Shown piece by piece: positions 1-64,000 of a DNA stretch of 64,000 nt (the stretch's first letter is position 1; every line of letters starts with the position of its first letter). A model generated the notes under the pieces. That model was not told where the DNA came from. It saw only the letters and a list, made by a program, of their open reading frames with translations, and did no database searches. Origin of the DNA: Pseudanabaena sp. Chao 1811 (lineage in GTDB: Bacteria; Cyanobacteriota; Cyanobacteriia; Pseudanabaenales; Pseudanabaenaceae); contig NZ_CP101416.1 of the NCBI RefSeq assembly GCF_027942295.1, positions 4,264,501 through 4,328,500 of the forward strand. The letters are read 5' to 3'. The translations under genes were made by a program, and so were the position numbers.

Positions 1-804
1 GAACTTAGAGCTAGGGTGCATTCGATGATGCGCATCAAGCAGCAATATGACAATATTAAAAGCTTATCTAATTTGCAAACACAAACGATTGATTTATTGC
101 AAAATAGTTTGCAGGAATTAAGTGGTAATTTAGCTTCTAGTTTACCCCATGAACTCAATACCCCACTAAATGGAATTGTTGGTTCAATTGGAATATTACT
201 GGAAGATTATGAAATTATGCCTCCAGAGGAAATTAAGGAATTTTTATTGCTTGCGCAAGAATCGGCAACAAGGCTGGAGAGATTAACACGTAAATTTTTA
301 ACCTATGTCTATCTAGAGCTATCTCCTTACAAATCACCCAGTTCGCGATCGCCTAATCTTGAGAAGCAGTCTGATCACCAATTTATTGTTAGTGTTGCTC
401 AGGCTCAGGCAAACAAAGATGCGCGTAAAGATGATTTGTTGTGCGATCTCGATGAAGTAGTTGTGGCAGTTAACAACCCAGATCTCAAAATTATTATCTC
501 GGAAATTCTAGAAAATGCTTTTAAATTTTCACAGGCAGGTAGTCAAGTAAGACTATCTGGCAAAGTTGTGAATAATCGATTTCTTTTAGCGATCACTGAT
601 CAGGGTTGGGGAATGACTGAGGATCAGATCTCAAAAGTTGGTGCATTTATGCAGTTTGAGCGGAAATTACACGAGCAACAGGGGGCGGGCTTAGGACTAA
701 AGATTGTAACGAAACTTGTGGAAAATTATGGTGGAACGTTCTCAATTAACAGCATTTATAAGCAAGAAACTACCGTTAACATTGAATTACCATTAGCAGC
801 ATAA
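1..804 (+). CDS. Sensor histidine kinase, probably REC-kinase hybrid (5' end outside window)
   Basis: The reading frame is open from the first base, so the gene starts upstream of the window. The first residues (ELRARVHSMMRIK) match the linker that follows a receiver domain, and the gene at 38099 has the same linker after its receiver domain, so an N-terminal REC domain is inferred. The kinase core is visible: an H-box with PHELNTPLNG (Asn where Arg is usual), an N-box (LENAFKF), a DQGWGM loop and a GAGLGLKI ATP-lid motif. It should be a cytoplasmic two-component kinase. Its signal is unknown. An internal GTG at 16 could be mistaken for the start. The gene is followed directly by a family A repeat. 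Confidence 0.85.
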   Translation, partial: ELRARVHSMMRIKQQYDNIKSLSNLQTQTIDLLQNSLQELSGNLASSLPHELNTPLNGIVGSIGILLEDYEIMPPEEIKEFLLLAQESATRLERLTRKFLTYVYLELSPYKSPSSRSPNLEKQSDHQFIVSVAQAQANKDARKDDLLCDLDEVVVAVNNPDLKIIISEILENAFKFSQAGSQVRLSGKVVNNRFLLAITDQGWGMTEDQISKVGAFMQFERKLHEQQGAGLGLKIVTKLVENYGGTFSINSIYKQETTVNIELPLAA

Positions 805-810
805 CTAAAG

Positions 811-914
811 ATACGTGAGTTCGATAACGCTATTTGCGCGGCGCAAATAGCGAAAAATGGTAAAAATCGCTAAGCGATTTTTACCATTTTTTGCCTTCGT
901 CGAACTGATGTTAA
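811..914 (+). repeat. Family A double-hairpin repeat, copy A1
   Basis: The left end is ACGTGAGTTCGATAAC and the right end is GTCGAACTGATGTTAA, which are imperfect inverted repeats of each other. Between them lie a GC-rich hairpin (TTTGCGCGGCGCAAA) and a longer AT-rich hairpin centred on ATCGC-TAA-GCGAT. The same architecture recurs at 5393, 12789, 46743 and 62108. Confidence 0.85.
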
Positions 915-967
915 AGATAGGTAGGTATTGCTTCACACCACCTGTCCTACAGTGATTTTCAATAAAA

Positions 968-1028
968 ACCCCTAACAAATTATTTGAAAGTTTTGCAAGG
1001 CAAAACTTTCAAATAATTTGTTAGGGGT
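968..1028. repeat. Perfect 29-bp hairpin, loop AAG
   Basis: Arms 968-996 and 1000-1028 are exact reverse complements. The arm sequence is not shared with other hairpins in the window. It lies downstream of the convergent kinase and glutaredoxin genes and may act as a bidirectional terminator or mRNA 3' stabiliser. Confidence 0.85.
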
Positions 1029-1030
1029 CT

Positions 1031-1053
1031 AATTTAAGTGCTTTGCACTTGAA
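1031..1053 (-). terminator. Hairpin just downstream of the glutaredoxin stop codon
   Basis: Short stem AAGTGC-TTT-GCACTT extended by AATT on both sides, within 5 bases of the glutaredoxin stop. There is no clear T-run on the minus strand, so termination is only probable. Confidence 0.5.
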
Positions 1054-1057
1054 TTTT

Positions 1058-1318
1058 TTATGCGGCGAGTAATGGATCGAGCTTGCCCTGACGATCTAGA
1101 TTATGGATAGCATCACAACCTCCAATATGTTGATCGTTGATAAAGATCTGCGGTACAGATCTTTTACCATCAGAACCTCTAGCAACCATTTGCGATCGCG
1201 CCGCTTCATCCCCATCAATTACATATTCGATGTACTCTACACCTTTTTGATCGAGCAGATGTTTTGCTCTGATACAGAAAGGACACATGCGCCATGTATA
1301 GATTTCAACTTTTGCCAT
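1058..1318 (-). CDS. grxC: Glutaredoxin (dithiol, class I)
   Basis: An 86-residue thioredoxin-fold protein of the usual glutaredoxin length. The dithiol active site Cys12-Pro-Phe-Cys15, the cis-proline loop SVPQIFI and the glutathione-binding GGCD segment are all present. It should reduce protein disulfides or glutathione mixed disulfides in the cytoplasm, using glutathione. It is the typical GrxC type of cyanobacteria rather than the monothiol CGFS type. The ATG start is the only sensible one. It stands alone, separated from aspS by a repeat. Confidence 0.93.
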   Translation of the reverse strand: MAKVEIYTWRMCPFCIRAKHLLDQKGVEYIEYVIDGDEAARSQMVARGSDGKRSVPQIFINDQHIGGCDAIHNLDRQGKLDPLLAA

Positions 1319-1397
1319 AACTATTTCCTTAAAAAACTACAAACGGTTCATGAACTAATAAATTTTTTGAGAGGCTATTGACCTAACTTCCACTACT

Positions 1398-1476
1398 TTA
1401 ACGTCAGTTTGACTAAGGCAGAAAATGGTAAAAAAATCGCTAAGCGATTTTTTTACCATTTTCTGCCATTTGCGCC
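1398..1476 (-). repeat. Family A repeat, partial copy A6
   Basis: Begins with TTAACGTCAGTTTGAC and carries the AT-rich hairpin (AAATCGC-TAA-GCGATTT core) in the orientation of copies A3 and A4. It then breaks off inside the GC-rich hairpin, so the far end is missing next to the aspS 3' end. Confidence 0.75.
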
Positions 1477-1483
1477 GCTTTTT

Positions 1484-3280
1484 CTAAGCTTTGGCAGCAG
1501 GTAATGACACTTTAACGTGTAGCTCCTTCAGTTGTGAGTCATCGACACTGGATGGTGCATCGGTCAATAGGTCACGAGCCTGTTGTGTTTTGGGGAAAGC
1601 GATTACATCACGGATTGAGTCTGCCCCAGAGATTAACATCACTAGGCGATCGAGACCAAAGGCAAGTCCACCATGAGGAGGCGTGCCATATTCAAAGGCT
1701 TCCAATAGGAATCCAAACTTCTCTTTTGCTTGTTCATCAGTTAACCCGATCGCGGCAAATACTTTTTCTTGGACTTCGCGCTTGTGAATCCGAATACTAC
1801 CACCGCCAATTTCTGTACCATTGAGTACGAGGTCATAGGCTTGGGCGATCGTATTAACATCAATGGGTTGACCATCGGCAATATCTTCAGGGCGAGGTGA
1901 GGTGAAGGGGTGGTGTAATGCCTCTAGACGCTTCTCATCAGCATTCCATTCAAACATAGGAAAGTCAGTGATCCAGACAAAGTTCAACTTGTCATGATCG
2001 ATTAGTCCTAGCTCATGACCGAGGGCTAATCGCAAACGATAGAGAGACTCATTGACGATCGCTTTTTCACCAGCACCAAATAATAGGATTGTGCCTGCGG
2101 TTGCACCTGTACGTTCTAGCAGTTCTTGCTTGACTTCCTCGGTGAGGCTATCCTTGAGTGCTCCGATGGTGTCGATTACGCCACCCTCACGCACACGGAT
2201 AAAGGCTAAACCTTTCGCACCGTACTGAGCAACCAAGTTCGATAAATCTCCACCTGGTTTAATGCGCGTATTAGAAATCGCCTCATCACCACCAATCACA
2301 GGTAGCACTTTGATAATGCCGCCATTAGCAACGGTGTTGGCAAATACTTTAAATCCAGAGTTAGCAAATAAATCGGTGACGTTTACCAATTCCATTCCAA
2401 AGCGAGTATCAGGGCGATCGCAACCATAGCGATTCATTGACTCAGCATAGGTGAGGCGAGGGAAATCACCTAGTTCAACACCTTTGACGGTTTTGAAAAT
2501 GTAGCGAATTAAATTCTCATTTAGCTCGATGATTTCTTCTTGGGACATGAAACTCATTTCCATGTCTAGCTGTGTAAATTCAGGTTGGCGATCGGCGCGA
2601 AGGTCTTCATCACGGAAACATCGGGCAATTTGATAATAGCGATCGCATCCGCCTACCATGAGCAATTGCTTAAACAACTGCGGTGACTGCGGCAGTGCAT
2701 ACCATTGACCCGCATTAACACGGCTGGGGACAAGGTAATCCCTTGCGCCTTCAGGAGTCGAACGGCAAAGGATCGGTGTTTCTACTTCCATAAAGCCATA
2801 TTCATCTTCAAGGAAGCGGCGAATGGATTTCACTACCTCAAAGCGAAGTTTGAGATTACTAGATAGACGCTCAGCCCGCATATCAAGATAGCGATATTTA
2901 AAGCGTAATTCGTCCTTAATTGTGTCTGCTTCAGAAATCAAGAAAGGTAATGGTTTGCTAACAGCATTGAGCAACTCAATGGATTCAGCATAGATTTCCA
3001 CTTCACCTGTGGCAAGTTTGGGGTTGAGAGACTCTTCAGGACGTTTAGAAACTTTGCCAACAATTCTGACAACATATTCATTGCGCAATTCACCCGCAAG
3101 TTCATAGGAGACGGGAGTACGTTGAGGGTCACTAACGATTTGCAGGATTCCTGTGCGATCGCGCAAATCTAAAAAGATCACACCACCATGATCCCGTCTG
3201 CGATCGATCCAACCGCACAAGCTAACTGTTTGTCCGATATGTTCGGCATTGAGGTGACCGCAATAGTTGCTACGCATCAT
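1484..3280 (-). CDS. aspS: Aspartyl-tRNA synthetase
   Basis: Class II synthetase that charges tRNA-Asp, and possibly tRNA-Asn, with aspartate. The 598-residue length is that of the long bacterial form, with the GAD insertion around residues 290-410. An N-terminal OB-fold anticodon-binding domain ([19 protein letters not shown]) is followed by motif 2 ([16 protein letters not shown]) and motif 3 ([12 protein letters not shown]). Two adjacent ATGs could start it; either gives MRSNYCGH. It is monocistronic, with a hairpin terminator of the next gene upstream. If no asparaginyl-tRNA synthetase exists in the genome it may be non-discriminating; that cannot be decided here. Confidence 0.98.
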
Positions 3281-3367
3281 GATGTTATTGGCGAAACTTT
3301 AGAGAAAAAAGTAAAAACTGGAATTTTGACCATTTACTATCATAACTTGTAAAGGAGTCAAAACCCA

Positions 3368-3406
3368 AAAAACTAAAGGTAGAGCTTCCTACTGCCTTTA
3401 GTTTTT
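3368..3406 (-). terminator. Hairpin terminator overlapping the stop codon of the pentapeptide gene
   Basis: Arms AAAAACTAAAGG (3368-3379) and CCTTTAGTTTTT (3395-3406). The right arm includes the stop codon at 3398-3400. On the minus strand the stem ends in a T-run, as an intrinsic terminator should. Confidence 0.75.
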
Positions 3407-4222
3407 AATAAATTTTTGGAGAAACTTTTCCCAGTCATGCTCTTGAAATTGACCAGTTTGGGGATAACGTTCTTGCGGAGACTGCCAATACAGGTATTCG
3501 CATTGAGATTTTGTAAATACACTCAGTGAGTCCACTAGCCATCCTTCAATACAGATGCCTGTCAATAAGGCAAAGGAAAAATCAGTGTTATAGATTAGTG
3601 CATGACTAAAATTTGCCCCAGTTAGGTTAGCTTTCTTAAAAGAAGTTCCAATTCCTCCTTTAATAGCTTCCATTAACCATGTAAATAGTCTAGAAGTAAC
3701 AATTCCCGAAATAATCGCGGGAATTAGAAAAAGAATTGATCCACCGCCCGAAAAACTGATACCTATAAGCCCTAATGTTAACAAAAGCATTATGGTTGTG
3801 AGGCTGGCGATCACAGTGTTAGCCAAAAAGTTAGATGTCTTGGGAAAACCATCCATAATCAGGCTTTGAAAGAAATATAACAAAAATAGAAAAATACTAG
3901 ATAAAACACTCACAATTCTTCGATAAATTTCTCCAAACCAACTAAATAGAAGATTATCAATTGTTATGATGAGAAAGCTGAGGATGAAGATTATGATGAT
4001 CATCCCAATCATGCCCATAATGATAGAAAGAATGGCATTACGAATTTGTTGAGGAGTTTGTCCTGTAGTTGATCGCTCAAAGTTAGCTCCGATTAAAGTT
4101 GCTCTTGTAAAATCACATCCCCGTAAATCTGCGCCACTAAAATCTGCTCCTGTCAAATCTTGTCCAACAAAAGATTGATCCTGCAAACTTTGGTCTTTGT
4201 AATCGTAGGTTTGACTGTTCAT
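3398..4222 (-). CDS. Pentapeptide-repeat membrane protein, repeats split by membrane helices
   Basis: A 274-residue protein. Residues about 20-52 are pentapeptide repeats of the A(D/N)LXX kind (DLTGADFSGADLRGCDF, ATLIGANF). About four hydrophobic segments follow between residues 60 and 185. A second short block of repeats (KANLTGANFSHALIYNTDF) comes at about 198-220. The function is unknown; pentapeptide repeats form a right-handed beta-helix usually used for protein contacts. The split by a membrane domain is the unusual part. The ATG at 4222 is well placed. The gene is alone and divergent from the ABC ATPase. Confidence 0.8.
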   Translation of the reverse strand: MNSQTYDYKDQSLQDQSFVGQDLTGADFSGADLRGCDFTRATLIGANFERSTTGQTPQQIRNAILSIIMGMIGMIIIIFILSFLIITIDNLLFSWFGEIYRRIVSVLSSIFLFLLYFFQSLIMDGFPKTSNFLANTVIASLTTIMLLLTLGLIGISFSGGGSILFLIPAIISGIVTSRLFTWLMEAIKGGIGTSFKKANLTGANFSHALIYNTDFSFALLTGICIEGWLVDSLSVFTKSQCEYLYWQSPQERYPQTGQFQEHDWEKFLQKFIKN

Positions 4223-4283
4223 AATAGAAAATTATGGGGATCAGTTGTTGATTTGTCTGCTCATTTATAAACCGTTATATGAA

Positions 4284-4396
4284 GTTGTACAGCGTATATA
4301 GGGCTTTTCAAGCAAGCGAAGAGGGTTATGTCCCCGCCTTCGGCGGGGACATAACCCTGTACTTCACTAGATCGGTATACGCTATATTCACAATTT
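4284..4396. repeat. Family C repeat, copy 1 (with 17-bp hairpin at 4322-4358)
   Basis: Left part AGCGTATATAG...TTTTCAAGCAAGCGA, a central perfect hairpin (arms 4322-4338 and 4342-4358, loop TTC), then CTTCACTAGA and TATACGCTATATTC, which inverts the left end. The same frame with a different hairpin occurs at 47152-47246. Confidence 0.7.
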
Positions 4397-4439
4397 TTGA
4401 TGTGAAGGTTAACATGACTATAAACTTTGTGGCAATCTC

Positions 4440-5396
4440 ATGACAGCAGTACCAACGGTTCGCACTCACCGATTGACAAAACAGTTTGACAATCACATTG
4501 CCGTAAATCATATCGATTTGCAGATCGATCGCGGTGAAGTTTATGGTCTTATTGGTCCTAATGGTGCGGGGAAAACCACCTTGATTAGGATGCTGGCAGC
4601 TTCTGAAGAACCAACCGCAGGTGAGATTTATATTAATGGGGCAAGGTTTTTGCGTGGGCAAAACAATCCTGAACTGAAGCGACAACTGGGATATTTGCCC
4701 GATGACTTTCCCCTTTACGATGACCTTACAGTTTGGGATTATCTCGATTATTTTGCCCGTTTATATTTTTTGAGAGATCCCCAGCGATCGCAAAGATTGC
4801 ATGAAGTGATCGAACTAGTAGAATTGGAAAATAAAAGAAATGAAATAATTGCTACCCTCTCGCGAGGGATGAAACAGCGTCTCAGCCTTGCAAGGAGTAT
4901 TATTCACAATCCCACCTTACTATTGCTAGATGAACCCGTATCAGGACTCGATCCCCTTGCGCGGGTGCAGGTTCGTAATATTATCAAATCCTTACAGCAG
5001 CAAGGGATGACGATTCTCATTTCATCGCATATTTTGAGCGATCTAGCGGAAATCTGCACATCGATTGGAATTATGGAGTTAGGCAGATTAGTTGAGAGTT
5101 CTCGCCTACAAGAGCTTTACGATCGCAATAATCAGGATCAACAGCAGTTACTCATTTCTACCCTCGGTAATCTCGAAGACTTGCAAACAGTATTAAAGCG
5201 ATCGCCATCAGTGCAGGAAGTAGAAGTACTCACAGGGCTTCCCAGCGTGCGTGTACAGTTCTCTGGCAGTATTGAAGACTGTGCTGCTTTACTTAAGGCT
5301 CTCATCGAAGCAGGCATTCCCATTTCCAGTTTCCACCGCACGCAAGAAACCTTAGAAAATATTTTCCTGAAGCTGGGCTATAAACAAACAAGTTAA
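4440..5396 (+). CDS. ABC transporter ATP-binding protein (ABC-2 / drug-export type)
   Basis: A 318-residue ATPase subunit. Walker A is GPNGAGKT at 39-46, the signature LSRGMKQR at 140-147, and Walker B LLLLDEP at 160-166 followed by a D-loop. The extra C-terminal region (about 220-318) is usual for ABC-2 exporter ATPases of the CcmA/NatA kind. The substrate is unknown. No permease gene is adjacent, so its partner must be encoded elsewhere. The ATG at 4440 follows AATCTC with no strong Shine-Dalgarno. The stop TAA lies inside the end of repeat A2. Confidence 0.9.
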   Translation: MTAVPTVRTHRLTKQFDNHIAVNHIDLQIDRGEVYGLIGPNGAGKTTLIRMLAASEEPTAGEIYINGARFLRGQNNPELKRQLGYLPDDFPLYDDLTVWDYLDYFARLYFLRDPQRSQRLHEVIELVELENKRNEIIATLSRGMKQRLSLARSIIHNPTLLLLDEPVSGLDPLARVQVRNIIKSLQQQGMTILISSHILSDLAEICTSIGIMELGRLVESSRLQELYDRNNQDQQQLLISTLGNLEDLQTVLKRSPSVQEVEVLTGLPSVRVQFSGSIEDCAALLKALIEAGIPISSFHRTQETLENIFLKLGYKQTS

Positions 5397-5523
5397 CAGT
5401 TAACACGAGTTCGATAACACCATTTGCGCGGCGCTTCGCGCCGCGCAAATGGTGGAACATGGTAAAAATCGCTTAGCGATTTTTACCATGTTCCACCTTC
5501 GTCGAACTGACATTAACTGTTAA
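5393..5523 (+). repeat. Family A double-hairpin repeat, copy A2
   Basis: The longest terminal inverted repeat of the family: TTAACAGTTAACACGAGTTC at the left and GAACTGACATTAACTGTTAA at the right. The GC hairpin (GCGCGGCGC-TTC-GCGCCGCGC) and the AT hairpin (TGGTAAAAATCGC-TTA-GCGATTTTTACCA) sit between. The first TTAA provides the stop codon of the ABC ATPase (5394-5396). Confidence 0.88.
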
Positions 5524-5568
5524 TGGGGAGCAGCAAAGCCGTTCCCCATTAATCGGTTTGCTTGTTTC

Positions 5569-8166
5569 TTAGCTTACCTGAGACAAACTAACACTCTTCG
5601 CGATCGCCATTTCAGCATCAGCAGCAGTCAAAGGTCTAGAGAATAGATAACCTTGTCCAAACTCACAACCCAGTCCCTTTAAAATATCAGCCTGCTGCTG
5701 AGTTTCCACTCCTTCCGCAACCACACTCATATTTAACGTATGGGCAAGCATCGTAATCGTCCGTACAATTTCGATATTCTCACCGCCATCTGTCATTTGA
5801 TTTACAAAAGCCCGATCAATTTTGAGAATGTTAATGGGAAAGCGATGTAAATAGCTTAGAGAAGAATACCCCTGTCCAAAATCATCAATACTAAGCTGAA
5901 TATTTCTGGCTCTCAGTTGGGAAAGCTTATTAATTGTCTCCTCACTCTGATCCATTAAAGTGCTTTCCGTAATTTCTAAACGGATAGAATTTCCATCAAT
6001 CCCAGTTTTAGAGAGAATTAGATCTAATTTATCTAATAAATCTGATTCGCGAATTTGATGGCTAGCTAAATTGATACTCATCTTCAAACTGGCAGCTTCA
6101 GGGAATTTATGGAGCCAATCTTGTAGTTGTTGACATGCTTCCTGTATTACCCAATCACCAACCGCTATGATCAATCCCGTATCTTCAGCAAGGGGAATGA
6201 ATTCTATCGGCGAAATAAAGCCTCGTTTGGGATTTTTCCAACGGATTAACGCCTCAAATCCAGTCAATCGCTCATTTTTTAATGAGACAATGGGTTGATA
6301 GTAAAGCTCAAACTCTTGATGATCTAAGGCATAATGTAATTCGCTCTCTAGTTGTGTCAAGCGGAGGGTTTGTTCATACATCTCTTGATCAAAGAGTGTA
6401 TATCTTCCCTTGCCCAGATCTTTGGCGCGATACATGGCGATATCTGCATCTCTAAGCAAATCCACGCAACTATTGTAATCTTGGGTATTGATCACAATGC
6501 CAATACTGGCACTCGGATAAATTGCTTCTCCATTAATCATGACGGGAGAGAGAAACCTGTTGAGAATGCGATCAGCAATAATCAACGCTTCACTAACATC
6601 TTGAATATCATCAATGAGAATTGTGAATTCATCTCCACCAATTCGCGCAACGGTATCAATAGACCTTAAGCAGCTTTGTAAAAGCTTGGCAATCTCCTGC
6701 AAAAATAGATCGCCAACATTATGTCCTAGACTATCGTTAATCATTTTGAAACGGTCTAAGTCAATGAAAAAGATCGCGAATAGATAACTGGGATGACGTT
6801 TGCTGTATTTGATCGCATGTTCTACGCGATCCATAAATAGGTTGCGATTGGGAAGCCCCGTAAGTGCATCATGGGAAGCGTCATGGGCTAGTAACTCGAT
6901 CGAATCCGATAGAGCTGCATTGAGTTCCCGTAGTCTTGCAACGTAGACATAACTCTGCATTACGAGCATAGAAACGGTATAAGTTAATACACATGGTGTA
7001 AAAGGTATCCACCAACCTGCAAGGAATAATAAATAGGTTCCTCCAATCAAAACAACTGCAAAGAATAGTACTGAGCCAACTAGTAGCCAGAAACGCCTAG
7101 TCGCGCATATTGCCACGATCGCTGATCCAATAATTGACCAACTTGCAATCCATAGCTCTTCCCAAACATCTGTCCAGACTTTAATGAGGGGACGATCTTC
7201 TAAAACTGACCCCACAACCATTTTGATAATATTTGCTTGAAACTCCACGCCTGAAATTTGAGTTGGTGAGGCAATGAAATTACTGCTATAGGGGGTATAG
7301 AAAATGTCATTCAAGCTAGGGGTTTGAGCACCAATTAAGACAATGCGATCGCGCATTAAATTAGCAGGAATTCGATTTTCTAAAACATCCTCAAGGGAAA
7401 CTTGACGAAATTTAAGTGAAGATCCATGATAATTCATGAGGATCTGATAGCCTCCCGCATCAGTGCGGACATAACTACCATCACTACTTTCTAAAGGCTT
7501 AAAAATAGTTTTCCCAAGTTGTAAATATCCCCCCGTTGAAGACTGCGGTTCAATACCTTTTTCCTTTAAATAGGCTAGAGCAACCGCTAAACCCAAACTG
7601 GGTATCCCCTCATTACCTGTGGGCATCGGATAGAGTAAAGCCCGACGCAACCTCCCATCAGGATCGACAATTACATCATTTGCTGCGACCTGTCCCAAAG
7701 CTTTTAACGTAGGAGGTGGGGCAATCACGGTATTAAAGCGATCGCCAATGCTCTTTTCAATACCAATTAGATTTGGTGTAGTTTTAAAAACCTGTTCTAA
7801 CTCTGCGTATCCCTCTCCTACAGGAATATCTCGATATAAATCTAGTCCAATAACTTTAGGCTGTTGGACACGAATTTTTTTTAAAATCTTTGCTAGCACA
7901 AGGTCAGAAACTGGCCATTTGCCCAGATACCGAATATCTGACTCCTGCACGCCAACAATAATAATTCTTTCATCTACTGGCTCAACAGGTCGAAGCTGGA
8001 TAAACAAGTCAAAAGCCGCCCATTCACTAGGCTGTAACCAGCCCAACCAACGCAGTCCAAATATTAATAGATATACACTACCACTCGACAGCAAAAATCC
8101 TCCCCATTGTTGGATTTTCCGTGGTAACTTCGCCCATCTGGACTTCAAGGTCTTAATAGCAATCAT
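5569..8166 (-). CDS. CHASE2-GGDEF-EAL membrane protein, cyclic-di-GMP turnover
   Basis: An 865-residue signalling protein. An N-terminal helix (about 24-42) leads into a CHASE2 extracytoplasmic sensor domain (about 50-330), then three membrane helices (about 335-415), a GGDEF domain and an EAL domain. The GGDEF motif is intact (IGGDEF near residue 510) with an RSID inhibitory site five residues before it. The EAL domain keeps EALIRW near 637 and later acidic motifs (ESTL, DDFGQGYSS). Both synthesis and breakdown of cyclic-di-GMP are therefore possible. The ligand of CHASE2 is unknown. It is monocistronic, with no regulator next to it. Confidence 0.93.
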   Translation of the reverse strand: MIAIKTLKSRWAKLPRKIQQWGGFLLSSGSVYLLIFGLRWLGWLQPSEWAAFDLFIQLRPVEPVDERIIIVGVQESDIRYLGKWPVSDLVLAKILKKIRVQQPKVIGLDLYRDIPVGEGYAELEQVFKTTPNLIGIEKSIGDRFNTVIAPPPTLKALGQVAANDVIVDPDGRLRRALLYPMPTGNEGIPSLGLAVALAYLKEKGIEPQSSTGGYLQLGKTIFKPLESSDGSYVRTDAGGYQILMNYHGSSLKFRQVSLEDVLENRIPANLMRDRIVLIGAQTPSLNDIFYTPYSSNFIASPTQISGVEFQANIIKMVVGSVLEDRPLIKVWTDVWEELWIASWSIIGSAIVAICATRRFWLLVGSVLFFAVVLIGGTYLLFLAGWWIPFTPCVLTYTVSMLVMQSYVYVARLRELNAALSDSIELLAHDASHDALTGLPNRNLFMDRVEHAIKYSKRHPSYLFAIFFIDLDRFKMINDSLGHNVGDLFLQEIAKLLQSCLRSIDTVARIGGDEFTILIDDIQDVSEALIIADRILNRFLSPVMINGEAIYPSASIGIVINTQDYNSCVDLLRDADIAMYRAKDLGKGRYTLFDQEMYEQTLRLTQLESELHYALDHQEFELYYQPIVSLKNERLTGFEALIRWKNPKRGFISPIEFIPLAEDTGLIIAVGDWVIQEACQQLQDWLHKFPEAASLKMSINLASHQIRESDLLDKLDLILSKTGIDGNSIRLEITESTLMDQSEETINKLSQLRARNIQLSIDDFGQGYSSLSYLHRFPINILKIDRAFVNQMTDGGENIEIVRTITMLAHTLNMSVVAEGVETQQQADILKGLGCEFGQGYLFSRPLTAADAEMAIAKSVSLSQVS

Positions 8167-8524
8167 TTAGAGAAGTTTAATTTCACTTGCTGTCGTTAAG
8201 CCAGACTGTTTTGATGTAAGTCTTTGAATACCTTAACTTTACATTAAGCTCAAAGCAATAAGACTATGATTCTAAAATTGAGGTGATTTTATCCTACCAA
8301 ATTCCCGCTTTAATGTATGCAAGCGCTTTGTCGTAAGATCATCGCAAACTGCGTCAAAGATATGACAAAAAAAGAGAGGGACAGTTTGTCCCTCTCTTTT
8401 TTTGTGATTTGAATTTGCCCAAAGCTTTATGCCTACAACATGCTTAATGATCAATAAGAAACTCTAATATTGTTTAATTTGCAGCTTTAGCAACTAATAG
8501 CTGTAAAGATAGAGTTTTAGATTG
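8167..8524. other. Gap between the CHASE2 gene and the small secreted gene
   Basis: This gap is expected to hold the promoter of the CHASE2 gene, though I see no convincing box, and the strong bidirectional hairpin at 8367-8403. A 60-codon reading frame on the minus strand here reads straight through that hairpin and is not a gene. Confidence 0.6.
8367..8403. terminator. Intrinsic terminator, bidirectional
   Basis: A-run, GAGAGGGACA, loop GTT, TGTCCCTCTC and a run of seven T. The U-rich tail exists on both strands. On the minus strand it follows the small secreted gene. Confidence 0.85.
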
Positions 8525-8698
8525 CTAATATAAGCGGGAGCCGCCGCCCTGAGTACGCTGAGGTTGTGGTCTGTCAGTTGGTGTGTACTCTACTTGATTA
8601 TTTGCCAATACTTGCGCTGGTTGACCAACAGCGAAAATCATCCCCCCGATGAAGGCAATAGAAGCTGGCAGAATATTTTTGTAAGACGATGACAACAT
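8525..8698 (-). CDS. Small secreted protein (57 aa), unknown function
   Basis: ATG at 8698, TAG at 8525-8527. The translation begins MLSSSYKNILPASIAFIGGM, continues with a hydrophobic stretch and an ALA-like site (QVLA-NN), and ends TDRPQPQRTQGGGSRLY. It looks like a signal peptide with a mature tail of about 25 residues. The RTQGGGSR ending recalls the start of the mature part of cyanobacterial DUF928 proteins, so it could be a truncated relative; that is only an impression. The downstream terminator supports a real transcript. Confidence 0.6.
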   Translation of the reverse strand: MLSSSYKNILPASIAFIGGMIFAVGQPAQVLANNQVEYTPTDRPQPQRTQGGGSRLY

Positions 8699-9201
8699 AG
8701 AAATTCTGGCTCTTAAGCTACTATCAAATCTTACCCGATTTTGGCAAAAGTTATTACTTTATATAACTTTCTGATAACTTTTTCTACAGCAAAATAGCTT
8801 ATATAGTGTTACAAAATCTAATTATTTGGGGATGATGTAATTCCCTATACATAATCATCTTCAATACAATCAAAATTGATAAAAAATACATATTCAGTAA
8901 ATTATCAAAATTTATCAGTTGTATCTAATGGCAATAAAGACTTCTTTAAAAATATTTTTGAATAGTGTTATTAATCACATTTTACAGGTTATAAATGATA
9001 CAAAATGTTGTTTCTATTTCTGAAATAGCAAGTTCTATCTCAATCCTAAACCATTCTTATATTTCCAGATTCGCGAAAGAGCGATCCTTGGAGAATCTTC
9101 AAATCATTTAAGTCTATGGGTGCAATTCAATGTAAAACCCCAAAAACCTATAGCGAACGCTGAGCGTTCGCTATAGGTTTTGTTTAAGTATGCTCAACCA
9201 T
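8699..9201. other. AT-rich intergenic region
   Basis: About 500 bases with no convincing gene. It should include the promoter of the small secreted gene at its left end and a hairpin at 9143-9181 at its right end. The middle is very AT-rich with short direct repeats but no recognisable RNA. Confidence 0.55.
9143..9181. terminator. Perfect 18-bp hairpin with T-run
   Basis: Arms 9143-9160 (AAAACCTATAGCGAACGC) and 9164-9181, loop TGA. It lies downstream of the PmbA-like gene. On the minus strand it ends in TTTT followed by GGGG, so termination there is plausible. Confidence 0.7.
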
Positions 9202-10560
9202 TTACAAGGTAAATGTAAATTTTTTTGCTAACATTCCAGGCACAAGAATGCCTCCCAATGATCGCTTTTCGTAAGTACCAGTATTAGGAATAAATTCTCG
9301 AAAATCAGTCAAATCTTCGAGATTATCTCCAAAAAAGTCATAAATACTATCATCAAATCGCAAATTTTCAATTGGGGAGATAAATTCGCCATCTTCTACC
9401 CAAAAACAAGCGTAACGAGTCATACCTGTGATTCTGCCGCCTGTGCGATCGCTCCAGTTTAAATAATGGAGGTTTGATAGATAAAGTCCCGTATCTAATT
9501 GTTGGAGAATATTGGCTTCAGCAAGATTTCCTGCATCAACTTCAGGCGATCTCATCGACTCACCACCGCTTGCACCATTGGCTTCTTTGCCATATTCCAT
9601 AGCACTTCGCGAACTAACCAAACTATTAACTAGCTTGCCATTGCTAATAATGGGCAAATATTCAGGTGCAACTTCTCCTAAATTATTAAATCGAGGAACA
9701 TTGCCATAGCTGAAATTTTCACTAAGGGATAGCAATGGTGAGAGTGTCCGTTCTTGATTTTTTAATTTTAAAAGAGCGCTACTACCCTGTTGAAAACTAG
9801 CTTCTCCCACACTCCAAGCCAAAAAATTCAATAGCTCTGAAGATGCAGCAGGGGCAAAGTAGGTACGATATTGTCCACGAGCTACAGTTTTACTAGGTCT
9901 TTGTAAGGCGACTGATTGTTGTTGCGATCGCGCAATCTGTGATTGATAACCTTCGGTATGCCAATCTTTACCTGCATAGATACCCTTGACCGCTTTTTCT
10001 CCTGAATTGGTCTGAACAAACATTGAATAATCGACGAAAAAGGAATCCGTGGCAAACCAATGTCTCTGACCTGCGGAATTAGCACTAGCACGGATGATTG
10101 AGCCTGAAGCATAGAATCCAGTAAAGTCGATCTTATTTATGGGAGCGAGAATTGTAGCGATCGCATCTTCGGGTGGCAACAAATTACCTTGATAGACTTC
10201 ACGACTCGAACCCTGATTTTCAGGTATGACTAGATAGGGATTCTCAGGGATTTGAGCAACTTCTTGACGTAAATAGTTGAGACTTTCAGTGGCATAGGTA
10301 AAGTCAATTGCGCGATCGCCTGTAAATGGGAACTCAGCATAGGCTTCCCGTTGATTGTCAATCAAGGAAATTGTCACGTTCCCATCAGCAACAACTCCTG
10401 ATTGGCGAACCTTAGCATTATTAAACCTTGTGAACTGGCTACGCTCACTATCTAAATTAATAGTTAGATGCTCACCTACATGGAGACTATCAATCAGGCG
10501 ATCGGCAAGTTGATAAAATGCGTGCTCCAGATTTTGTTCTTCCAAGTGTCTGATCATCAA
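9202..10560 (-). CDS. TldE/PmbA-like peptidase-family protein
   Basis: A 452-residue member of the TldD/PmbA family. The family glycine-rich C-terminal part is clear (NGASGGESMRSPEVDAGNL, ISNGKLVNSLVSSRSAMEYG). I do not find the HExxxH zinc motif that marks TldD, so this is the TldE/PmbA-type subunit, which in characterised systems works with TldD as a heterodimer that degrades unfolded or leader peptides. No tldD gene is next to it. Two ATG codons are adjacent at the start. Confidence 0.85.
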   Translation of the reverse strand: MMIRHLEEQNLEHAFYQLADRLIDSLHVGEHLTINLDSERSQFTRFNNAKVRQSGVVADGNVTISLIDNQREAYAEFPFTGDRAIDFTYATESLNYLRQEVAQIPENPYLVIPENQGSSREVYQGNLLPPEDAIATILAPINKIDFTGFYASGSIIRASANSAGQRHWFATDSFFVDYSMFVQTNSGEKAVKGIYAGKDWHTEGYQSQIARSQQQSVALQRPSKTVARGQYRTYFAPAASSELLNFLAWSVGEASFQQGSSALLKLKNQERTLSPLLSLSENFSYGNVPRFNNLGEVAPEYLPIISNGKLVNSLVSSRSAMEYGKEANGASGGESMRSPEVDAGNLAEANILQQLDTGLYLSNLHYLNWSDRTGGRITGMTRYACFWVEDGEFISPIENLRFDDSIYDFFGDNLEDLTDFREFIPNTGTYEKRSLGGILVPGMLAKKFTFTL

Positions 10561-10656
10561 AGTTTTATCTTTAAGGGAGGTTTGCTGATGTCAAAGATAA
10601 CATTCCCAACAGCATTAAAAGCAGTAGGAATCAGCAATTTTCATACCTATTTTTAA

Positions 10657-10728
10657 TCCAAGGTGTCGGAATTGAACCGACATGTCAACGATTATGAGTC
10701 GTTTGCTTTACCAGTCAGCCAACCTTGG
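10657..10728 (-). tRNA. tRNA, anticodon CAU, probably tRNA-Ile2
   Basis: Acceptor stem CCAAGGT/ACCTTGG, D arm GCTGACTGGTAAAGC, anticodon stem AACGA/TCGTT with loop CTCATAA, T arm GTCGG-TTCAATT-CCGAC, discriminator A, no encoded CCA. The anticodon is CAU. The loop CTCATAA within CGACTCATAATCG is the one seen in E. coli ileX and chloroplast trnI-CAU, not the TTCATAC loop of elongator Met, and C1 pairs with G72, unlike initiator tRNA. I therefore favour Ile2, which needs TilS lysidine modification. Confidence 0.85.
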
Positions 10729-10820
10729 TAATATTGTGATTATAACCGTAAGTATTATATGCTATCAAATAAGCTACCTTGCAGGTTGCCTAATAGCAAT
10801 TATTAGCTAAACAGTTTGTA

Positions 10821-11570
10821 ATGGCAACAACTCGCCCCGAAAAGCCTGAAAAGCGTCTCCGCAAGAAAAAAAAGCCACCTAAGAAATTTAGACTTAGTTA
10901 TAGTCTGCTGCTGCTATTAGCCATGGTAGTTGTCGGATCTATAGCTGGACTAGTGGCATATAGATTTGGCAAACAAGCCTTAGAGGGAGTTAATCCATCT
11001 CCTGCGGGGATTAAGCTCCCCAAAGTTAGTCCTTCTCCAAAGCCTAAAGATTCACCCAAATCACCATCCAGCCAAGATGGCAAGACTTCTTTTTTTTTAG
11101 ATGAAAATGAAGTTATCGCTGATATGAAATCTCGATCGCAGCAGGAATTGGGTGGACTGACTCGCCCAACTTATGTGGCAAAAGCAAATATTAGCGATCG
11201 CAAAAAAATCTATACCAGAGTTGATCGTGCATATAACGCAATTCGCGAACCCCTAGCAATTTCCGCAAATGCTGATGAGCGAATTGCCGAAAGAATTGCA
11301 CTATTACGCAAAACGGTCTATAGCCGTACCCGTTCTTATGAATATGAAAGCGAGCTGGCTTTAAATCAGCCCATCGCAAATAATGCCAGCACTAGTATGC
11401 CCTTAATATCTACGCCAGTAGAAATAGATTCCATTCGCAGTCGATGGGAAGATCGTTATACCCCATCAGGCAGTTCCAGTAAAAACGATATACAAATATC
11501 ACCTAAGCCCACAAGTAGATTTTTTATTCCTGAGCAACAGCCATATAGTGCTGAGGTTCATAGACGTTAG
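10821..11570 (+). CDS. Single-pass membrane protein, unknown function
   Basis: A 249-residue protein I do not recognise. It has a strongly basic N-terminus (KRLRKKKKPPKKFR), one membrane helix at about 27-50, a Pro/Ser/Lys linker to about 92, and a mostly helical polar C-terminal region that should face the periplasm by the positive-inside rule. No catalytic motif is visible. The ATG follows the tRNA region by about 90 bases. A bidirectional terminator separates it from leuB. Confidence 0.75.
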   Translation: MATTRPEKPEKRLRKKKKPPKKFRLSYSLLLLLAMVVVGSIAGLVAYRFGKQALEGVNPSPAGIKLPKVSPSPKPKDSPKSPSSQDGKTSFFLDENEVIADMKSRSQQELGGLTRPTYVAKANISDRKKIYTRVDRAYNAIREPLAISANADERIAERIALLRKTVYSRTRSYEYESELALNQPIANNASTSMPLISTPVEIDSIRSRWEDRYTPSGSSSKNDIQISPKPTSRFFIPEQQPYSAEVHRR

Positions 11571-11571
11571 C

Positions 11572-11604
11572 TAAAGGCGGTGCTAAGCACCGCCTTTAAG
11601 TTTT
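11572..11604. terminator. Bidirectional terminator between the membrane protein gene and leuB
   Basis: TAAAGGCGGTGC-TAA-GCACCGCCTTTA followed by AGTTTTTT. The stem is 12 bp and perfect. It lies two bases after one stop codon and just before the other. Confidence 0.85.
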
Positions 11605-12687
11605 TTAGATTGCGGCTAGTAGTGCTTCGCCCATTGCCACACATCCCAATCTTTCGCAACCATCAGCCATGATGTCGCCTGTACGTTTACCCGCATCAAG
11701 GACTTTATTTACTGCCGCCTCGATCGCATCGGCTGCTGCACCTTCATTAAAGGCATAGCGCAACATCATCGCGGCACTCAAAACCTGTGCCAAGGGATTT
11801 GCTAAATCTTTACCTGCAATGTCAGGTGCAGAACCATGCACAGGTTCAAATACCCCAGGTGTACCTGCAACTCCAAGGCTAGCCGATGGTAACATGCCGA
11901 TACTACCAGTCAGCATTGCCGCCGCATCGGAGAGGATATCGCCAAAGAGGTTACTGGTGAGAATTACGTCAAATTGCTTAGGATTGCGGATAATCTGCAT
12001 TGTTGCGTTATCAACATACATATGCGATAGCTTCACATCGGGATAATCTTTAGAAATTGCAGTTACACGTTCCCGCCATAGCTGCGACACATCTAATACG
12101 TTTGACTTATCAACAGAAACAACAGAACCACGACGTTTTTGAGCTGCTTCAAAGCCAACTTTGGCAATGCGATCGATTTCTGTCTCGGTATAGACCATCG
12201 TATTGAAGCCGCGACGCACACCATTTTCATCGGCAACAATCCCCTTTGGCTTACCAAAATAGATACCACCCGTGAGTTCGCGCACTACTAAAATATCTAC
12301 GCCTTCGACCACTTCACGCTTTAAAGTAGAGGCATCAATTAGTTGGGGCAAAATCTGAGCAGGACGTAAATTGGCGAATAGTTCCATTCCACCCCGTAAG
12401 CCTAGTAATGCTTGTTCAGGTCGTAAATGCGATGGCATTGAGTCCCACTTATCACCACCTACGGCTGCGAGCAAAACTGCATCGCTATTTTTACATGATT
12501 GCAGGGTTTCATCGGGCAGTGGGTGTCCCGTGGCATCGATCGCTGCTCCACCGATTAAAGCCGTCTCAAAGGAAAAAGTCAGATCAAATTTTGGAGCGAT
12601 CGCCTGAAGCACTGCCACTGCTACCTTCATAATTTCAGGACCAATTCCGTCCCCAGGCAAAAGCGTAATCTTATAGTTTTTAGACAT
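11605..12687 (-). CDS. leuB: 3-isopropylmalate dehydrogenase
   Basis: A 360-residue enzyme that oxidatively decarboxylates 3-isopropylmalate with NAD in leucine synthesis. Visible family features are the N-terminal [11 protein letters not shown], the substrate Arg region ([14 protein letters not shown]), [10 protein letters not shown] and the metal/cofactor segment [19 protein letters not shown]. Length and start are normal. It is not next to leuC or leuD. A family A repeat follows its upstream side. Confidence 0.97.
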
Positions 12688-12788
12688 TACAACATCAAAA
12701 TATCAAGACAGATTTCTTAAAATACCATTTTCGGCTTCCCGATAAACGAAATCGTCAATGGCTCTGCCTCTTTACTTTCTAGCTATAA

Positions 12789-12895
12789 TTCAACGTCAGT
12801 TCGACGAATCCGGAAAAGGGTAAAAATCGCTAAGCGATTTTTACCCTTTTCCGCCATTTGCGCGGCGCAAATGGCGTTATCGAACTCACGTTAAT
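12789..12895 (-). repeat. Family A double-hairpin repeat, copy A3 (reverse)
   Basis: Reads as the reverse of A1/A5: CAACGTCAGTTCGACGAA, the AT hairpin (GGGTAAAAATCGC-TAA-GCGATTTTTACCC), the GC hairpin (TTTGCGCGGCGCAAA), then ATCGAACTCACGTTAA. It lies between the 5' side of leuB and the 3' side of the DUF4912 gene. Confidence 0.88.
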
Positions 12896-12912
12896 TCAAT
12901 ACACATAAACAT

Positions 12913-12949
12913 AAAAAAGAGGGGGACGCAATGCGTCCCCCTCTTTTTT
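12913..12949. terminator. Intrinsic terminator after the DUF4912 gene
   Basis: A6-GAGGGGGACGC, AAT loop, GCGTCCCCCTC-T6. A strong stem with U-tail on both strands, 8 bases beyond the stop codon of the minus-strand gene. Confidence 0.9.
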
Positions 12950-12956
12950 ATATACT

Positions 12957-14252
12957 TTAGCTAATCCATTCAGGAATTGCTTCTTCCTTGGTGTTAGTAC
13001 GACGCTCAAGGGTTTGGCGCTCGAACTTCATGTGGATAGCGCGATTTTGTTCGCCATCTGCCGCCACGGCAAAGATTGGATAATCTTGAATACCGTCTTG
13101 GAAAGAAGTGTGGAAGCGGAATGTACCGTCAGCATTGAGCTTGATTGGGCGACCACCAATGGTGACAGAGGCATCAGGCTCAGTTGCACCATAAACAATC
13201 AACTCAGCATCGGCAACTAACCAGAACTGGCGAGGACGGATGGGTGCTTCGCTAGAGAAGAAACTGTAGCTGGACTCCATACCAATGCCAGAGTAGTTGA
13301 TACCACTCGCACTGAGCGCACCTGCTGCACCAGCAAATAGTCCTGCACCTGATGGGAAGATGTAGGAGCTGATGGATTCAGGAGCCATACCAATGCCAGA
13401 CTCATGCTGCATCGAGCCATAGAGTGAACCAGAAATACGTTGAATTTCAGCTTCGCGAGCGATGTTGAAGATTTCGTCGTAGGAGGTATCGGCAGTAGTT
13501 GTGGTCTCTTCAGGAGCGGGTGCTGCTTTCTTCGCTGGAGGAACCAATGTGAAGAAGGTCTGACCTATGAGGGTTTGATCCCAAGGTACGGTAATAAAGT
13601 TATCTTCTACCCATTCCGATGGGAATACAGGAGGAACATGGACAACCTTAGAGCGAGTTAGGACTAACCAACGACCATCGGCACAACGGTAGCCAAGTTC
13701 GGCTACATAGTCGCGATCGCTAATCGGAATAGGCAAATACCATTCACGAGCAAGTTCGTCACTATTGTATTCCTGTAAGTTGTTAGGAGTTTGGTAGTCT
13801 AAGTTCACATCAGTGGCATCGTATAGACGTAGAGCCAACTGTTGACCACCTTGCTTTCTCAACTCTTCTTTATGAGCATTAGGTACATCCCAATATACAT
13901 AAGCCCATTGAGGATCACGGGGCAATAATACGATACGGCTCTCACCGTAACCTGTGGGGAGATCGCCAATGCTCTTGTCAATAGCGGCAAGTGCCTCTAA
14001 GTTTTCCTCTGTTTCTTCACTACCCAAATTAAACTTTGATGCTTCCACGATTTCTTGTGTCTCCGAGTTACTGCTATCTGTGGTTGAGGCTGTGCCTTGA
14101 GCGGAAAGAATGGTTTGGATATCAGCTAGTAGCTGAGATTTTCGCATTCGACTATAGCGAGAAATTTCTAGCTCTGCTGCTACTTTGCGAAGTTGACGCA
14201 AGGTCATCTCTTCTAGGGGAGGACGTTCCCTCGCCATACAATTAACCTCCAA
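12957..14252 (-). CDS. Rho_N + DUF4912 protein
   Basis: A 431-residue protein. Residues about 10-50 form a Rho N-terminal-like/SAP-like helical domain (MTLRQLRKVAAELEISRYS). About 95-210 match the DUF4912 pattern (LLPRDPQWAYVYWDV, WYLPI, YVAELGYRCADGRW). A Gly/Ser-rich middle part follows, then a small beta-rich domain at about 335-415 that resembles an Ig-like fold. The biochemical role is not established. A nucleic-acid contact through the N-terminal domain is an inference. Conserved core gene style; monocistronic. Confidence 0.85.
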   Translation of the reverse strand: MEVNCMARERPPLEEMTLRQLRKVAAELEISRYSRMRKSQLLADIQTILSAQGTASTTDSSNSETQEIVEASKFNLGSEETEENLEALAAIDKSIGDLPTGYGESRIVLLPRDPQWAYVYWDVPNAHKEELRKQGGQQLALRLYDATDVNLDYQTPNNLQEYNSDELAREWYLPIPISDRDYVAELGYRCADGRWLVLTRSKVVHVPPVFPSEWVEDNFITVPWDQTLIGQTFFTLVPPAKKAAPAPEETTTTADTSYDEIFNIAREAEIQRISGSLYGSMQHESGIGMAPESISSYIFPSGAGLFAGAAGALSASGINYSGIGMESSYSFFSSEAPIRPRQFWLVADAELIVYGATEPDASVTIGGRPIKLNADGTFRFHTSFQDGIQDYPIFAVAADGEQNRAIHMKFERQTLERRTNTKEEAIPEWIS

Positions 14253-14581
14253 CTGCTTGTAATAATGTCTAACTCATGATCTAAATGAGTCTTCAGACTG
14301 TAGCTACAACCATTTTGCCAAAATTTTCTGAATGGTCAATGGCTGGAAAGTATATCTTCTGCTGGTTTTAGCTAATTTATTGAGGCTTTCAAGTACAAAT
14401 ACTTAGCTAAAACCAAATACCTGTCATTGTTGTGGCGATTATGGCAGTTAATTTGACTGGGGATCATAATGTTATGGTTTCATAACATTATGATCCCCTC
14501 CTTTGGATACTGGGGGAGGTTGTCCCAAAAGCCATAAGATTAAATGGACAACAAAATGTGTAATTTCATAAACTTATTAAT
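14253..14581. other. Divergent promoter region of the DUF4912 gene and psb27
   Basis: 329 bases between divergent starts. It contains a perfect 18-bp hairpin at 14459-14498 (arms GGGGATCATAATGTTATG, loop GTTT), about 80 bases before psb27. I do not see a gene. Both promoters should lie here, but I could not place their boxes with confidence. Confidence 0.6.
14459..14498. repeat. Perfect 18-bp hairpin upstream of psb27
   Basis: Arms 14459-14476 and 14481-14498. It is upstream of psb27 rather than downstream of a gene, so it may be a 5' leader structure or the 3' end of an unseen small transcript. Confidence 0.7.
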
Positions 14582-15100
14582 ATGAAGGCAGAATACGGGT
14601 CTTTATTTGGTTCTTTAAATAAATCTTTAAAAGTTTACTTAAAGAGCTTTTGCCGCTCAGCGATCGCATTCGCGTTGGTAGCGTTAGTAGTAATTGGTGG
14701 TTTTGCGCCAGAAGCAAATGCAGGCTTGTTCTCTCGAGGCGATGTGTTAACTACTAAGGAAATTAAAACCCTCGTTAATGCAGGTTTGACTGGCGATTAT
14801 GTCGCTGATACGACGGATACAATCAAAACCCTCCGTGAAGCAATTAATTTGCCTGACAATGCCGAGAATCGTGCGGTGGTAAAGACATCCGCTAGATATA
14901 AGATCAATGCCTATGTGTCGCGTTATCGGGCCGATCGCGAAAAGAATGGGTTTTATTCCTATACAACGATGTTGACTGCTTTAAATACCTTGGCAGGCTA
15001 TTACAATGGCACAACTAAACGTGCTGTTCCTGCAAAAGTACGCGATCGACTACTTCAAGAGTTTGATCGTGCTGAAGCTGCTCTTGCTCAAGGGCGTTAG
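14582..15100 (+). CDS. psb27: Photosystem II assembly protein Psb27, apparently without lipobox
   Basis: The mature part matches Psb27: TGDYVADTTDTIKTLREAIN, KINAYVSRYR, SYTTMLTALNTLAGYY, and a Lys/Arg-rich final helix. Psb27 binds CP43 on the lumenal side of PSII assembly intermediates and limits premature docking of the oxygen-evolving complex. In studied cyanobacteria it is a lipoprotein. Here the signal peptide (h-region about 25-42) ends PEANA-GLF, a type I cleavage site with no Cys at +1. The n-region is also long, about 24 residues. It probably shares a transcript with the kinase-like gene 68 bases downstream. Confidence 0.9.
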   Translation: MKAEYGSLFGSLNKSLKVYLKSFCRSAIAFALVALVVIGGFAPEANAGLFSRGDVLTTKEIKTLVNAGLTGDYVADTTDTIKTLREAINLPDNAENRAVVKTSARYKINAYVSRYRADREKNGFYSYTTMLTALNTLAGYYNGTTKRAVPAKVRDRLLQEFDRAEAALAQGR

Positions 15101-15168
15101 TTTTATACCATTTGGGAAACGATGCCTTGCGTCGTTTCTCAAAACTGATAGTGTAGGGGTGACAAACA

Positions 15169-16443
15169 TTGGCGACAGGATTGGCAACAATATACGAGGC
15201 ATTGCTCCAAGACGCACAAACCCGTGAGTTTGTCGAAGAATTGCACCAAACTGACGCAAAGGAGTTTTGGCATCGGGCGATCGCTGTACTTCAGCAATTT
15301 TCGATGCAGATGTCCCTTAAAGGTTTTTTGCTCACCCATCATCCTTATATTTTCCCCAATGCTGCTTTTCGGCAACCTGATCTACAAACTTGGGTTTTGA
15401 CTACGAGCAAATCTTCGTTATTTCCTACAGGTTCTTTACCGATTGGCAATACACAGGTTATCGCCATCCCTAAATCCGATGTTCTAAATCAGGAATGGTT
15501 TTGCATTTTAGTCACTGAGACCTTTAGCATTTTGGTGTTATCTTCACCCAATAGCCATAGCTGCCTCTGGTCATTACATCCGCAGGCAATTCAGACCGCG
15601 ATCGCGACTTTATCACCGCGTATCCGTCGGCATGAACAGCAGACTTTGTTCCAAACGAAATTGCAACAATTCCCGCTAACAATGCCTCCCTATCAAATCA
15701 TGGCAAGGTTTGGCGCGATTTTGATGGCACAAAGTTCTATTCATCAAGAATTACCAATTCCTGAGATCCAAGAAGTCGATATTATTAAGGCAATTACCCA
15801 TGAGGTAAGGACTCCACTTACAACGATCAGAATGTTAGTGCGATCGCTCAAACGGCGCAAAGATGTCTCTACCGAAGTCAAAACTCGCCTAGATCGAGTG
15901 GATGCTGAATGTACAGAACAGATTGAAAGATTTAATTTGATTTTCGAGGCGGCGCAGTTGGATAGCTATCCAATTATGTTGGAGGCAACGCAAATAGGAG
16001 AGATTCTTAGTGATGGTTTTATGCGTTGGCAAGAACATGCAGGACGTAGACAAATTTCCTTAGAAATGATTTTACCAACAGAGATTCCTGCAATTTGTAG
16101 TAATGGTTTACTTCTATCACAGGTCCTCAATGGTTTAGTTGATCGCTTAGTTCGCAGTTTTCCGCCCGATAGCCATATCCAACTAATTCTCACTAGTGCA
16201 GGGGAATATCTCAAATTACAATTCCAATCCCAAGTTCCTCAACAAGGTGGTGGTGATTTACCACTTCTCAAAGCGGTGGGACAATGGCTAATGCTCCAAC
16301 CCGAAACGGGTACATTGAGCCTGAGTTTACCAACGACAAAAACCCTGCTCAAGGCTTTAGGTGGTAAGCTTACCGTCAGAATGCACTCCAGTACTGCTGC
16401 CTACGATGGCGAAATTCTGACAATCTTTTTGCCATTCTATTAG
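15169..16443 (+). CDS. Histidine-kinase-like protein with degenerate ATPase domain
   Basis: A 424-residue protein. The first half (about 1-190) looks like an uncharacterised cyanobacterial sensor domain. A recognisable HisKA helix follows, with the H-box ITHEVRTPLTTIRML. The C-terminal region aligns in position with HATPase but lacks the usual elements: the N-box reads LNGLVDRL instead of ending in Asn-Ala, and no DxGxG or GxGLGL motif is visible. It may be a phosphotransfer/dimerisation protein or a pseudo-kinase. The best start is TTG 15169, just after an in-frame stop; a later start is possible. It lies directly after psb27. Confidence 0.75.
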   Translation: MATGLATIYEALLQDAQTREFVEELHQTDAKEFWHRAIAVLQQFSMQMSLKGFLLTHHPYIFPNAAFRQPDLQTWVLTTSKSSLFPTGSLPIGNTQVIAIPKSDVLNQEWFCILVTETFSILVLSSPNSHSCLWSLHPQAIQTAIATLSPRIRRHEQQTLFQTKLQQFPLTMPPYQIMARFGAILMAQSSIHQELPIPEIQEVDIIKAITHEVRTPLTTIRMLVRSLKRRKDVSTEVKTRLDRVDAECTEQIERFNLIFEAAQLDSYPIMLEATQIGEILSDGFMRWQEHAGRRQISLEMILPTEIPAICSNGLLLSQVLNGLVDRLVRSFPPDSHIQLILTSAGEYLKLQFQSQVPQQGGGDLPLLKAVGQWLMLQPETGTLSLSLPTTKTLLKALGGKLTVRMHSSTAAYDGEILTIFLPFY

Positions 16444-16459
16444 CTTCTCTTTGTGTATC

Positions 16460-16522
16460 TTAACGTGAGTTCGATAACGTGATTTGCGCGGCGCGAAGCG
16501 CCGCGCAAATCACGTTATCTTA
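16460..16522 (+). repeat. Family A repeat, half copy A7, with hairpin containing the ldcA stop codon
   Basis: Starts TTAACGTGAGTTCGATAAC like a full copy, but keeps only the GC-rich hairpin. Its arms are lengthened to 22 bp (16473-16494 and 16498-16519, loop GAA). The minus-strand stop codon of ldcA (16515-16517) is inside the right arm. Confidence 0.8.
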
Positions 16523-17453
16523 GTATTTTTCTGCTATAACTCAAGGTTCCATTAACTGCGTCGATTGCGGCATTACAGCCAACAGCTAAAGGAACGTTTT
16601 CGCCATCATGTCCGAAGGGTAAATTCATGACAATCGGAATTCCTAAATCGGATAGGCGATCGCGCCATACTTCCTCCATTTTAAAACTCGGTGTTGACAC
16701 TTCAGATTGACTAAAACGACCGATCGCAATACCTTTGAGTTTTTGTAAATGACCAGACCAACGCCAGTGGGTTAACATCCGATCAACACGATAGGGAGCC
16801 TCACCCACATCTTCGATCGCTAAAATTACATTGTCGAGATTAGGACAGATGGGAGTACCGATGAAGTTAGTCGCGAGGGTGAGATTGGCGGGAAGGAGAA
16901 CACCTGTGGCTTTGCCATGACCCCATCCTTCTCCTGTTAGGGTGATTTCGTCAACTTTACCTTCTAGCCAATCAAACAATTGTTGTTGTGATCGTGCTGG
17001 TTCATTGCCCAAAGTCGTTAGGACAGGTGCATGTAAACCACTGATATTTTTATTTTTTGCAAATCCCCAAAGTAAAGCTGTGATATCAGAGAAACCAATT
17101 AACCATTTGGGGCGATCACTAAGCTGTTGCCAATCTAATTTTTCCAGCAGTCGCATGGAGCCGTAACCACCCCGCGCACAGGCGATCGCCACACATTCAG
17201 GATCGTTCCAAGCCTCAATCAATTGCTGATGACGTTGCTCATCGGTTCCTGCAAGATAGCCCCAAGGTTGGCTTAAATCCTCTGGAATTACCAATTCATA
17301 GCCGCGATCGCGCCAAACTTTAACACCTTGCTCAAAACGTTCCCATTCTCGCAATGCTCCACTAGGAGCAATGACACGCACCTTTTGAGAAGAATTGATA
17401 CTTGGTGGGACTTGAGTTGGCTGCATAGATGCGTAATTATTGCTGAAATACAA
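16515..17453 (-). CDS. ldcA: LD-carboxypeptidase (peptidase S66)
   Basis: Removes the terminal D-Ala from tetrapeptides during murein recycling, in the cytoplasm. The Ser-Glu-His set of family S66 is visible: ARGGYGSMRLL (nucleophile Ser), ILAIEDVGEAPYRVDR (Glu) and LPFGHDGENVPLAVG (His). The likely true start is the internal ATG at residue 10 (MQPTQVPPS, at 17426), since the preceding residues are atypical. Length is then about 303, normal for the family. The last codons lie in a repeat hairpin. Confidence 0.92.
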   Translation of the reverse strand: MYFSNNYASMQPTQVPPSINSSQKVRVIAPSGALREWERFEQGVKVWRDRGYELVIPEDLSQPWGYLAGTDEQRHQQLIEAWNDPECVAIACARGGYGSMRLLEKLDWQQLSDRPKWLIGFSDITALLWGFAKNKNISGLHAPVLTTLGNEPARSQQQLFDWLEGKVDEITLTGEGWGHGKATGVLLPANLTLATNFIGTPICPNLDNVILAIEDVGEAPYRVDRMLTHWRWSGHLQKLKGIAIGRFSQSEVSTPSFKMEEVWRDRLSDLGIPIVMNLPFGHDGENVPLAVGCNAAIDAVNGTLSYSRKILR

Positions 17454-17476
17454 AATGTTCTCAGTAGCTAAGTTAA

Positions 17477-17525
17477 AGACTATATTTTGCGCCGCCCGCT
17501 ACGCGGGCGGCGCAAAATATAGTCT
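17477..17525. repeat. Perfect 23-bp hairpin overlapping a stop codon
   Basis: Arms 17477-17499 and 17503-17525, loop TAC, with a GCGCCGCCCGC core. It lies between ldcA and the FemAB-like gene and includes two bases of the latter's stop codon (17524-17526). Confidence 0.85.
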
Positions 17526-18522
17526 ATTGCAATAAACGAATGATCGTATAGGCTAGGCGATCATAAAAGAAATAGTCATGAGCGCCAATATTTTTAAAGA
17601 CCTTGCCACCAAATTGACGTTTAAATCGGGAAAACTTGTAATAGGCATGGGTTGGCTCATCACTGTAGCCATAAAAATCATAAATCCTGTGCCCAAGTTG
17701 TTTGGCTCGTTGAATTGCTGCCCAATGCAACGCGTACACTGGCATTACCTGCCTTGCGCTCTCACTACGTCCACCATAGAGATATGTACAGCGATCGCCC
17801 CAGTAGATTAATAAAATTGTGGCGAGTATTTTGCCATTGTATTTAGCAAAGCCAATTTCCGCCATTCCTTCACGAAATAGATTTTGGCAAAGTTTGATAA
17901 AAAATCCATAGGGTTCGCTTAAAAAGCCTTGTCGTTGTGCCGTTTCATAAAACAAATCATAAAAATGGGGAATCGCTGCATCTTCTCTAGTGAAAACTGT
18001 TTCAACTCCATGACGCTGACTGAGACCGATGTTATAGCGTCCTTTAGGAAGCATTTCTGCAAGTAGTACCGATTCACTTTTCTGGAGATCGATCCAGAGC
18101 GTTTCTGAGGGCATAAGATCCGCAGGAGATCGCACGAAATCCTGATTCATCCATTCAGGCTTTGCTGACAATAAAGGCTCGATGCGTAAAGCGATCGCGC
18201 CGCCCGAACTCATATCTTGAGATAATTTTTCTGCTTGATTTAATAACAGCCTTATTCCTTCTATTTCTAAATTTGGTGGTAATAGGGGAGCCGCAGGGGC
18301 AAAAACCAGATTTGCCGCACTACGTTGAGGATAGAAATAGAAAATACATCCCCCAATTAATTGTTCTAATTCATCAAAAAGCCCATAGCGAAAGGTTTGA
18401 TAGCCATCAAGTTCACGAAAGTTTGCCCATACCCAAGACTGCATAAAGCAGCCGTGATGATATGTTTGTGTGAGCTTGTCCCAAGATATGCGATCGTCAT
18501 CTAACAACTCCCTAAGAATCAC
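17524..18522 (-). CDS. FemAB/FemX-like peptidyltransferase family protein
   Basis: A 332-residue protein of the GNAT-fold FemAB family. Supporting segments include SWVWANFRELDGYQTFRYGL, the glycine/hydrophobic block LPKGRYNIGLSQRHG (typical L.(K/R)..RY.I....), and HWAAIQRAKQLGHRIYDFYG. In Firmicutes such enzymes add amino acids from aminoacyl-tRNA to lipid II; the cyanobacterial role is not established. It lies beside ldcA on the same strand, which hints at cell-wall work. It could also act on other acceptors. Confidence 0.82.
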   Translation of the reverse strand: MILRELLDDDRISWDKLTQTYHHGCFMQSWVWANFRELDGYQTFRYGLFDELEQLIGGCIFYFYPQRSAANLVFAPAAPLLPPNLEIEGIRLLLNQAEKLSQDMSSGGAIALRIEPLLSAKPEWMNQDFVRSPADLMPSETLWIDLQKSESVLLAEMLPKGRYNIGLSQRHGVETVFTREDAAIPHFYDLFYETAQRQGFLSEPYGFFIKLCQNLFREGMAEIGFAKYNGKILATILLIYWGDRCTYLYGGRSESARQVMPVYALHWAAIQRAKQLGHRIYDFYGYSDEPTHAYYKFSRFKRQFGGKVFKNIGAHDYFFYDRLAYTIIRLLQ

Positions 18523-18556
18523 TTTTTTGCTTTCCCCTCTTTAGGTGTTGATTTTT

Positions 18557-18608
18557 AGTTGTAAGAGTTTTCAAATGAGTGTACGCTCATTTGAAAACTC
18601 TTACAACT
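18557..18608. repeat. 23-bp hairpin, family E core
   Basis: Arms 18557-18579 and 18586-18608. The inner part CAAATGAGTGTACGCTCATTTG is nearly shared with the hairpin at 59436-59469, while the outer arms differ. It is just downstream of the aminopropyltransferase-like gene. Confidence 0.8.
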
Positions 18609-18610
18609 CA

Positions 18611-20134
18611 TCATTTTTTATTGTCGTTAGCAAGATTAATTAACCAGACAATACCTGCAACTGTCATCATCAACCCAAAAAATCCTAAGCCACCACTGCC
18701 ATCACTCGAACTATTGCTAACAAATCCAGAAGAGGAGGTTGAACCCTTAGCAAATACAGCATCAGGAGCCGCTAAATTAGCAACTAACAGGGTTAACGAG
18801 ACGATCGCAATTACCTTAGCTGTGGTCAGATTAAAAGAAGGTCTAGATTCATAATCTGTGGAAATCGCTTGGGATTCCTGCCCATCAATAGACTTAGACT
18901 GCTGAAATTTGATGATTTTATTTTGCAATTCGCGCAAATCATCAGCAATTTCATGGGGTAATTCTTGCGATCTCTCTAGTAGCTTGGCGATTAAGCGAGA
19001 AAAATCGATTTGATTGAGTAATTGCTTAGCTCTACCTAGCCATTCCTGCGAAATTTCTGGCGTTTGCGAGTGATGCTGTGCAGGGATGACGAGACTATCA
19101 GGATTTGATTCTAATTGCATGAGCCAAGATTGCGCTAGAGATTCTAAGCTCATGGGATCATTCAGTTGAAAATTATGATTGTTAGTAGAGAGATCTGTTG
19201 GCGAATCTTGAAGATCTAGAAAATCAATTTGAAGATTTTCTGGAGACGCTATTGAGTTATTTGAGTTAGATATATGTGCATGATTGAGTAAATAGAAAAA
19301 TAATTGCGATGAATCCTTTTGATGAATAGTTACGGAATGTCTTGCTTGGGCGATATCTGCGTCAAAAATAAACAATTGCGGCAAAGTGTCTAAGCTTAGC
19401 TCTCTCAAATTAGGTGGTAAATCAAGAGACTCGATCTCTGATCGTATGATGGATTGTTCGGAAGCGATTAAGAAGCCCCAACTACCATAGTCATGATTGA
19501 TAAAAGACGGAATTTGCAACTGCATGGGTTTTACAGTGAAACCTGCGGCTTGCATATTTTGATAAATGCACCAGAATGCTAATGTACTGAGATCTGGTGA
19601 AACTGCATTTGCCGCAATAATTCCCAGAGGTACAAGTGTTTTTTTAAGAAGCTTAAACCATTCCAATGCATAAATTTGGGTTTCAGCAACTGAGGTGGGA
19701 TAGGTAAAGTCGCAAATAATGACGTGATATGTATGATCCTGACAACTTTCTGTGCAAAAATCCTGTACTAATCGATTGAGAAATGCAAAAGCCTCGTGAA
19801 TATAAATTGTAACTTTAGGGTTCACTAAACTCCCTTGATTAAAACTTGCAAAGTCCTGTTTACCCAAATCAATTACTTCTTGGGAATAGTCCACTAGATC
19901 AATTTGATTGACCTGTGGGAATCGTAAAATATCCCTCGCTGCAAGCCCATCCCCACCACCACAAATGAGAACTCTGAGTAATTGATTAGGAAAGCGCTTA
20001 GCTGCCAATGCGATCGCAGGAATCGTTAAATATTCGTGATAGATTGCTTCATCAGCACTATGAAACTGCAATTCCCCATTGATATAAAAAGCAGTTCCAT
20101 CAGCATGTTGCTCGACAAATAAAGAAGTTGCCAT
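18611..20134 (-). CDS. Polyamine aminopropyltransferase-like protein with C-terminal membrane segments
   Basis: A 507-residue protein. The spermidine-synthase core is at about 1-235: DEAIYHEYL, GGGDGLAARDIL (AdoMet-type binding loop) and VIICDFTYP. The first catalytic Asp is kept, but the second Asp of the DSSDP-type motif is Tyr. A long acidic/Gln-rich linker follows, then two hydrophobic segments near the C-terminus separated by a Ser/Gly-rich stretch. The segment ending DAVFAKG also resembles a signal cleavage site. The start overlaps no gene; the DUF4178 gene ends 3 bases upstream, so the two are co-transcribed. The substrate is unknown and need not be a classical polyamine. Confidence 0.8.
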   Translation of the reverse strand: MATSLFVEQHADGTAFYINGELQFHSADEAIYHEYLTIPAIALAAKRFPNQLLRVLICGGGDGLAARDILRFPQVNQIDLVDYSQEVIDLGKQDFASFNQGSLVNPKVTIYIHEAFAFLNRLVQDFCTESCQDHTYHVIICDFTYPTSVAETQIYALEWFKLLKKTLVPLGIIAANAVSPDLSTLAFWCIYQNMQAAGFTVKPMQLQIPSFINHDYGSWGFLIASEQSIIRSEIESLDLPPNLRELSLDTLPQLFIFDADIAQARHSVTIHQKDSSQLFFYLLNHAHISNSNNSIASPENLQIDFLDLQDSPTDLSTNNHNFQLNDPMSLESLAQSWLMQLESNPDSLVIPAQHHSQTPEISQEWLGRAKQLLNQIDFSRLIAKLLERSQELPHEIADDLRELQNKIIKFQQSKSIDGQESQAISTDYESRPSFNLTTAKVIAIVSLTLLVANLAAPDAVFAKGSTSSSGFVSNSSSDGSGGLGFFGLMMTVAGIVWLINLANDNKK

Positions 20135-20137
20135 GCT

Positions 20138-20815
20138 TTACCAATCTCCAGAAGTCATTAAGATGAAGCCAATAATTACCAATGCCCATGCACAAATCCA
20201 TTCCCAAGTGCGATCATTGTTTTTCTGATTATGGCTCGGAGAATTTTGGGAGGCAAAGCTTTGGATAGTGATTGACTTCTCAGCGATCGCGAAGTCCTCA
20301 GGGTTAACTTTCTTGGTGGAATATACATGAAGTTCCCGATCTTGCCAAGCTTCGATCGCTAAATTCCAAAGTTGCTCCTCGTCCCAATAGTCCCATGTAG
20401 TCCGAGATTCGCTACCATCTTTACCTTTATAAGTTCCCTCGGTTTGGGATTCAAAATAATAGAGTCTGCCTAAAGCTCTTAACTTGAAATAAGGCTCATG
20501 GCGCTCATGCATAGCATCCCAAAGTGCAAAGCGCACATCATCACCCACATGTTCCCCCGATATGCGGTTAACTCCAATTTCTTCTGACAAATACCAATTA
20601 ATCTGAGTTTCAGGGTTGTCAGGATCAACTTCTCGTAATAGATAATAACTAGACTGACCTGACTTTAGTAACCATTCCATTGTTTCATAACCATCAGCAT
20701 CATCATAGGTGCTAAAGTCTTCAACTTCCCACTGTGTTCCCCCATAGGTAACGCGATCGCCTGCTCTAAGGCGCGTAAGGAAGCTAACATAGTCAGTCCC
20801 AAAAGAGGATTTCAT
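20138..20815 (-). CDS. DUF4178 protein with C-terminal membrane anchor
   Basis: A 225-residue protein. Residues about 12-190 fit DUF4178 (LRAGDRVTYGGTQWEVED, a duplicated beta-rich fold around WLLKSG and WDYWDEEQLW). The last 20 residues are one hydrophobic helix (ICAWALVIIGFILM). DUF4178 genes are commonly found with spermidine-synthase-like genes, and here the pair is separated by only 3 bases, in this order. The joint function is not known. The ATG start is clear. Confidence 0.82.
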   Translation of the reverse strand: MKSSFGTDYVSFLTRLRAGDRVTYGGTQWEVEDFSTYDDADGYETMEWLLKSGQSSYYLLREVDPDNPETQINWYLSEEIGVNRISGEHVGDDVRFALWDAMHERHEPYFKLRALGRLYYFESQTEGTYKGKDGSESRTTWDYWDEEQLWNLAIEAWQDRELHVYSTKKVNPEDFAIAEKSITIQSFASQNSPSHNQKNNDRTWEWICAWALVIIGFILMTSGDW

Positions 20816-20872
20816 GATATTCCTGCTATTAGTTCAGGGTTTATGAGCTAATTATAACTGAACTTACGTTGA

Positions 20873-20972
20873 ACCCTCATCCCCCAACCCCTTCTCCCGC
20901 AGGAGAAGGGGAGCAAAACCCATATTGTTTTCTTGTTCCCTTCTCCTGCGGGAGAGGGGCTAGGGTGAGGGC
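20873..20972. repeat. Dispersed C-rich inverted repeat (CCCTTCTCC...GGAGAAGGG type)
   Basis: Contains CCCCTTCTCCCGCAGGAGAAGGGG and, about 45 bases later, CCCTTCTCCTGCGGGAGAGGGG followed by CTAGGGTGAGGG, which inverts the beginning CCCTCATCCCCCA. This sequence type is widespread in cyanobacterial genomes. Confidence 0.75.
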
Positions 20973-21007
20973 TTTACAGACTTCCACGTAATACCAGTTA
21001 TAAAAAA

Positions 21008-21044
21008 AAATAGAGTTGCAACGCCAAGCGCTGCAACTCTATTT
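21008..21044 (-). terminator. Intrinsic terminator of the psaF-psaJ transcript
   Basis: On the minus strand AAATAGAGTTGCA pairs with TGCAACTCTATTT across an 11-base loop and is followed by a run of T (nine A on the plus strand, 21002 onward). It is about 180 bases beyond the psaJ stop, after the tandem repeat. Confidence 0.85.
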
Positions 21045-21230
21045 GAATTTTGTAGTGCAGCTTTACCGCACCACGAAAAATAAGAAACTCTGACTAATTT
21101 AGAGTTTAAATTTTGTGGCGTGGCTTTACCGCAATACGAAAAATCAGAAATCCTGAGTAATTTAGAATTTAAATTTTATGGCGTGGCTTTGCCACGCCAT
21201 AAAAAATGAGGAACCCTGACTAATTTAGAA
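21042..21230. repeat. Three tandem 63-bp units in the psaFJ 3' region
   Basis: Units 21042-21104, 21105-21167 and 21168-21230 align end to end with about 80% identity. Each contains a GGCGTGGCTTTRCCGC-type small hairpin and ends ...CTAATTTAGAA. The unit nearest psaJ includes that gene's stop codon and last Phe codon and has the most perfect hairpin (ATGGCGTGGC-TTT-GCCACGCCAT). Confidence 0.88.
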
Positions 21231-21341
21231 AGGGAAGGTTAGGGTGTCTGGGAAAAAGCGGTTAGCTTCGATCAAGATACCAGCAGTGATGGTGAGCCAT
21301 ACAGCAGCTACAACAGGAGCAGAGGATAAAAAGCCGTTCAA
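21225..21341 (-). CDS. psaJ: Photosystem I subunit IX (PsaJ), TTG start
   Basis: The 38-residue product begins [20 protein letters not shown] and ends with [14 protein letters not shown], the typical single-helix PsaJ with the conserved Glu and the (F/N)RF.PD motif. It stabilises the PsaF side of photosystem I in the thylakoid. No ATG exists in frame. TTG at 21339-21341 is preceded by AAGGAG with a 7-base spacing and is the evident start. It is the second gene of a psaF-psaJ operon, 107 bases after psaF. Confidence 0.93.
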
Positions 21342-21448
21342 TGGAGTTCTCCTTATTAGATAGTTAGTTTTTATAATCCTCCAAAGTGTTAAAAGATTTA
21401 ACTAAAACACTTTGGAGCAGTTGGTAAAGCGATCGCTAGATATCAAAA

Positions 21449-22018
21449 CTAGCGAGGCGAAACTGTAACTTCATTTTCAGGAGCTACGAGTTCACCAGTG
21501 CCAAATTCCTTAAGAGCAAGAAGTGGCCATGCAAAGCCAGTTAGTGAGAACTTAACTGCAAGAGGAAGATCGATGAGGATTTCCTTTTGAGCTGCGGTTG
21601 CAGCATCTTTGCGAACTGCGATCAAGTAGCTACGACCAACCCAGCCGATCCAACCTGCAATGTATAGGAACAGCAAGGAAGGAATGGTGAATTCGCCTGC
21701 ATGGCTCCAACGACCATCGCTGATCAGGTGAGGTAGACCATCGTCACCGCAAAGCAAGCCAGAGCTAGCATATTTAGCAAAGCGAGCCTTGGTTTGAGCA
21801 ACTTTAGCATTGAGGTAATCTGCTTGAGGGCTACCAGCTTTGAAATTAGCTAGACGTGCAGTGTAACCATCAACTTCTGTTTGCAAGCGATCTTGGAAAG
21901 CAGCAGAAGAAGCACAAGGTGTCAAAACGGAGAAGTCTGCGTATGCAGCAGGGGCTGAGGAAAGGCTAACGCCAAACCACAAAGCAATAACTAGAATGAG
22001 AGCAAAAAGTCTTTTCAT
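21449..22018 (-). CDS. psaF: Photosystem I reaction centre subunit III (PsaF)
   Basis: A 189-residue precursor. The signal peptide ([20 protein letters not shown]) is cleaved near AYA-DFS. The mature protein begins DFSVLTPC and contains the lumenal domain with two Cys, [10 protein letters not shown], and the transmembrane part (GWVGRSYLI...). PsaF helps bind the plastocyanin/cytochrome c6 side of PSI, although in cyanobacteria it is less critical than in plants. The C-terminal tail ([11 protein letters not shown]) is somewhat longer than in Synechocystis. It is followed by psaJ. Confidence 0.97.
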
Positions 22019-22153
22019 AGACTGACCTTAACTTACCTTTGTTTAAGATTAGGCAAAAATAACGAGATTTTCGTTTGGGAACTTGGTTTCAGATCGTATA
22101 TCAGCGATCGCGCCTTGGTAAAGCAATCTTCACATCCTGTAAAGTAAATTATC

Positions 22154-22202
22154 AATTAAGATGATCTAGATGTCGCGAAGCGACATCTAGATCATCTTAA
22201 TT
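22154..22202. repeat. Perfect 23-bp hairpin before tsaD
   Basis: Arms 22154-22176 and 22180-22202, loop GAA. It stands between the divergent psaF and tsaD starts, only 10 bases from the tsaD ATG, so it would lie in the tsaD leader or just upstream of it. Confidence 0.8.
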
Positions 22203-22212
22203 TTGTTTAGAA

Positions 22213-23238
22213 ATGCCAACTATTCTTGCGATCGAATCTAGCTGTGATGAAACGGCGGCGGCGGTAGTATGCGATCGCCAAATTCTTAGTAGCGTGGTTT
22301 CGTCGCAAATTCAAACCCATGCGCTCTATGGTGGCGTTGTGCCTGAGATTGCCGCACGTCAGCATGTAGAGACGATTAATCCTGCGATCGCTCAAGCATA
22401 CCGCGAATCGGGTAAAACATGGTCAGAGATCGATGGAATTGCGGTCACGACAGCCCCCGGGTTAATTGGTTCATTGATGATTGGGGTGACAGCCGCCAAA
22501 ACCTTGGCAATGCTCCATAAAAAGCCTTTAATAGCTGTGCATCACCTTGAAGGGCATATCTGCTCTGCCTTATTAGCTGATCCGACTTTAGAACCACCAT
22601 TTTTGTGCTTATTGGTTTCTGGCGGACATAGCAGCATTATTCTCGTTAAGGGCTATACCGACTATCAGGTAATGGGCAAAACCCGTGATGATGCCGCAGG
22701 GGAAGCCTTTGATAAAGTGGCACGGTTACTTGGGTTAGGCTATCCAGGGGGACCAGTTATCGATAAAATCTCTAGCTCTGGCAATTCCAAAGCATACAAA
22801 TTGCCGCAGGGGCGAATTCCCGATTTTCCCTATGATTCTAGTTTCAGTGGATTAAAAACGGCAGTATTGCGCCTGACCCAAAAGTTAAGCCCCAATGGAG
22901 AAGAATTGCCGATCGCGGATATTGCCGCTAGTTTTCAAGAAACTGTGGCAGCAGCTCTGGCAACTCGCACGATTAAATGCGCGATCGAGCATAATTTATC
23001 GACGATTGTGGCGGTTGGTGGTGTTGCCGCTAATAGTGCCTTGCGATCGCGTTTAGTCACCCTGTCCGCCGAAAATAATATTCGAGCAATCTTTCCTCCC
23101 TTAAGTTTATGCACTGATAATGCGGCGATGATTGGCTGTGCAGGAGCAATCCACCTATCGCGTGGTGAAACCTCATCAATGAGTATTGCCACGCGATCGC
23201 GCCTCAATCTCGAAGATTGCCAAAGTCTGTATATCTAG
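22213..23238 (+). CDS. tsaD: tRNA threonylcarbamoyladenosine transferase TsaD
   Basis: Transfers threonylcarbamoyl from the AMP adduct to A37 of ANN-decoding tRNAs, working with TsaB/TsaE. The 341-residue length is standard. The start LAIESSCDETAAAVV, the metal-binding HHLEGH motif, GGHSSIILV and the late GGVAANSALR and CTDNAAMIG signatures are all present. The stop TAG is inside a hairpin shared with the next gene. Confidence 0.97.
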   Translation: MPTILAIESSCDETAAAVVCDRQILSSVVSSQIQTHALYGGVVPEIAARQHVETINPAIAQAYRESGKTWSEIDGIAVTTAPGLIGSLMIGVTAAKTLAMLHKKPLIAVHHLEGHICSALLADPTLEPPFLCLLVSGGHSSIILVKGYTDYQVMGKTRDDAAGEAFDKVARLLGLGYPGGPVIDKISSSGNSKAYKLPQGRIPDFPYDSSFSGLKTAVLRLTQKLSPNGEELPIADIAASFQETVAAALATRTIKCAIEHNLSTIVAVGGVAANSALRSRLVTLSAENNIRAIFPPLSLCTDNAAMIGCAGAIHLSRGETSSMSIATRSRLNLEDCQSLYI

Positions 23239-23269
23239 AAAAAGAGCCGCTTCGCGGCTCTTTTTCTAG
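23235..23269. terminator. 16-bp hairpin carrying the stop codons of two convergent genes
   Basis: CTAGAAAAAGAGCCGC-TTC-GCGGCTCTTTTTCTAG. The left CTAG gives tsaD its TAG (23236-23238) and the right CTAG gives the minus-strand acyltransferase its TAG (23266-23268). It also has U-runs on both strands and should terminate both transcripts. Confidence 0.9.
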
Positions 23270-24651
23270 ATAGCTGATCGCACAATTAAGTTGTTGAGGG
23301 AATTGGAAATTTCTTCAGTGAGTTTACGAGTACATTCCTTGGCGGCAGTGCGGCTGGATTGGTATTCGGATAAACGGTCGGAGACTGACAGAGGCTCAGC
23401 GACAGAAATAATTACTTTGCGATCGCCAAAACTAGGAGTTTCTTTAAAAACTGAATCTGGATCGCGCTCGGTGACACGCTGCAACACGCTCCACATTAAT
23501 TTTAAAACTTCCACATAGCGACTGGGGCTAGGATGTTGACGTACATAGTCGCTAGTCACACCAATAATACTTTCAGCGATTTTCATGTGCCAATTGCTGT
23601 AGTTCGCTTCGAGGGCAAGTTGATCGGCAAAGCTACGTTCTACTTGTGATAACTGGGCAATATCCTTGATGTCATTACGGAAAATGCGATCCCATCCCGC
23701 TTGTTCGAGGCGACGACAGCGATCGATCGCAGTGCCTTTAGATTTGATGCCAAAATTCATTTCGGCAACACGCAAAATGCGATCGGCTAAGTCCTGTACG
23801 CGAGTTGCTAAATCATCGGTATCCGTGATTGTTGTATCAGTATTGGCATAGCTGCCATAAAAATTTTTGTAATAATCGCTGACCCACTGTACTAAATAAC
23901 TTCCTAAGTCATAGAGGCGTTGATAGCGCGTATTGGGAGTAATTTCAGGTTTGGTAATACCACATTCCTTTTCGATAGTGATAATCGTTTGATCGATCGC
24001 CACCCAAGCTTTAGCGGAATATTCGTATTGAATCCCCACGGGAATAATCAGCATTTCTTCGGTGCGCCCTTCTTTGAGCAAGTCCTCTGCAGACCAGAAG
24101 CCAATTTGAGCAATACCTGGTTCTAGTTCGGCAACCAGTTCACTTTTGCCATTAGTTCCCCCTTCAGGAGCCATAGAAAGCGGCTCTTTTCCATTGATGA
24201 TTTGTTGACGAATCAGGTTTAAAGCAGCGCGATCGAGTTTGCCCCGAAAGATAGAAATCCCCCCTAGTGCTGGAAATAGCCAATTAATATATTCTCCCGC
24301 CCATAGAGAAATACCGCGATCATAGACAAAACTGCTATGGGGAGTCTTCGTTAACTTAATGCCCATTTCTCTCGCTTGTTCTGGCACAGCATAGGTTAAC
24401 AAATACAACATTGCGAAGGGGTCATCCGTGGTGGGATGCCGAAAAGCTAATAAATATCGCGATTTGCCATCCTGAAATTTTTTAGTAGCTTCCACAAGGC
24501 GATCAATGTATCGGGTTTCAATCTGCTTAATTCCACATTGTCCCCTTAACCAAAAAGGCGTTACCATTCGTATGAGTTTCAGTAAAAGTTGGTTTGGTTT
24601 GGGCGGATAAACCTTAAGAGGTGGTTGGACGCGAGTCAGATCTACTGCCAT
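23266..24651 (-). CDS. Membrane-associated glycerolipid acyltransferase (PlsC-like)
   Basis: A 461-residue protein with the acyltransferase motifs H(X4)D (FRHPTTDDPF) and a later EGGTNGKSELV block. It also has conserved cyanobacterial C-terminal regions. It probably acylates lysophosphatidate or a related acceptor at the membrane. The length is longer than simple PlsC (about 240). Several long cyanobacterial homologues exist but their substrate is not defined. No transmembrane helix stands out except a short hydrophobic stretch near residue 30. Confidence 0.8.
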   Translation of the reverse strand: MAVDLTRVQPPLKVYPPKPNQLLLKLIRMVTPFWLRGQCGIKQIETRYIDRLVEATKKFQDGKSRYLLAFRHPTTDDPFAMLYLLTYAVPEQAREMGIKLTKTPHSSFVYDRGISLWAGEYINWLFPALGGISIFRGKLDRAALNLIRQQIINGKEPLSMAPEGGTNGKSELVAELEPGIAQIGFWSAEDLLKEGRTEEMLIIPVGIQYEYSAKAWVAIDQTIITIEKECGITKPEITPNTRYQRLYDLGSYLVQWVSDYYKNFYGSYANTDTTITDTDDLATRVQDLADRILRVAEMNFGIKSKGTAIDRCRRLEQAGWDRIFRNDIKDIAQLSQVERSFADQLALEANYSNWHMKIAESIIGVTSDYVRQHPSPSRYVEVLKLMWSVLQRVTERDPDSVFKETPSFGDRKVIISVAEPLSVSDRLSEYQSSRTAAKECTRKLTEEISNSLNNLIVRSAI

Positions 24652-24704
24652 GATTTCCGTTATTTGTATAGCAATACGAATTAAAACACGCCAAGCAAGA
24701 ATTC

Positions 24705-24781
24705 ACAATTTTGGGCTTAATTGAGCCAGCGCTACGCAATAGCTCAATTAAGCCCAAAATTGTATGTGGCAGTGCCACATA
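24705..24781. repeat. Large 22-bp hairpin plus small hairpin
   Basis: Arms 24705-24726 (ACAATTTTGGGCTTAATTGA...) and 24742-24763 around a 15-base loop that is itself partly palindromic, then a second stem ATGTGGCAGTGCCACAT at 24765-24781. It lies between the divergent acyltransferase and SPOR-like genes. Confidence 0.8.
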
Positions 24782-24933
24782 CACTCAAAACCTAGTAAAG
24801 GCGTTAGCATTGCGTAAGTCCTATAAATATTGAACTAAATAGGGATTATGTGAGTCTTGTAGAGTATGGTACAATCGCGCCCAATTTCCCAAAACTTAAT
24901 TTTTTATTTCGCTACCTTCGGCTGGCAAGCAAT

Positions 24934-25761
24934 ATGAGACTCCACACACACACACCTCTTTGTAGTTTTGCCATTGGTCTAGTATCTCTGATGAGTATTA
25001 GTACCAATTTCAGTGCCTCTGCAAACGCTCAGTCTTTCCCAAATGATTCATTACCACCAGCAACATTAAGTACTAGTAGTACTCAGTACCTCGTATATTT
25101 GCCGAATGTGGCAAATATTAAACAAGCCAAAATATTAGCGCCTGATGCCTTTGTCAGTCGTCTGGATACAGGTGAGCAGGTGGTGCAATTAGGACGCTTT
25201 ACTAATCTTAATCTTGCCCAGCGACGGGCTGCTCAATTTACCCAAGCAGGGCTAAATCCGCAAATTAAAACTGTTCAAGGTAAGTTTGCCTCTATGCCAG
25301 CACCTGCGACAATTCCGAATTCAATGCCCCCCAACTCTGCACCAATACCCGTGGACACAATTCCGAATTCGACCCCAAGGATAGATTCGTTGCCCGGTGT
25401 GCCGAGCGCAGATTTTCCCAACTCAAATAATCCTCCATCAAACTCAATTGAGATTGTGCGATCGCCTCAGTCCATACCTCAGCAAAGCCAACCCATACCT
25501 ATTCAATCAGCTTCTCAGCCTTTACCTCCAGCTAGCCAGCCCGTCGCAAATACTGCACAGCTACGCTATTTTGTAATTGTTCCTACAGGTTCTGTTTCAG
25601 AATTACAAAGGGTACAAACAGTTGCCCCTACTGCTCAATTGCGATCGTCCTATCGTGGTACTTATATCGAAGTTCAGGGCTATCCCGATCGCCCCAGCGC
25701 TGAGACGCTTAACTTGACTATGCGCCGTCAAGGTTTTGATAGCCGTGTTGTTTATTTCTAA
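24934..25761 (+). CDS. Secreted protein with two SPOR-like domains
   Basis: The ATG at 24934 starts a signal peptide (MRLHTHTPLCSFAIGLVSLM, cut near ANA-QS). A GTG start at 24850 would put 28 non-signal residues in front and is unlikely. The mature protein has two related segments, YLVYLPN...VQLGRFTN...AQFTQAGLNPQIKTV and YFVIVPTG...YIEVQGYPD...MRRQGFDSRVVYF, joined by a Pro/Ser/Gln-rich linker. Both resemble SPOR domains, which bind denuded glycan strands of murein. The function in this organism is not known. Confidence 0.78.
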   Translation: MRLHTHTPLCSFAIGLVSLMSISTNFSASANAQSFPNDSLPPATLSTSSTQYLVYLPNVANIKQAKILAPDAFVSRLDTGEQVVQLGRFTNLNLAQRRAAQFTQAGLNPQIKTVQGKFASMPAPATIPNSMPPNSAPIPVDTIPNSTPRIDSLPGVPSADFPNSNNPPSNSIEIVRSPQSIPQQSQPIPIQSASQPLPPASQPVANTAQLRYFVIVPTGSVSELQRVQTVAPTAQLRSSYRGTYIEVQGYPDRPSAETLNLTMRRQGFDSRVVYF

Positions 25762-25774
25762 TTGGTTTATTTCT

Positions 25775-25803
25775 AAGAAAGCAGCGCAAAGCGCTGCTTT
25801 CTT
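25775..25803. terminator. Bidirectional hairpin between convergent genes
   Basis: AAGAAAGCAGCGC-AAA-GCGCTGCTTTCTT, perfect 13 bp. It abuts the stop codon of the minus-strand gene (25804-25806). Confidence 0.8.
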
Positions 25804-26979
25804 TTAATAGGTGCGTCCGCGCCAACTTTTGGGTTTTGTGAGTGAAGAAATCCAGATCCGAATTACAGCAAAGGGATCGGCGAGGGGGGAAAGCCAAAAC
25901 CAGAAGCCAACTTCGGTATAACTGGTACGGATACCAAATACCAGTAGGCATCGGATCAATACTAAAAAGGCATTGAGCCAAAATAAAGTATTGATGAATA
26001 ATGATGGTGCTGGTTGCCAAATAGATAGGGCAATTAATAACGGCATAGGGAGCCCTTGAACCGCAGTGAGTAAGAGACAGTCCACAAAGGTTTGACTGGG
26101 TGTTGAGGCATCCTTGAGATCTAGCGATCGCCCCCATTCATTCCATGTTTCCTGCATTGAGGTATACATCCGTACCTGCATCAGAGCCGCCCCATCGAGA
26201 AATCCCACCTTTGCGCCCTTTTGAGCAGCAGCTCTAGCAAGGGTGACATCATCGCAAAATGAAGACTTGGCAAGCTCATAGCCATTGAGTTCGACTAGTT
26301 TGGCACGTTTCGATAAAAAGCATTGACCATTTGCCATTACCCGCTCTTCGGTAAATTGATTGCGATCGCCTGTTGCCCCAAATCTATAAATTAGAGTAAT
26401 TAACAACGCAGGTTGTAGCCATTGTTCGCCTGCGGTCTTGAGAATAAATTTGGGCGACAGGGACACAATATCAAAATTTTCAGCAGTGGCTTTCTGCACA
26501 AAACTAGCGACTAGCCCCTTTTGTGGGAAAGTATCGGCATCAATACCAAGAATCCATTCACTAGTCGGATCACTATTTAAAAATCCTGTATGTAAAGCCC
26601 AAGGACGACCAACCCATCCCTCTGGCAAAGGATCATCGGTAATCAGCTTTAAAGGAATCGGAAAATCTTTTTGCAATTTCTGCACATATTCAGGTGTGCC
26701 ATCTTGTGATCGGCTATCGACGACGATAATTTCCTTAGCAGCCTTATCACGCAATCCTTCTAAACAAGTCGGCAAACGCTCAATTTCGTTAAGCGTCGGT
26801 ATCACAATCGAAACATTCGGATTTTGTTTGGCTAATGCTTCGTCAGTTGCTTCGAGGGGCAATAGCGGCGGCGTGCGATCGCGGGCAGTGCTAAGCCTTT
26901 TTAGGAGTACAAGAGTTGCGGGGACTTGCAACAACAAAAGAAATATGGAGAAGCCTGTCAAGAAAAGCGGATTATTCAA
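25804..26979 (-). CDS. Family 2 glycosyltransferase, membrane anchored (CruG-like candidate)
   Basis: A 391-residue GT2 enzyme. An N-terminal helix (FSIFLLLLQVPATLVLL) is followed by the GT-A core with SIVIPTLNE, IIVVDSRSQDGT, GIDADTF (DxD) and a late DDVTLA. Two or three C-terminal hydrophobic segments end near the sequence TKPKSWRGRTY. The arrangement and length recall the cyanobacterial carotenoid 2'-O-glycosyltransferase CruG and also HpnB-type hopanoid enzymes. I cannot separate these by eye. No carotenoid or hopanoid gene is adjacent. Confidence 0.72.
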   Translation of the reverse strand: MNNPLFLTGFSIFLLLLQVPATLVLLKRLSTARDRTPPLLPLEATDEALAKQNPNVSIVIPTLNEIERLPTCLEGLRDKAAKEIIVVDSRSQDGTPEYVQKLQKDFPIPLKLITDDPLPEGWVGRPWALHTGFLNSDPTSEWILGIDADTFPQKGLVASFVQKATAENFDIVSLSPKFILKTAGEQWLQPALLITLIYRFGATGDRNQFTEERVMANGQCFLSKRAKLVELNGYELAKSSFCDDVTLARAAAQKGAKVGFLDGAALMQVRMYTSMQETWNEWGRSLDLKDASTPSQTFVDCLLLTAVQGLPMPLLIALSIWQPAPSLFINTLFWLNAFLVLIRCLLVFGIRTSYTEVGFWFWLSPLADPFAVIRIWISSLTKPKSWRGRTY

Positions 26980-27081
26980 CTTCGATAAATTTGATAAAAA
27001 TAATTAGGAATCAGGAAAAAACTTACTTCTCCTTTGGGCTACCTAATACATACAAGTTATCAGTTACATCATTATTGACTA

Positions 27082-27160
27082 AATGATCCCCCTCAATCCC
27101 CCTTGTAAAGGGGGAAGAAGATAATTCTCCCCCCTTTACAAGGGGGGCTGGGGGGGATCT
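27082..27160. repeat. Dispersed CCCCCTCAATCCCCC-type inverted repeat
   Basis: CCCCCTCAATCCCCCTTGTA and AAGGGGGAAGAAGATAATTC followed by CCCCCCTTTACAAGGGGGGC, an inverted pair with a short spacer. A related copy is at 58307-58379. This repeat type is common in cyanobacterial spacers. Confidence 0.75.
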
Positions 27161-27216
27161 ACAATCTGAAATGTAGACATAGAGACTTGTGTACCATAGC
27201 TTAATGGGAGAGGAGA

Positions 27217-27250
27217 CTAGAACTGAAGGATATCTAGAACTGAAGGATAT
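27217..27250. repeat. Perfect 17-bp tandem duplication
   Basis: CTAGAACTGAAGGATAT occurs twice in a row (27217-27233 and 27234-27250), ending two bases before the dps stop codon. Confidence 0.9.
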
Positions 27251-27251
27251 A

Positions 27252-27764
27252 TTAGTCTTCTAGCAAACTTCTCAGCATCCATGCAGTTTTTTCATGGACT
27301 TGCAAGCGTTGAGTTAAAAGATCCGCCGTTGGTTCATCATTAGCTTTTTCCGCGATCGGGAAAATAGAACGCGCAGTCCTGACTACTGCCTCTTGCCCTT
27401 CTACGAGCAACTTGATCATTTCCGTTGCCTTAGGTACTCCCTCAGTTTCAGGAATCGAGGTGAGCTTAGCGTAGGCGGAATATGTGCCAGGGGCAGGAAT
27501 TCCGAGAGAGCGAATCCGTTCGGCAATCAGGTCAACAGCGAGGGCAAGTTCGGTATATTGCGCTTCAAACATGAGGTGCAAGGTATTGAACATTGGTCCT
27601 GTGACATTCCAGTGGAAGTTATGGGTTTTCAGGTAAAGGGTATAGGTATCAGCGAGTAAACGCGAAAGTCCATCTGCGATCGCTGTCCGATCATCTTCAG
27701 AAATACCAATATTAATAGTGCTAGATAGCTCTTTATCGGCAGATTTTTCCTTATTTTTGCCCAT
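27252..27764 (-). CDS. Dps-family DNA-binding ferritin
   Basis: A 170-residue Dps protein: a dodecameric iron-storage cage that oxidises Fe(II) with peroxide and can protect DNA. The inter-subunit ferroxidase ligands are seen in [21 protein letters not shown] (His) and in DLIAERIR (Asp/Glu). The N-terminus is Lys-rich and flexible, as in DNA-binding members. The end is preceded by a small tandem repeat. It is monocistronic. Confidence 0.95.
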
Positions 27765-27818
27765 GTTAATATATTTCCCTTAATAGTACTGATTGCATTA
27801 TAGCTATTCCCAAAATCG

Positions 27819-27848
27819 CAAAAAAGCACCCATTGGGTGCTTCTCTAG
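27819..27848 (-). terminator. Intrinsic terminator for the coiled-coil gene
   Basis: On the minus strand AGAAGCACCCAATGGGTGCTTTTTTGCG: stem AAGCACCC/GGGTGCTT with a T6 tail. A separate 14-bp hairpin (27855-27885, loop TAA, GGGCGGCGC core) lies between it and the stop codon. Confidence 0.8.
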
Positions 27849-27854
27849 ACCTTA

Positions 27855-27885
27855 ATGATGGGCGGCGCTAAGCGCCGCCCATCAT
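27855..27885. repeat. GGCGGCGC-core hairpin
   Basis: ATGATGGGCGGCGC-TAA-GCGCCGCCCATCAT, perfect 14 bp, three bases after the minus-strand stop codon. The same core appears at 37467-37519 and 37910-37934. Confidence 0.8.
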
Positions 27886-27887
27886 AA

Positions 27888-28232
27888 TTAATACTCAATG
27901 GTCATGCTTTCGTAGGTTACGCCGCGAGTTTTTTGAATGCGCTCGGTGGGTTTGGCTTTAATTTTATTTATAAATTGAGCTTCAGACATTTCAGCACTCA
28001 CCGCATTATTCTCGACATCAAGATCCAGTTGAGCGAGATTACGATCTAATTCAGCGAGGCGATCGATTATCTGTTGCTGGCGATCGCAGACTCTGACTAG
28101 CTCCTCCTGCAAACGCTCTTTCTCATTAGCAAGTTGATGCATCTGGATATATATAGCTGAAGGTGTTTTTCGCAGAGGCATAGAACGCAACTTGGGCTGG
28201 ATCGGTCTGCGGGATGCACGGGAAATAGGCAT
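27888..28232 (-). CDS. Small basic coiled-coil protein
   Basis: A 114-residue protein: a basic N-terminus (SRASRRPIQPK, RKTPS), then a heptad-rich coiled coil at about 30-72 (LANEKERLQEELVRVCDRQQ), then a polar tail. It gives a faint impression of small proteins annotated as gas vesicle protein GvpV in other cyanobacteria, but no gvp gene is near and I would not name it. It lies in the same direction as the next membrane protein gene, which ends 59 bases upstream. Confidence 0.6.
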   Translation of the reverse strand: MPISRASRRPIQPKLRSMPLRKTPSAIYIQMHQLANEKERLQEELVRVCDRQQQIIDRLAELDRNLAQLDLDVENNAVSAEMSEAQFINKIKAKPTERIQKTRGVTYESMTIEY

Positions 28233-28291
28233 AGGTTTAACCCTGATAGAAGCTTATTTGGAGCTGTGGCTAGCAAAAAATGCTGACCAAG

Positions 28292-28642
28292 CTATTTAGG
28301 ATTAGGCTCAAAGAATACTTTATATAAAATAAATCCGACTAGCGCCAGAATGCCGATAGAAATTGCGGCTGTCACTAGTTTAAACACAAAATTCAGAATT
28401 GTAAATGCGACTAGTCCGATCACAACAATTGCGGCAATTTTAGTTGCCCCAGTCAAGCTATTTACCCAATCAATGAGGCTGCTTAAACTAGTTTTCGCGG
28501 CATCCACACCTTGGCTAACTGCCACAAATTCTGGCTCAGCCCGCTTATCAGGTTCGTGGGTTTGCTTATTTGCTTGTTGCTTGCCCATCACTTCGCGCTC
28601 TAGCTCACGAAAGCGCTCTTCTAGGTTATCGGTTTGACTCAT
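28292..28642 (-). CDS. Small protein with coiled N-terminus and two membrane helices
   Basis: A 116-residue protein. The acidic/basic N-terminus (DNLEERFRELEREVMGKQQ) is likely coiled coil, followed by two hydrophobic segments at about 68-88 and 92-111. I do not recognise the family; similar small proteins occur in cyanobacteria. It is probably co-transcribed with the 114-residue gene. A long hairpin separates it from the vWA gene. Confidence 0.65.
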   Translation of the reverse strand: MSQTDNLEERFRELEREVMGKQQANKQTHEPDKRAEPEFVAVSQGVDAAKTSLSSLIDWVNSLTGATKIAAIVVIGLVAFTILNFVFKLVTAAISIGILALVGFILYKVFFEPNPK

Positions 28643-28685
28643 AGCAGCAAAGAATAAAAAACTATGGCTTATTCTACTGCAAACA

Positions 28686-28730
28686 TTGAAGAATAAAAGG
28701 AGGCGCTTTGCGCCTCCTTTTATTCTTCAA
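28686..28730. repeat. Perfect 21-bp hairpin between divergent genes
   Basis: Arms 28686-28706 and 28710-28730, loop TTT, core GGAGGCGC. It stands upstream of both flanking genes, so it is not an ordinary terminator. Confidence 0.8.
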
Positions 28731-28794
28731 TACATTCCCCTCTAAGTGTGTGAGATATAATTTTACTAGTTCATCATATTTGTAAGAGTTGTAT

Positions 28795-29397
28795 ATGCTA
28801 GACAAGCGCGATTACACGCTGATTATCGATAAAAGCGGCAGTATGTCTAATACCGATAGAGGCACAAACAAAAGTCGATGGGAAATTGTTAAGGAATCTA
28901 CGCTTGCCCTTGCCCGTAAATGTGATCAACTAGATCCTGATGGTATTACGGTGTATTTGTTCTCAGGAAAATTTAAGCGCTTTGATAATGTCTCTGCGGC
29001 TAAGGTTGAGCAAATCTTCCAAGAGAATGATCCAATGGGTGGGACAAATTTGACCGCAGTTTTGCAGGATGCGATTAATAGCTTCTTTCAACGCAAAAAG
29101 GCTGGGCAAATCAAGACAGGGGAAACAATTTTAGTAATTACCGATGGTGAACCCGATGATCGTCGTTCAGTGTTTGAAGTAATTATCGAAGCGACACGCC
29201 GTCTGAATAATGATGCTGAACTAGCGCTTTCCTTTATTCAAGTTGGAACTGATGCGAGTGCGACCGATTTTCTGAAAGCTCTAGACGATAAATTGCAAAG
29301 CATTGGTGCAAACTTCGATATTGTTGATACGATTACGCTGGCTGATATGGAAAATATGACCCTTGCGGAAGTTTTGTTAAGTGCAATTAATGATTGA
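28795..29397 (+). CDS. von Willebrand factor A domain protein
   Basis: About 200 residues, essentially a single vWA domain. The MIDAS metal site is intact: DKSGS near the start, a Thr in GGTNLTAV, and TDGEPDD. Single-domain cytoplasmic vWA proteins usually assemble with other proteins in a Mg-dependent way. The ATG at 28795 is preferred over a TTG two codons earlier. A second gene follows after 8 bases, so the two form an operon. Confidence 0.88.
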   Translation: MLDKRDYTLIIDKSGSMSNTDRGTNKSRWEIVKESTLALARKCDQLDPDGITVYLFSGKFKRFDNVSAAKVEQIFQENDPMGGTNLTAVLQDAINSFFQRKKAGQIKTGETILVITDGEPDDRRSVFEVIIEATRRLNNDAELALSFIQVGTDASATDFLKALDDKLQSIGANFDIVDTITLADMENMTLAEVLLSAIND

Positions 29398-29405
29398 GGA
29401 AATAA

Positions 29406-29843
29406 ATGGAATCTCTTGAGTCCATTCTTACGGATCTTCAGAATAAATACACAGATCCTGATGTTAATAAGCAACCTAAGTCTCAGCTTAAATCAGAGCG
29501 ATCACAACAAGATTTACCTAGCCTAGATATTGAGGTCAAACCATTAGCTAATCCTAATTCTCTAGATCTCCTATTAGAGGATTTACGCAATGGTGTTACT
29601 AAGGCTGTAGAAGCAGAAATTAATGTCCAGCCAATCCCATCTAGCAGTAGTGCCGTTAATCATGATTTGCAGCAGGTAGAGGATCGCCAAAAAGCTAAAG
29701 ACCGTCAAATTTATGAGCAAAAGGCAAGGGAATGGTTAAAAACTCTTGATCCTCTCTCTGGTGAGGGGTTATGGTTCGAGGAATTTGCCAAGAACTATCC
29801 GTCTAAGCTAGAAGCGGCGATCGCCTTAATAGAATCCAAGTAA
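29406..29843 (+). CDS. Uncharacterised partner of the vWA protein
   Basis: A 145-residue protein that starts 8 bases after the vWA stop with a weak GAGGAA ribosome site. The N-terminal part is low in complexity (Leu-rich helices separated by Pro/Gln/Ser linkers). The C-terminal 55 residues look folded (AREWLKTLDPLSGEGLWFEEFAKNY). There is no catalytic motif. A role with the vWA protein is inferred only from spacing. Confidence 0.7.
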   Translation: MESLESILTDLQNKYTDPDVNKQPKSQLKSERSQQDLPSLDIEVKPLANPNSLDLLLEDLRNGVTKAVEAEINVQPIPSSSSAVNHDLQQVEDRQKAKDRQIYEQKAREWLKTLDPLSGEGLWFEEFAKNYPSKLEAAIALIESK

Positions 29844-29924
29844 GCTGAGAGTAGTTATTTCGCAATTAGTCTCAGCTTTATTAGTTTTAGGACTTATGTA
29901 AGTCAAACGAATTTACTGGGTTTG

Positions 29925-29965
29925 GAGTAAATTTGGTGCGGGCAAAGCCCGCACCAAATTTACTC
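29925..29965. repeat. Perfect 19-bp hairpin
   Basis: GAGTAAATTTGGTGCGGGC-AAA-GCCCGCACCAAATTTACTC, between the vWA pair and gloB. Confidence 0.82.
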
Positions 29966-30006
29966 ATTGTGTAAGCTTTAAGTCTATTAAACATTTAACC
30001 AATCCT

Positions 30007-30783
30007 ATGCAAATCTATCGCCTACCTGTTTTAAGTGACAACTACGTTTTTGTGTTACATGATCCTGTTAGCAAGACTGCCGCAGTCGTTGATCCTGCTG
30101 TTGCTGAGCCAGTCCTAGCCAAATTAGAAGAATTAGATGCAACTTTGGTAGCGATTTTTAATACGCACCATCATGGTGATCATGTGGGTGGCAACTCAGC
30201 ATTAATCAAAAAATTTCCTAATGCAGTGGTCTATGGTGGCGAAAAAGATCGCGATCGCATTCCCCATCAGCAAGTATTTCTCAAGGGCGGCGATCATGTA
30301 ACTTTTGGCGATCGCGAAGCAGAGGTATTTTTTGTCCCCGGCCATACCTATGCCCATATTGCCTATTACTTCCCCGCAGTGGGCGATGAAGGCGGAGAGT
30401 TATTCTGTGGTGATACGGTGTTTGCGGGCGGCTGTGGTCGATTGTTTGAAGGTACTCCTGCCCAAATGCTTGCCTCCATTGACCAACTGCGGCAACTACC
30501 CGACGATACTCGTGTTTGGTGCGCCCATGAATATACTTTAGGCAATCTCAAATTTGCGCTGACCGTTGATAGTGAAAATCCTGACTTGCAGGAACGGATG
30601 GTTACGGCTAGTGCAATGCGTCAAAGGGGAGAGGCGACTGTACCTAGTACCATTGGTTTAGAAAAGCGGACTAATCCATTTCTGAGATGGGATGTCCCTG
30701 CAATTCAGAGATCGGCAGGTATAGATATTCCCGATCGCGTATTTGCCAGAATTCGCGGACAAAAAGATAATTTTGCAGGTTAG
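30007..30783 (+). CDS. gloB: Hydroxyacylglutathione hydrolase (glyoxalase II)
   Basis: Hydrolyses S-D-lactoylglutathione to lactate and glutathione in methylglyoxal detoxification. It is a 258-residue metallo-beta-lactamase-fold enzyme with the di-zinc motif THHHGDHVGG, the later VPGHTYAH and FCGDTVFAGGCGRLFEG blocks, and the C-terminal substrate region (ENPFLRW-like TNPFLRWDVP). Start and length are normal. Confidence 0.95.
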   Translation: MQIYRLPVLSDNYVFVLHDPVSKTAAVVDPAVAEPVLAKLEELDATLVAIFNTHHHGDHVGGNSALIKKFPNAVVYGGEKDRDRIPHQQVFLKGGDHVTFGDREAEVFFVPGHTYAHIAYYFPAVGDEGGELFCGDTVFAGGCGRLFEGTPAQMLASIDQLRQLPDDTRVWCAHEYTLGNLKFALTVDSENPDLQERMVTASAMRQRGEATVPSTIGLEKRTNPFLRWDVPAIQRSAGIDIPDRVFARIRGQKDNFAG

Positions 30784-30785
30784 AA

Positions 30786-30821
30786 AATAAAAAAGCTCCT
30801 CTTGAAGGAGCTTTTTTATTT
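30786..30821. terminator. Bidirectional terminator between gloB and tRNA-Gln
   Basis: AAATAAAAAAGCTCCT and AGGAGCTTTTTTATTT with a short CTTGA loop. U-rich tails on both strands. Confidence 0.9.
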
Positions 30822-30828
30822 CTAGTTA

Positions 30829-30900
30829 CTGGGGTGCAAGGATTCGAACCTCGGAATGGCTGGACCAAAACCAGCTGCCTTACCGCTTGGCGACACCCCA
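30829..30900 (-). tRNA. tRNA-Gln(UUG)
   Basis: Acceptor TGGGGTG/CACCCCA with G discriminator, anticodon stem GCTGG/CCAGC with loop TTTTGGT (anticodon TTG), T arm GAGGTTCGAATCCTT-type. No CCA encoded. In cyanobacteria it is normally charged first with Glu and amidated by GatCAB; that is family knowledge. Confidence 0.95.
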
Positions 30901-31035
30901 ATTTGTCAGCGCGTTTTCCAAATCTCTTTGATTGCGCGGTACTTACTATAGCAAATGGGTATAGTGTTTTGTCAACCTATTTGGCTAAATTTTTTTGTGG
31001 CCTGGAAAATTCACCCTAGATAATGCGATATTGCG

Positions 31036-33594
31036 TTAATTGTCGAGTAGAACAGAGTCCTTTGACAAAGCAATTTGTAGCTTACAGAAACCTTCAATGT
31101 GGCTACATACTTCTTGGAGTTGATGCTCTGCCCATGCCTGTCCATTGCTCAATGGGGTATCAAAACCATTGGAAAATACATGGACAAGGGGATCGCCCGC
31201 ATCGGGTAAAACTAGTACCCAATCGCGATCGCTATAAAAAATTTTTACCCCATCAATTAACTCCATTCGTTCGCGCCCATAGGACTCAACTAAATGGCGC
31301 ATGAGTGTACCTTTGATGCTCCAAGGACAGCGCACTGTCTGCTGGCGAAAGTGGCATCGGGGAAGATGGGTGCGTACCTGCGATAGCGATCGCTTTTGGA
31401 GCGTGATCCATTCCATGATTTTGGCAATGCTAAACATCGCATCAAATCCAGGGTGAAGCTGCGGGAAAATAAAGCCCATTTCGGCAGAACCACCTAAAAC
31501 TACACCCTCAGTACTGTGACAAGTTGCCATCAAAGCTGTCGGATTTGCCCTAGTACGGATGACCTTGCCACCATGTTTCTCGGCGATCAGTTCCACCATG
31601 CCTGATGCTGATACGGGGACAACGACAGTTCCCCCGTTCTTAGCCATTAGCGCCATTTCCACCATTAATCCCGTCAGCAGTTCGTCCCGAATAGGTTTGC
31701 CTAATTCATCGATCAAGATAAATTTTTCGCCATTGGCAAAAACCTGTACCCCAAAGTTGGCTCGGACTGCTTTCACCACGTCAGTTAATTGCGTCAACAT
31801 TTTTTCACGATCAACTGGGGCAGGGGCAATTTCGTTAAGACTGGCATTGAGAACGACAACATCGGTACTAAATTTGCCTAATATTCTTGGCAAAACAGCT
31901 CCCGACACTGCGTAGACATAATCAATAACAATTTTTTTGCAATCGCTATAACGAATTGCTTCGACATCAATATTTTTTGCAAAGCCGCTATTGTAATAAT
32001 CTAAGACACGGGTGGGATAGCTGATTTCGCCGATTTCTTCGATTCTGGCTCTGCGAAAATCTTCTTTAAAAAATGTCCCTTCAATCTTTTTCTCACTTGC
32101 CTTGTTGATATTGATCCCATTAGCATCGAGAAACTCGATCATCACGCAATCATTGCGATCGGGATGGACACGCACATGGATACCACCAACTACGCCAAGA
32201 CTAGGCGCTATAAATCGTGAGATCGGGATTGCGGTTGCTTCTAAGTTCTCGACATTGATTCCCACTGACATTAATCCTGAAATTAGCGATCGCGTCAGCA
32301 TTCGGCAAATCGTGCGCTGATCCCGTGAGACCATCACATGGGAATTGGGGCGGAGGGTTGCGCCATAGGCGGCTCCTAGTTTCACCGCAAATTCGGGCGT
32401 AATATCAACATTGGCTAAGCCCGATACGCTATGTTGCCCAAATAAATTGCGTGAAGCCATTGCGCCCCAGATCAAATTAGTGGTCAGGGTCGCGCCTGCC
32501 TCCACATGCTTACTGGGCCAAATTCGCACATTAGGGAAAACTCTTGCCTCTTCACCAATGACTGAATTTGAGCCAACGACTGCACCCTCCATCACATGCA
32601 CACGGCGACTGATGCGGGCATTACGGGAAATGGTGCAAGCCCAGAGATGACATTCCTCGCTGATCATGGCGCTATTGCCAATGATCGGGCGTTGCAAATC
32701 GCAATCAGAACCAATGGTGACGCGATCGCCGATGACCGTACCTGCGGAAATCTTCGTGCGATCGCCGATCGAGCAATTGCTACCAATCAGGACAGGCGGC
32801 TCAATCTGCACCGTGGGCGAAATCACCGTATGCTTGCCAATCCATAGCCCTGTGCGTAGCTGCACATAGTCCAAGTCCAGATGGACGCGCCCCCTAATCG
32901 CATCGTACTGAGCCTGCCGATAAGCTTCTAGGGAACCAATATCACACCAGTACCCATTGGCTATATAGCCAAACATTGGCACACCCTTAGCGAGCAAAAG
33001 TGGAAAGAGATCATTAGAAAAATCACTTGGCTCGTTAGATGGCAAAAAGCTCAGGACTTCAGGTTCCAGAATGTAAATACCCGTATTGACCGTATCCGAA
33101 AAAATCTCGCTCGTTGATGGCTTTTCTAAAAATCTTTGAATGCGATCTTCTTCATCGGTAATCACCACACCAAAAGCCATGGGATCGCTGACTCGTCTTA
33201 AGATTAGGGTTGCTTGTGATTTTTTAGCACGATGAAATTTGATAGCGGCAGTCAGATCAAAATCAGTAATACTATCGCCACTAATCACCATAAAGGTGCT
33301 ATCTAAGAGGCTTTCCACATTTTTGACGCAACCAGCTGTCCCTAATGGTTGATCTTCCTCAACCACGTACATCATATTCACGCCAAAATCTGAGCCATCG
33401 CCAAAATGTTCGCGAATGACATCGGGCAGATAATGCAAGGTGGCGATTACCTCACGGATGCCGTGACGCTTTAATAAGTTAAGAATATGTTCGGTAATTG
33501 GACGATTTAGCACCGATACCATCGGTTTTGGTAAATCACAAGTAAGAGGACGTAACCGCGTTCCCGATCCGCCTGCCATCAATACCGCTCGCAT
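31036..33594 (-). CDS. Mannose-1-phosphate guanylyltransferase-like protein with degenerate phosphomannomutase domain
   Basis: About 852 residues. The N-terminal nucleotidyltransferase domain is complete: MRAVLMAGGSGTRLRPLT and LPKP. Hexapeptide left-handed beta-helix repeats (about 250-370) follow. The C-terminal half has the phosphomannomutase fold layout, but the catalytic TASHNP serine loop reads VGGIHVRVHPDRND and the metal loop DGDADR is replaced by FANGEKFILIDE, so mutase activity is unlikely. ATG at 33594 is preferred over TTG at 33612. It probably makes GDP-mannose or a related nucleotide sugar for polysaccharide. It is divergent from pyrF. Confidence 0.88.
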   Translation of the reverse strand: MRAVLMAGGSGTRLRPLTCDLPKPMVSVLNRPITEHILNLLKRHGIREVIATLHYLPDVIREHFGDGSDFGVNMMYVVEEDQPLGTAGCVKNVESLLDSTFMVISGDSITDFDLTAAIKFHRAKKSQATLILRRVSDPMAFGVVITDEEDRIQRFLEKPSTSEIFSDTVNTGIYILEPEVLSFLPSNEPSDFSNDLFPLLLAKGVPMFGYIANGYWCDIGSLEAYRQAQYDAIRGRVHLDLDYVQLRTGLWIGKHTVISPTVQIEPPVLIGSNCSIGDRTKISAGTVIGDRVTIGSDCDLQRPIIGNSAMISEECHLWACTISRNARISRRVHVMEGAVVGSNSVIGEEARVFPNVRIWPSKHVEAGATLTTNLIWGAMASRNLFGQHSVSGLANVDITPEFAVKLGAAYGATLRPNSHVMVSRDQRTICRMLTRSLISGLMSVGINVENLEATAIPISRFIAPSLGVVGGIHVRVHPDRNDCVMIEFLDANGININKASEKKIEGTFFKEDFRRARIEEIGEISYPTRVLDYYNSGFAKNIDVEAIRYSDCKKIVIDYVYAVSGAVLPRILGKFSTDVVVLNASLNEIAPAPVDREKMLTQLTDVVKAVRANFGVQVFANGEKFILIDELGKPIRDELLTGLMVEMALMAKNGGTVVVPVSASGMVELIAEKHGGKVIRTRANPTALMATCHSTEGVVLGGSAEMGFIFPQLHPGFDAMFSIAKIMEWITLQKRSLSQVRTHLPRCHFRQQTVRCPWSIKGTLMRHLVESYGRERMELIDGVKIFYSDRDWVLVLPDAGDPLVHVFSNGFDTPLSNGQAWAEHQLQEVCSHIEGFCKLQIALSKDSVLLDN

Positions 33595-33660
33595 AGATCC
33601 TCCGAACGACAATACGTAATAGGATTAGGCTCTAGTATCGTTTAAATTTGCGATAAAGCA

Positions 33661-34386
33661 ATGAAAATAAACCTTAATCCTGTAGCTGATCTCCAAACCA
33701 AAATTATTGTGGCGCTAGATTTTCCTTCGGCGCGTGAAGCTATAGATTTATGCGATCGCCTGCCTCAAGTAGGTTTCTGGAAAGTAGGACTAGAGCTATT
33801 TATCGCTGATGGTAGTACGGTTTTACGGGAACTAAAAGCACGTAATAAAAAGATTTTTCTCGATCTAAAGCTCCACGATATCCCCAATACTGTCGCCTCA
33901 GCTACTCGCGTTGCCACAAAATATGGTGCTGATTTCCTCACAATTCACGCATCTGGGGGTAAAGCGATGATGCAAGCGGCACAAGCTGAAGTAGCGGGAT
34001 CATCAACACAACTCTTGGCAGTGTCGTTATTAACCAGTATTTCCGCGGAGGCTCTAAAGTCGGATTTACAAGTCCCCCTCGAAGTCCCTGACTATGTTTC
34101 TAAATTAGTGTTACTAGCTCAAGCAAGTGGTCTCAGCGGTGCAGTTTGTTCACCCCATGAGGTTGCCAAGTTGCGATCGCTCCTGAAGTCAACGGGTGGT
34201 GATGAATTTTGTTTTGTGACTCCGGGGGTACGTCCCGCAGGATCAGCCGTTGGGGATCAAAGCCGAGTGATGACACCCAAAGAAGCAATCGCCGCAGGTG
34301 CAAACTACTTAGTAATTGGGAGACCTATTACTGCTGCTCCTGATCCCGTCGTGGCTTGGGAACAAATCTGTCAAGATTGCGTCTAA
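33661..34386 (+). CDS. pyrF: Orotidine 5'-phosphate decarboxylase
   Basis: Last step of UMP synthesis. A 241-residue TIM barrel with the catalytic KFLDLKLHDIPNTV-type block (IFLDLKLHDIPNT), the N-terminal VALDF, TIHASGG, and the phosphate-binding TPGVRP and VIGRPI segments. Its length is that of the bacterial type. It is isolated from other pyr genes. Confidence 0.96.
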   Translation: MKINLNPVADLQTKIIVALDFPSAREAIDLCDRLPQVGFWKVGLELFIADGSTVLRELKARNKKIFLDLKLHDIPNTVASATRVATKYGADFLTIHASGGKAMMQAAQAEVAGSSTQLLAVSLLTSISAEALKSDLQVPLEVPDYVSKLVLLAQASGLSGAVCSPHEVAKLRSLLKSTGGDEFCFVTPGVRPAGSAVGDQSRVMTPKEAIAAGANYLVIGRPITAAPDPVVAWEQICQDCV

Positions 34387-34403
34387 CCGAGCAAGAGATT
34401 TGA

Positions 34404-34435
34404 GTTTTCATTTTGCCATAGGTAAAATGAAAACT
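34404..34435. repeat. Hairpin, family D core
   Basis: AGTTTTCATTTTGCC-ATA-GGTAAAATGAAAACT with one G/T wobble. The core GTTTTCATTTTGCC is shared with the hairpin at 59373-59413. Confidence 0.75.
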
Positions 34436-34559
34436 ACTACAGTTATGAATTGCTTGATATTGGGGAATATTTAGAGAAAGGTCAAGCTAACTTCTTAGGG
34501 ATATGCTTCTTGGCTGCATATCTCACCAAAAATTCAAGTCAGAACAAGCTAAATAAATC

Positions 34560-34997
34560 ATGAAAAGATTAAATTCATTAATTCTTGCGACTTGTGTACT
34601 TCTTGGCTCAGCTTTTGCATGGAAAGCAGTACCAGCGATCGCTGAATCTTGGAGCAAGGCAGATACTAAGGGGATTGTTAAATCTGAAGGGGATATTGCA
34701 CCAGAAAAGTTAATCCAAAAGTTAAACTTGTCTGCGGCTCAAAAGCAAAAGATTGCGAGAATTTTTGGAGAGACTAATCCTAAAATCTTCCAAATCCTTA
34801 ATCTTGAGCAACGCAAAAAACTAGAGGCAGGCATCAAGTCAAAGCAAAATGTTGGAGCTATTATTAAGTCTCTAAATTTGTCCGCGGAGCAACAGAAAAA
34901 GATTGGGGCGATCGTGGTTGAGCGCCGCAAGCAGATCCTTTTAGTTTTGACTCCTGAACAGAAGAAAAAATTGGAAACCTTAGCTCCCAGTAAATAG
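34560..34997 (+). CDS. Secreted Spy/LTXXQ-like helical protein
   Basis: A 145-residue protein. It has a signal peptide (MKRLNSLILATCVLLGSAFA). The mature part has two similar helical units, each with LNLSAxQ(K/Q)KKI and LxxEQ(R/K)KKLE, reminiscent of LTXXQ proteins such as Spy and CpxP, periplasmic chaperone-like or metal-sensing proteins. The match is by pattern only. Monocistronic, with a hairpin just after the stop. Confidence 0.7.
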   Translation: MKRLNSLILATCVLLGSAFAWKAVPAIAESWSKADTKGIVKSEGDIAPEKLIQKLNLSAAQKQKIARIFGETNPKIFQILNLEQRKKLEAGIKSKQNVGAIIKSLNLSAEQQKKIGAIVVERRKQILLVLTPEQKKKLETLAPSK

Positions 34998-35030
34998 AGC
35001 AAAAGCTTCGCTTTGCGAGGCTTTTGCTAT
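34998..35030 (+). terminator. Hairpin after the Spy-like gene
   Basis: AGCAAAAGCTTCGC and GCGAGGCTTTTGCT form an imperfect stem around TTT. A T-run is weak, so it is a probable terminator only. Confidence 0.55.
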
Positions 35031-35051
35031 TGTTAGAGTGTTAGGGAGTCT

Positions 35052-35603
35052 TCATTTGTTGAGTTTGTGATATTCAGCTTCGGTAATTAAATCTAAGTTT
35101 GTTTCCACCCGATCTAAGAAGACTTTACCTTCAAGATGATCATATTCATGCTGAAAGATACGGGCAACAAAATCAGTGAGCTTTGTAACTTGGCGATCGC
35201 CTTGACGATCTAGATATTCCACTTCAATTTCTCGATAGCGTGGTACAAGTCCACGAATCATCGGCACTGAGAGGCAACCTTCCCATCCTTTCTCGGTTTC
35301 TAATGAATAGGAAATAATCTTAGGGTTAATCATGGCAGTTGGTTCCATTTGGGGCGCATTGGGATAACGCTCATTGGGATGGGAAGCAATAATGATTAAC
35401 TGAAGCGATCGCCCAACTTGCGGAGCTGCTAAACCCACGCCCTTGCTCTCTTTGAGAGTGACTAGCATCTCATCAATTAGTTGCTGAATTTCGCGATCGC
35501 GCACATTAGCGATCGGTTGAGCAGTCTCGCGTAATGCAGGATCACCAAGCTGATGGATCGTCAACTTTTTGGTAAAGATTTTGTCAAGGGACGGAATTAA
35601 CAT
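35052..35603 (-). CDS. def: Peptide deformylase
   Basis: Removes the N-formyl group from new proteins. The 183-residue enzyme shows all three motifs: GVGLAAPQVG, EGCLSVP and QHEYDHLEG (metal Cys and two His). It is a type with an N-terminal extension of about 15 residues. The start MLIPSLDKIF could be followed by a shorter one, but no later Met fits before the fold. Confidence 0.96.
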   Translation of the reverse strand: MLIPSLDKIFTKKLTIHQLGDPALRETAQPIANVRDREIQQLIDEMLVTLKESKGVGLAAPQVGRSLQLIIIASHPNERYPNAPQMEPTAMINPKIISYSLETEKGWEGCLSVPMIRGLVPRYREIEVEYLDRQGDRQVTKLTDFVARIFQHEYDHLEGKVFLDRVETNLDLITEAEYHKLNK

Positions 35604-35684
35604 AATTTAGTCTGAATTAATGGATCTTGAGACAGCCAGAACCTATTCGTAAAAATCAGGAAGACTCGTTATTCATCCATCTCT

Positions 35685-35933
35685 TTACAAAGCTTTAGGA
35701 TTGGCTTCGTAGGCAAGAATATCGATTAAAGCATCAGCTTCAGCGACGGCTAGACGCGCTTTTTGATAATCATCTTCAAACTTGATATTGGAGTTTGTAT
35801 ATCCCTGCATCAGCATAATCGCAAAGTATTCACGCTTGGTTAATCCTTCAACCAAACTGTCAGTATCGCGGTTATAACTTACAGGAAAGGCGCTATCAGT
35901 ACGTCTAGTCGTCATAGATTGTTTTCCTAACAA
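35685..35933 (-). CDS. Small hypothetical protein (82 aa)
   Basis: An 82-residue soluble protein, MTTRRTDSAFPVSYNRDT if started at the internal ATG (35918), otherwise six residues longer. It ends with a helical part rich in Ala/Asp (YQKARLAVAEADALIDILAYE). Not recognised. Same strand as def, 81 bases upstream of it, possibly co-transcribed. Confidence 0.55.
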   Translation of the reverse strand: MLGKQSMTTRRTDSAFPVSYNRDTDSLVEGLTKREYFAIMLMQGYTNSNIKFEDDYQKARLAVAEADALIDILAYEANPKAL

Positions 35934-36001
35934 AATATCAAGGCATATTTTAGCACCAACAATAAGTAGCTAAGCATAAGTCAACTGAAAACCTAGAAGC
36001 T

Positions 36002-36035
36002 TGTGCCGCTCACGTAGCGGGCAGCACAAGCTCTG
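36002..36035. repeat. Imperfect hairpin
   Basis: GCTTGTGCCGCTC-ACGT-AGCGGGCAGCACAAGC with two bulges. Part of the chain of hairpins in this spacer. Confidence 0.6.
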
Positions 36036-36094
36036 GTGTCGAGTTTTAACTATGCTGAAATATTTATCAGGTCAGCATTTTATAGCTATAACCT

Positions 36095-36145
36095 AGCTAT
36101 AAAGATAAGTAGTGGCGCGATGCGCCGCTACTTATCTTTATAGCT
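36095..36145. repeat. 24-bp hairpin next to a stop codon
   Basis: Arms 36095-36118 and 36122-36145 (AGCTATAAAGATAAGTAG..), one G/T wobble. It ends 4 bases from the stop codon of the flavoprotein gene. Confidence 0.8.
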
Positions 36146-36149
36146 CTCT

Positions 36150-37451
36150 TTAGACGGTAGTTAGCCCCTGTGCTGCAATCCATGATGTCGTCCAAGCATT
36201 CTGAAAATTAAAACCACCTGTCACACCATCAATATCTAATATTTCTCCCGCAAAAAATAAGCCAGAGCAAATTTTGCTTTCCATTGTTTGAAAATTCACA
36301 TCCTGTAACCGAATTCCGCCACAGGTGACAAATTCTTCCTTAAATACACCTTTACCTGCGATCGCATATTCACTCGCACTTAACACATTCACAATTTGCT
36401 GAAGCGCTTTATTAGAAATATCTGCCCAACGTTTTTCTAGTTCCACTTCCGCTTTATCAAGAAAATATTCCCAGAGTCGTAGGGAAATTTCAAAGGGACA
36501 GTAATTAGAAATAAATTTCTTGGGTTGATCGGCTTTCGCCGTGAGGAGGATTTGTTTAATCGCTTCTACTTTTAAAGATGGAATCCAATTGACGGCTAAT
36601 TTTGCTTGATAGTTACATTCATGGAGTTCTCGCGCCGCCCATGCAGATAGCTTCAAGACTGCGGGACCACTCAGCCCCCAATGGGTGATTAATAAAGCTC
36701 CTGATTGTTCTAAGGGATTACGGCTTGATTTTTTCTTTTCAGGACTAGCAGCACTAATTAATTTAACGGTAGCAGGATTGACGCTGACTCCTGCAAGTTC
36801 ATGCAGTTTAGAATCTTTGATATTAAAGGTGAATAGGGAAGGAACAGGCGGCTCAAGGTCATGACCTAGCGATCGCGCAATCGCATAGCCCGATGGACTG
36901 CTACCTGTGGCAAGCAATAGGCGATCGCAGATTATATTCTCGCCATTTTTAAGAATTACATCAAATTTGCGATCGCCTAGATGTTCAATTTTTTGGACTA
37001 CAACATTAGTACGAAGATTAACACCAGCCTTTTTTGCGGCAAACATCAAGGCTTCCACAATCGTTTCTGAATTATCGGTAATGGGAAACATCCTGCCATC
37101 GGCTTCCGTTTTAAGCTTCACTCCTTCATGATTAAACCAGCGCACAACATCTAAGGGTTGAAATTTGGAGAAGGCTCCCCGTAAGGCTTTACCACCTCTA
37201 GGATAGTTTTGGACTAATTGCGAAGGTTCAAAACAATGATGGGTTACATTACAACGTCCTCCCCCTGAAATCCTGACTTTTGCCAAAGGTTGTCGCCCTG
37301 CCTCCAAGAGGGTAACGCGAGTATGGTCAGCCTGCGCCGCATGGATTGCGCCAAAAAATCCTGCTGCTCCACCACCGATTACTACAACTTCTGTACTTGC
37401 CATATTGTTTTTTGTCTCTAAATCAAATGATTTAAAAATCTTGCTTTGCAA
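36150..37451 (-). CDS. HI0933-family NAD(P)/FAD-dependent oxidoreductase
   Basis: A flavoprotein of the HI0933/YhiN family (about 417-433 residues). It has the FAD-binding VVVIGGGAAGFFGAIHAAQ, the KVRISGGGRCNVTH signature typical of the family, and the late GGFNFQNAWTTSW. The true start is likely the ATG at 37403 (MASTEVVVIGGG), 16 codons downstream of the first ATG. The physiological substrate of this family is uncertain; aminoacetone oxidation has been proposed for some members. Confidence 0.87.
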   Translation of the reverse strand: MQSKIFKSFDLETKNNMASTEVVVIGGGAAGFFGAIHAAQADHTRVTLLEAGRQPLAKVRISGGGRCNVTHHCFEPSQLVQNYPRGGKALRGAFSKFQPLDVVRWFNHEGVKLKTEADGRMFPITDNSETIVEALMFAAKKAGVNLRTNVVVQKIEHLGDRKFDVILKNGENIICDRLLLATGSSPSGYAIARSLGHDLEPPVPSLFTFNIKDSKLHELAGVSVNPATVKLISAASPEKKKSSRNPLEQSGALLITHWGLSGPAVLKLSAWAARELHECNYQAKLAVNWIPSLKVEAIKQILLTAKADQPKKFISNYCPFEISLRLWEYFLDKAEVELEKRWADISNKALQQIVNVLSASEYAIAGKGVFKEEFVTCGGIRLQDVNFQTMESKICSGLFFAGEILDIDGVTGGFNFQNAWTTSWIAAQGLTTV

Positions 37452-37466
37452 GACTTTTAGGTAGTT

Positions 37467-37519
37467 CTAAATAGGTAAGGATGGGCGGCGCAAAGCGCCG
37501 CCCATCCTTACCTATTTAG
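37467..37519. repeat. Perfect 25-bp hairpin
   Basis: Arms 37467-37491 and 37495-37519, loop AAA, core GGGCGGCGC. Stands between two minus-strand genes. Confidence 0.82.
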
Positions 37520-37527
37520 CTTTTAAG

Positions 37528-37854
37528 TCATTTGATCGTTGGGGTTCCTATTTGGGGGCGGCAAGATTGAAATAGCTGAATTACTTCTGGGGGAACTTGC
37601 TTAGTTTCTCTAGCAGCAGTATCGATTTTGAGAAATTCGGCAAAGGTATATTGCGATCGCAATTTATCTAAACTACAAGTACAGAACTCTTTGCTATTAG
37701 TAAATCCACAACCTTTCATAAAGGTTCGAGTTACTTCCTGTGGATACTCATTTTTCTCTTGCTTAGCAGGTTTATTCTCCTCTGCATAGGTTGCAGAAAT
37801 TCCACTACTAATTAGGAGGAAAGTACTTAGTGAGAGAAACAGACGATGACGCAT
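37528..37854 (-). CDS. Small secreted Cys-containing protein
   Basis: A 108-residue precursor: signal peptide (MRHRLFLSLSTFLLISSGISATYA) and a mature region with four Cys (CGFTNSKEFCTC and a late FQSC), and YTFAEFLKI. The Cys spacing suggests two disulfides. Unrecognised; comparable small periplasmic proteins occur in other cyanobacteria. Confidence 0.65.
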   Translation of the reverse strand: MRHRLFLSLSTFLLISSGISATYAEENKPAKQEKNEYPQEVTRTFMKGCGFTNSKEFCTCSLDKLRSQYTFAEFLKIDTAARETKQVPPEVIQLFQSCRPQIGTPTIK

Positions 37855-37909
37855 AGTTAAGTATTGGTAGCTTAATCCGTAAGCTATTATATAGTGTTTC
37901 CAAATAAAT

Positions 37910-37934
37910 AAAGGCGGCGCTTCGCGCCGCCTTT
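37910..37934. repeat. GGCGGCGC-core hairpin
   Basis: AAAGGCGGCGC-TTC-GCGCCGCCTTT. Upstream of the small secreted gene; a second hairpin (GAAAGCGCGGC-TTC-GCCGCGCTTTC) follows at 37947-37971. Confidence 0.8.
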
Positions 37935-37946
37935 TAGCCTATTGAT

Positions 37947-37971
37947 GAAAGCGCGGCTTCGCCGCGCTTTC
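37947..37971. repeat. GCGCGGC-core hairpin
   Basis: GAAAGCGCGGC-TTC-GCCGCGCTTTC, perfect 11 bp, 12 bases from the previous hairpin. A CAGCGCAAAGCGCCG remnant follows at about 37993. Confidence 0.8.
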
Positions 37972-38098
37972 AAAAAATTCTCTGGGTTTCAAGTCAGCGC
38001 AAAGCGCCGTATTGTAATTTCTATCATCAGGATGACTGCATAGATCGCAATTTCGTGACAACATCTATATAGCCATCCTGTTTTGCCTGAGCGTTTGA

Positions 38099-39190
38099 AT
38101 GAAATCTCCTGACCGTTTACTAATTGTTGATGATGTGCCAGACAATCTGTTTCTTGTTCGCACAATTCTCGAAGAAGAGGGATACGAGATCATCGCAGCA
38201 TCTAATGGTCATGAGGCATTAAAAATTATTGAATCTGAGCCAATTGACTTGGTATTGCTAGATGTGATGATGCCCCTCATGGATGGTTATGAGGTGACTC
38301 GTCGCATCAGAGCGATGAAGGACTTACCATTCATTCCCATTTTATTGATTACGGCTTATGATCGCGCTAATGCTGTTAAGGGCTTAGACCTCGGCGCAGA
38401 TGAATTTATTCGAAAACCAATTGAGGCGGATGAACTCTTGGCAAGGGTGCGATCACTATTGCGGTTAAAACATAGTATTGCAGAGCGCGATCGCATTGAT
38501 CGCCAGCGACAGGATTTTGTATCGCGCTTAACCCATGACTTACGGACTCCACTGGTGGCGGCGGATCGGATGTTGGGACTATTGCAAGATGGCGTATTAG
38601 GGGAGATTTCGCCGCAAATAGGGGAAGCATTGACAATCATGGGGCGCAGCAATCGCAATTTGCTGGAAATGGTGAATAAGCTCCTTGATGTCTATCGCTA
38701 CGAGTCAGGCAGTAAGACTATTAATTTACAGCCATTAAACTTACAGGAATTGCTCGAACAAGTGGTAGAGGAACTCAAGCCGATCGCCATTTCTAAAAAT
38801 CTAGAACTCACTGCCGACCTAGATCAAACAGCTACAGTCAAAGGCGATCGCCTCGAACTATTGCGAGTATTTAATAATTTAATTGGCAATGCCCTGAAAT
38901 TTACCGAGGTGGGAAAAGTTCATGTTAGCCTAAAGCTAGCTCAAAATGAGGCGCATCAATCTGAGGCAATTATTGCGATCGCTGACACTGGTGCAGGTAT
39001 TCCGATTAATGAGCAACCATTCTTGTTCCAAAGATTTCGCCAAGGCAACCATCAAAAACAAGGTAGCGGCTTAGGTCTATATCTATCGCACTATATTATT
39101 AGCGCCCATGATGGCAAAATTCTGGTCAAATCTCCTAATCTTGACACTCAGCAAGGTTCTACTTTCTTTGTGCATTTACCCATCATTTAA
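38099..39190 (+). CDS. Receiver-histidine kinase protein
   Basis: A 363-residue protein: N-terminal REC domain (LLIVDDVPDN, phospho-Asp in LVLLDVMMPLMDGYE), linker ELLARVRSLLRLK, then a complete kinase (H-box LTHDLRTPL, N-box NNLIGNALKF, IADTGAGIP, GSGLGLYLSHY). It is soluble and would relay input from a partner kinase or be autoregulated. It has the same design as the gene at the left edge of the window. No DNA-binding regulator is adjacent. Confidence 0.94.
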   Translation: MKSPDRLLIVDDVPDNLFLVRTILEEEGYEIIAASNGHEALKIIESEPIDLVLLDVMMPLMDGYEVTRRIRAMKDLPFIPILLITAYDRANAVKGLDLGADEFIRKPIEADELLARVRSLLRLKHSIAERDRIDRQRQDFVSRLTHDLRTPLVAADRMLGLLQDGVLGEISPQIGEALTIMGRSNRNLLEMVNKLLDVYRYESGSKTINLQPLNLQELLEQVVEELKPIAISKNLELTADLDQTATVKGDRLELLRVFNNLIGNALKFTEVGKVHVSLKLAQNEAHQSEAIIAIADTGAGIPINEQPFLFQRFRQGNHQKQGSGLGLYLSHYIISAHDGKILVKSPNLDTQQGSTFFVHLPII

Positions 39191-39260
39191 AAATTAAAAT
39201 TTCAAAATCAAAAATTTTGGCAAAGCCGAAATTCTTTGGTTTTATATTTACCGATCAATC

Positions 39261-39827
39261 ATGAGTACCCATCAAATTCAGTACGACACTCTCCTTAGCC
39301 ATTACAGCAATCCTCTCGAATCAATTACGCTTTTACGGCAATATCGCCCATATTTTGAGCTAATTCCTAGTCTGCGTCGTCCCATTGATAGTTTAATTTC
39401 AATTCCATTTCCAGTAGTCCAAATTACTAGTCCCAACTTGACCCAAAATCATGTTCGCTTAGAATGTGACCTCGCTTTGATTATGTGTGATCCTGACTGG
39501 AAAGTAAAAACTGGTCAAGAAATTTTTGTGTTTATCCATCGTCCTAACGAAGATTACTCATCACTTCTGAAACGTTGGCGGCAAGTGGAAGTCATGCTGG
39601 GGGAAGAATATTACTGGCTTTTGCCTTGGAAACATCGCAGTATTATTAGCGATCGCGGGGAATCTCACTATCCATTGTTTGTGACCCTCGACTATTCCCC
39701 AAGTCGAATTAGTAAAGGTTTAGAAGGTGCATCTCTACCTCATGTAAAGGTATCCACTCCAGTTATCGAATTACCACCTGATACTGAAGAAAATCAAGAA
39801 GATCCTATTTGTGATCCAACCGAATAA
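39261..39827 (+). CDS. Hypothetical protein (188 aa)
   Basis: Not recognised. It is soluble, with a mixed alpha/beta look and no low complexity except an acidic C-terminus (DTEENQEDP). Motif-like pieces are MCDPDWKVKTGQE, GEEYYWLLPWKH and LFVTLDYSP. It follows the REC-kinase gene by 70 bases in the same direction and may be its partner, but nothing else supports that. Confidence 0.6.
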   Translation: MSTHQIQYDTLLSHYSNPLESITLLRQYRPYFELIPSLRRPIDSLISIPFPVVQITSPNLTQNHVRLECDLALIMCDPDWKVKTGQEIFVFIHRPNEDYSSLLKRWRQVEVMLGEEYYWLLPWKHRSIISDRGESHYPLFVTLDYSPSRISKGLEGASLPHVKVSTPVIELPPDTEENQEDPICDPTE

Positions 39828-39838
39828 AAAATCAAATT

Positions 39839-39869
39839 AAAAGGAGGAGTGCAAAGCACTCCTCCTTTT
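39839..39869. terminator. Bidirectional hairpin between convergent genes
   Basis: AAAAGGAGGAGTGC-AAA-GCACTCCTCCTTTT, perfect 14 bp. It serves the + gene on the left and the - lipoprotein gene on the right. Confidence 0.8.
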
Positions 39870-39871
39870 GG

Positions 39872-40396
39872 CTATTTCAAGTTAATTGCAGGGGTTTTAC
39901 AAACATCGATGGGATCTAACTCTGCACTCTTGCCATCATCATACTCAGCTCTCACGTCAAATACACATCCTGCGTCAGCACCTTTAAAATCTGAACGCTT
40001 CCACTCAAAATCAGCTTTTTCGCGATCGGCAAGGGGTGCATCAAGCTCATTAGGTCCCCAATCTTGTTTGCTTGGTGCAGACATGTAAATTGCTTTTAAG
40101 ACTTTGCCACTGTTGTTAACAACGGCAATCCGCACCGTATCAGGAGCTTTTTCAGTTTTAGAATCTGCATCTTTGGGACTAGCTGATGCGGAGGGACTAG
40201 CCGTAGGAGATGCAGATGCAGTGCTGGATGGGGAAGCAGAGGGAGATGCAGATGGTTTAGCACTGGCACTGCTAGGAGTAGCTGATGCCGATGGAGAAGT
40301 AGTAGTAGATGTGGTGGTAGTTGTAGGAGTACAAGAAACGGCAGCAACAGAGATACTTGCAGCGATCGCTAGGTTATATAGTGAGAATTTTTTCAT
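39872..40396 (-). CDS. Lipoprotein with Ser/Ala/Pro-rich linker
   Basis: The likely start is the ATG at 40396 (MKKFSLYNLAIAASISV), with the lipobox VAAVSC giving a lipidated Cys. Residues about 30-80 are a low-complexity TTTSTTTSPSASATP-type linker. The folded C-terminal part holds two Cys (DAGCVFDV, IDVCKTP) and RIAVVNNSGKVLKAIYMS. It has no known motif. Probably on the periplasmic side of the outer or plasma membrane. Confidence 0.7.
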   Translation of the reverse strand: MKKFSLYNLAIAASISVAAVSCTPTTTTTSTTTSPSASATPSSASAKPSASPSASPSSTASASPTASPSASASPKDADSKTEKAPDTVRIAVVNNSGKVLKAIYMSAPSKQDWGPNELDAPLADREKADFEWKRSDFKGADAGCVFDVRAEYDDGKSAELDPIDVCKTPAINLK

Positions 40397-40543
40397 GAAT
40401 ATCATCAAAGCTTAAACAGATAAACTATGTTAACAGCCGTAGAGCTAATTATGAATAAGAATTAATGTTTATCCATAGATCTATGATCTTTTCGGCTAAA
40501 AGATTATTTAACGTCAGTTTGAGTTAAGCTGGCAAATTTTAAA

Positions 40544-40590
40544 AGCCCAAAAGTAAAAGCCTTGCATAGCAAGGCTTTTACTTTTGGGCT
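40544..40590. repeat. Perfect 22-bp hairpin
   Basis: Arms 40544-40565 (AGCCCAAAAGTAAAAGCCTT..) and 40569-40590, loop ATA. Confidence 0.85.
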
Positions 40591-40629
40591 ATAGCTGAGA
40601 GGGTTTGAGTAGCAAACCCTCTCAGCTAT
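40591..40629. repeat. Perfect 17-bp hairpin
   Basis: ATAGCTGAGAGGGTTTG-AGTAG-CAAACCCTCTCAGCTAT, directly attached to the previous hairpin. Confidence 0.85.
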
Positions 40630-40659
40630 AGCTGCGGTCACTTATGTTAAGACAAAAGC

Positions 40660-40714
40660 AAAACCCAAGAAGAGAAAGGCGGCGCAAAGCGCCGCCTTTC
40701 TCTTCTTGGGTTTT
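40660..40714. repeat. Family B hairpin, copy 1 (26-bp perfect)
   Basis: Arms 40660-40685 and 40689-40714, loop AAA. The outer arms AAAACCCAAGAAGAGAA are shared with hairpins at 51988 and 52918; the inside is the GGCGGCGC core. Confidence 0.85.
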
Positions 40715-40906
40715 ATGTCCTGATATACTTGGCGACAGCTATAGTTTCAAATTATCCCGAACTCGCGTTATTTATAGAAAAATACTATAGCTAGTTTTGA
40801 GCGGAATCGCCATAAACTGCAAACCAAATCGTCGTAGGATGTTAGGACTAATAGTGCTTTGCACTACTTAATTTATTCAAGTTTATTCAAGTACTAGAAC
40901 AAATTC

Positions 40907-41557
40907 ATGGCTCCTCAATTGCGCGTATATGTTCCTCCCCATCCCATCATCCGCCACTGGCTCACCATTGCGCGGGAGAAACATACACCTGTTCCACTAT
41001 TTCGCACAGCAATGAGCGAGCTTGGGAAATGGCTGACTTATGAGGCAATTCGTGAATTTTTGCCAGTGCAGGAAGTCGATATTGAAACGCCCATAGGAGC
41101 CGCATCAGGGCAGCTAATCGATGCTTCTATCCCTTTAGCGCTTGTGCCAATTTTACGGGCGGGATTGGCAATGCTAGAAGGAAGTCAAACCCTCTTGCCA
41201 ACTGCCAATGTTTTCCATTTGGGATTAGTGCGTAACGAGGAAACCCTTGAGGCTAGCTGCTATCTCAATCGTTTGCCAGAAAGATTTGAACCACAAACTC
41301 GTATTTTCATTGTTGAACCGATGATGGCAACGGGTGGATCGATTATCGCCACTTTGAAATTACTCACAGAGAGAGGAGCCGATCCTGCTTTCATTCGGAT
41401 TATTAATGTCCTCTGTGCGCCACCAGCTTTGCAACTAATCAATCAACAGTTCCCGTCAGTGCAAATCTACTCGGCCTGTATTGATGAAGTTGTCAATGAG
41501 CAAGGATGGATTGTTCCCGGACTAGGCGATGCTGGCGATCGCTCTTTTGGTACATAG
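40907..41557 (+). CDS. upp: Uracil phosphoribosyltransferase
   Basis: Salvages uracil to UMP with PRPP. A 216-residue protein of UPRTase type with LRAGLAML, EPMMATGGSIIATL (PRPP loop; the usual DPMLATGGS has E here) and the C-terminal DAGDRSFGT. The start at 40907 is the first ATG. Its stop is directly followed by a hairpin. Confidence 0.93.
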   Translation: MAPQLRVYVPPHPIIRHWLTIAREKHTPVPLFRTAMSELGKWLTYEAIREFLPVQEVDIETPIGAASGQLIDASIPLALVPILRAGLAMLEGSQTLLPTANVFHLGLVRNEETLEASCYLNRLPERFEPQTRIFIVEPMMATGGSIIATLKLLTERGADPAFIRIINVLCAPPALQLINQQFPSVQIYSACIDEVVNEQGWIVPGLGDAGDRSFGT

Positions 41558-41589
41558 TTTAAAGCATCCCTAAAGGGGATGCTTTAAAC
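41557..41589. terminator. 14-bp hairpin overlapping two stop codons
   Basis: GTTTAAAGCATCCC-TAAAG-GGGATGCTTTAAAC. The first base is the G of the upp TAG, and the right arm contains the TAA of the minus-strand GGDEF gene (41584-41586). Confidence 0.8.
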
Positions 41590-43146
41590 CTGAAATATCC
41601 ATTGACGGTTTCTGCCATGTTCTTTGGCTTGATATAGAGCTTGATCTGCTCTATCAATTAGTTCTTGGGGTAATTCGGCAGCTTGGGGAATAGTACAGGC
41701 AATTCCAAAACTAAGGGTGACATAATCAGCTACCTTACTATTGCCATGATGAATATTTAAAGTAGTTAGCTCTTGACGGATATCTTCAACAATTTGCGAA
41801 GCACCTGCCTCATTGGTATTGGGAAGGATAATCACAAATTCCTCGCCGCCGTAGCGTGCCACCATATCCGCAGGACGCTTAACCTGACACCGCAGCAACC
41901 CAGCTACCTGAAAAAGACAGCGATCGCCTGCGGGATGTCCATAGGTGTCATTGTAATTTTTAAAATAGTCAATATCGCAGAGAATCAAGGAAATGGGATT
42001 TTGCTCTCTCAACATTCTCTGCCATTCTTTATGGAAATATTGATCAAAGCCTCGACGATTAACTATATGGGTTAGAGGATCGGTAATCGCAATTTTCTCT
42101 AACTCCTGATTTGCTTTTTGCAATTGTTGGTACAGATGGGATTGCTGAAGAGCGATCGCAACTTGATTGGCTAACTGTTGAATTAATTCAATTTCCGACT
42201 GTTCCCATTGCCGAGTTGAAAAACATTGATGAAAAACGAGTAACCCCCATAGCTCATCTTGGCTACTCAATTGGTTCTCAGAATGTCCATGAAAATTTGT
42301 CACAATGGGAACGACTAGTTTAGACTTCACGCCCAACCATTTCAAAGTATTAACTAAGCAAGCTGACATATGGTCTGTCTCAATATCCACGACGCTGCGA
42401 ATGCGTCCTTGGAGATATAGATCATGGTGCGATCGCGGAAAAATATCTTCAGGTAATGTATATTGCTGGAGGTTTACCACATTGGGGGCATCGGACTCAC
42501 TCACAATTGTTCCTGCGGTATCTGGCTCTGCCTTGTAGATGAGTGCGCGATCGCTTTGTAATATTTGTCTTGCTTCAGTTACAGTAGTCAACAAAATTTC
42601 ATCGAGATCAAGGGATTGCCGAATATGTTGAATTACCCCTGCTAATAGCTTCTCTCGTTCTATTTGTTTTTTTAGATTTAACTCCGCCTGTTGTCTACCT
42701 ACAATCTGGGCTTGGAGAAGCTGATTTTGCTCAATGAGTTTCTGCTTTTGTTGTTGGATCAGTAATTGATTCCTAACCCGCATCAGGACTTCTTGCTCTT
42801 GAAAGGGTTTAGTAATATAGTCAACGCCCCCTACTTCAAAAGCTTGAACTTTATTACCTAAACGATCAAGAGCGCTGATAAACACCACTGGAATATCACA
42901 GCTTTTGGGAGAAGTTTTTAACTGTTTACATACCTGATAGCCATTTAAATCAGGCATATTAATGTCTAACAAAATGAGATCTGGAGGCATTACTTCCACA
43001 AACTTTAGCGCCATTTTGCCACTGGTTGTTTTACGAACTAAATATCCCTCAGTTGTTAGCATACTTGCCAACAACTGCAAGTTTTCGAGCGTATCATCAA
43101 CGATCAAAATATTAGCAGCAGTGGTTTGAGCTAGCTGTGGAGACAT
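41584..43146 (-). CDS. REC-GAF-GGDEF diguanylate cyclase
   Basis: About 520 residues from the ATG at 43146 (MSPQLAQTTAANILIVDDT). An earlier ATG at 43197 would overlap the phytochrome gene by 32 bases and is less likely. The REC domain has LILLDINMPDLNGYQV. A short coiled coil leads to a GAF domain, then an intact GGEEF motif preceded by an RPAD inhibitory site at the right distance. It should make cyclic-di-GMP when phosphorylated. It starts 19 bases after the phytochrome stop, so phosphorylation by that kinase is plausible. Confidence 0.92.
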   Translation of the reverse strand: MSPQLAQTTAANILIVDDTLENLQLLASMLTTEGYLVRKTTSGKMALKFVEVMPPDLILLDINMPDLNGYQVCKQLKTSPKSCDIPVVFISALDRLGNKVQAFEVGGVDYITKPFQEQEVLMRVRNQLLIQQQKQKLIEQNQLLQAQIVGRQQAELNLKKQIEREKLLAGVIQHIRQSLDLDEILLTTVTEARQILQSDRALIYKAEPDTAGTIVSESDAPNVVNLQQYTLPEDIFPRSHHDLYLQGRIRSVVDIETDHMSACLVNTLKWLGVKSKLVVPIVTNFHGHSENQLSSQDELWGLLVFHQCFSTRQWEQSEIELIQQLANQVAIALQQSHLYQQLQKANQELEKIAITDPLTHIVNRRGFDQYFHKEWQRMLREQNPISLILCDIDYFKNYNDTYGHPAGDRCLFQVAGLLRCQVKRPADMVARYGGEEFVIILPNTNEAGASQIVEDIRQELTTLNIHHGNSKVADYVTLSFGIACTIPQAAELPQELIDRADQALYQAKEHGRNRQWIFQV

Positions 43147-43165
43147 TTGTTTATCATCATACTCT

Positions 43166-46100
43166 TTAAGTTTGTGTAAGTTCCAAAATAGATTCAAATT
43201 GAAGATTGTTAACCATCATAGTGATGGATTGAGCAATTGATTTATGGTCAGGTGGTATATGAGAAATAAGTTCATATAAGGTTTCCTCATCGAGTAATAA
43301 TGCTGCTTGATGTAAAGATTTAAGAAATTCTTCTCCTAAATCCTCTAATTCGTTTTTTTGTAATGGTTTAACTAAATTGCTTGGTTGAGAAGTTCCATAT
43401 TGATTCAGTGGTAAGGTTTCTGCATAGATATATTCCAATCCTAAAAAATCAGCGATCTTTTCAAAAACCGTTGCCTCCGTAAAGGGCTTTGCGACAAAGT
43501 CATCACAACCAGCGTTAAGGCTAGCTAGACGATCTGCTTCAAAAGCACTGGCAGTTAAAGCAATGATTTTAGTGTTCTGCCCCGCAGGCATCGCGCGAAT
43601 TTGCCGAGTAGCCTCATATCCATCCATTATAGGCATACATATATCCATCCAAATCAGATGCGGTAAACATTCTTGATAAATAGCGATCGCCTCTTGTCCA
43701 TTTTCCGCCGCATAGACATCTAAACCAATGGACTCTAGTAAATTAACTAGCAGTTGGCGGATTTCTAGGACATCTTCAACTATGAGAATACGGTAGTTGG
43801 GTTGTCCTGATTTGAGAGAAATTACCAGTTGAGGTTCTTTGAGATTGGTAACAACATTTGCTTCAACCTCTACAAGCTGAACCTGACATAAAAATATTGA
43901 TCCTTTCCCAAATTTACTGCGAACAGTGACATCTCCTGCCATCAGCCTTGCAAACTGACGACTAATCGATAGTCCTAAGCCTGAACCTTGTAAAAACCGA
44001 CCTTGTACGGTTTGTTTAAAGGTATCAAAAATTATTTTTAAATCATCATCAGAAATTCCGCTACCAGTATCTTCCACTTCAAAACTAAGTTTCCATACTT
44101 GAGGATTAATAGCTATGTCATCAAGGTTCGGTAAGATTGGCTCTGCGGATACTTGCATTAGTACATATCCTGCTAACGTAAACTTAATCGCGTTACCAAC
44201 GATATTAAGTAGAATTTGGCGTAGTTTTGCCGCATCACCGTAAACATATTGAGGTACTTTAGGGGCTATATCGAGATATAGATCAATACCTTTATTGCTA
44301 GCCTTTACGGCAAACATATCGCGAATTGAATATAGTAAACGATACAAGTCGAAGGAGCTTTCCGTAAGATCAACCTGTCCTGATTCAATTTTGGATATTT
44401 CTAAAACATCATTAATCAATGACAGAAGATGTTCACCACTACGGCTAATGATATCGAGATGCTCTTTATGGGTTTTGACTAGAGAATGATCCCGAGAAAT
44501 CAGATGGGTAAAGCCCAGAATCGCTGTTAGAGGAGTCCGTAACTCATGACTCATTTTGGCAATAAATTCACTCTTGGCACGATTCGCGATTTCTGCTTCG
44601 GTGACAGTTTTTTCTAGCTCTGCATTACGGTCGAGAACTAGTTGAGCGCTATCTAAAATTGCCTGCATTAGAATTCTCCGCATTTCTAATGCAGCTTCAA
44701 TTTCTAATGGTTGCCAAGGTAGAGATTTGTAGCGTACAGTTTCAATCCATAGCTTGAATGATTGCCTTGGTGTATACCTACGTTCACCATTTTCGGTGAT
44801 CGAGATCGGATTGCGTGATGCTCCAGCCCAATTCACAGTTTGGAACTGTTCAGGACGAAACCAAATAATATGATGGCACTTTTGTTTGATGACAATTGAA
44901 GCGATCGCAATACCACTAGCACTATCAATCATTTGCGAAGCCTGAGGATAGATATCTGGTAATGCGTTAGTAACGAAAATTTCTGGCGGTTGCGGATTTT
45001 GCTGAATAAACCAGTTAATTAGCGCTTTGACTTGATGTCGGGAGGGAGTTTTCCCAACTAAGGTCAGGCGATCGTCTAGTAAGATTGCGGCTCCTTGGGC
45101 GCAGACTAGATCTAGTAATTTATTTCTATTGTGTTCGAGGACTTGTTGTACAAAACCTAGCTCGCCTGAAAAAGCTTGACATAATTCTTCTTGAATTGAT
45201 TTCACATGCACTTGATAGCGTGTAGTCTCGATTTCCTGTTGGCGCAATAGTTCAATTGAAGCAAATTGTCCGAAAAATTCACAGGCTTTACGAGTTTTAT
45301 AATCTATATATTTAGGTGTGTAATTGTGACAAGCAATCAGTCCCCATAGCCGATGTTCGTTGCGGATAGAAATGGACATCGCTCCACTAACTTCCATATT
45401 TTCTAAATACTCAATATGTCCAGCCGCGACGCTGCGTAACCCCGCATAGGTTAGATCTAATGGCTCACCTGTAATTGGATGATTAGAGGGAATGATTGGC
45501 ACGTTTTGATAGCTGACATCAGGAATAAATCTGACCCAATTTTGGGCAAAGATTTGACGAGCTTTTTGAGGAATATCCGATGCAGGGTAATGCAAGCCAA
45601 GATAGCTATCTAGCTGTGGTTCTTTGTCTTCAGCAATGACAATGCCGACTTGAGTAATGGGATCAAATTGATAGACCATTACACGGTCAAAACCATTGAT
45701 TTCTCTGACTTTAGCTGCTAATAGTTGAGCAAATTCTGCAAGGGTATTGATCTGTCGCATCCGAGCCATAAATCCTTGCAACAGATGGTAAATTTCTATG
45801 GACTTGTGACTATGGGAACTATGACTGCGGCTCGCGTTGACATAAGGCTCTAGCTCTAAAATCAAAATGTTGGATTTGTTGCGATGTAAAATCCCATGAA
45901 ATTTTTGAAAATGAAATGTTGATTTCTGCTCCGCATGATTGATCCGTACTTTTAACTCAAAGGGATTATTTACATCAAGGTTTTCTTGCTGACTATATTC
46001 AAAAATACGCTTTGTCTGAGTTTTAGAAAATAATGCGCTGAGATTTTTCCCTAGTAATGACTCAGGTGTAAAGCCAAAGTAGCTATCCACATTGGCACTT

Positions 46101-46222
46101 ATTTGCAAGATTTTGAGATCTGGCTCTTGCAAGACAATCAATATGCCGTGGGGTTGAATATGCCCAGACAGATGAATTGGTTCGCGATCGCATTCAATTG
46201 GCTCTAATTCGGGGCGACTCAT
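43166..46222 (-). CDS. Bacteriophytochrome hybrid histidine kinase
   Basis: A 1018-residue photoreceptor. The PAS domain has the conserved Cys11 before DREPIHLSGHIQPHG, the biliverdin attachment site of bacteriophytochromes. The GAF domain keeps YPASDIP and WGLIACHN. Its Cph1-type Cys position reads AAGH, so no phycocyanobilin Cys is there. A PHY domain with the PRQSF tongue motif follows, then kinase (H-box KMSHELRTPLTAILG, near residue 558; GSGLGLSIS) and a C-terminal REC domain (phospho-Asp near 857, DICMPIMDGYE). It lies between the EVE gene (16-base gap) and the REC-GAF-GGDEF gene. Confidence 0.95.
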   Translation of the reverse strand: MSRPELEPIECDREPIHLSGHIQPHGILIVLQEPDLKILQISANVDSYFGFTPESLLGKNLSALFSKTQTKRIFEYSQQENLDVNNPFELKVRINHAEQKSTFHFQKFHGILHRNKSNILILELEPYVNASRSHSSHSHKSIEIYHLLQGFMARMRQINTLAEFAQLLAAKVREINGFDRVMVYQFDPITQVGIVIAEDKEPQLDSYLGLHYPASDIPQKARQIFAQNWVRFIPDVSYQNVPIIPSNHPITGEPLDLTYAGLRSVAAGHIEYLENMEVSGAMSISIRNEHRLWGLIACHNYTPKYIDYKTRKACEFFGQFASIELLRQQEIETTRYQVHVKSIQEELCQAFSGELGFVQQVLEHNRNKLLDLVCAQGAAILLDDRLTLVGKTPSRHQVKALINWFIQQNPQPPEIFVTNALPDIYPQASQMIDSASGIAIASIVIKQKCHHIIWFRPEQFQTVNWAGASRNPISITENGERRYTPRQSFKLWIETVRYKSLPWQPLEIEAALEMRRILMQAILDSAQLVLDRNAELEKTVTEAEIANRAKSEFIAKMSHELRTPLTAILGFTHLISRDHSLVKTHKEHLDIISRSGEHLLSLINDVLEISKIESGQVDLTESSFDLYRLLYSIRDMFAVKASNKGIDLYLDIAPKVPQYVYGDAAKLRQILLNIVGNAIKFTLAGYVLMQVSAEPILPNLDDIAINPQVWKLSFEVEDTGSGISDDDLKIIFDTFKQTVQGRFLQGSGLGLSISRQFARLMAGDVTVRSKFGKGSIFLCQVQLVEVEANVVTNLKEPQLVISLKSGQPNYRILIVEDVLEIRQLLVNLLESIGLDVYAAENGQEAIAIYQECLPHLIWMDICMPIMDGYEATRQIRAMPAGQNTKIIALTASAFEADRLASLNAGCDDFVAKPFTEATVFEKIADFLGLEYIYAETLPLNQYGTSQPSNLVKPLQKNELEDLGEEFLKSLHQAALLLDEETLYELISHIPPDHKSIAQSITMMVNNLQFESILELTQT

Positions 46223-46238
46223 ATCTTCATTTTCATCG

Positions 46239-46646
46239 CTACGGTTCAGATAGTTTTAAAATTTTTTGCCAATGTGATTCTGATACAGGTACAACTGAGA
46301 GCCGACTGATGCGAATGAGGTCAAAACCTTCAAAATCGGGGTCTTGTTTGATTTGGGCAAGGGTGACAGGCTGAGGTAGCGATCGCACTGCCTTGACATC
46401 AACGACAGCGCGTTTAGGATCATCTAACTTTGGATCAACATAGGGAAGACTTATCACTTCAGCAATGCCCATCGCACGGCGCTCATCGCCTGTGTGATAG
46501 ATCAAGGCTAAATCCTTGGGTTGCATGGTGCGGATATGCTTGAGAGCTAGATTATTATTGACACCATCCCAAATGGTTTGGCGATCGCGTTCGAGATCGG
46601 CGTAGGAATAGACGTGGGGTTCACTTTTGAGAAGCCAATAAGCCAT
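46239..46646 (-). CDS. EVE-domain protein
   Basis: 135 residues from the ATG at 46646 (MAYWLLKSEPHVYSYADL); the 14 codons before it are atypical. The EVE/PUA-like fold is marked by KSEP, TIWDGVNNNLA, GDLALIYHT-like PKDLALIYHTGDE and GIAEVIS. Family members bind modified bases in DNA or RNA, but the function in bacteria is mostly unknown. It is 16 bases upstream of the phytochrome gene on the same strand. Confidence 0.9.
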   Translation of the reverse strand: MAYWLLKSEPHVYSYADLERDRQTIWDGVNNNLALKHIRTMQPKDLALIYHTGDERRAMGIAEVISLPYVDPKLDDPKRAVVDVKAVRSLPQPVTLAQIKQDPDFEGFDLIRISRLSVVPVSESHWQKILKLSEP

Positions 46647-46742
46647 GATGTCAGTGTTTAAAACTCTATCGCCATTATAAAGCCCCAAAAGTACCGCAAA
46701 ATTAAAAGAGAATCTTGGTGTGAGGCATCGCCATTCTCTTTT

Positions 46743-46858
46743 GCTAACATCAGTTCGGCGAAGGCGGAAAACGGAAAAAATCGCTTAGCGATTTTTTCCG
46801 TTTTCCGCCATTTGTGCGGCGCTTCGCGCCGCACAAATGGCGTTATCGAACTCACGTT
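46743..46858 (-). repeat. Family A double-hairpin repeat, copy A4 (reverse)
   Basis: CTAACATCAGTTCGGCGAAG, AT hairpin (CGGAAAAAATCGC-TTA-GCGATTTTTTCCG), GC hairpin (TGTGCGGCGC-TTC-GCGCCGCACA), ATCGAACTCACGTTTT. GC arms differ from A2 by paired changes, which keeps the stem. Confidence 0.87.
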
Positions 46859-47151
46859 TTGCTAGCCTTGTACGGTAAGCTGCGACATTAAAGTGTATTT
46901 AGTAAAACACAAGTAAAAGTTGTGTCGCTTATAATCAGGGATGCCCCATTTAAAATGTTTGATCTAAAACTTGGCATAAAATATTTGCTTAGCCCCTATG
47001 CACTGGTCTAAGTAACAAGTTATGCTTTAAGGTCTGCCTTCATGCAAAAACCTGAATGCAAGCTTAAATTTGTGGAATGAGCAAAATTCTATCAAGCAGA
47101 TATTAGCAGTTATCCCACTGTTACTAAAAAGCTTTATTTAGAATTAACAAT

Positions 47152-47246
47152 ATAGCGTTTTTCAAGCAAGCGAGGTACAAGAGTTTGTTTTCCCGCCAAA
47201 GGCGGGAAAACAAACCTGTCCTTCACTAAACTAGTAAACGCTATAT
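47152..47246. repeat. Family C repeat, copy 2 (15-bp hairpin at 47183-47215)
   Basis: TATAGCGTTTTTCAAGCAAG at the left, hairpin GTTTGTTTTCCCGCC-AAA-GGCGGGAAAACAAAC, CTTCACTAAACTAGTAAACG and CTATAT at the right. Flanks match copy 1 at 4284, but the hairpin arms do not, except for the CCCGCC core. Confidence 0.72.
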
Positions 47247-47335
47247 GCTGAGACAGTTATGAGGCAGCGATCGCTTTATAAATCTCAAAAATCTCATAAT
47301 TTCAACCTATTTTTTTGATAGCAATAAATAATCCG

Positions 47336-50300
47336 ATGGAAGTGAGCCGCGTGAATACAAGTCAGTCTAATCAGTCTGGTCAGTCTGGAACTGCTAATCT
47401 TATCCAAGGTCCATCTTGGCTAGTGGAAGAGCGTGATGCCTGTGGAGTGGGCTTTATTGCTGACAAGGAAGGGCGGGCTAGTCATAAAATTCTCAGCAAT
47501 GCGCTCAAAGCTTTGACTTGTATGGAACATCGTGGCGGCTGTAGTGCAGACCAAGATTCGGGCGATGGTGCTGGTATCATGACCGCAATTCCTTGGGCTT
47601 TGTTACAAAAGGAAATTCCCGAAATCGATCCTGCCCATACCGCAGTGGGGATGTTTTTCTTCCCGCAGGAAGGCGATCGCACCGCCACTTGTCGTGAAAT
47701 CACTGAAAGAATTGCAGAGGAAGAAGGACTAAAGCTCTTAAAATGGCGCGTTGTGCCTGTCAATCCAGAGGTATTAGGAATTCAGGCTCGTGAAAATCAG
47801 CCCCATATTGAGCAAGCTGCCTTTATTGCCGATGCCGATCATCAAAATACCGATCAACTCGAACGCGCCATTTATATCACCCGTCGTCGGATTAAGCTGG
47901 AAATTGAAAAGCTTTTCCCCACTGGTGGCAGTAACTTCTACATTGCGTCGCTATCAAATACCACAATTATCTACAAGGGCATGGTGCGATCGGCAATTCT
48001 AGATGCCTTTTATGCCGATCTCCAAAATCCTGATTATGTCTCAGCTTACGCTATCTATCACCGTCGCTTTAGCACCAATACTTTACCCAAATGGCCCCTT
48101 GCTCAGCCAATGCGGTTCCTCGGTCACAATGGCGAAATCAACACGATGCAGGGGAATACCAATTGGTTCTTAGCGCGTCAGGGTGATCTCTCCCATCCCA
48201 ATTGGGTTGATGCTAAAGGCGATCGCATTAAGGATCTATTACCAGTTCTCAAGCCCAATGAGAGCGATTCCGCAACCTTGGATCACGTCTTTGAATTGCT
48301 GATTGAAACGGGTCACAGTCCCCTCGAAGCAATCATGATCCTTGTGCCAGAAGCCTATGAGAACCAACCAGATTTAAGCGATCGCCCCGAAATTGTCGAT
48401 TTCTATGAATATTACAGTGGCTTGCAAGAGGCATGGGATGGTCCCGCCTTGCTCGCCTTTAGTGATGGCAAAATCGTTGGTGCGGCGCTGGATCGTAATG
48501 GTCTACGTCCTGCCCGTTATGTAATTACTAACGATGGCATGGTAATTGTTAGCTCCGAGGCAGGCACAGTTGACATTCCTGAAGCGGATATTGTCGAGAA
48601 GGGTCGCCTTGGTCCTGGACAAACGATCGCAGTTGATCTGCAAACCCATGAGATTTTACATAACTGGGATATTAAGCAACGGGTCGCAACTGTCCATCCC
48701 TACGGTGAATGGATTAAACAGTACCGCAAGAATCTGGAAGCCAAGCCCTTTGCAGAATCCCCTGCCCTTGATGAGCAAACTGTGCTAACTCACCAAACCG
48801 CCTTCGGTTACACCCTTGAAGATGTGGAAATGGTGATCGAAGCGATGGCTCAAGACGGTAAGGAGCCAGTTTTCTGTATGGGGGATGATGTGCCACTTGC
48901 CTTTCTATCCCAACGTCCTCACCTGCTCTATGACTACTTCAAGCAGCGCTTTGCACAGGTGACGAATCCACCGATCGATCCTCTGCGTGAAGGAACGGTC
49001 ATGTCCTTGTCTATGTATTTGGGCGAAAGAGCGAATCTACTACTCGCCACGCCTGAAGCTGCCAACCAAATTAAGATCAGCAGTCCTGTCATTAATGAAA
49101 CCGAGTTAGAGGAATTGCAGAACTTCGGTTTTGATAATGCCAAACTAGATATGCTCTTTCCTGTCGCTGCGGGTGCAAATGGACTCAAAGATGCGATCGC
49201 CAAGTTGACGAATAGTGCCGTTGCCGCAGTGCGTAGTGGCGCAAAGCTACTGATTTTAAGCGATCGCAACTTGAGCGCGGAAAACGCCTATATTCCACCA
49301 TTGCTAGCTGTGGGAGCCGTGCATCATCGCCTTTGCGCTGAAGGCATTCGCATGAAGGCTTCGATTGTGGTGGATACAGCTCAATGCTGGAGTACACACC
49401 ACTTTGCTTGTCTGATTGGGTACGGAGCCAGTGCGATCTGTCCTTACATGGCGTTGGAAACTACGCGCCAATGGTGGGGCAAAGCTAAGACTCAAACCCA
49501 GATGCAAACTGGCAAAATCAAGTCTTTGACAATTACCCAAGTCCAAGACAGCTACCGCAAGGCAGTCGAAGGTGGCTTGTTAAAGATTCTCTCGAAAATG
49601 GGAATTTCGCTGCTGTCTAGCTATAGTGGTGCACAAATTTTTGAAGCGATCGGTATTAGCGCAGAAGTGATCGAGACTTCCTTTAAGGGAACGGTTTCCC
49701 GCGTCGGTGGTGTCAATTTTGCAGATATCGCTTCAGAATTGCTCAACTTCCATTCTCAAGCCTTCCCTGAATTGAAACAGAAGAAGCTAGAGAACTATGG
49801 CTTTGTGCAGTATCGCCCCACGGGTGAATACCACATGAATAGCCCTGAAATGGCTAAGGCATTACATAAAGCGGTGGCTGGTAATGGTTATGACCATTAT
49901 GAGGTTTATCGAACTCAGCTACAAAATCGCACTCCTACGGCATTGCGTGACCTACTCGAATTTAAGAGCGATCGCCCTAGCATTCCCCTCGAAGAAGTAG
50001 AAGATGTTTCTGAAATCCTGAAACGCTTCTGTACGGGAGCCATGTCCCTTGGAGCCTTGAGCCGAGAAGCCCACGAAGTATTAGCGATCGCCATGAATCG
50101 TGTCGGCGGCAAATCGAATTGTGGTGAAGGCGGCGAAGATCCGATCCGTTATCTCCCAATCAACGATGTGGATGCCAATGGTATTTCGGCAACATTCCCC
50201 CACCTCAAGGGCTTGAAGAATGGCGATACGGCAAACTCAGCAATCAAACAAATTGCATCGGGACGTTTTGGTGTCACTCCTTCATACTTAGTTAGTTCCA

Positions 50301-51976
50301 ATCAATTAGAAATCAAGATGGCGCAAGGTGCAAAACCGGGAGAAGGTGGGCAGCTTCCCGGACCTAAGGTCAGTAGCTATATTGCGATGTTGCGAAACTC
50401 TAAGTCAGGAGTCTCCCTGATCTCACCTCCTCCCCACCATGACATCTATTCCATCGAAGATCTTGCACAGCTAATTTACGATCTACATCAGATCAATCCC
50501 ACTGCTAAGGTTTCCGTAAAGCTAGTATCGGAGATTGGCATCGGCACGATCGCTGCAGGTGTGGCTAAAGCTAATGCGGACATCATCCAAATCTCTGGCT
50601 ACGATGGTGGTACAGGCGCATCACCCTTGAGCTCGATTAAGCACGCTGGCTCGCCTTGGGAACTAGGCTTAGCGGAAGTACATACATCGCTAATGGTGAA
50701 CAAATTGCGCGATCGCGTATTGTTACGTGTAGATGGTGGCTTTAAAACTGGTTGGGATGTAGCGATCGCTGCGCTCCTTGGTGGTGAAGAATACGGATTT
50801 GGTACGGCGGCGATGATTGCCGAGGGTTGCATCATGGCTCGCGTTTGCCACACAAACAAATGTCCCGTTGGCGTAACTTCCCAATTGGAACAGTTCCGTA
50901 AGCGCTTCCCCGGTACTCCTGAACATGTTGTCAATTTCCTCTATTTCGTTGCTGAAGAAGTGCGCCAAATCCTTGCTAAACTTGGTTATAAATCCCTCAA
51001 AGAGATCATCGGACGTTCTGATCTCCTCGCTAAGCGACAGGACTTGAAACTGGCAAAACTCGATCTCAACCAAGTTGATCTCGGCTGTTTGATTAATCTG
51101 CCTGATACAAAGAGCGATCGCAGTTGGTTAGAGCATTCTCCCACTTCCCATAGCAACGGTGCGGTGCTTGATGACGAAATCCTAGCGGATCTCGAAGTAC
51201 AGCAAGCGATCGCTAATCAAACTGACCTCAACAAAACCTACAAGATTGTCAATACCGATCGCTCCGTCGGTGCAAGGGTATCAGGAGCGATCGCCAAGAA
51301 ATACGGTAATTCTGGTCTGGCAAGTCACCTCAATCTCGAATTTGTTGGTGCAGCAGGTCAGAGCTTTGGTGCATTCAACATCAATGGCGTAAATCTTTCA
51401 GTCATCGGTGAAGCCAACGACTACATCGGTAAAGGCATCAACGGCGGTACGATTAGCATCAAGCCTAGCCCTGAAAGCACCTTCAATCCTGCCGATAATT
51501 CCATCGTCGGGAATACCTGTCTCTATGGCGCAACAGGTGGCTATCTATTCGTAAATGGACGTGCTGGCGAACGCTTTGGTGTCCGTAACTCTGGAGCAAA
51601 GGCAGTTGTAGAAGGCACAGGCGATCACTGTTGCGAATATATGACTGGCGGCGTAATCGTGGTTCTCGGAACTACAGGACGTAACGTTGGAGCAGGTATG
51701 ACAGGTGGTATTGCCTACTTCCTCGATATCGACGGTAAGTTCAAAGAGCGCCTCAGCCAAGAAGTTCTCAAAGTCCAAAGAGTTAGCACCGCCGCAGGTG
51801 AAAATCAACTTAAGGAATTGATTCAATCAAGCTATGAGCATACGGGTAGTTCTAGAGCTAAGGAAATTCTCGATAACTGGTCAACCTATTTGCCTAAGTT
51901 CTGGCAAGTTATCCCTCCTTCAGAACAAAATAGCCCAGAGGCAACGGATGTAGTTCCTGTAGCAGCAACGGTCTAA
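47336..51976 (+). CDS. glsF: Ferredoxin-dependent glutamate synthase
   Basis: Single-subunit GOGAT of about 1546 residues: glutamine + 2-oxoglutarate + reduced ferredoxin to two glutamates. A propeptide of 35 residues is removed before the catalytic Cys36 (ERDA-CGVGF). The class II amidotransferase domain, central domain, FMN-binding synthase barrel ([13 protein letters not shown]) and [3Fe-4S] Cys cluster ([15 protein letters not shown]) are followed by the GltB beta-helix. The ATG at 47336 is favoured over a TTG seven codons earlier. A family B hairpin follows. Confidence 0.97.
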
Positions 51977-51987
51977 TTTATTTCAAT

Positions 51988-52042
51988 AACAAAACCCAGA
52001 AGGGAATTGCGGCGCGAAGCACCGCAATTCCCTTCTGGGTTT
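51988..52042. repeat. Family B hairpin, copy 2 (21-bp arms)
   Basis: AAACCCAGAAGGGAATTGCGG at 51988-52008 and its complement at 52022-52042. Shared outer arms with copies at 40660 and 52918. Between glsF and the M28 gene. Confidence 0.8.
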
Positions 52043-52076
52043 AACTACTTGTTGGCGCATATCCCTGAGATAAATT

Positions 52077-52919
52077 ATGGAAAATCTCCAAGCGCGATTA
52101 ATTCAATATTTGGAAAAAATTGTCATCGAGCGAAATCCCTACTACGCCTCGGCTGGGCATTTATTCGCACGAGAATATATCCGATCGCATTTTGCTAAAT
52201 TCGGTGAAGTAATCACCCATGAGTTTGAAGTCAATGGCAATAAACATCAAAATTTGATTTTACAAATTGCGCCTAAAGATGGCAAACAGCGATCGCCTTT
52301 GATTATTGGCGCACATTACGATACGGTTGCTGCTTGTGTGGGCGCAGATGACAATGGCTCAGGGGTGGCAGTACTTCTAGAACTGGCGGAATCTCTATCT
52401 AAAAATCCAATTAAATATCCCGTTCAGTTAATAGCCTTTGATATGGAGGAATATGGCTTGTCGGGAAGTCGCGCCTATGCAGCAAAACTTAAGAGTGACA
52501 AGCAAAAACTCCGCCTGATGATTTCCTTAGAGATGCTAGGCTATTGCGATCGCCAGCCCAATTCACAACATTATCCCGCAGGTTTAGATAAGTTCTATCC
52601 CAATACTGGCGACTTCATTGGCTTAATTGGCAGCATTCCTACAATTCCCGATCTGATCCATTTTCAACATCATATGAAACCAGTCGTTCCCTGTGAATGG
52701 CTCCCCGCAGGTTGGCGTGGTTTAGCAATACCTGACACTCGCCGTAGTGATCATGCGCCGTTTTGGGATGCTGGTTACAAAGCGCTGATGATTACTGATA
52801 CTGCCGATATGCGAAATCCTTACTATCACAAAAGTAGCGATCGCCTAGAGACTCTCGATTTAGAATTTCTCACTAATGTTTGCCAAGGCTTAATCACAGG
52901 AATAGTGAATCTATGTTAA
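52077..52919 (+). CDS. M28-family zinc peptidase
   Basis: A 280-residue protein with the di-zinc ligands of aminopeptidase Y-type M28: GAHYDTVAACVGADDNGSGVA (His, Asp), FDMEEYGLSGS (Glu pair), and SDHAPFWDAGY (His). No signal peptide, so cytoplasmic. Substrate unknown. The TAA stop overlaps the start of a family B hairpin. Confidence 0.92.
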   Translation: MENLQARLIQYLEKIVIERNPYYASAGHLFAREYIRSHFAKFGEVITHEFEVNGNKHQNLILQIAPKDGKQRSPLIIGAHYDTVAACVGADDNGSGVAVLLELAESLSKNPIKYPVQLIAFDMEEYGLSGSRAYAAKLKSDKQKLRLMISLEMLGYCDRQPNSQHYPAGLDKFYPNTGDFIGLIGSIPTIPDLIHFQHHMKPVVPCEWLPAGWRGLAIPDTRRSDHAPFWDAGYKALMITDTADMRNPYYHKSSDRLETLDLEFLTNVCQGLITGIVNLC

Positions 52920-52972
52920 AACCCAAGAAGAGAATTGCGGTGCGAAGCGCCGCAATTCTCTTCTTGGGTTTT
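52918..52972. repeat. Family B hairpin, copy 3 (23-bp arms)
   Basis: Arms 52918-52940 and 52950-52972. The following ATGTCC also matches copy 1, so the repeat extends beyond the stem. It overlaps two bases of the M28 stop codon. Confidence 0.83.
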
Positions 52973-53034
52973 ATGTCCCATGCGGGAGTTGATATATAAT
53001 CAAGTTAGCTATTTACAAATCTTAAAGATTATTT

Positions 53035-55119
53035 ATGAGTGAAGTTAACAACCCTCTTTTAATTGGCAAAGGGCTACCACCATTTCCAGATATCAAGCCT
53101 GAACATGTCATTCCTGCAATTACCCAATTGCTTGCAGAAACTAGCGCAGGACTAACCCATCTCGAAGCTAATGTTGAGCCTACGTGGTCAGGACTAGTCG
53201 AGCCGCTAGAACGTCTTACTGAGCGAATTGGCTGGGCATGGGGTGCGATCGAGCATTTACTTAGTGTTAAAAACAGTGCCGAATTGCGCGAGGCTCACAA
53301 AGTTGTGCAACCCAAGGTTATTGAATTCTTTAACCGCTTTAGCCAGAGCCAGCCAGTCTATAAAGCTTATAAAGCAATCTATGGCTCATCGGCATGGGAT
53401 AGCCTTGAACCTGCCCAAAAACGCATCGTCGAAGCTGCCATCCGTGATGCCGAACTTTCGGGCGTTGGTTTAGAAGGTGAAGCCAAAGAGAAGTTCAATG
53501 CGATCCAAATGGAACTCGCCGAACTCTCTACCAACTTCTCAAATCATGTTCTAGATGCCACCAAAGCCTTTAGCATGACTCTAACCTTGCCCGAAGAGAT
53601 TGACGGGTTACCTCCTAGTCTATTGGCTCAAGCTGCTCAGGCGGCAAGACTTGATGGTGACGACAAAGCCACCCCTGAAAATGGACCTTGGTGCATTACC
53701 CTCGACTATCCTAGCTATGTTCCCTTTATGCAGCATAGTCGTCGTCGTGATTTACGTGAGAAACTCTATCGCGCTTTTGTCAGCCGTGCCGCCAGTGGTG
53801 AGTTTGATAATTCGCCATTGATTGATCGCATTCTCGAATTGCGTCAACAAAAGGCAAACTTGCTCGGCTATCCCACCTATGCGGAATTAAGTCTCGCTCG
53901 GAAGATGGCTCCCAATGTTGATGCTGTTGAGAAATTGCTAGAAGAATTGCGCCAGTCAAGTTACACTGCCGCCGTTGCAGAATTTGCCGAATTAAAGGAA
54001 TTTGCTAAATCTCAAGGTGAAATGGAAGAACTGAAGCATTGGGATACTGCTTACTGGGCAGAACGTCAACGCGAAACCAAGTTCAACTTTACTGTTGAAG
54101 AATTGCGTCCCTATTTCCCCTTGCCAAAAGTCCTCGAAGGTCTCTTTGCCCTTGTCAATCGCTTATTTGGAGTAACTGTCGTTCCTGCGGATGGCAAGGC
54201 TCCCATTTGGCATGAAAGCGTCCGCTTCTTTGAAATTCAAGATGAGCAGAATCAAGCGATCGCCTATTTCTACCTTGACCCCTACAGTCGTCCTGCCGAA
54301 AAGCGTGGTGGTGCATGGATGAATGACTGCATCGGACGTGCCAAGGTAATCGAAGATGGCAAACCAATCACCCGTTTACCCGTTGCCTACCTCATTTGCA
54401 ACCAGTCTCCCCCCGTTGATGGCAAACCTAGCCTGATGACCTTTGGTGAAGTGGAAACTCTCTTCCATGAGTTTGGACATGGCTTGCAGCATATGCTCAC
54501 TAAGGTTGACTATTCGGGTGCTTCGGGTATCAACAATGTCGAATGGGATGCAGTAGAATTGCCCAGTCAATTCATGGAAAACTGGTGCTACGATCGCGCT
54601 ACCTTGTTTGGCATGGCAAAGCATTATGAAACAGGCGAAACTCTGCCTGAATCCTATTACCAAAAACTCGTTGATTCCAAAAACTACATGAGTGGTTCAG
54701 GAATGTTGCGCCAGTTGCATTTCAGCCTCGTGGATATAGAACTTCATCATCGCTATCAAGTCGGTGGTGGCGAAACTCCCCTTCAAGTGCGATCGCGCCT
54801 TGCGGAAACCACAATGATCATCCCACCCCTGCCTGAAGATAACTTCCTCTGCTCCTTTGGGCATATTTTCGCAGGTGGCTATGCCGCAGGTTACTACAGC
54901 TACAAGTGGGCGGAAGTCCTCAGTGCCGATGCCTTTGCCGCCTTTGAGGAAGCTGGTCTAGAAAATGAAGATGCGATCGCTTCGACTGGCAGACTCTATC
55001 GCGATACAGTTTTGGCTCTTGGTGGTAGTAAACATCCGATGGAAGTCTTCAAAACCTTCCGAGGACGCGAACCCAGCACAGCTCCTTTATTGCGTCATAG
55101 TGGTTTAGCCAAGGTCTAA
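53035..55119 (+). CDS. prlC: Oligopeptidase A (M3 zinc peptidase)
   Basis: A 694-residue cytosolic metallopeptidase that degrades short peptides. The zinc motif FHEFGHGLQHM is intact, with the later Glu in ELPSQFMENW. N-terminal and central helical parts (LSLARKMAPN, WDTAYWAERQ, FYLDPYSRPAEKRGGAW) fit PrlC/OpdA. Start and length are normal. Confidence 0.95.
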   Translation: MSEVNNPLLIGKGLPPFPDIKPEHVIPAITQLLAETSAGLTHLEANVEPTWSGLVEPLERLTERIGWAWGAIEHLLSVKNSAELREAHKVVQPKVIEFFNRFSQSQPVYKAYKAIYGSSAWDSLEPAQKRIVEAAIRDAELSGVGLEGEAKEKFNAIQMELAELSTNFSNHVLDATKAFSMTLTLPEEIDGLPPSLLAQAAQAARLDGDDKATPENGPWCITLDYPSYVPFMQHSRRRDLREKLYRAFVSRAASGEFDNSPLIDRILELRQQKANLLGYPTYAELSLARKMAPNVDAVEKLLEELRQSSYTAAVAEFAELKEFAKSQGEMEELKHWDTAYWAERQRETKFNFTVEELRPYFPLPKVLEGLFALVNRLFGVTVVPADGKAPIWHESVRFFEIQDEQNQAIAYFYLDPYSRPAEKRGGAWMNDCIGRAKVIEDGKPITRLPVAYLICNQSPPVDGKPSLMTFGEVETLFHEFGHGLQHMLTKVDYSGASGINNVEWDAVELPSQFMENWCYDRATLFGMAKHYETGETLPESYYQKLVDSKNYMSGSGMLRQLHFSLVDIELHHRYQVGGGETPLQVRSRLAETTMIIPPLPEDNFLCSFGHIFAGGYAAGYYSYKWAEVLSADAFAAFEEAGLENEDAIASTGRLYRDTVLALGGSKHPMEVFKTFRGREPSTAPLLRHSGLAKV

Positions 55120-55160
55120 TTTACAATAAAGGCGTTGCATTGCAACGCCTTTATTGTAAA
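55120..55160. terminator. Perfect 20-bp hairpin after prlC
   Basis: TTTACAATAAAGGCGTTGCA-T-TGCAACGCCTTTATTGTAAA; loop of one base. It begins right after the prlC stop codon. Confidence 0.82.
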
Positions 55161-55168
55161 TCGATATT

Positions 55169-55501
55169 ATGCTTACAGTTATTTTATTAATCTGTTCTAA
55201 TGTGTTCATGACCCTTGCATGGTATGGGCATCTAAAATTTTTTCAAAATCAATCTCTGTTATTTGTAATTTTGGCGAGTTGGGGAATTGCCTTTTTTGAA
55301 TATTGTTTTCAAGTTCCTGCAAATCGATTTGGCTATGGAGAATTCACCGCTACACAATTAAAACTGATCCAAGAAGCAATCTCAATTCTTACCTTCATTG
55401 CTTTTGCCATAATTGTTTTGGGTGAGAGTATGAAATGGAATTATGTTGTTGCATTTGGGCTAATGATGTTGGCGGTATGGTTTGCAGTTGCGATTAAGTA
55501 A
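55169..55501 (+). CDS. DUF486 membrane protein (DMT-like)
   Basis: A 110-residue protein with four hydrophobic helices, ending in WFAVAIK. The pattern ASWGIAFFEYCFQVPANRFGY..FTATQLKLIQEAI is the DUF486 signature. It is in the wide drug/metabolite transporter superfamily, but the substrate is unknown. Its start lies 8 bases after a hairpin. Confidence 0.88.
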   Translation: MLTVILLICSNVFMTLAWYGHLKFFQNQSLLFVILASWGIAFFEYCFQVPANRFGYGEFTATQLKLIQEAISILTFIAFAIIVLGESMKWNYVVAFGLMMLAVWFAVAIK

Positions 55502-55536
55502 ATATGTTTAGATGCAGTGCTTTGTAGTCAATATAC

Positions 55537-56325
55537 TCAAATCAGATCAGACTCCTGAAATTCTGCATAAATTGCACAACGGTTAGCTGCCGCAAATTCT
55601 GCACTATCGGCAAGAGCTTCTGCTAGGTATACTTTTAATTCATCAGCAATTTTTTGCCATTCTTGATTATCAGAGTTTTCAATAGCTGAACTCAAAATTT
55701 TGCTTAGTTCGCGTAAACTATTTAGCTTTTGTCGCCTAGATTCAGTCAGATCCTCTGAGTTCAGATCTAAGTAATCAATCGTGATTTTTCCTTTGGGATT
55801 TCCATCGATCGCATAGGCGTACTCAGCTCGAAAACCAATGAATTCTTGGGGATCTTCTTTGCCACAATCAATAAACAGAGGATTTTCTTTGGTAATACGT
55901 TGGTTGTGGTTTGTTGCCCGTTTAGTTGGGTCTTGTAGAGGAAATAGATTTTTCTTATGCCTTGAGTTACAGGAGGGGCATGAGAGATAGAGGTTTTCCC
56001 ATTGATAGGCTAACCAGTAGTACGCTGGATATTTTAATGGTTCACCTTTCGCTTGTTGATATGCTCCTTTAGGTCGAAAATGCTCGACATCGCCATTTTT
56101 ACCAATAATCCTTTCGCAGAAACAACACTTCTGATGCTGAGCCTTGATTAGGGCTTCTTTAACACTTTCATGGGCATAGATGGAACTAGCAAAATCAAAT
56201 TTCTCTTGGTTGGTTTCATAGGCGGATGGATTGAGAGAATATGCATCACAATGGGATTTACATTTTTGCTTGCCGTCTGTGGTTAATTTTTTGGGTGCTA
56301 TTTTAGGTTTGTGAATCCGAATCAC
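55537..56325 (-). CDS. ptuB: PtuB-like HNH endonuclease (Septu defence)
   Basis: A 262-residue HNH nuclease of the TIGR02646 type. Zinc Cys pairs C67xxC70 and C116xxC119 flank a core VEHFRPKGAYQ (general base His82) and WENLYLSCPSCNSRHKKN. The start is GTG at 56325, which overlaps the ptuA TGA in GTGA, so the two are translationally coupled. In known Septu systems PtuB cuts DNA under control of PtuA. Antiphage activity here is inference. No reverse transcriptase, which would make it a retron, is present. Confidence 0.85.
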   Translation of the reverse strand: MIRIHKPKIAPKKLTTDGKQKCKSHCDAYSLNPSAYETNQEKFDFASSIYAHESVKEALIKAQHQKCCFCERIIGKNGDVEHFRPKGAYQQAKGEPLKYPAYYWLAYQWENLYLSCPSCNSRHKKNLFPLQDPTKRATNHNQRITKENPLFIDCGKEDPQEFIGFRAEYAYAIDGNPKGKITIDYLDLNSEDLTESRRQKLNSLRELSKILSSAIENSDNQEWQKIADELKVYLAEALADSAEFAAANRCAIYAEFQESDLI

Positions 56326-57743
56326 TCAACTGCCTCCGTCACAGGTTTGTCTAATAATTTGGCGGCACGGCGAATGATGTCCATAGCTTTGATATCTTCG
56401 GAACTTTCTGCGGTTGGCAAAGTACCAATTTTTGCTTCTAATTCTTTTAGTTCGGCTCGATCGCTTGCAGTTAGTTTTGTTTTAGTGAGGATTTCTTTGC
56501 GACGTTGTAGTAAAGGTTCAATTTTCGCAGGTCGTGCCGATGGCATCTCAAAAACACTGGTCAGAACTTGATCAACGCGCCAATTTTCAATAATTTCAGG
56601 GTTATTGATAATCTTAACGCGATCGCCTTCTCTCTTTAACAAGACAATATTGGCATCCTGTGCGGCTTGTACTACGAGTGGACTATGGGCTGTAACAATA
56701 AATTGCGTATTTGGAAATCTCTCTGTCAGAAATTCCATTATTGTCCTTTGCCATTGTGGGTGCATATGCAAGTCGATCTCATCAACTAGTACAATCGCTG
56801 GCTCAGCAAGCGGATCTTCGCTATCGGGATAACGTTTAAATAGTCTCACTGCTAAATCGACCATCCAAGCGATCGTAGTTCGATATCCCAAGCCTAGGCT
56901 AGATAGTCTTATCCAACCAAAAGGTGTCAAAAACTGAGCTACTGGACGCTCATGATACTCGTCTAGGTCGATACGAATATCTTTTACGTCTGGCAAAATT
57001 TGTTTTAAAATTTCGATAATCTGTTTAAGTTCTTTTTTTAGGCGAGTGCGGGTTTTCCCAGTAGATGATTTAACTGCATAATCAGTTTGCAATAGCCATT
57101 CTTCTGCATTAATAAGTGATGTATCATCAGAAAAAAGGCTAGCTGAATGATAAGAGGTATTGCTATCACTTAGAGAAGTACTTCCTGTTTTTCTTGTTGC
57201 GCCATATCCATAGAAAATCGCCCCTTTTAATTCATTGCTAGATTTCTCAAGCTCAGAATCTATCACAATTGATACATAATCTTTTTGAATATCTAGATTC
57301 TTACCTGTCTTAAAAGAATTAAGTGTGATATTACTAGCAAAACTAACAGAAATTGCAGGAATTGTTTCACCTGTATGTGCCGCAATTCCTATTTCCTCCC
57401 AGATTTCTTCAAAATCATAAAAATTCCAAAGCATAGGCTGAAATTCTTTTACTTCTTCAAATTTTTCTACTCCATCTACTACAATTGGATACTCATACAT
57501 TTCCAGTCTCATTTCCATGCCAGCTAAGCAACGTAGAAGTGTAGTTTTCCCAACACCATTATTTCCTAAAATAACTGTCCACTGTGCGGGATGACCATCT
57601 TTATTCGATAGATTGAGTGTTTGCCGTTCCTTAAAGCAAAGAAGATCTTCTACTTCCATTGAAAGTAAATATACTGGAGGATCTTCATTTTTTGAAGCTG
57701 TAGGTTTACGTTTGGTTGTGGCTTTCTTTGGCTGATTGGTCAT
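56322..57743 (-). CDS. ptuA: PtuA-like AAA/ABC ATPase (Septu defence)
   Basis: A 473-residue ATPase. Walker A is GNNGVGKTTLLR near residue 60, an insert with a coiled, variable part lies at about 90-280, and Walker B is IVLVDEIDLHMHPQWQ near 330. A His-switch (TAHSPLVVQAA) follows, then a C-terminal part (QVLTSVFEMPSAR) typical of the PtuA group and of the ATPase of Ec78-type retrons. It should form a complex with the downstream HNH protein. The region before it is AT-rich. It could also be another nuclease-coupled AAA system. Confidence 0.85.
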   Translation of the reverse strand: MTNQPKKATTKRKPTASKNEDPPVYLLSMEVEDLLCFKERQTLNLSNKDGHPAQWTVILGNNGVGKTTLLRCLAGMEMRLEMYEYPIVVDGVEKFEEVKEFQPMLWNFYDFEEIWEEIGIAAHTGETIPAISVSFASNITLNSFKTGKNLDIQKDYVSIVIDSELEKSSNELKGAIFYGYGATRKTGSTSLSDSNTSYHSASLFSDDTSLINAEEWLLQTDYAVKSSTGKTRTRLKKELKQIIEILKQILPDVKDIRIDLDEYHERPVAQFLTPFGWIRLSSLGLGYRTTIAWMVDLAVRLFKRYPDSEDPLAEPAIVLVDEIDLHMHPQWQRTIMEFLTERFPNTQFIVTAHSPLVVQAAQDANIVLLKREGDRVKIINNPEIIENWRVDQVLTSVFEMPSARPAKIEPLLQRRKEILTKTKLTASDRAELKELEAKIGTLPTAESSEDIKAMDIIRRAAKLLDKPVTEAVE

Positions 57744-57860
57744 GACTTTTGCGTAAAAAGCCCTATGCGTGAGCTAACTATCTAGTATTGGTATACTAAC
57801 AGATTCTCGATCTAGTAGAAAATTTGCGATTTGCTAAATCTTAATAGGTTGACCAATAAA

Positions 57861-58079
57861 TTAACGCATCAAATAAGGCGATCGCTTATCTTGATCTTTA
57901 TTTGTTTGTTTGCAGATATTCGTTTCTGAGTAATAGACTAGCTCTATCTCTTCTTGAGAGAGAATAAATTCTAAATATAACTCTCCTAACCAATCGCGCA
58001 TTTTACTTAATCTAAAAAATAGTCGAAACTGAGATTCTGTTAACATTTTTTGAACCCTCTCTAACTGCACTGAGGTCAT
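57861..58079 (-). CDS. Small hypothetical protein (72 aa)
   Basis: A 72-residue reading frame upstream of ptuA on the same strand (118-base gap): MTSVQLERVQKMLTESQF start, a helix rich in aromatic residues, a charged C-terminus. Not recognised. It might be an accessory gene of the Septu pair or unrelated. The ATG is preceded by GGGAGGGAT, a fair ribosome site. Confidence 0.5.
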   Translation of the reverse strand: MTSVQLERVQKMLTESQFRLFFRLSKMRDWLGELYLEFILSQEEIELVYYSETNICKQTNKDQDKRSPYLMR

Positions 58080-58220
58080 AGGTTTATCCCTCCCTTAAAC
58101 CGACTCCTATATTGTGCATCTAGTTCCCAATTTGCCCTGTGATATGAAAAGCCCTAAGTTCGCGATCCTTATCGCAGTAAATAGGCGATCTCTATCACCA
58201 ATATGTATTACCGAAATCAC

Positions 58221-58249
58221 AAAAAAAGAGCGCAAGACGCTCTTTTTTT
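58221..58249. terminator. Bidirectional terminator
   Basis: A7-GAGCG-CAAGA-CGCTC-T7. A clean intrinsic terminator on both strands; on the minus strand it follows the sppA gene. Confidence 0.85.
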
Positions 58250-58306
58250 GATTTTTTTTGAAAGGTTTAGAGCAGTATCCTATTTAGCATAAATTTCTGC
58301 TTTTAC

Positions 58307-58379
58307 CCCCCTTAATCCCCCCTTTGTAAGGGGGGAAACTCAAAGTCCTCCCCCATTGCAAGGGGGAGTTAGAGGGGGT
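58307..58379. repeat. Dispersed C-rich inverted repeat
   Basis: CCCCCCTTAATCCCCCCTTT...AAGGGGGGAAACTC and CCCCCATTGCAAGGGGGAG with TTAGAGGGGG, same type as 27082-27160. Confidence 0.75.
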
Positions 58380-58426
58380 AAAAACTTCTCAAACACGCTC
58401 TTAACCTTCGATAAAAATATAGGAAG

Positions 58427-59233
58427 CTATTGCCACATCCAGAGAGGCATTCCGCTTGTTTCGGCTTCAAATTGCAGACGACTGAACGCCATTTCTGAGC
58501 CACTGGGTAAAAACTTACTCGCAAAGGTTTTGGGAGGCTTGATCGTAAATACTTTGGTGTTTTTAGGATCGAGTCCTGCTAGCTCCGATGCCCAGATTCT
58601 GGCATCTTCTTCAGTGCCGAGGCGATCGACTAAACCAAGCTCAAGAGCTTGCTCACCCGTAAATACCCGTCCATCGGCAAACGATCGCACAGTGGCAGGG
58701 CTAAGCTTGCGACCTTCAGCAACGGTTTCGACAAATTGATGATAGCTAGAGTCAATCAGTGATTGGAGAATGGCTCTTTCTTCGGTAGTGATTTCGCGAT
58801 CGAAGGAAAGAATATCTTTGTAAGTACCTGATTTAATGACTTTGAAGGAAACACCAATTTTATCGAGCAATTTTTCGATATTGTTACCACGCAAAATTAC
58901 ACCAATGCTGCCTGTAATTGTCCCAGGGTTAGAAACAATGTAATCTGCACCTACGCCAATATAAACGCCGCCACTAGCGGAAATATTGCCAAAACTCGCG
59001 ACGACTTTAGTTTTTGACTTTTCTCTAAGGCGCTTGAGGGCTGCATAGATTTCTTGAGAGTCGCCAACGGTTCCCCCTGGGCTATCGATGCGAAGTAGGA
59101 GGGCAGGAAATTTTTGTTCTTCAACAAATTCGAGGGCTTCGAGGACGCGAGTTCTGGTACTTGCCCCGATCGCCCCTGTAATTTCAATGCGTGCGATTTT
59201 TTTACGAAATTTGCGTTTTAGAAAGCCGAACAT
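58427..59233 (-). CDS. sppA: Signal peptide peptidase SppA, short form
   Basis: A 268-residue serine peptidase with a Ser-Lys dyad: Ser in NISASGGVYIG and Lys in SGTYKDIL, with DSPGG and GSIGVILRG before. The N-terminus (MFGFLKRKFRKK) lacks a membrane helix, unlike many SppA, so it may be soluble or peripheral. The long plant/cyanobacterial form has about 600 residues, so this is the short type. Some members act in light acclimation; not shown here. Confidence 0.93.
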   Translation of the reverse strand: MFGFLKRKFRKKIARIEITGAIGASTRTRVLEALEFVEEQKFPALLLRIDSPGGTVGDSQEIYAALKRLREKSKTKVVASFGNISASGGVYIGVGADYIVSNPGTITGSIGVILRGNNIEKLLDKIGVSFKVIKSGTYKDILSFDREITTEERAILQSLIDSSYHQFVETVAEGRKLSPATVRSFADGRVFTGEQALELGLVDRLGTEEDARIWASELAGLDPKNTKVFTIKPPKTFASKFLPSGSEMAFSRLQFEAETSGMPLWMWQ

Positions 59234-59372
59234 TCAGTTATAGGTCTTAGATTTACTGTTTGAGTGAATGAGCGACGCAAAGCGTTACCCTTCCACACTA
59301 TATTAGCGATTTAGCGCAAATGGTTGTCCATCCTTGATTTCGGAAAATAAATGTAGCTTAAAACACAAAATA

Positions 59373-59413
59373 TTGCGGTTTTCATTTTGCCGTAGGCAAA
59401 ATGAAAACCGCAA
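59373..59413. repeat. Perfect 19-bp hairpin, family D core
   Basis: Arms 59373-59391 (TTGCGGTTTTCATTTTGCC) and 59395-59413, loop GTA. Core shared with 34404-34435. Confidence 0.8.
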
Positions 59414-59435
59414 ACCCTGACTGTGATTCTTTTTT

Positions 59436-59469
59436 GTTTTACAAATGAGTGCATACTCATTTGTAAAAC
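59436..59469. repeat. Perfect 15-bp hairpin, family E core
   Basis: GTTTTACAAATGAGT-GCAT-ACTCATTTGTAAAAC; core shared with 18557-18608. Confidence 0.8.
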
Positions 59470-59593
59470 GCTATATGAAAATTAAAGCTTTAGCGATCGC
59501 CTGTTTTGGGATTTTGAGAATTGCGAAAACCTTTGATGAAAAGCGGTATCCTGAGTATGTTCAGCTAAACATTTCGTAATATATAAACCGCAA

Positions 59594-60949
59594 ATGCACG
59601 AGACCGACATTCGTAGCAGCCTTCAGTCAGGAGGCGATCGCCGTAGACTCAAGACGATCATTGTCTTAATCATTGTTTATGGATTGACATTTGGTTTACA
59701 TTTTGCCCCTTGGGGTCGCTGGGTGCTACTGGGATTATTTGGTATCCATGCTTTGCGGTTAATCTTTGCGCCGCACCTGCCTGCGCCCCTATCTGAACAA
59801 TCTCAATTAACGGAGCCAACTCAAGAATTACCATTTTTCTCTCTCTTAGCTTCTGCCAAAAATGAAGAGGCAGTCATTGGGAACTTGGTCAAAAACCTCT
59901 GTCAAATTGATTATCCTAGCGATCGCTTTGAAGTGTGGATCGTTGATGACAATAGTAGCGATCGCACTTCTGATGTATTGAATCTGCTCAAACAAAAATA
60001 CCCACAGCTAAAAACCCTGCGTCGTGGCGATGAGGCTCAAGGCGGAAAGTCAGGAGCTTTAAACCAAGTTTTGGCTTTAACTAAGGGCGATATTATTGGC
60101 GTATTTGATGCCGATGCTCAAGTTCCTCCCGATGTGTTGCGATCGCTAGTACCTGTATTCCAGCAAGCTAAAATCGGGGCAGTGCAATTACGCAAGGCGA
60201 TCGCGAATGCAACCGATAACTGGTGGACATCAGGACAATCGGCAGAAATGGCATTGGATCTGTGCTTACAAGACTTGCGCGTGCGCGTTGGTGGTGTCGG
60301 TGAATTGCGCGGTAATGGTCAATTTGTGCGTCGGACAGCCCTCAACGATTGTGGTGGATGGAATGAGCAAACAATTACCGATGATCTTGACCTCACCATT
60401 CGTCTGCATTTGACCCAATGGGATATTGCTTGTCTCAACTTCCCTGCGGTACAAGAGGAAGGCGTATTAACATTCAAGCAACTCTGGCATCAGCGCAACC
60501 GTTGGGCAGAAGGGGGATTTCAACGCTATCTCGACTATGGCAGTTTGTTACTAAGCGGCAGAATGGGTTTCCTCAAAACCTTTGATGCGTCTCTGTTTTA
60601 TATCAATCAATACTTACTCACAGTCGCCTTTATTCCTGACACGATCGCCGCGATCGCCCTCAAACATAATCCGATGTTACCCCCCATTGCAGGATTCTCG
60701 CTTGCCCTTACTGCTGTGACCATGGCAACAGGATTACGCCGCTCTTATCAAGTTTCATGGACTCAAGCGATCGGGCAGACTATCTCTGGGATGATCTATA
60801 TGTTGCATTGGATTCCTGTGATTGCCAGTGTCACCTTACGGATGTGTATCCAGCCTAAGCGCTTGAAATGGGTGAAGACTCAACATCAAGGTGCTGGCGA
60901 TAATTTGCTGGAAGAGATAGAACTGCAAGAGGTAAACAATAATGCGTGA
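59594..60949 (+). CDS. Membrane-bound processive-type family 2 glycosyltransferase
   Basis: A 451-residue protein. Two helices near the N-terminus, then the GT-A core with DDNSSDRTSDVL, FDADAQVPPD (DxD), the acceptor TDDLDLTIRL and the QRNRW motif (QxxRW), then three or four C-terminal helices. D, DxD, D and QxxRW together mark the processive type (cellulose/hyaluronan/NodC-like), so a polysaccharide or long-chain product is likely. The gene overlaps the next one by 8 bases, so both are expressed together. Confidence 0.88.
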   Translation: MHETDIRSSLQSGGDRRRLKTIIVLIIVYGLTFGLHFAPWGRWVLLGLFGIHALRLIFAPHLPAPLSEQSQLTEPTQELPFFSLLASAKNEEAVIGNLVKNLCQIDYPSDRFEVWIVDDNSSDRTSDVLNLLKQKYPQLKTLRRGDEAQGGKSGALNQVLALTKGDIIGVFDADAQVPPDVLRSLVPVFQQAKIGAVQLRKAIANATDNWWTSGQSAEMALDLCLQDLRVRVGGVGELRGNGQFVRRTALNDCGGWNEQTITDDLDLTIRLHLTQWDIACLNFPAVQEEGVLTFKQLWHQRNRWAEGGFQRYLDYGSLLLSGRMGFLKTFDASLFYINQYLLTVAFIPDTIAAIALKHNPMLPPIAGFSLALTAVTMATGLRRSYQVSWTQAIGQTISGMIYMLHWIPVIASVTLRMCIQPKRLKWVKTQHQGAGDNLLEEIELQEVNNNA

Positions 60950-62111
60950 TTGGATCGTTATCGGTGGTGGAATTACAGGTTTAGCTCTGAGTTATGAACT
61001 GCAAAAAGTGGGATGCTCGGTATTACTGATTGAGCAGCATCAGCACTTGCAAGGCTCAAGTAGCCTTGGCTATGGTGGTATTTCCTATTGGGGTGCGACA
61101 ACTGCGCTTACCCGTACCCTCAGTGTCGAAGGCATTGCCCGTCAAAGGAATCTATCCAATGAATTGGGAATGGATACAGAATTCCGTGAACTCGATCTCC
61201 TGTTAACCCTCGAACCCGAAGCCGATCCAAGAGAAATTCTCGCTCAATACTCCCGTTGTGCGATCCCCCCGACCTTACTCAATCCTCAGGAGGCTCAGGA
61301 GCGCGAACCTTTACTCAACCCCCAAGGAATTGGTGGGGCATTACTTTTCCCCCATGCCCATCTCAATCTGGATTGTTTTGTGCAGGCTTCTACCCAAGTT
61401 TTCCAAAGATTGGGTGGAGAAATTGTCTATGCCAAAGTTGAGAAACTCTTAATTTCGGGCGATCGCGTTACGGGTGTAGCCACAGCACAGGGTAATTTCG
61501 ATGCTGCTCAAATTTGTGTTTGTGCAGGGGGTATATCTCGCGCTTTACTCAAAGCATCAGGTATTAATGCCAGAATCTACTTCACCCATGCAGAAGCGAT
61601 CGATACAGAACCTGTGGAACTAGAATTGCGGACAATGGTGATGCCTGCGGATACTAAACGCTATGCATTAGAAGCGACTACGACCGATGCCGAAAAAGAT
61701 AAAGTTTGGGATCTAGTAGGGCAGGAGCTTTTGCCACCTTCTATCGATGCTGGGGCGATTCAATTTCGCGATCGCCGTATTAGATTTGGACAACTAAGCC
61801 GTATTTTGACTGATCCCTACGCTGCGATCGATTCTGTTGAAGGTGAAGCCAATATTCGTGCGTCCATAAGTAAGATCTTGCCAAAGGTGAGTGAACTTAA
61901 GGGCAAATGGAGACATTGTTTAGTTGCCTTTAGCAATGACAGCTTACCCCTCATTGGCGCAGTCAAGGAATATGAAAATGTCCATTTGTTCTCAGGCTTC
62001 ACTAGTCCTACTGTCTATGCTCTACCCTTAGCTCGCAGATTTGCGTCTCATGTTACAGGCACACCAGATGATATTATTCCTCTATTATCTCCACAGCGAT
62101 TTATAAATTAA
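60942..62111 (+). CDS. FAD-dependent amino acid oxidase-like oxidoreductase
   Basis: A 389-residue flavoprotein of the DAO/glycine-oxidase family: WIVIGGGITGLALSYEL (FAD nucleotide fold), VLLIEQ, then CAGGISRALLKASG and a C-terminal VHLFSGFTSPTVYAL. It may oxidise an amino acid or a glycosyl amine; the substrate is unknown. The ATG at 60942 lies inside the last codons of the glycosyltransferase gene. The TAA stop is in the TTAA of repeat A5. The physical coupling suggests one pathway, but none is known to me. Confidence 0.85.
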   Translation: MRDWIVIGGGITGLALSYELQKVGCSVLLIEQHQHLQGSSSLGYGGISYWGATTALTRTLSVEGIARQRNLSNELGMDTEFRELDLLLTLEPEADPREILAQYSRCAIPPTLLNPQEAQEREPLLNPQGIGGALLFPHAHLNLDCFVQASTQVFQRLGGEIVYAKVEKLLISGDRVTGVATAQGNFDAAQICVCAGGISRALLKASGINARIYFTHAEAIDTEPVELELRTMVMPADTKRYALEATTTDAEKDKVWDLVGQELLPPSIDAGAIQFRDRRIRFGQLSRILTDPYAAIDSVEGEANIRASISKILPKVSELKGKWRHCLVAFSNDSLPLIGAVKEYENVHLFSGFTSPTVYALPLARRFASHVTGTPDDIIPLLSPQRFIN

Positions 62112-62212
62112 CGTGAGTTCGATAACGCTATTTGCGCGGCGCAAATGGCGGAAAATGGTAAAAATCGCTAAGCGATTTTTACCATTTTCCGCCTTCGTCG
62201 AACTGACGTTAA
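62108..62212 (+). repeat. Family A double-hairpin repeat, copy A5
   Basis: Cleanest copy: TTAACGTGAGTTCGATAAC, TTTGCGCGGCGCAAA, GGCGGAAAATGGTAAAAATC-GC-TAA-GC.. AT hairpin, CGTCGAACTGACGTTAA. The first TTAA supplies the stop codon of the flavoprotein gene (62109-62111). Confidence 0.9.
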
Positions 62213-62253
62213 ATTAAATTTTTATAGGATAGAACTTACGCAAAAGAAAGAAA

Positions 62254-64000
62254 CTAACTTTTTTCGTGATTACTTACATCTTCATCAAGATCGATAATCT
62301 GTCCATTAAAAAACTCTGCCATATTTCTTACAATCTTCTCCTCTTCAGATAAGCCAACATATCCTTTAGATTGAACAGAAACATTTGGAGTTGATTGGTT
62401 TATAGATTCATTCTCAGACTGATTGACTAATGGAACTGGCGGCGCAATGGTGGTAGGTTTAGGAACTGATACATGGGGAATCGGTACGGGTGGATGATTA
62501 TTTTGTATAGGTGGTGGTGCGATCGCAGGTGAATGGGGTAAAGGAGCGTGAACCTGTACCTCTGTTTGCTCTGGTTGAGAAGAAGGTGCAACAAACTTAA
62601 ACATTACCTTAATCGGACGTTGTAGCAACTTAGAACAGGCACTTTCTAGTTCAGGACGCTTTTGGACAGCGATATTTTTAGTGGTTTCATCCCGCTTGCC
62701 ACCTAAGCCGATTTTGACACTATTAGCATCAATTTCTAAAAAACGAGCTTCCATCTGCACAAAAATTGCTCTAGTTGGCGATGGCAACATTGGTAAAATA
62801 CCTTGCCATAACTGATCGAGGTCATATCCCACCGAGGCAAAACTCTCAAAATCATCATCATACCCAGAAGCAATAGGAGTTTCAATAATGGGCGCAGCAA
62901 CAGATTTAGTTAATACTTCAGGGCTAGGTTCGGCAATTGGTTGAGAAATAGGTTGATGGGAAATCTGCTCTTGGACAATCGGTAAATCTTGTTTGGGAGG
63001 TGCTGATACCTGTGGAATAGGATTATGTTTCGGAGCTTGAGTCGTCGGTTGAGGTGTTGTGGGAACATTCCGTGATGGGATAAATGCTTGAGGTTGCGAT
63101 TGCGCGATCGCACCTTGGGCAGAAGGTAGTAATCCCATCAAGGTGACTTCCAACCATAAGCGGGGTTGAGTGGAATTACGAATCTGTAACTCTGCCGATC
63201 GCAAATGTTGTTGACCAAGCAAAATATTGGGTACTGGCAAGGTTTGAGATAGCTGCACTAGTCTTTGCCAACCTGAATTAGTCATGGCAACTAAATCACT
63301 GCGATCGCTAGCTGTTTTGGCAATTAATAAATCCCGATAGACATTCGCCAAATTCTGCAACACAATCAAGGGTTCGCGTCCGCGATCCATAATCCGCCGC
63401 ACATAGTCAATTAATTGTGTGGAATGATCCGTGGCGATCGCTTCAATTAATGACAACAAGTCCTGTTCTGGGACAGAACCAACCAAATCCCAAACCGCCT
63501 CAACCGTAATCTCTCCATCTAATAGACTCAACTGGTCAAGCAGAGATTCCGCATCCCGTAGTCCTCCCTGTGCGATTTGGGCAACGAGAGTGAGAGCTTC
63601 AATATGAATATTAATGTTTTCATTGGCGGCGATCTTCCCTAAGTGTTTGACCATCGAATCAAGGGGAATCCGCCGAAAGTCAAAACGCTGACAACGCGAA
63701 ATAATTGTTGGTAATACGCGCTGCGGGTCGGTTGTAGCAAGTATAAAGGTAACGCGATCGGGTGGTTCTTCTAAGGTTTTGAGCAGTGCGTTAAACGCTG
63801 CTGTACTCAACATATGACATTCGTCAATGATATAAACCTTAAACCGAGCCTTAACTGGCGCAAACTGGGCGCGTTCGATTAATTCGCGAATATTATCAAC
63901 CCCTGTATTACTTGCTGCGTCGATTTCAGTAATATCTAGGGCGTTTCCATTGGCGATGCTATGGCATAGCTCACACTTGCCGCAGGGGTGAGGAGTAGGA
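62254..64000 (-). CDS. dnaX: DNA polymerase III subunit gamma/tau (5' end outside window)
   Basis: The minus-strand frame remains open to the right edge. The visible part starts with the zinc-binding Cys pair (PCGKCELC), EIDAASNTGVD, IIDECHML (Walker B/DECH) and ALLKTLEEPP. It then passes the SRC sensor-type CQRFDFRRIP into the lid and collar. It continues with a long Pro/Gln/Ser-rich tau-like linker and an acidic C-terminus. A clamp-loader ATPase subunit. No intein occurs in the visible part. An internal ATG at 63813 is not the start. Confidence 0.95.
   Translation of the reverse strand, partial: PTPHPCGKCELCHSIANGNALDITEIDAASNTGVDNIRELIERAQFAPVKARFKVYIIDECHMLSTAAFNALLKTLEEPPDRVTFILATTDPQRVLPTIISRCQRFDFRRIPLDSMVKHLGKIAANENINIHIEALTLVAQIAQGGLRDAESLLDQLSLLDGEITVEAVWDLVGSVPEQDLLSLIEAIATDHSTQLIDYVRRIMDRGREPLIVLQNLANVYRDLLIAKTASDRSDLVAMTNSGWQRLVQLSQTLPVPNILLGQQHLRSAELQIRNSTQPRLWLEVTLMGLLPSAQGAIAQSQPQAFIPSRNVPTTPQPTTQAPKHNPIPQVSAPPKQDLPIVQEQISHQPISQPIAEPSPEVLTKSVAAPIIETPIASGYDDDFESFASVGYDLDQLWQGILPMLPSPTRAIFVQMEARFLEIDANSVKIGLGGKRDETTKNIAVQKRPELESACSKLLQRPIKVMFKFVAPSSQPEQTEVQVHAPLPHSPAIAPPPIQNNHPPVPIPHVSVPKPTTIAPPVPLVNQSENESINQSTPNVSVQSKGYVGLSEEEKIVRNMAEFFNGQIIDLDEDVSNHEKS

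Follow-up and report, generated by a model that had tools for sequence, protein, structure and literature searches.

The window is a stretch of 64,000 nucleotides from Pseudanabaena sp. Chao 1811 (contig NZ_CP101416.1, positions 4,264,501 to 4,328,500), whose genome (G000) is a single contig of 4.73 Mb. Two genes on its minus strand encode an ATPase and an HNH nuclease and share four bases, GTGA: ptuB starts with GTG at 56325, and the TGA stop codon of ptuA ends at 56322 (Table 1). A preliminary description of this DNA had reported the overlapping pair, an ATPase with Walker A, Walker B and His-switch motifs and a nuclease with two Cys pairs and a VEHFRPK sequence, and all of these are present.

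Table 1. Features of the ptuAB locus and its flank, in window coordinates
Feature	Position	Strand	Description	Basis
Whole insert	55505..57858		Insert relative to nearest relative G022	blastn breakpoints against L105, junction sequences
ptuB	55537..56325	-	HNH nuclease, two Cys pairs, 262 aa	PADLOC, model, profile
ptuA	56322..57743	-	ABC/SMC-type ATPase of Septu, 473 aa	PADLOC, AlphaFold model, conserved motifs
ptuA leader	57744..57828	-	About 85 bp, core 57774-57804; probable promoter/operator	
Extended -10-like TGTTAGTAT	57801-57793	-	Within ptuA leader	
72-aa ORF	57861-58079		Adjoins sppA	
Inverted repeat	58299-58385		C-rich/G-rich, CCCCCTTAATCCCCCC type	

PtuA contains a Walker A motif (GNNGVGKTT, with K66), a Walker B motif (IVLVDEID, with D321 and E322) and an H-loop (TAHSP, with H353), all of which are invariant among 51 relatives. 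PtuB has the Cys pairs C67/C70 and C116/C119, VEHFRPK with H82 and WENL with N111. Across 48-51 relatives from many phyla, the catalytic residues of the two proteins are either invariant or at least 90% conserved. The closest named matches to PtuA are from Pseudanabaena (90%, 74% and 62% identity), and PtuB follows PtuA in most relatives, including those from cyanobacteria, acidobacteria, myxobacteria and Bacteroidota, among others.

Profile searches identify the pair as PtuA and PtuB of Septu type I, as the preliminary description had proposed for Septu in general. PtuA matches the PADLOC PtuA1 model (PDLC00304) with 523 bits (E=1.8e-157) over residues 17-466, and PtuB matches PtuB1 (PDLC00339) with 307 bits (E=2.8e-92) over residues 1-253. 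All 51 relatives of PtuA match the same PADLOC model. TIGR02646 scores PtuB at 41.2 bits, below its curated cut-off of 52.15. Pfam assigns PtuA to AAA_21/AAA_15 and gives no match for PtuB.

The predicted structures agree with this assignment. The AlphaFold model of PtuB (pLDDT 95) matches solved PtuB chains with a probability of 1.00 and an E-value of 2.5e-6. The PtuA model is of moderate confidence (pLDDT 77) and matches the PtuA of retron-Eco7/Ec83 (E about 1e-18) as well as E. coli Septu PtuA from the PtuAB complex 8eea (E 6.8e-17), the identity to the latter being about 18% in the fold alignment. The window PtuB is too distant from the solved PtuB proteins to be detected with a single sequence. 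Its family profile, searched against the PDB, finds the PtuB proteins of Ec78, Ec83 and E. coli Septu, although the match to E. coli entry 8ee7 is only partial. In the alignment with Ec78 PtuB, H82 falls on the histidine of EHFRP and N111 on the asparagine of W-NL; the Ec78 protein lacks the second CxxC pair there, whereas the window PtuB has both. The pair thus resembles Septu type I in being a two-gene ATPase and HNH operon with the same gene order, full-length matches, the catalytic residues and no reverse transcriptase (RT), but it represents a cyanobacterial branch far from the studied E. coli systems (8eea and EcB88), with a genus-specific leader.

The gene pair is an accessory insert located between a DUF486 gene and the 72-aa gene, in the interval between prlC and sppA. 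PtuA occurs in 10 of the 26 genomes of the genus and in none of 12 other genomes of the family, while SppA is found in all 38. In the nearest relative (G022), PrlC and SppA are 99% identical to those of the window and the Septu pair is absent: the alignment of the two genomes breaks off after 55504 and resumes at 57859 (blastn, 95.5-95.7% identity). The accessory character suggested by the preliminary description is therefore borne out by the same interval in the closest relative, where another gene occupies the site. The product of that gene is a 1654-aa protein combining helicase domains of the RecQ and UvrD types; a version 84% identical is found in the same place in G018. In the genus it is restricted to these two genomes and G012, and is lacking from G000. 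Judged by the identity of the flanks, G018 branches outside G000 and G022, so the helicase gene probably occupied the site first and would have been replaced by Septu in the window lineage. The helicase proteins themselves (L105:660-5624 in G022 and L106:1380-6386 in G018, 1654-1668 aa) are patchily distributed in the genus, and by eye part of their N-terminal region looks like a DEDD exonuclease; the gene is possibly a defence gene in its own right.

Other relatives have yet other contents in this interval. G021 has a gap of only 51 bp between prlC and sppA, and G020 has a photolyase-related gene and a DUF4253 gene. At the junctions of the window insert, neither an integrase gene nor a target duplication was seen; searches for carriage elsewhere found nothing in plasmids, and the matches in phages were partial and weak. 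The preliminary description had also associated a small gene and a dispersed C-rich repeat with the insert. Both are indeed present, but they belong to the flank, since both also occur in a relative without Septu. The small gene, the 72-aa ORF, matches no known family and is kept in G022, G032 and G018 (88-99%). The C-rich repeat is part of the flank that G022 has in common with the window, and G018 lacks it; it is thus unrelated to the Septu insert.

Septu pairs are found at other sites within the genus. In G020, G015, G032 and the second copy of G012, the pair lies about 90-150 bp before the threonyl-tRNA synthetase gene, thrS, while in G011, G023 and G028 it is found beside a gene for an iron-sulphur protein resembling succinate dehydrogenase subunit B. 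The window PtuA is placed with two copies from the thrS site (support 100), and the thrS-site copy of G015 groups with a G012 copy from a different site. The PtuA phylogeny thus disagrees with the site of insertion, as expected for exchange between sites. The thrS location, in which Septu is directly upstream of the synthetase gene and in the same direction (L109:3288-5123, L004:8299-10119, L008:8270-10090 and L112:2224-4059), is curious in that some Septu systems cleave tRNA; it is probably an insertion site. In G012, a second ptuA is interrupted after about residue 78 by a transposase gene (L112:6265-7248), which is IS30-like by eye and for which Pfam gives HTH domains only; another pair in the same genome is intact.

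The cassette includes a conserved ptuA leader. Its mean identity among the ten genus copies is 85%. The adjoining 25 bp on the upstream side reach 47%, and the fourfold-degenerate sites of ptuA 57%, the amino acid identity being 65%. The leader core was found at ten places in the 26 genomes, always 31-32 bp upstream of the ptuA start, and in none of the genus genomes that lack ptuA. An invariant TG-N-TANNAT in the alignment would fit an extended -10 element. These sequence patterns are most simply read as a promoter overlapped by an operator, both moving along with the cassette, and the conservation of the leader hints that expression of Septu is under specific control. A more specific version, in which this Septu branch has in the leader a regulatory element of its own that switches the cassette on during infection, with the operator perhaps bound by PtuA or a host stress regulator, is a tentative idea and more doubtful than not. 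Two other candidates were rejected: a structured RNA, as the folding energy is no better than that of shuffled sequences (z -0.52) and there is little covariation, and a short upstream ORF with Tyr codons, whose frame (judged by eye) is not conserved and contains a stop in the G032 copy. The leader is the one detail of the locus that may be new.

The same ATPase and HNH folds are shared with the PtuAB effectors of type I-A retrons (Ec78/Eco7 and Ec83), and the pair could in principle be the effector half of such a retron, its RT and msr/msd having been lost or lying elsewhere. By sequence and by fold, PtuA is slightly nearer to the solved retron PtuA than to that of E. coli Septu, and PtuB likewise leans slightly towards retron PtuB. 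However, the PADLOC retron I-A models score only 168 bits for PtuA and 63.6 bits for PtuB, compared to 523 and 307 for the Septu models. The NCBIfam retron PtuB model NF041761 gives 54.8 bits, well under its curated cut-off of 150, and the Ec78 PtuA equivalog is likewise matched below its cut-off. A retron needs an RT and msDNA, which are absent here: the whole 4.73-Mb genome has zero RVT_1 (PF00078) matches, and Rfam found no retron RNA in the region, its sole matches being miRNA models hit by chance in the C-rich repeat. The relatives checked have no RT-like neighbour either. Clustering of neighbours at 61 loci showed only genus-level neighbours and no gene common to the whole family, and of seven neighbouring ORFs with a YxDD-like string, the six compared with Pfam (all except a 1222-aa ORF in L052) are not RTs. 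The retron explanation is thus already largely refuted and must be considered very unlikely, which upholds the stand-alone Septu favoured by the preliminary description.

Nor do other explanations of the pair fare better. Membership of a different ATPase-nuclease defence family that resembles Septu, such as MADS, OLD/Gabija or another AAA_21 system, might be suggested by the AAA_21/AAA_15 matches of PtuA and a weak match to MADS3, but the latter amounts to 31.8 bits against 523 for PtuA1, and PADLOC, profile and fold all identify the HNH partner as PtuB, making this the least probable of the alternatives. The location between housekeeping genes and the strong conservation of the leader might instead point to a core DNA-repair ATPase and nuclease of the genus with no role in defence. 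This is highly improbable: 16 of the 26 genus genomes lack the pair, as do all 12 genomes searched in the rest of the family, the nearest relative has a different gene in this position, a copy in another genome is broken by a transposase-like gene, and occurrence at one and the same site in every relative was sought without success. That interrupted sister copy in G012 also raises the prospect that the window pair is an inactive remnant, for which there is equally little room, as both ORFs are full length, no catalytic residue is missing and the conserved leader is in place.

The preferred reading, to which we assign a probability of roughly 85%, is that the leader, ptuA and ptuB make up a stand-alone, retron-free Septu type I defence cassette inserted in the chromosome and working, by homology, through restraint and release of PtuB by PtuA. 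The two-gene Septu EcB88 of E. coli loses immunity when its Walker or HNH residues are mutated, and it cleaves tRNA-Tyr (PMC13096335). PtuAB of retron-Eco7 depletes tRNA-Tyr. A review gives the PtuA-PtuB complex of Septu a 6:2 composition and names degradation of phage DNA as its activity (PMC12948488). The window pair should follow the same plan by analogy: ATP-bound PtuA oligomers would hold and restrain PtuB, a phage-related signal would release or activate the HNH nuclease, and PtuB would then cut nucleic acid, either tRNA or DNA, after infection. Such cleavage would halt the production of phage, and the infected cell would probably pay for this in growth. Because PtuA is only about 18% identical to that of E. 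coli Septu in the structural alignment, the substrate and trigger are not transferable from the tested systems.

As a Septu system, the pair is well supported but ordinary, the leader and the exchange at this one site being minor points of interest. The prlC-sppA interval is a single site that holds different cassettes in closely related genomes. The pair adds a clean, retron-free cyanobacterial Septu that is far removed from the E. coli systems, for which the substrate is debated (tRNA-Tyr or DNA), and by virtue of this distance it could be used to ask whether Septu systems in general cleave tRNA.
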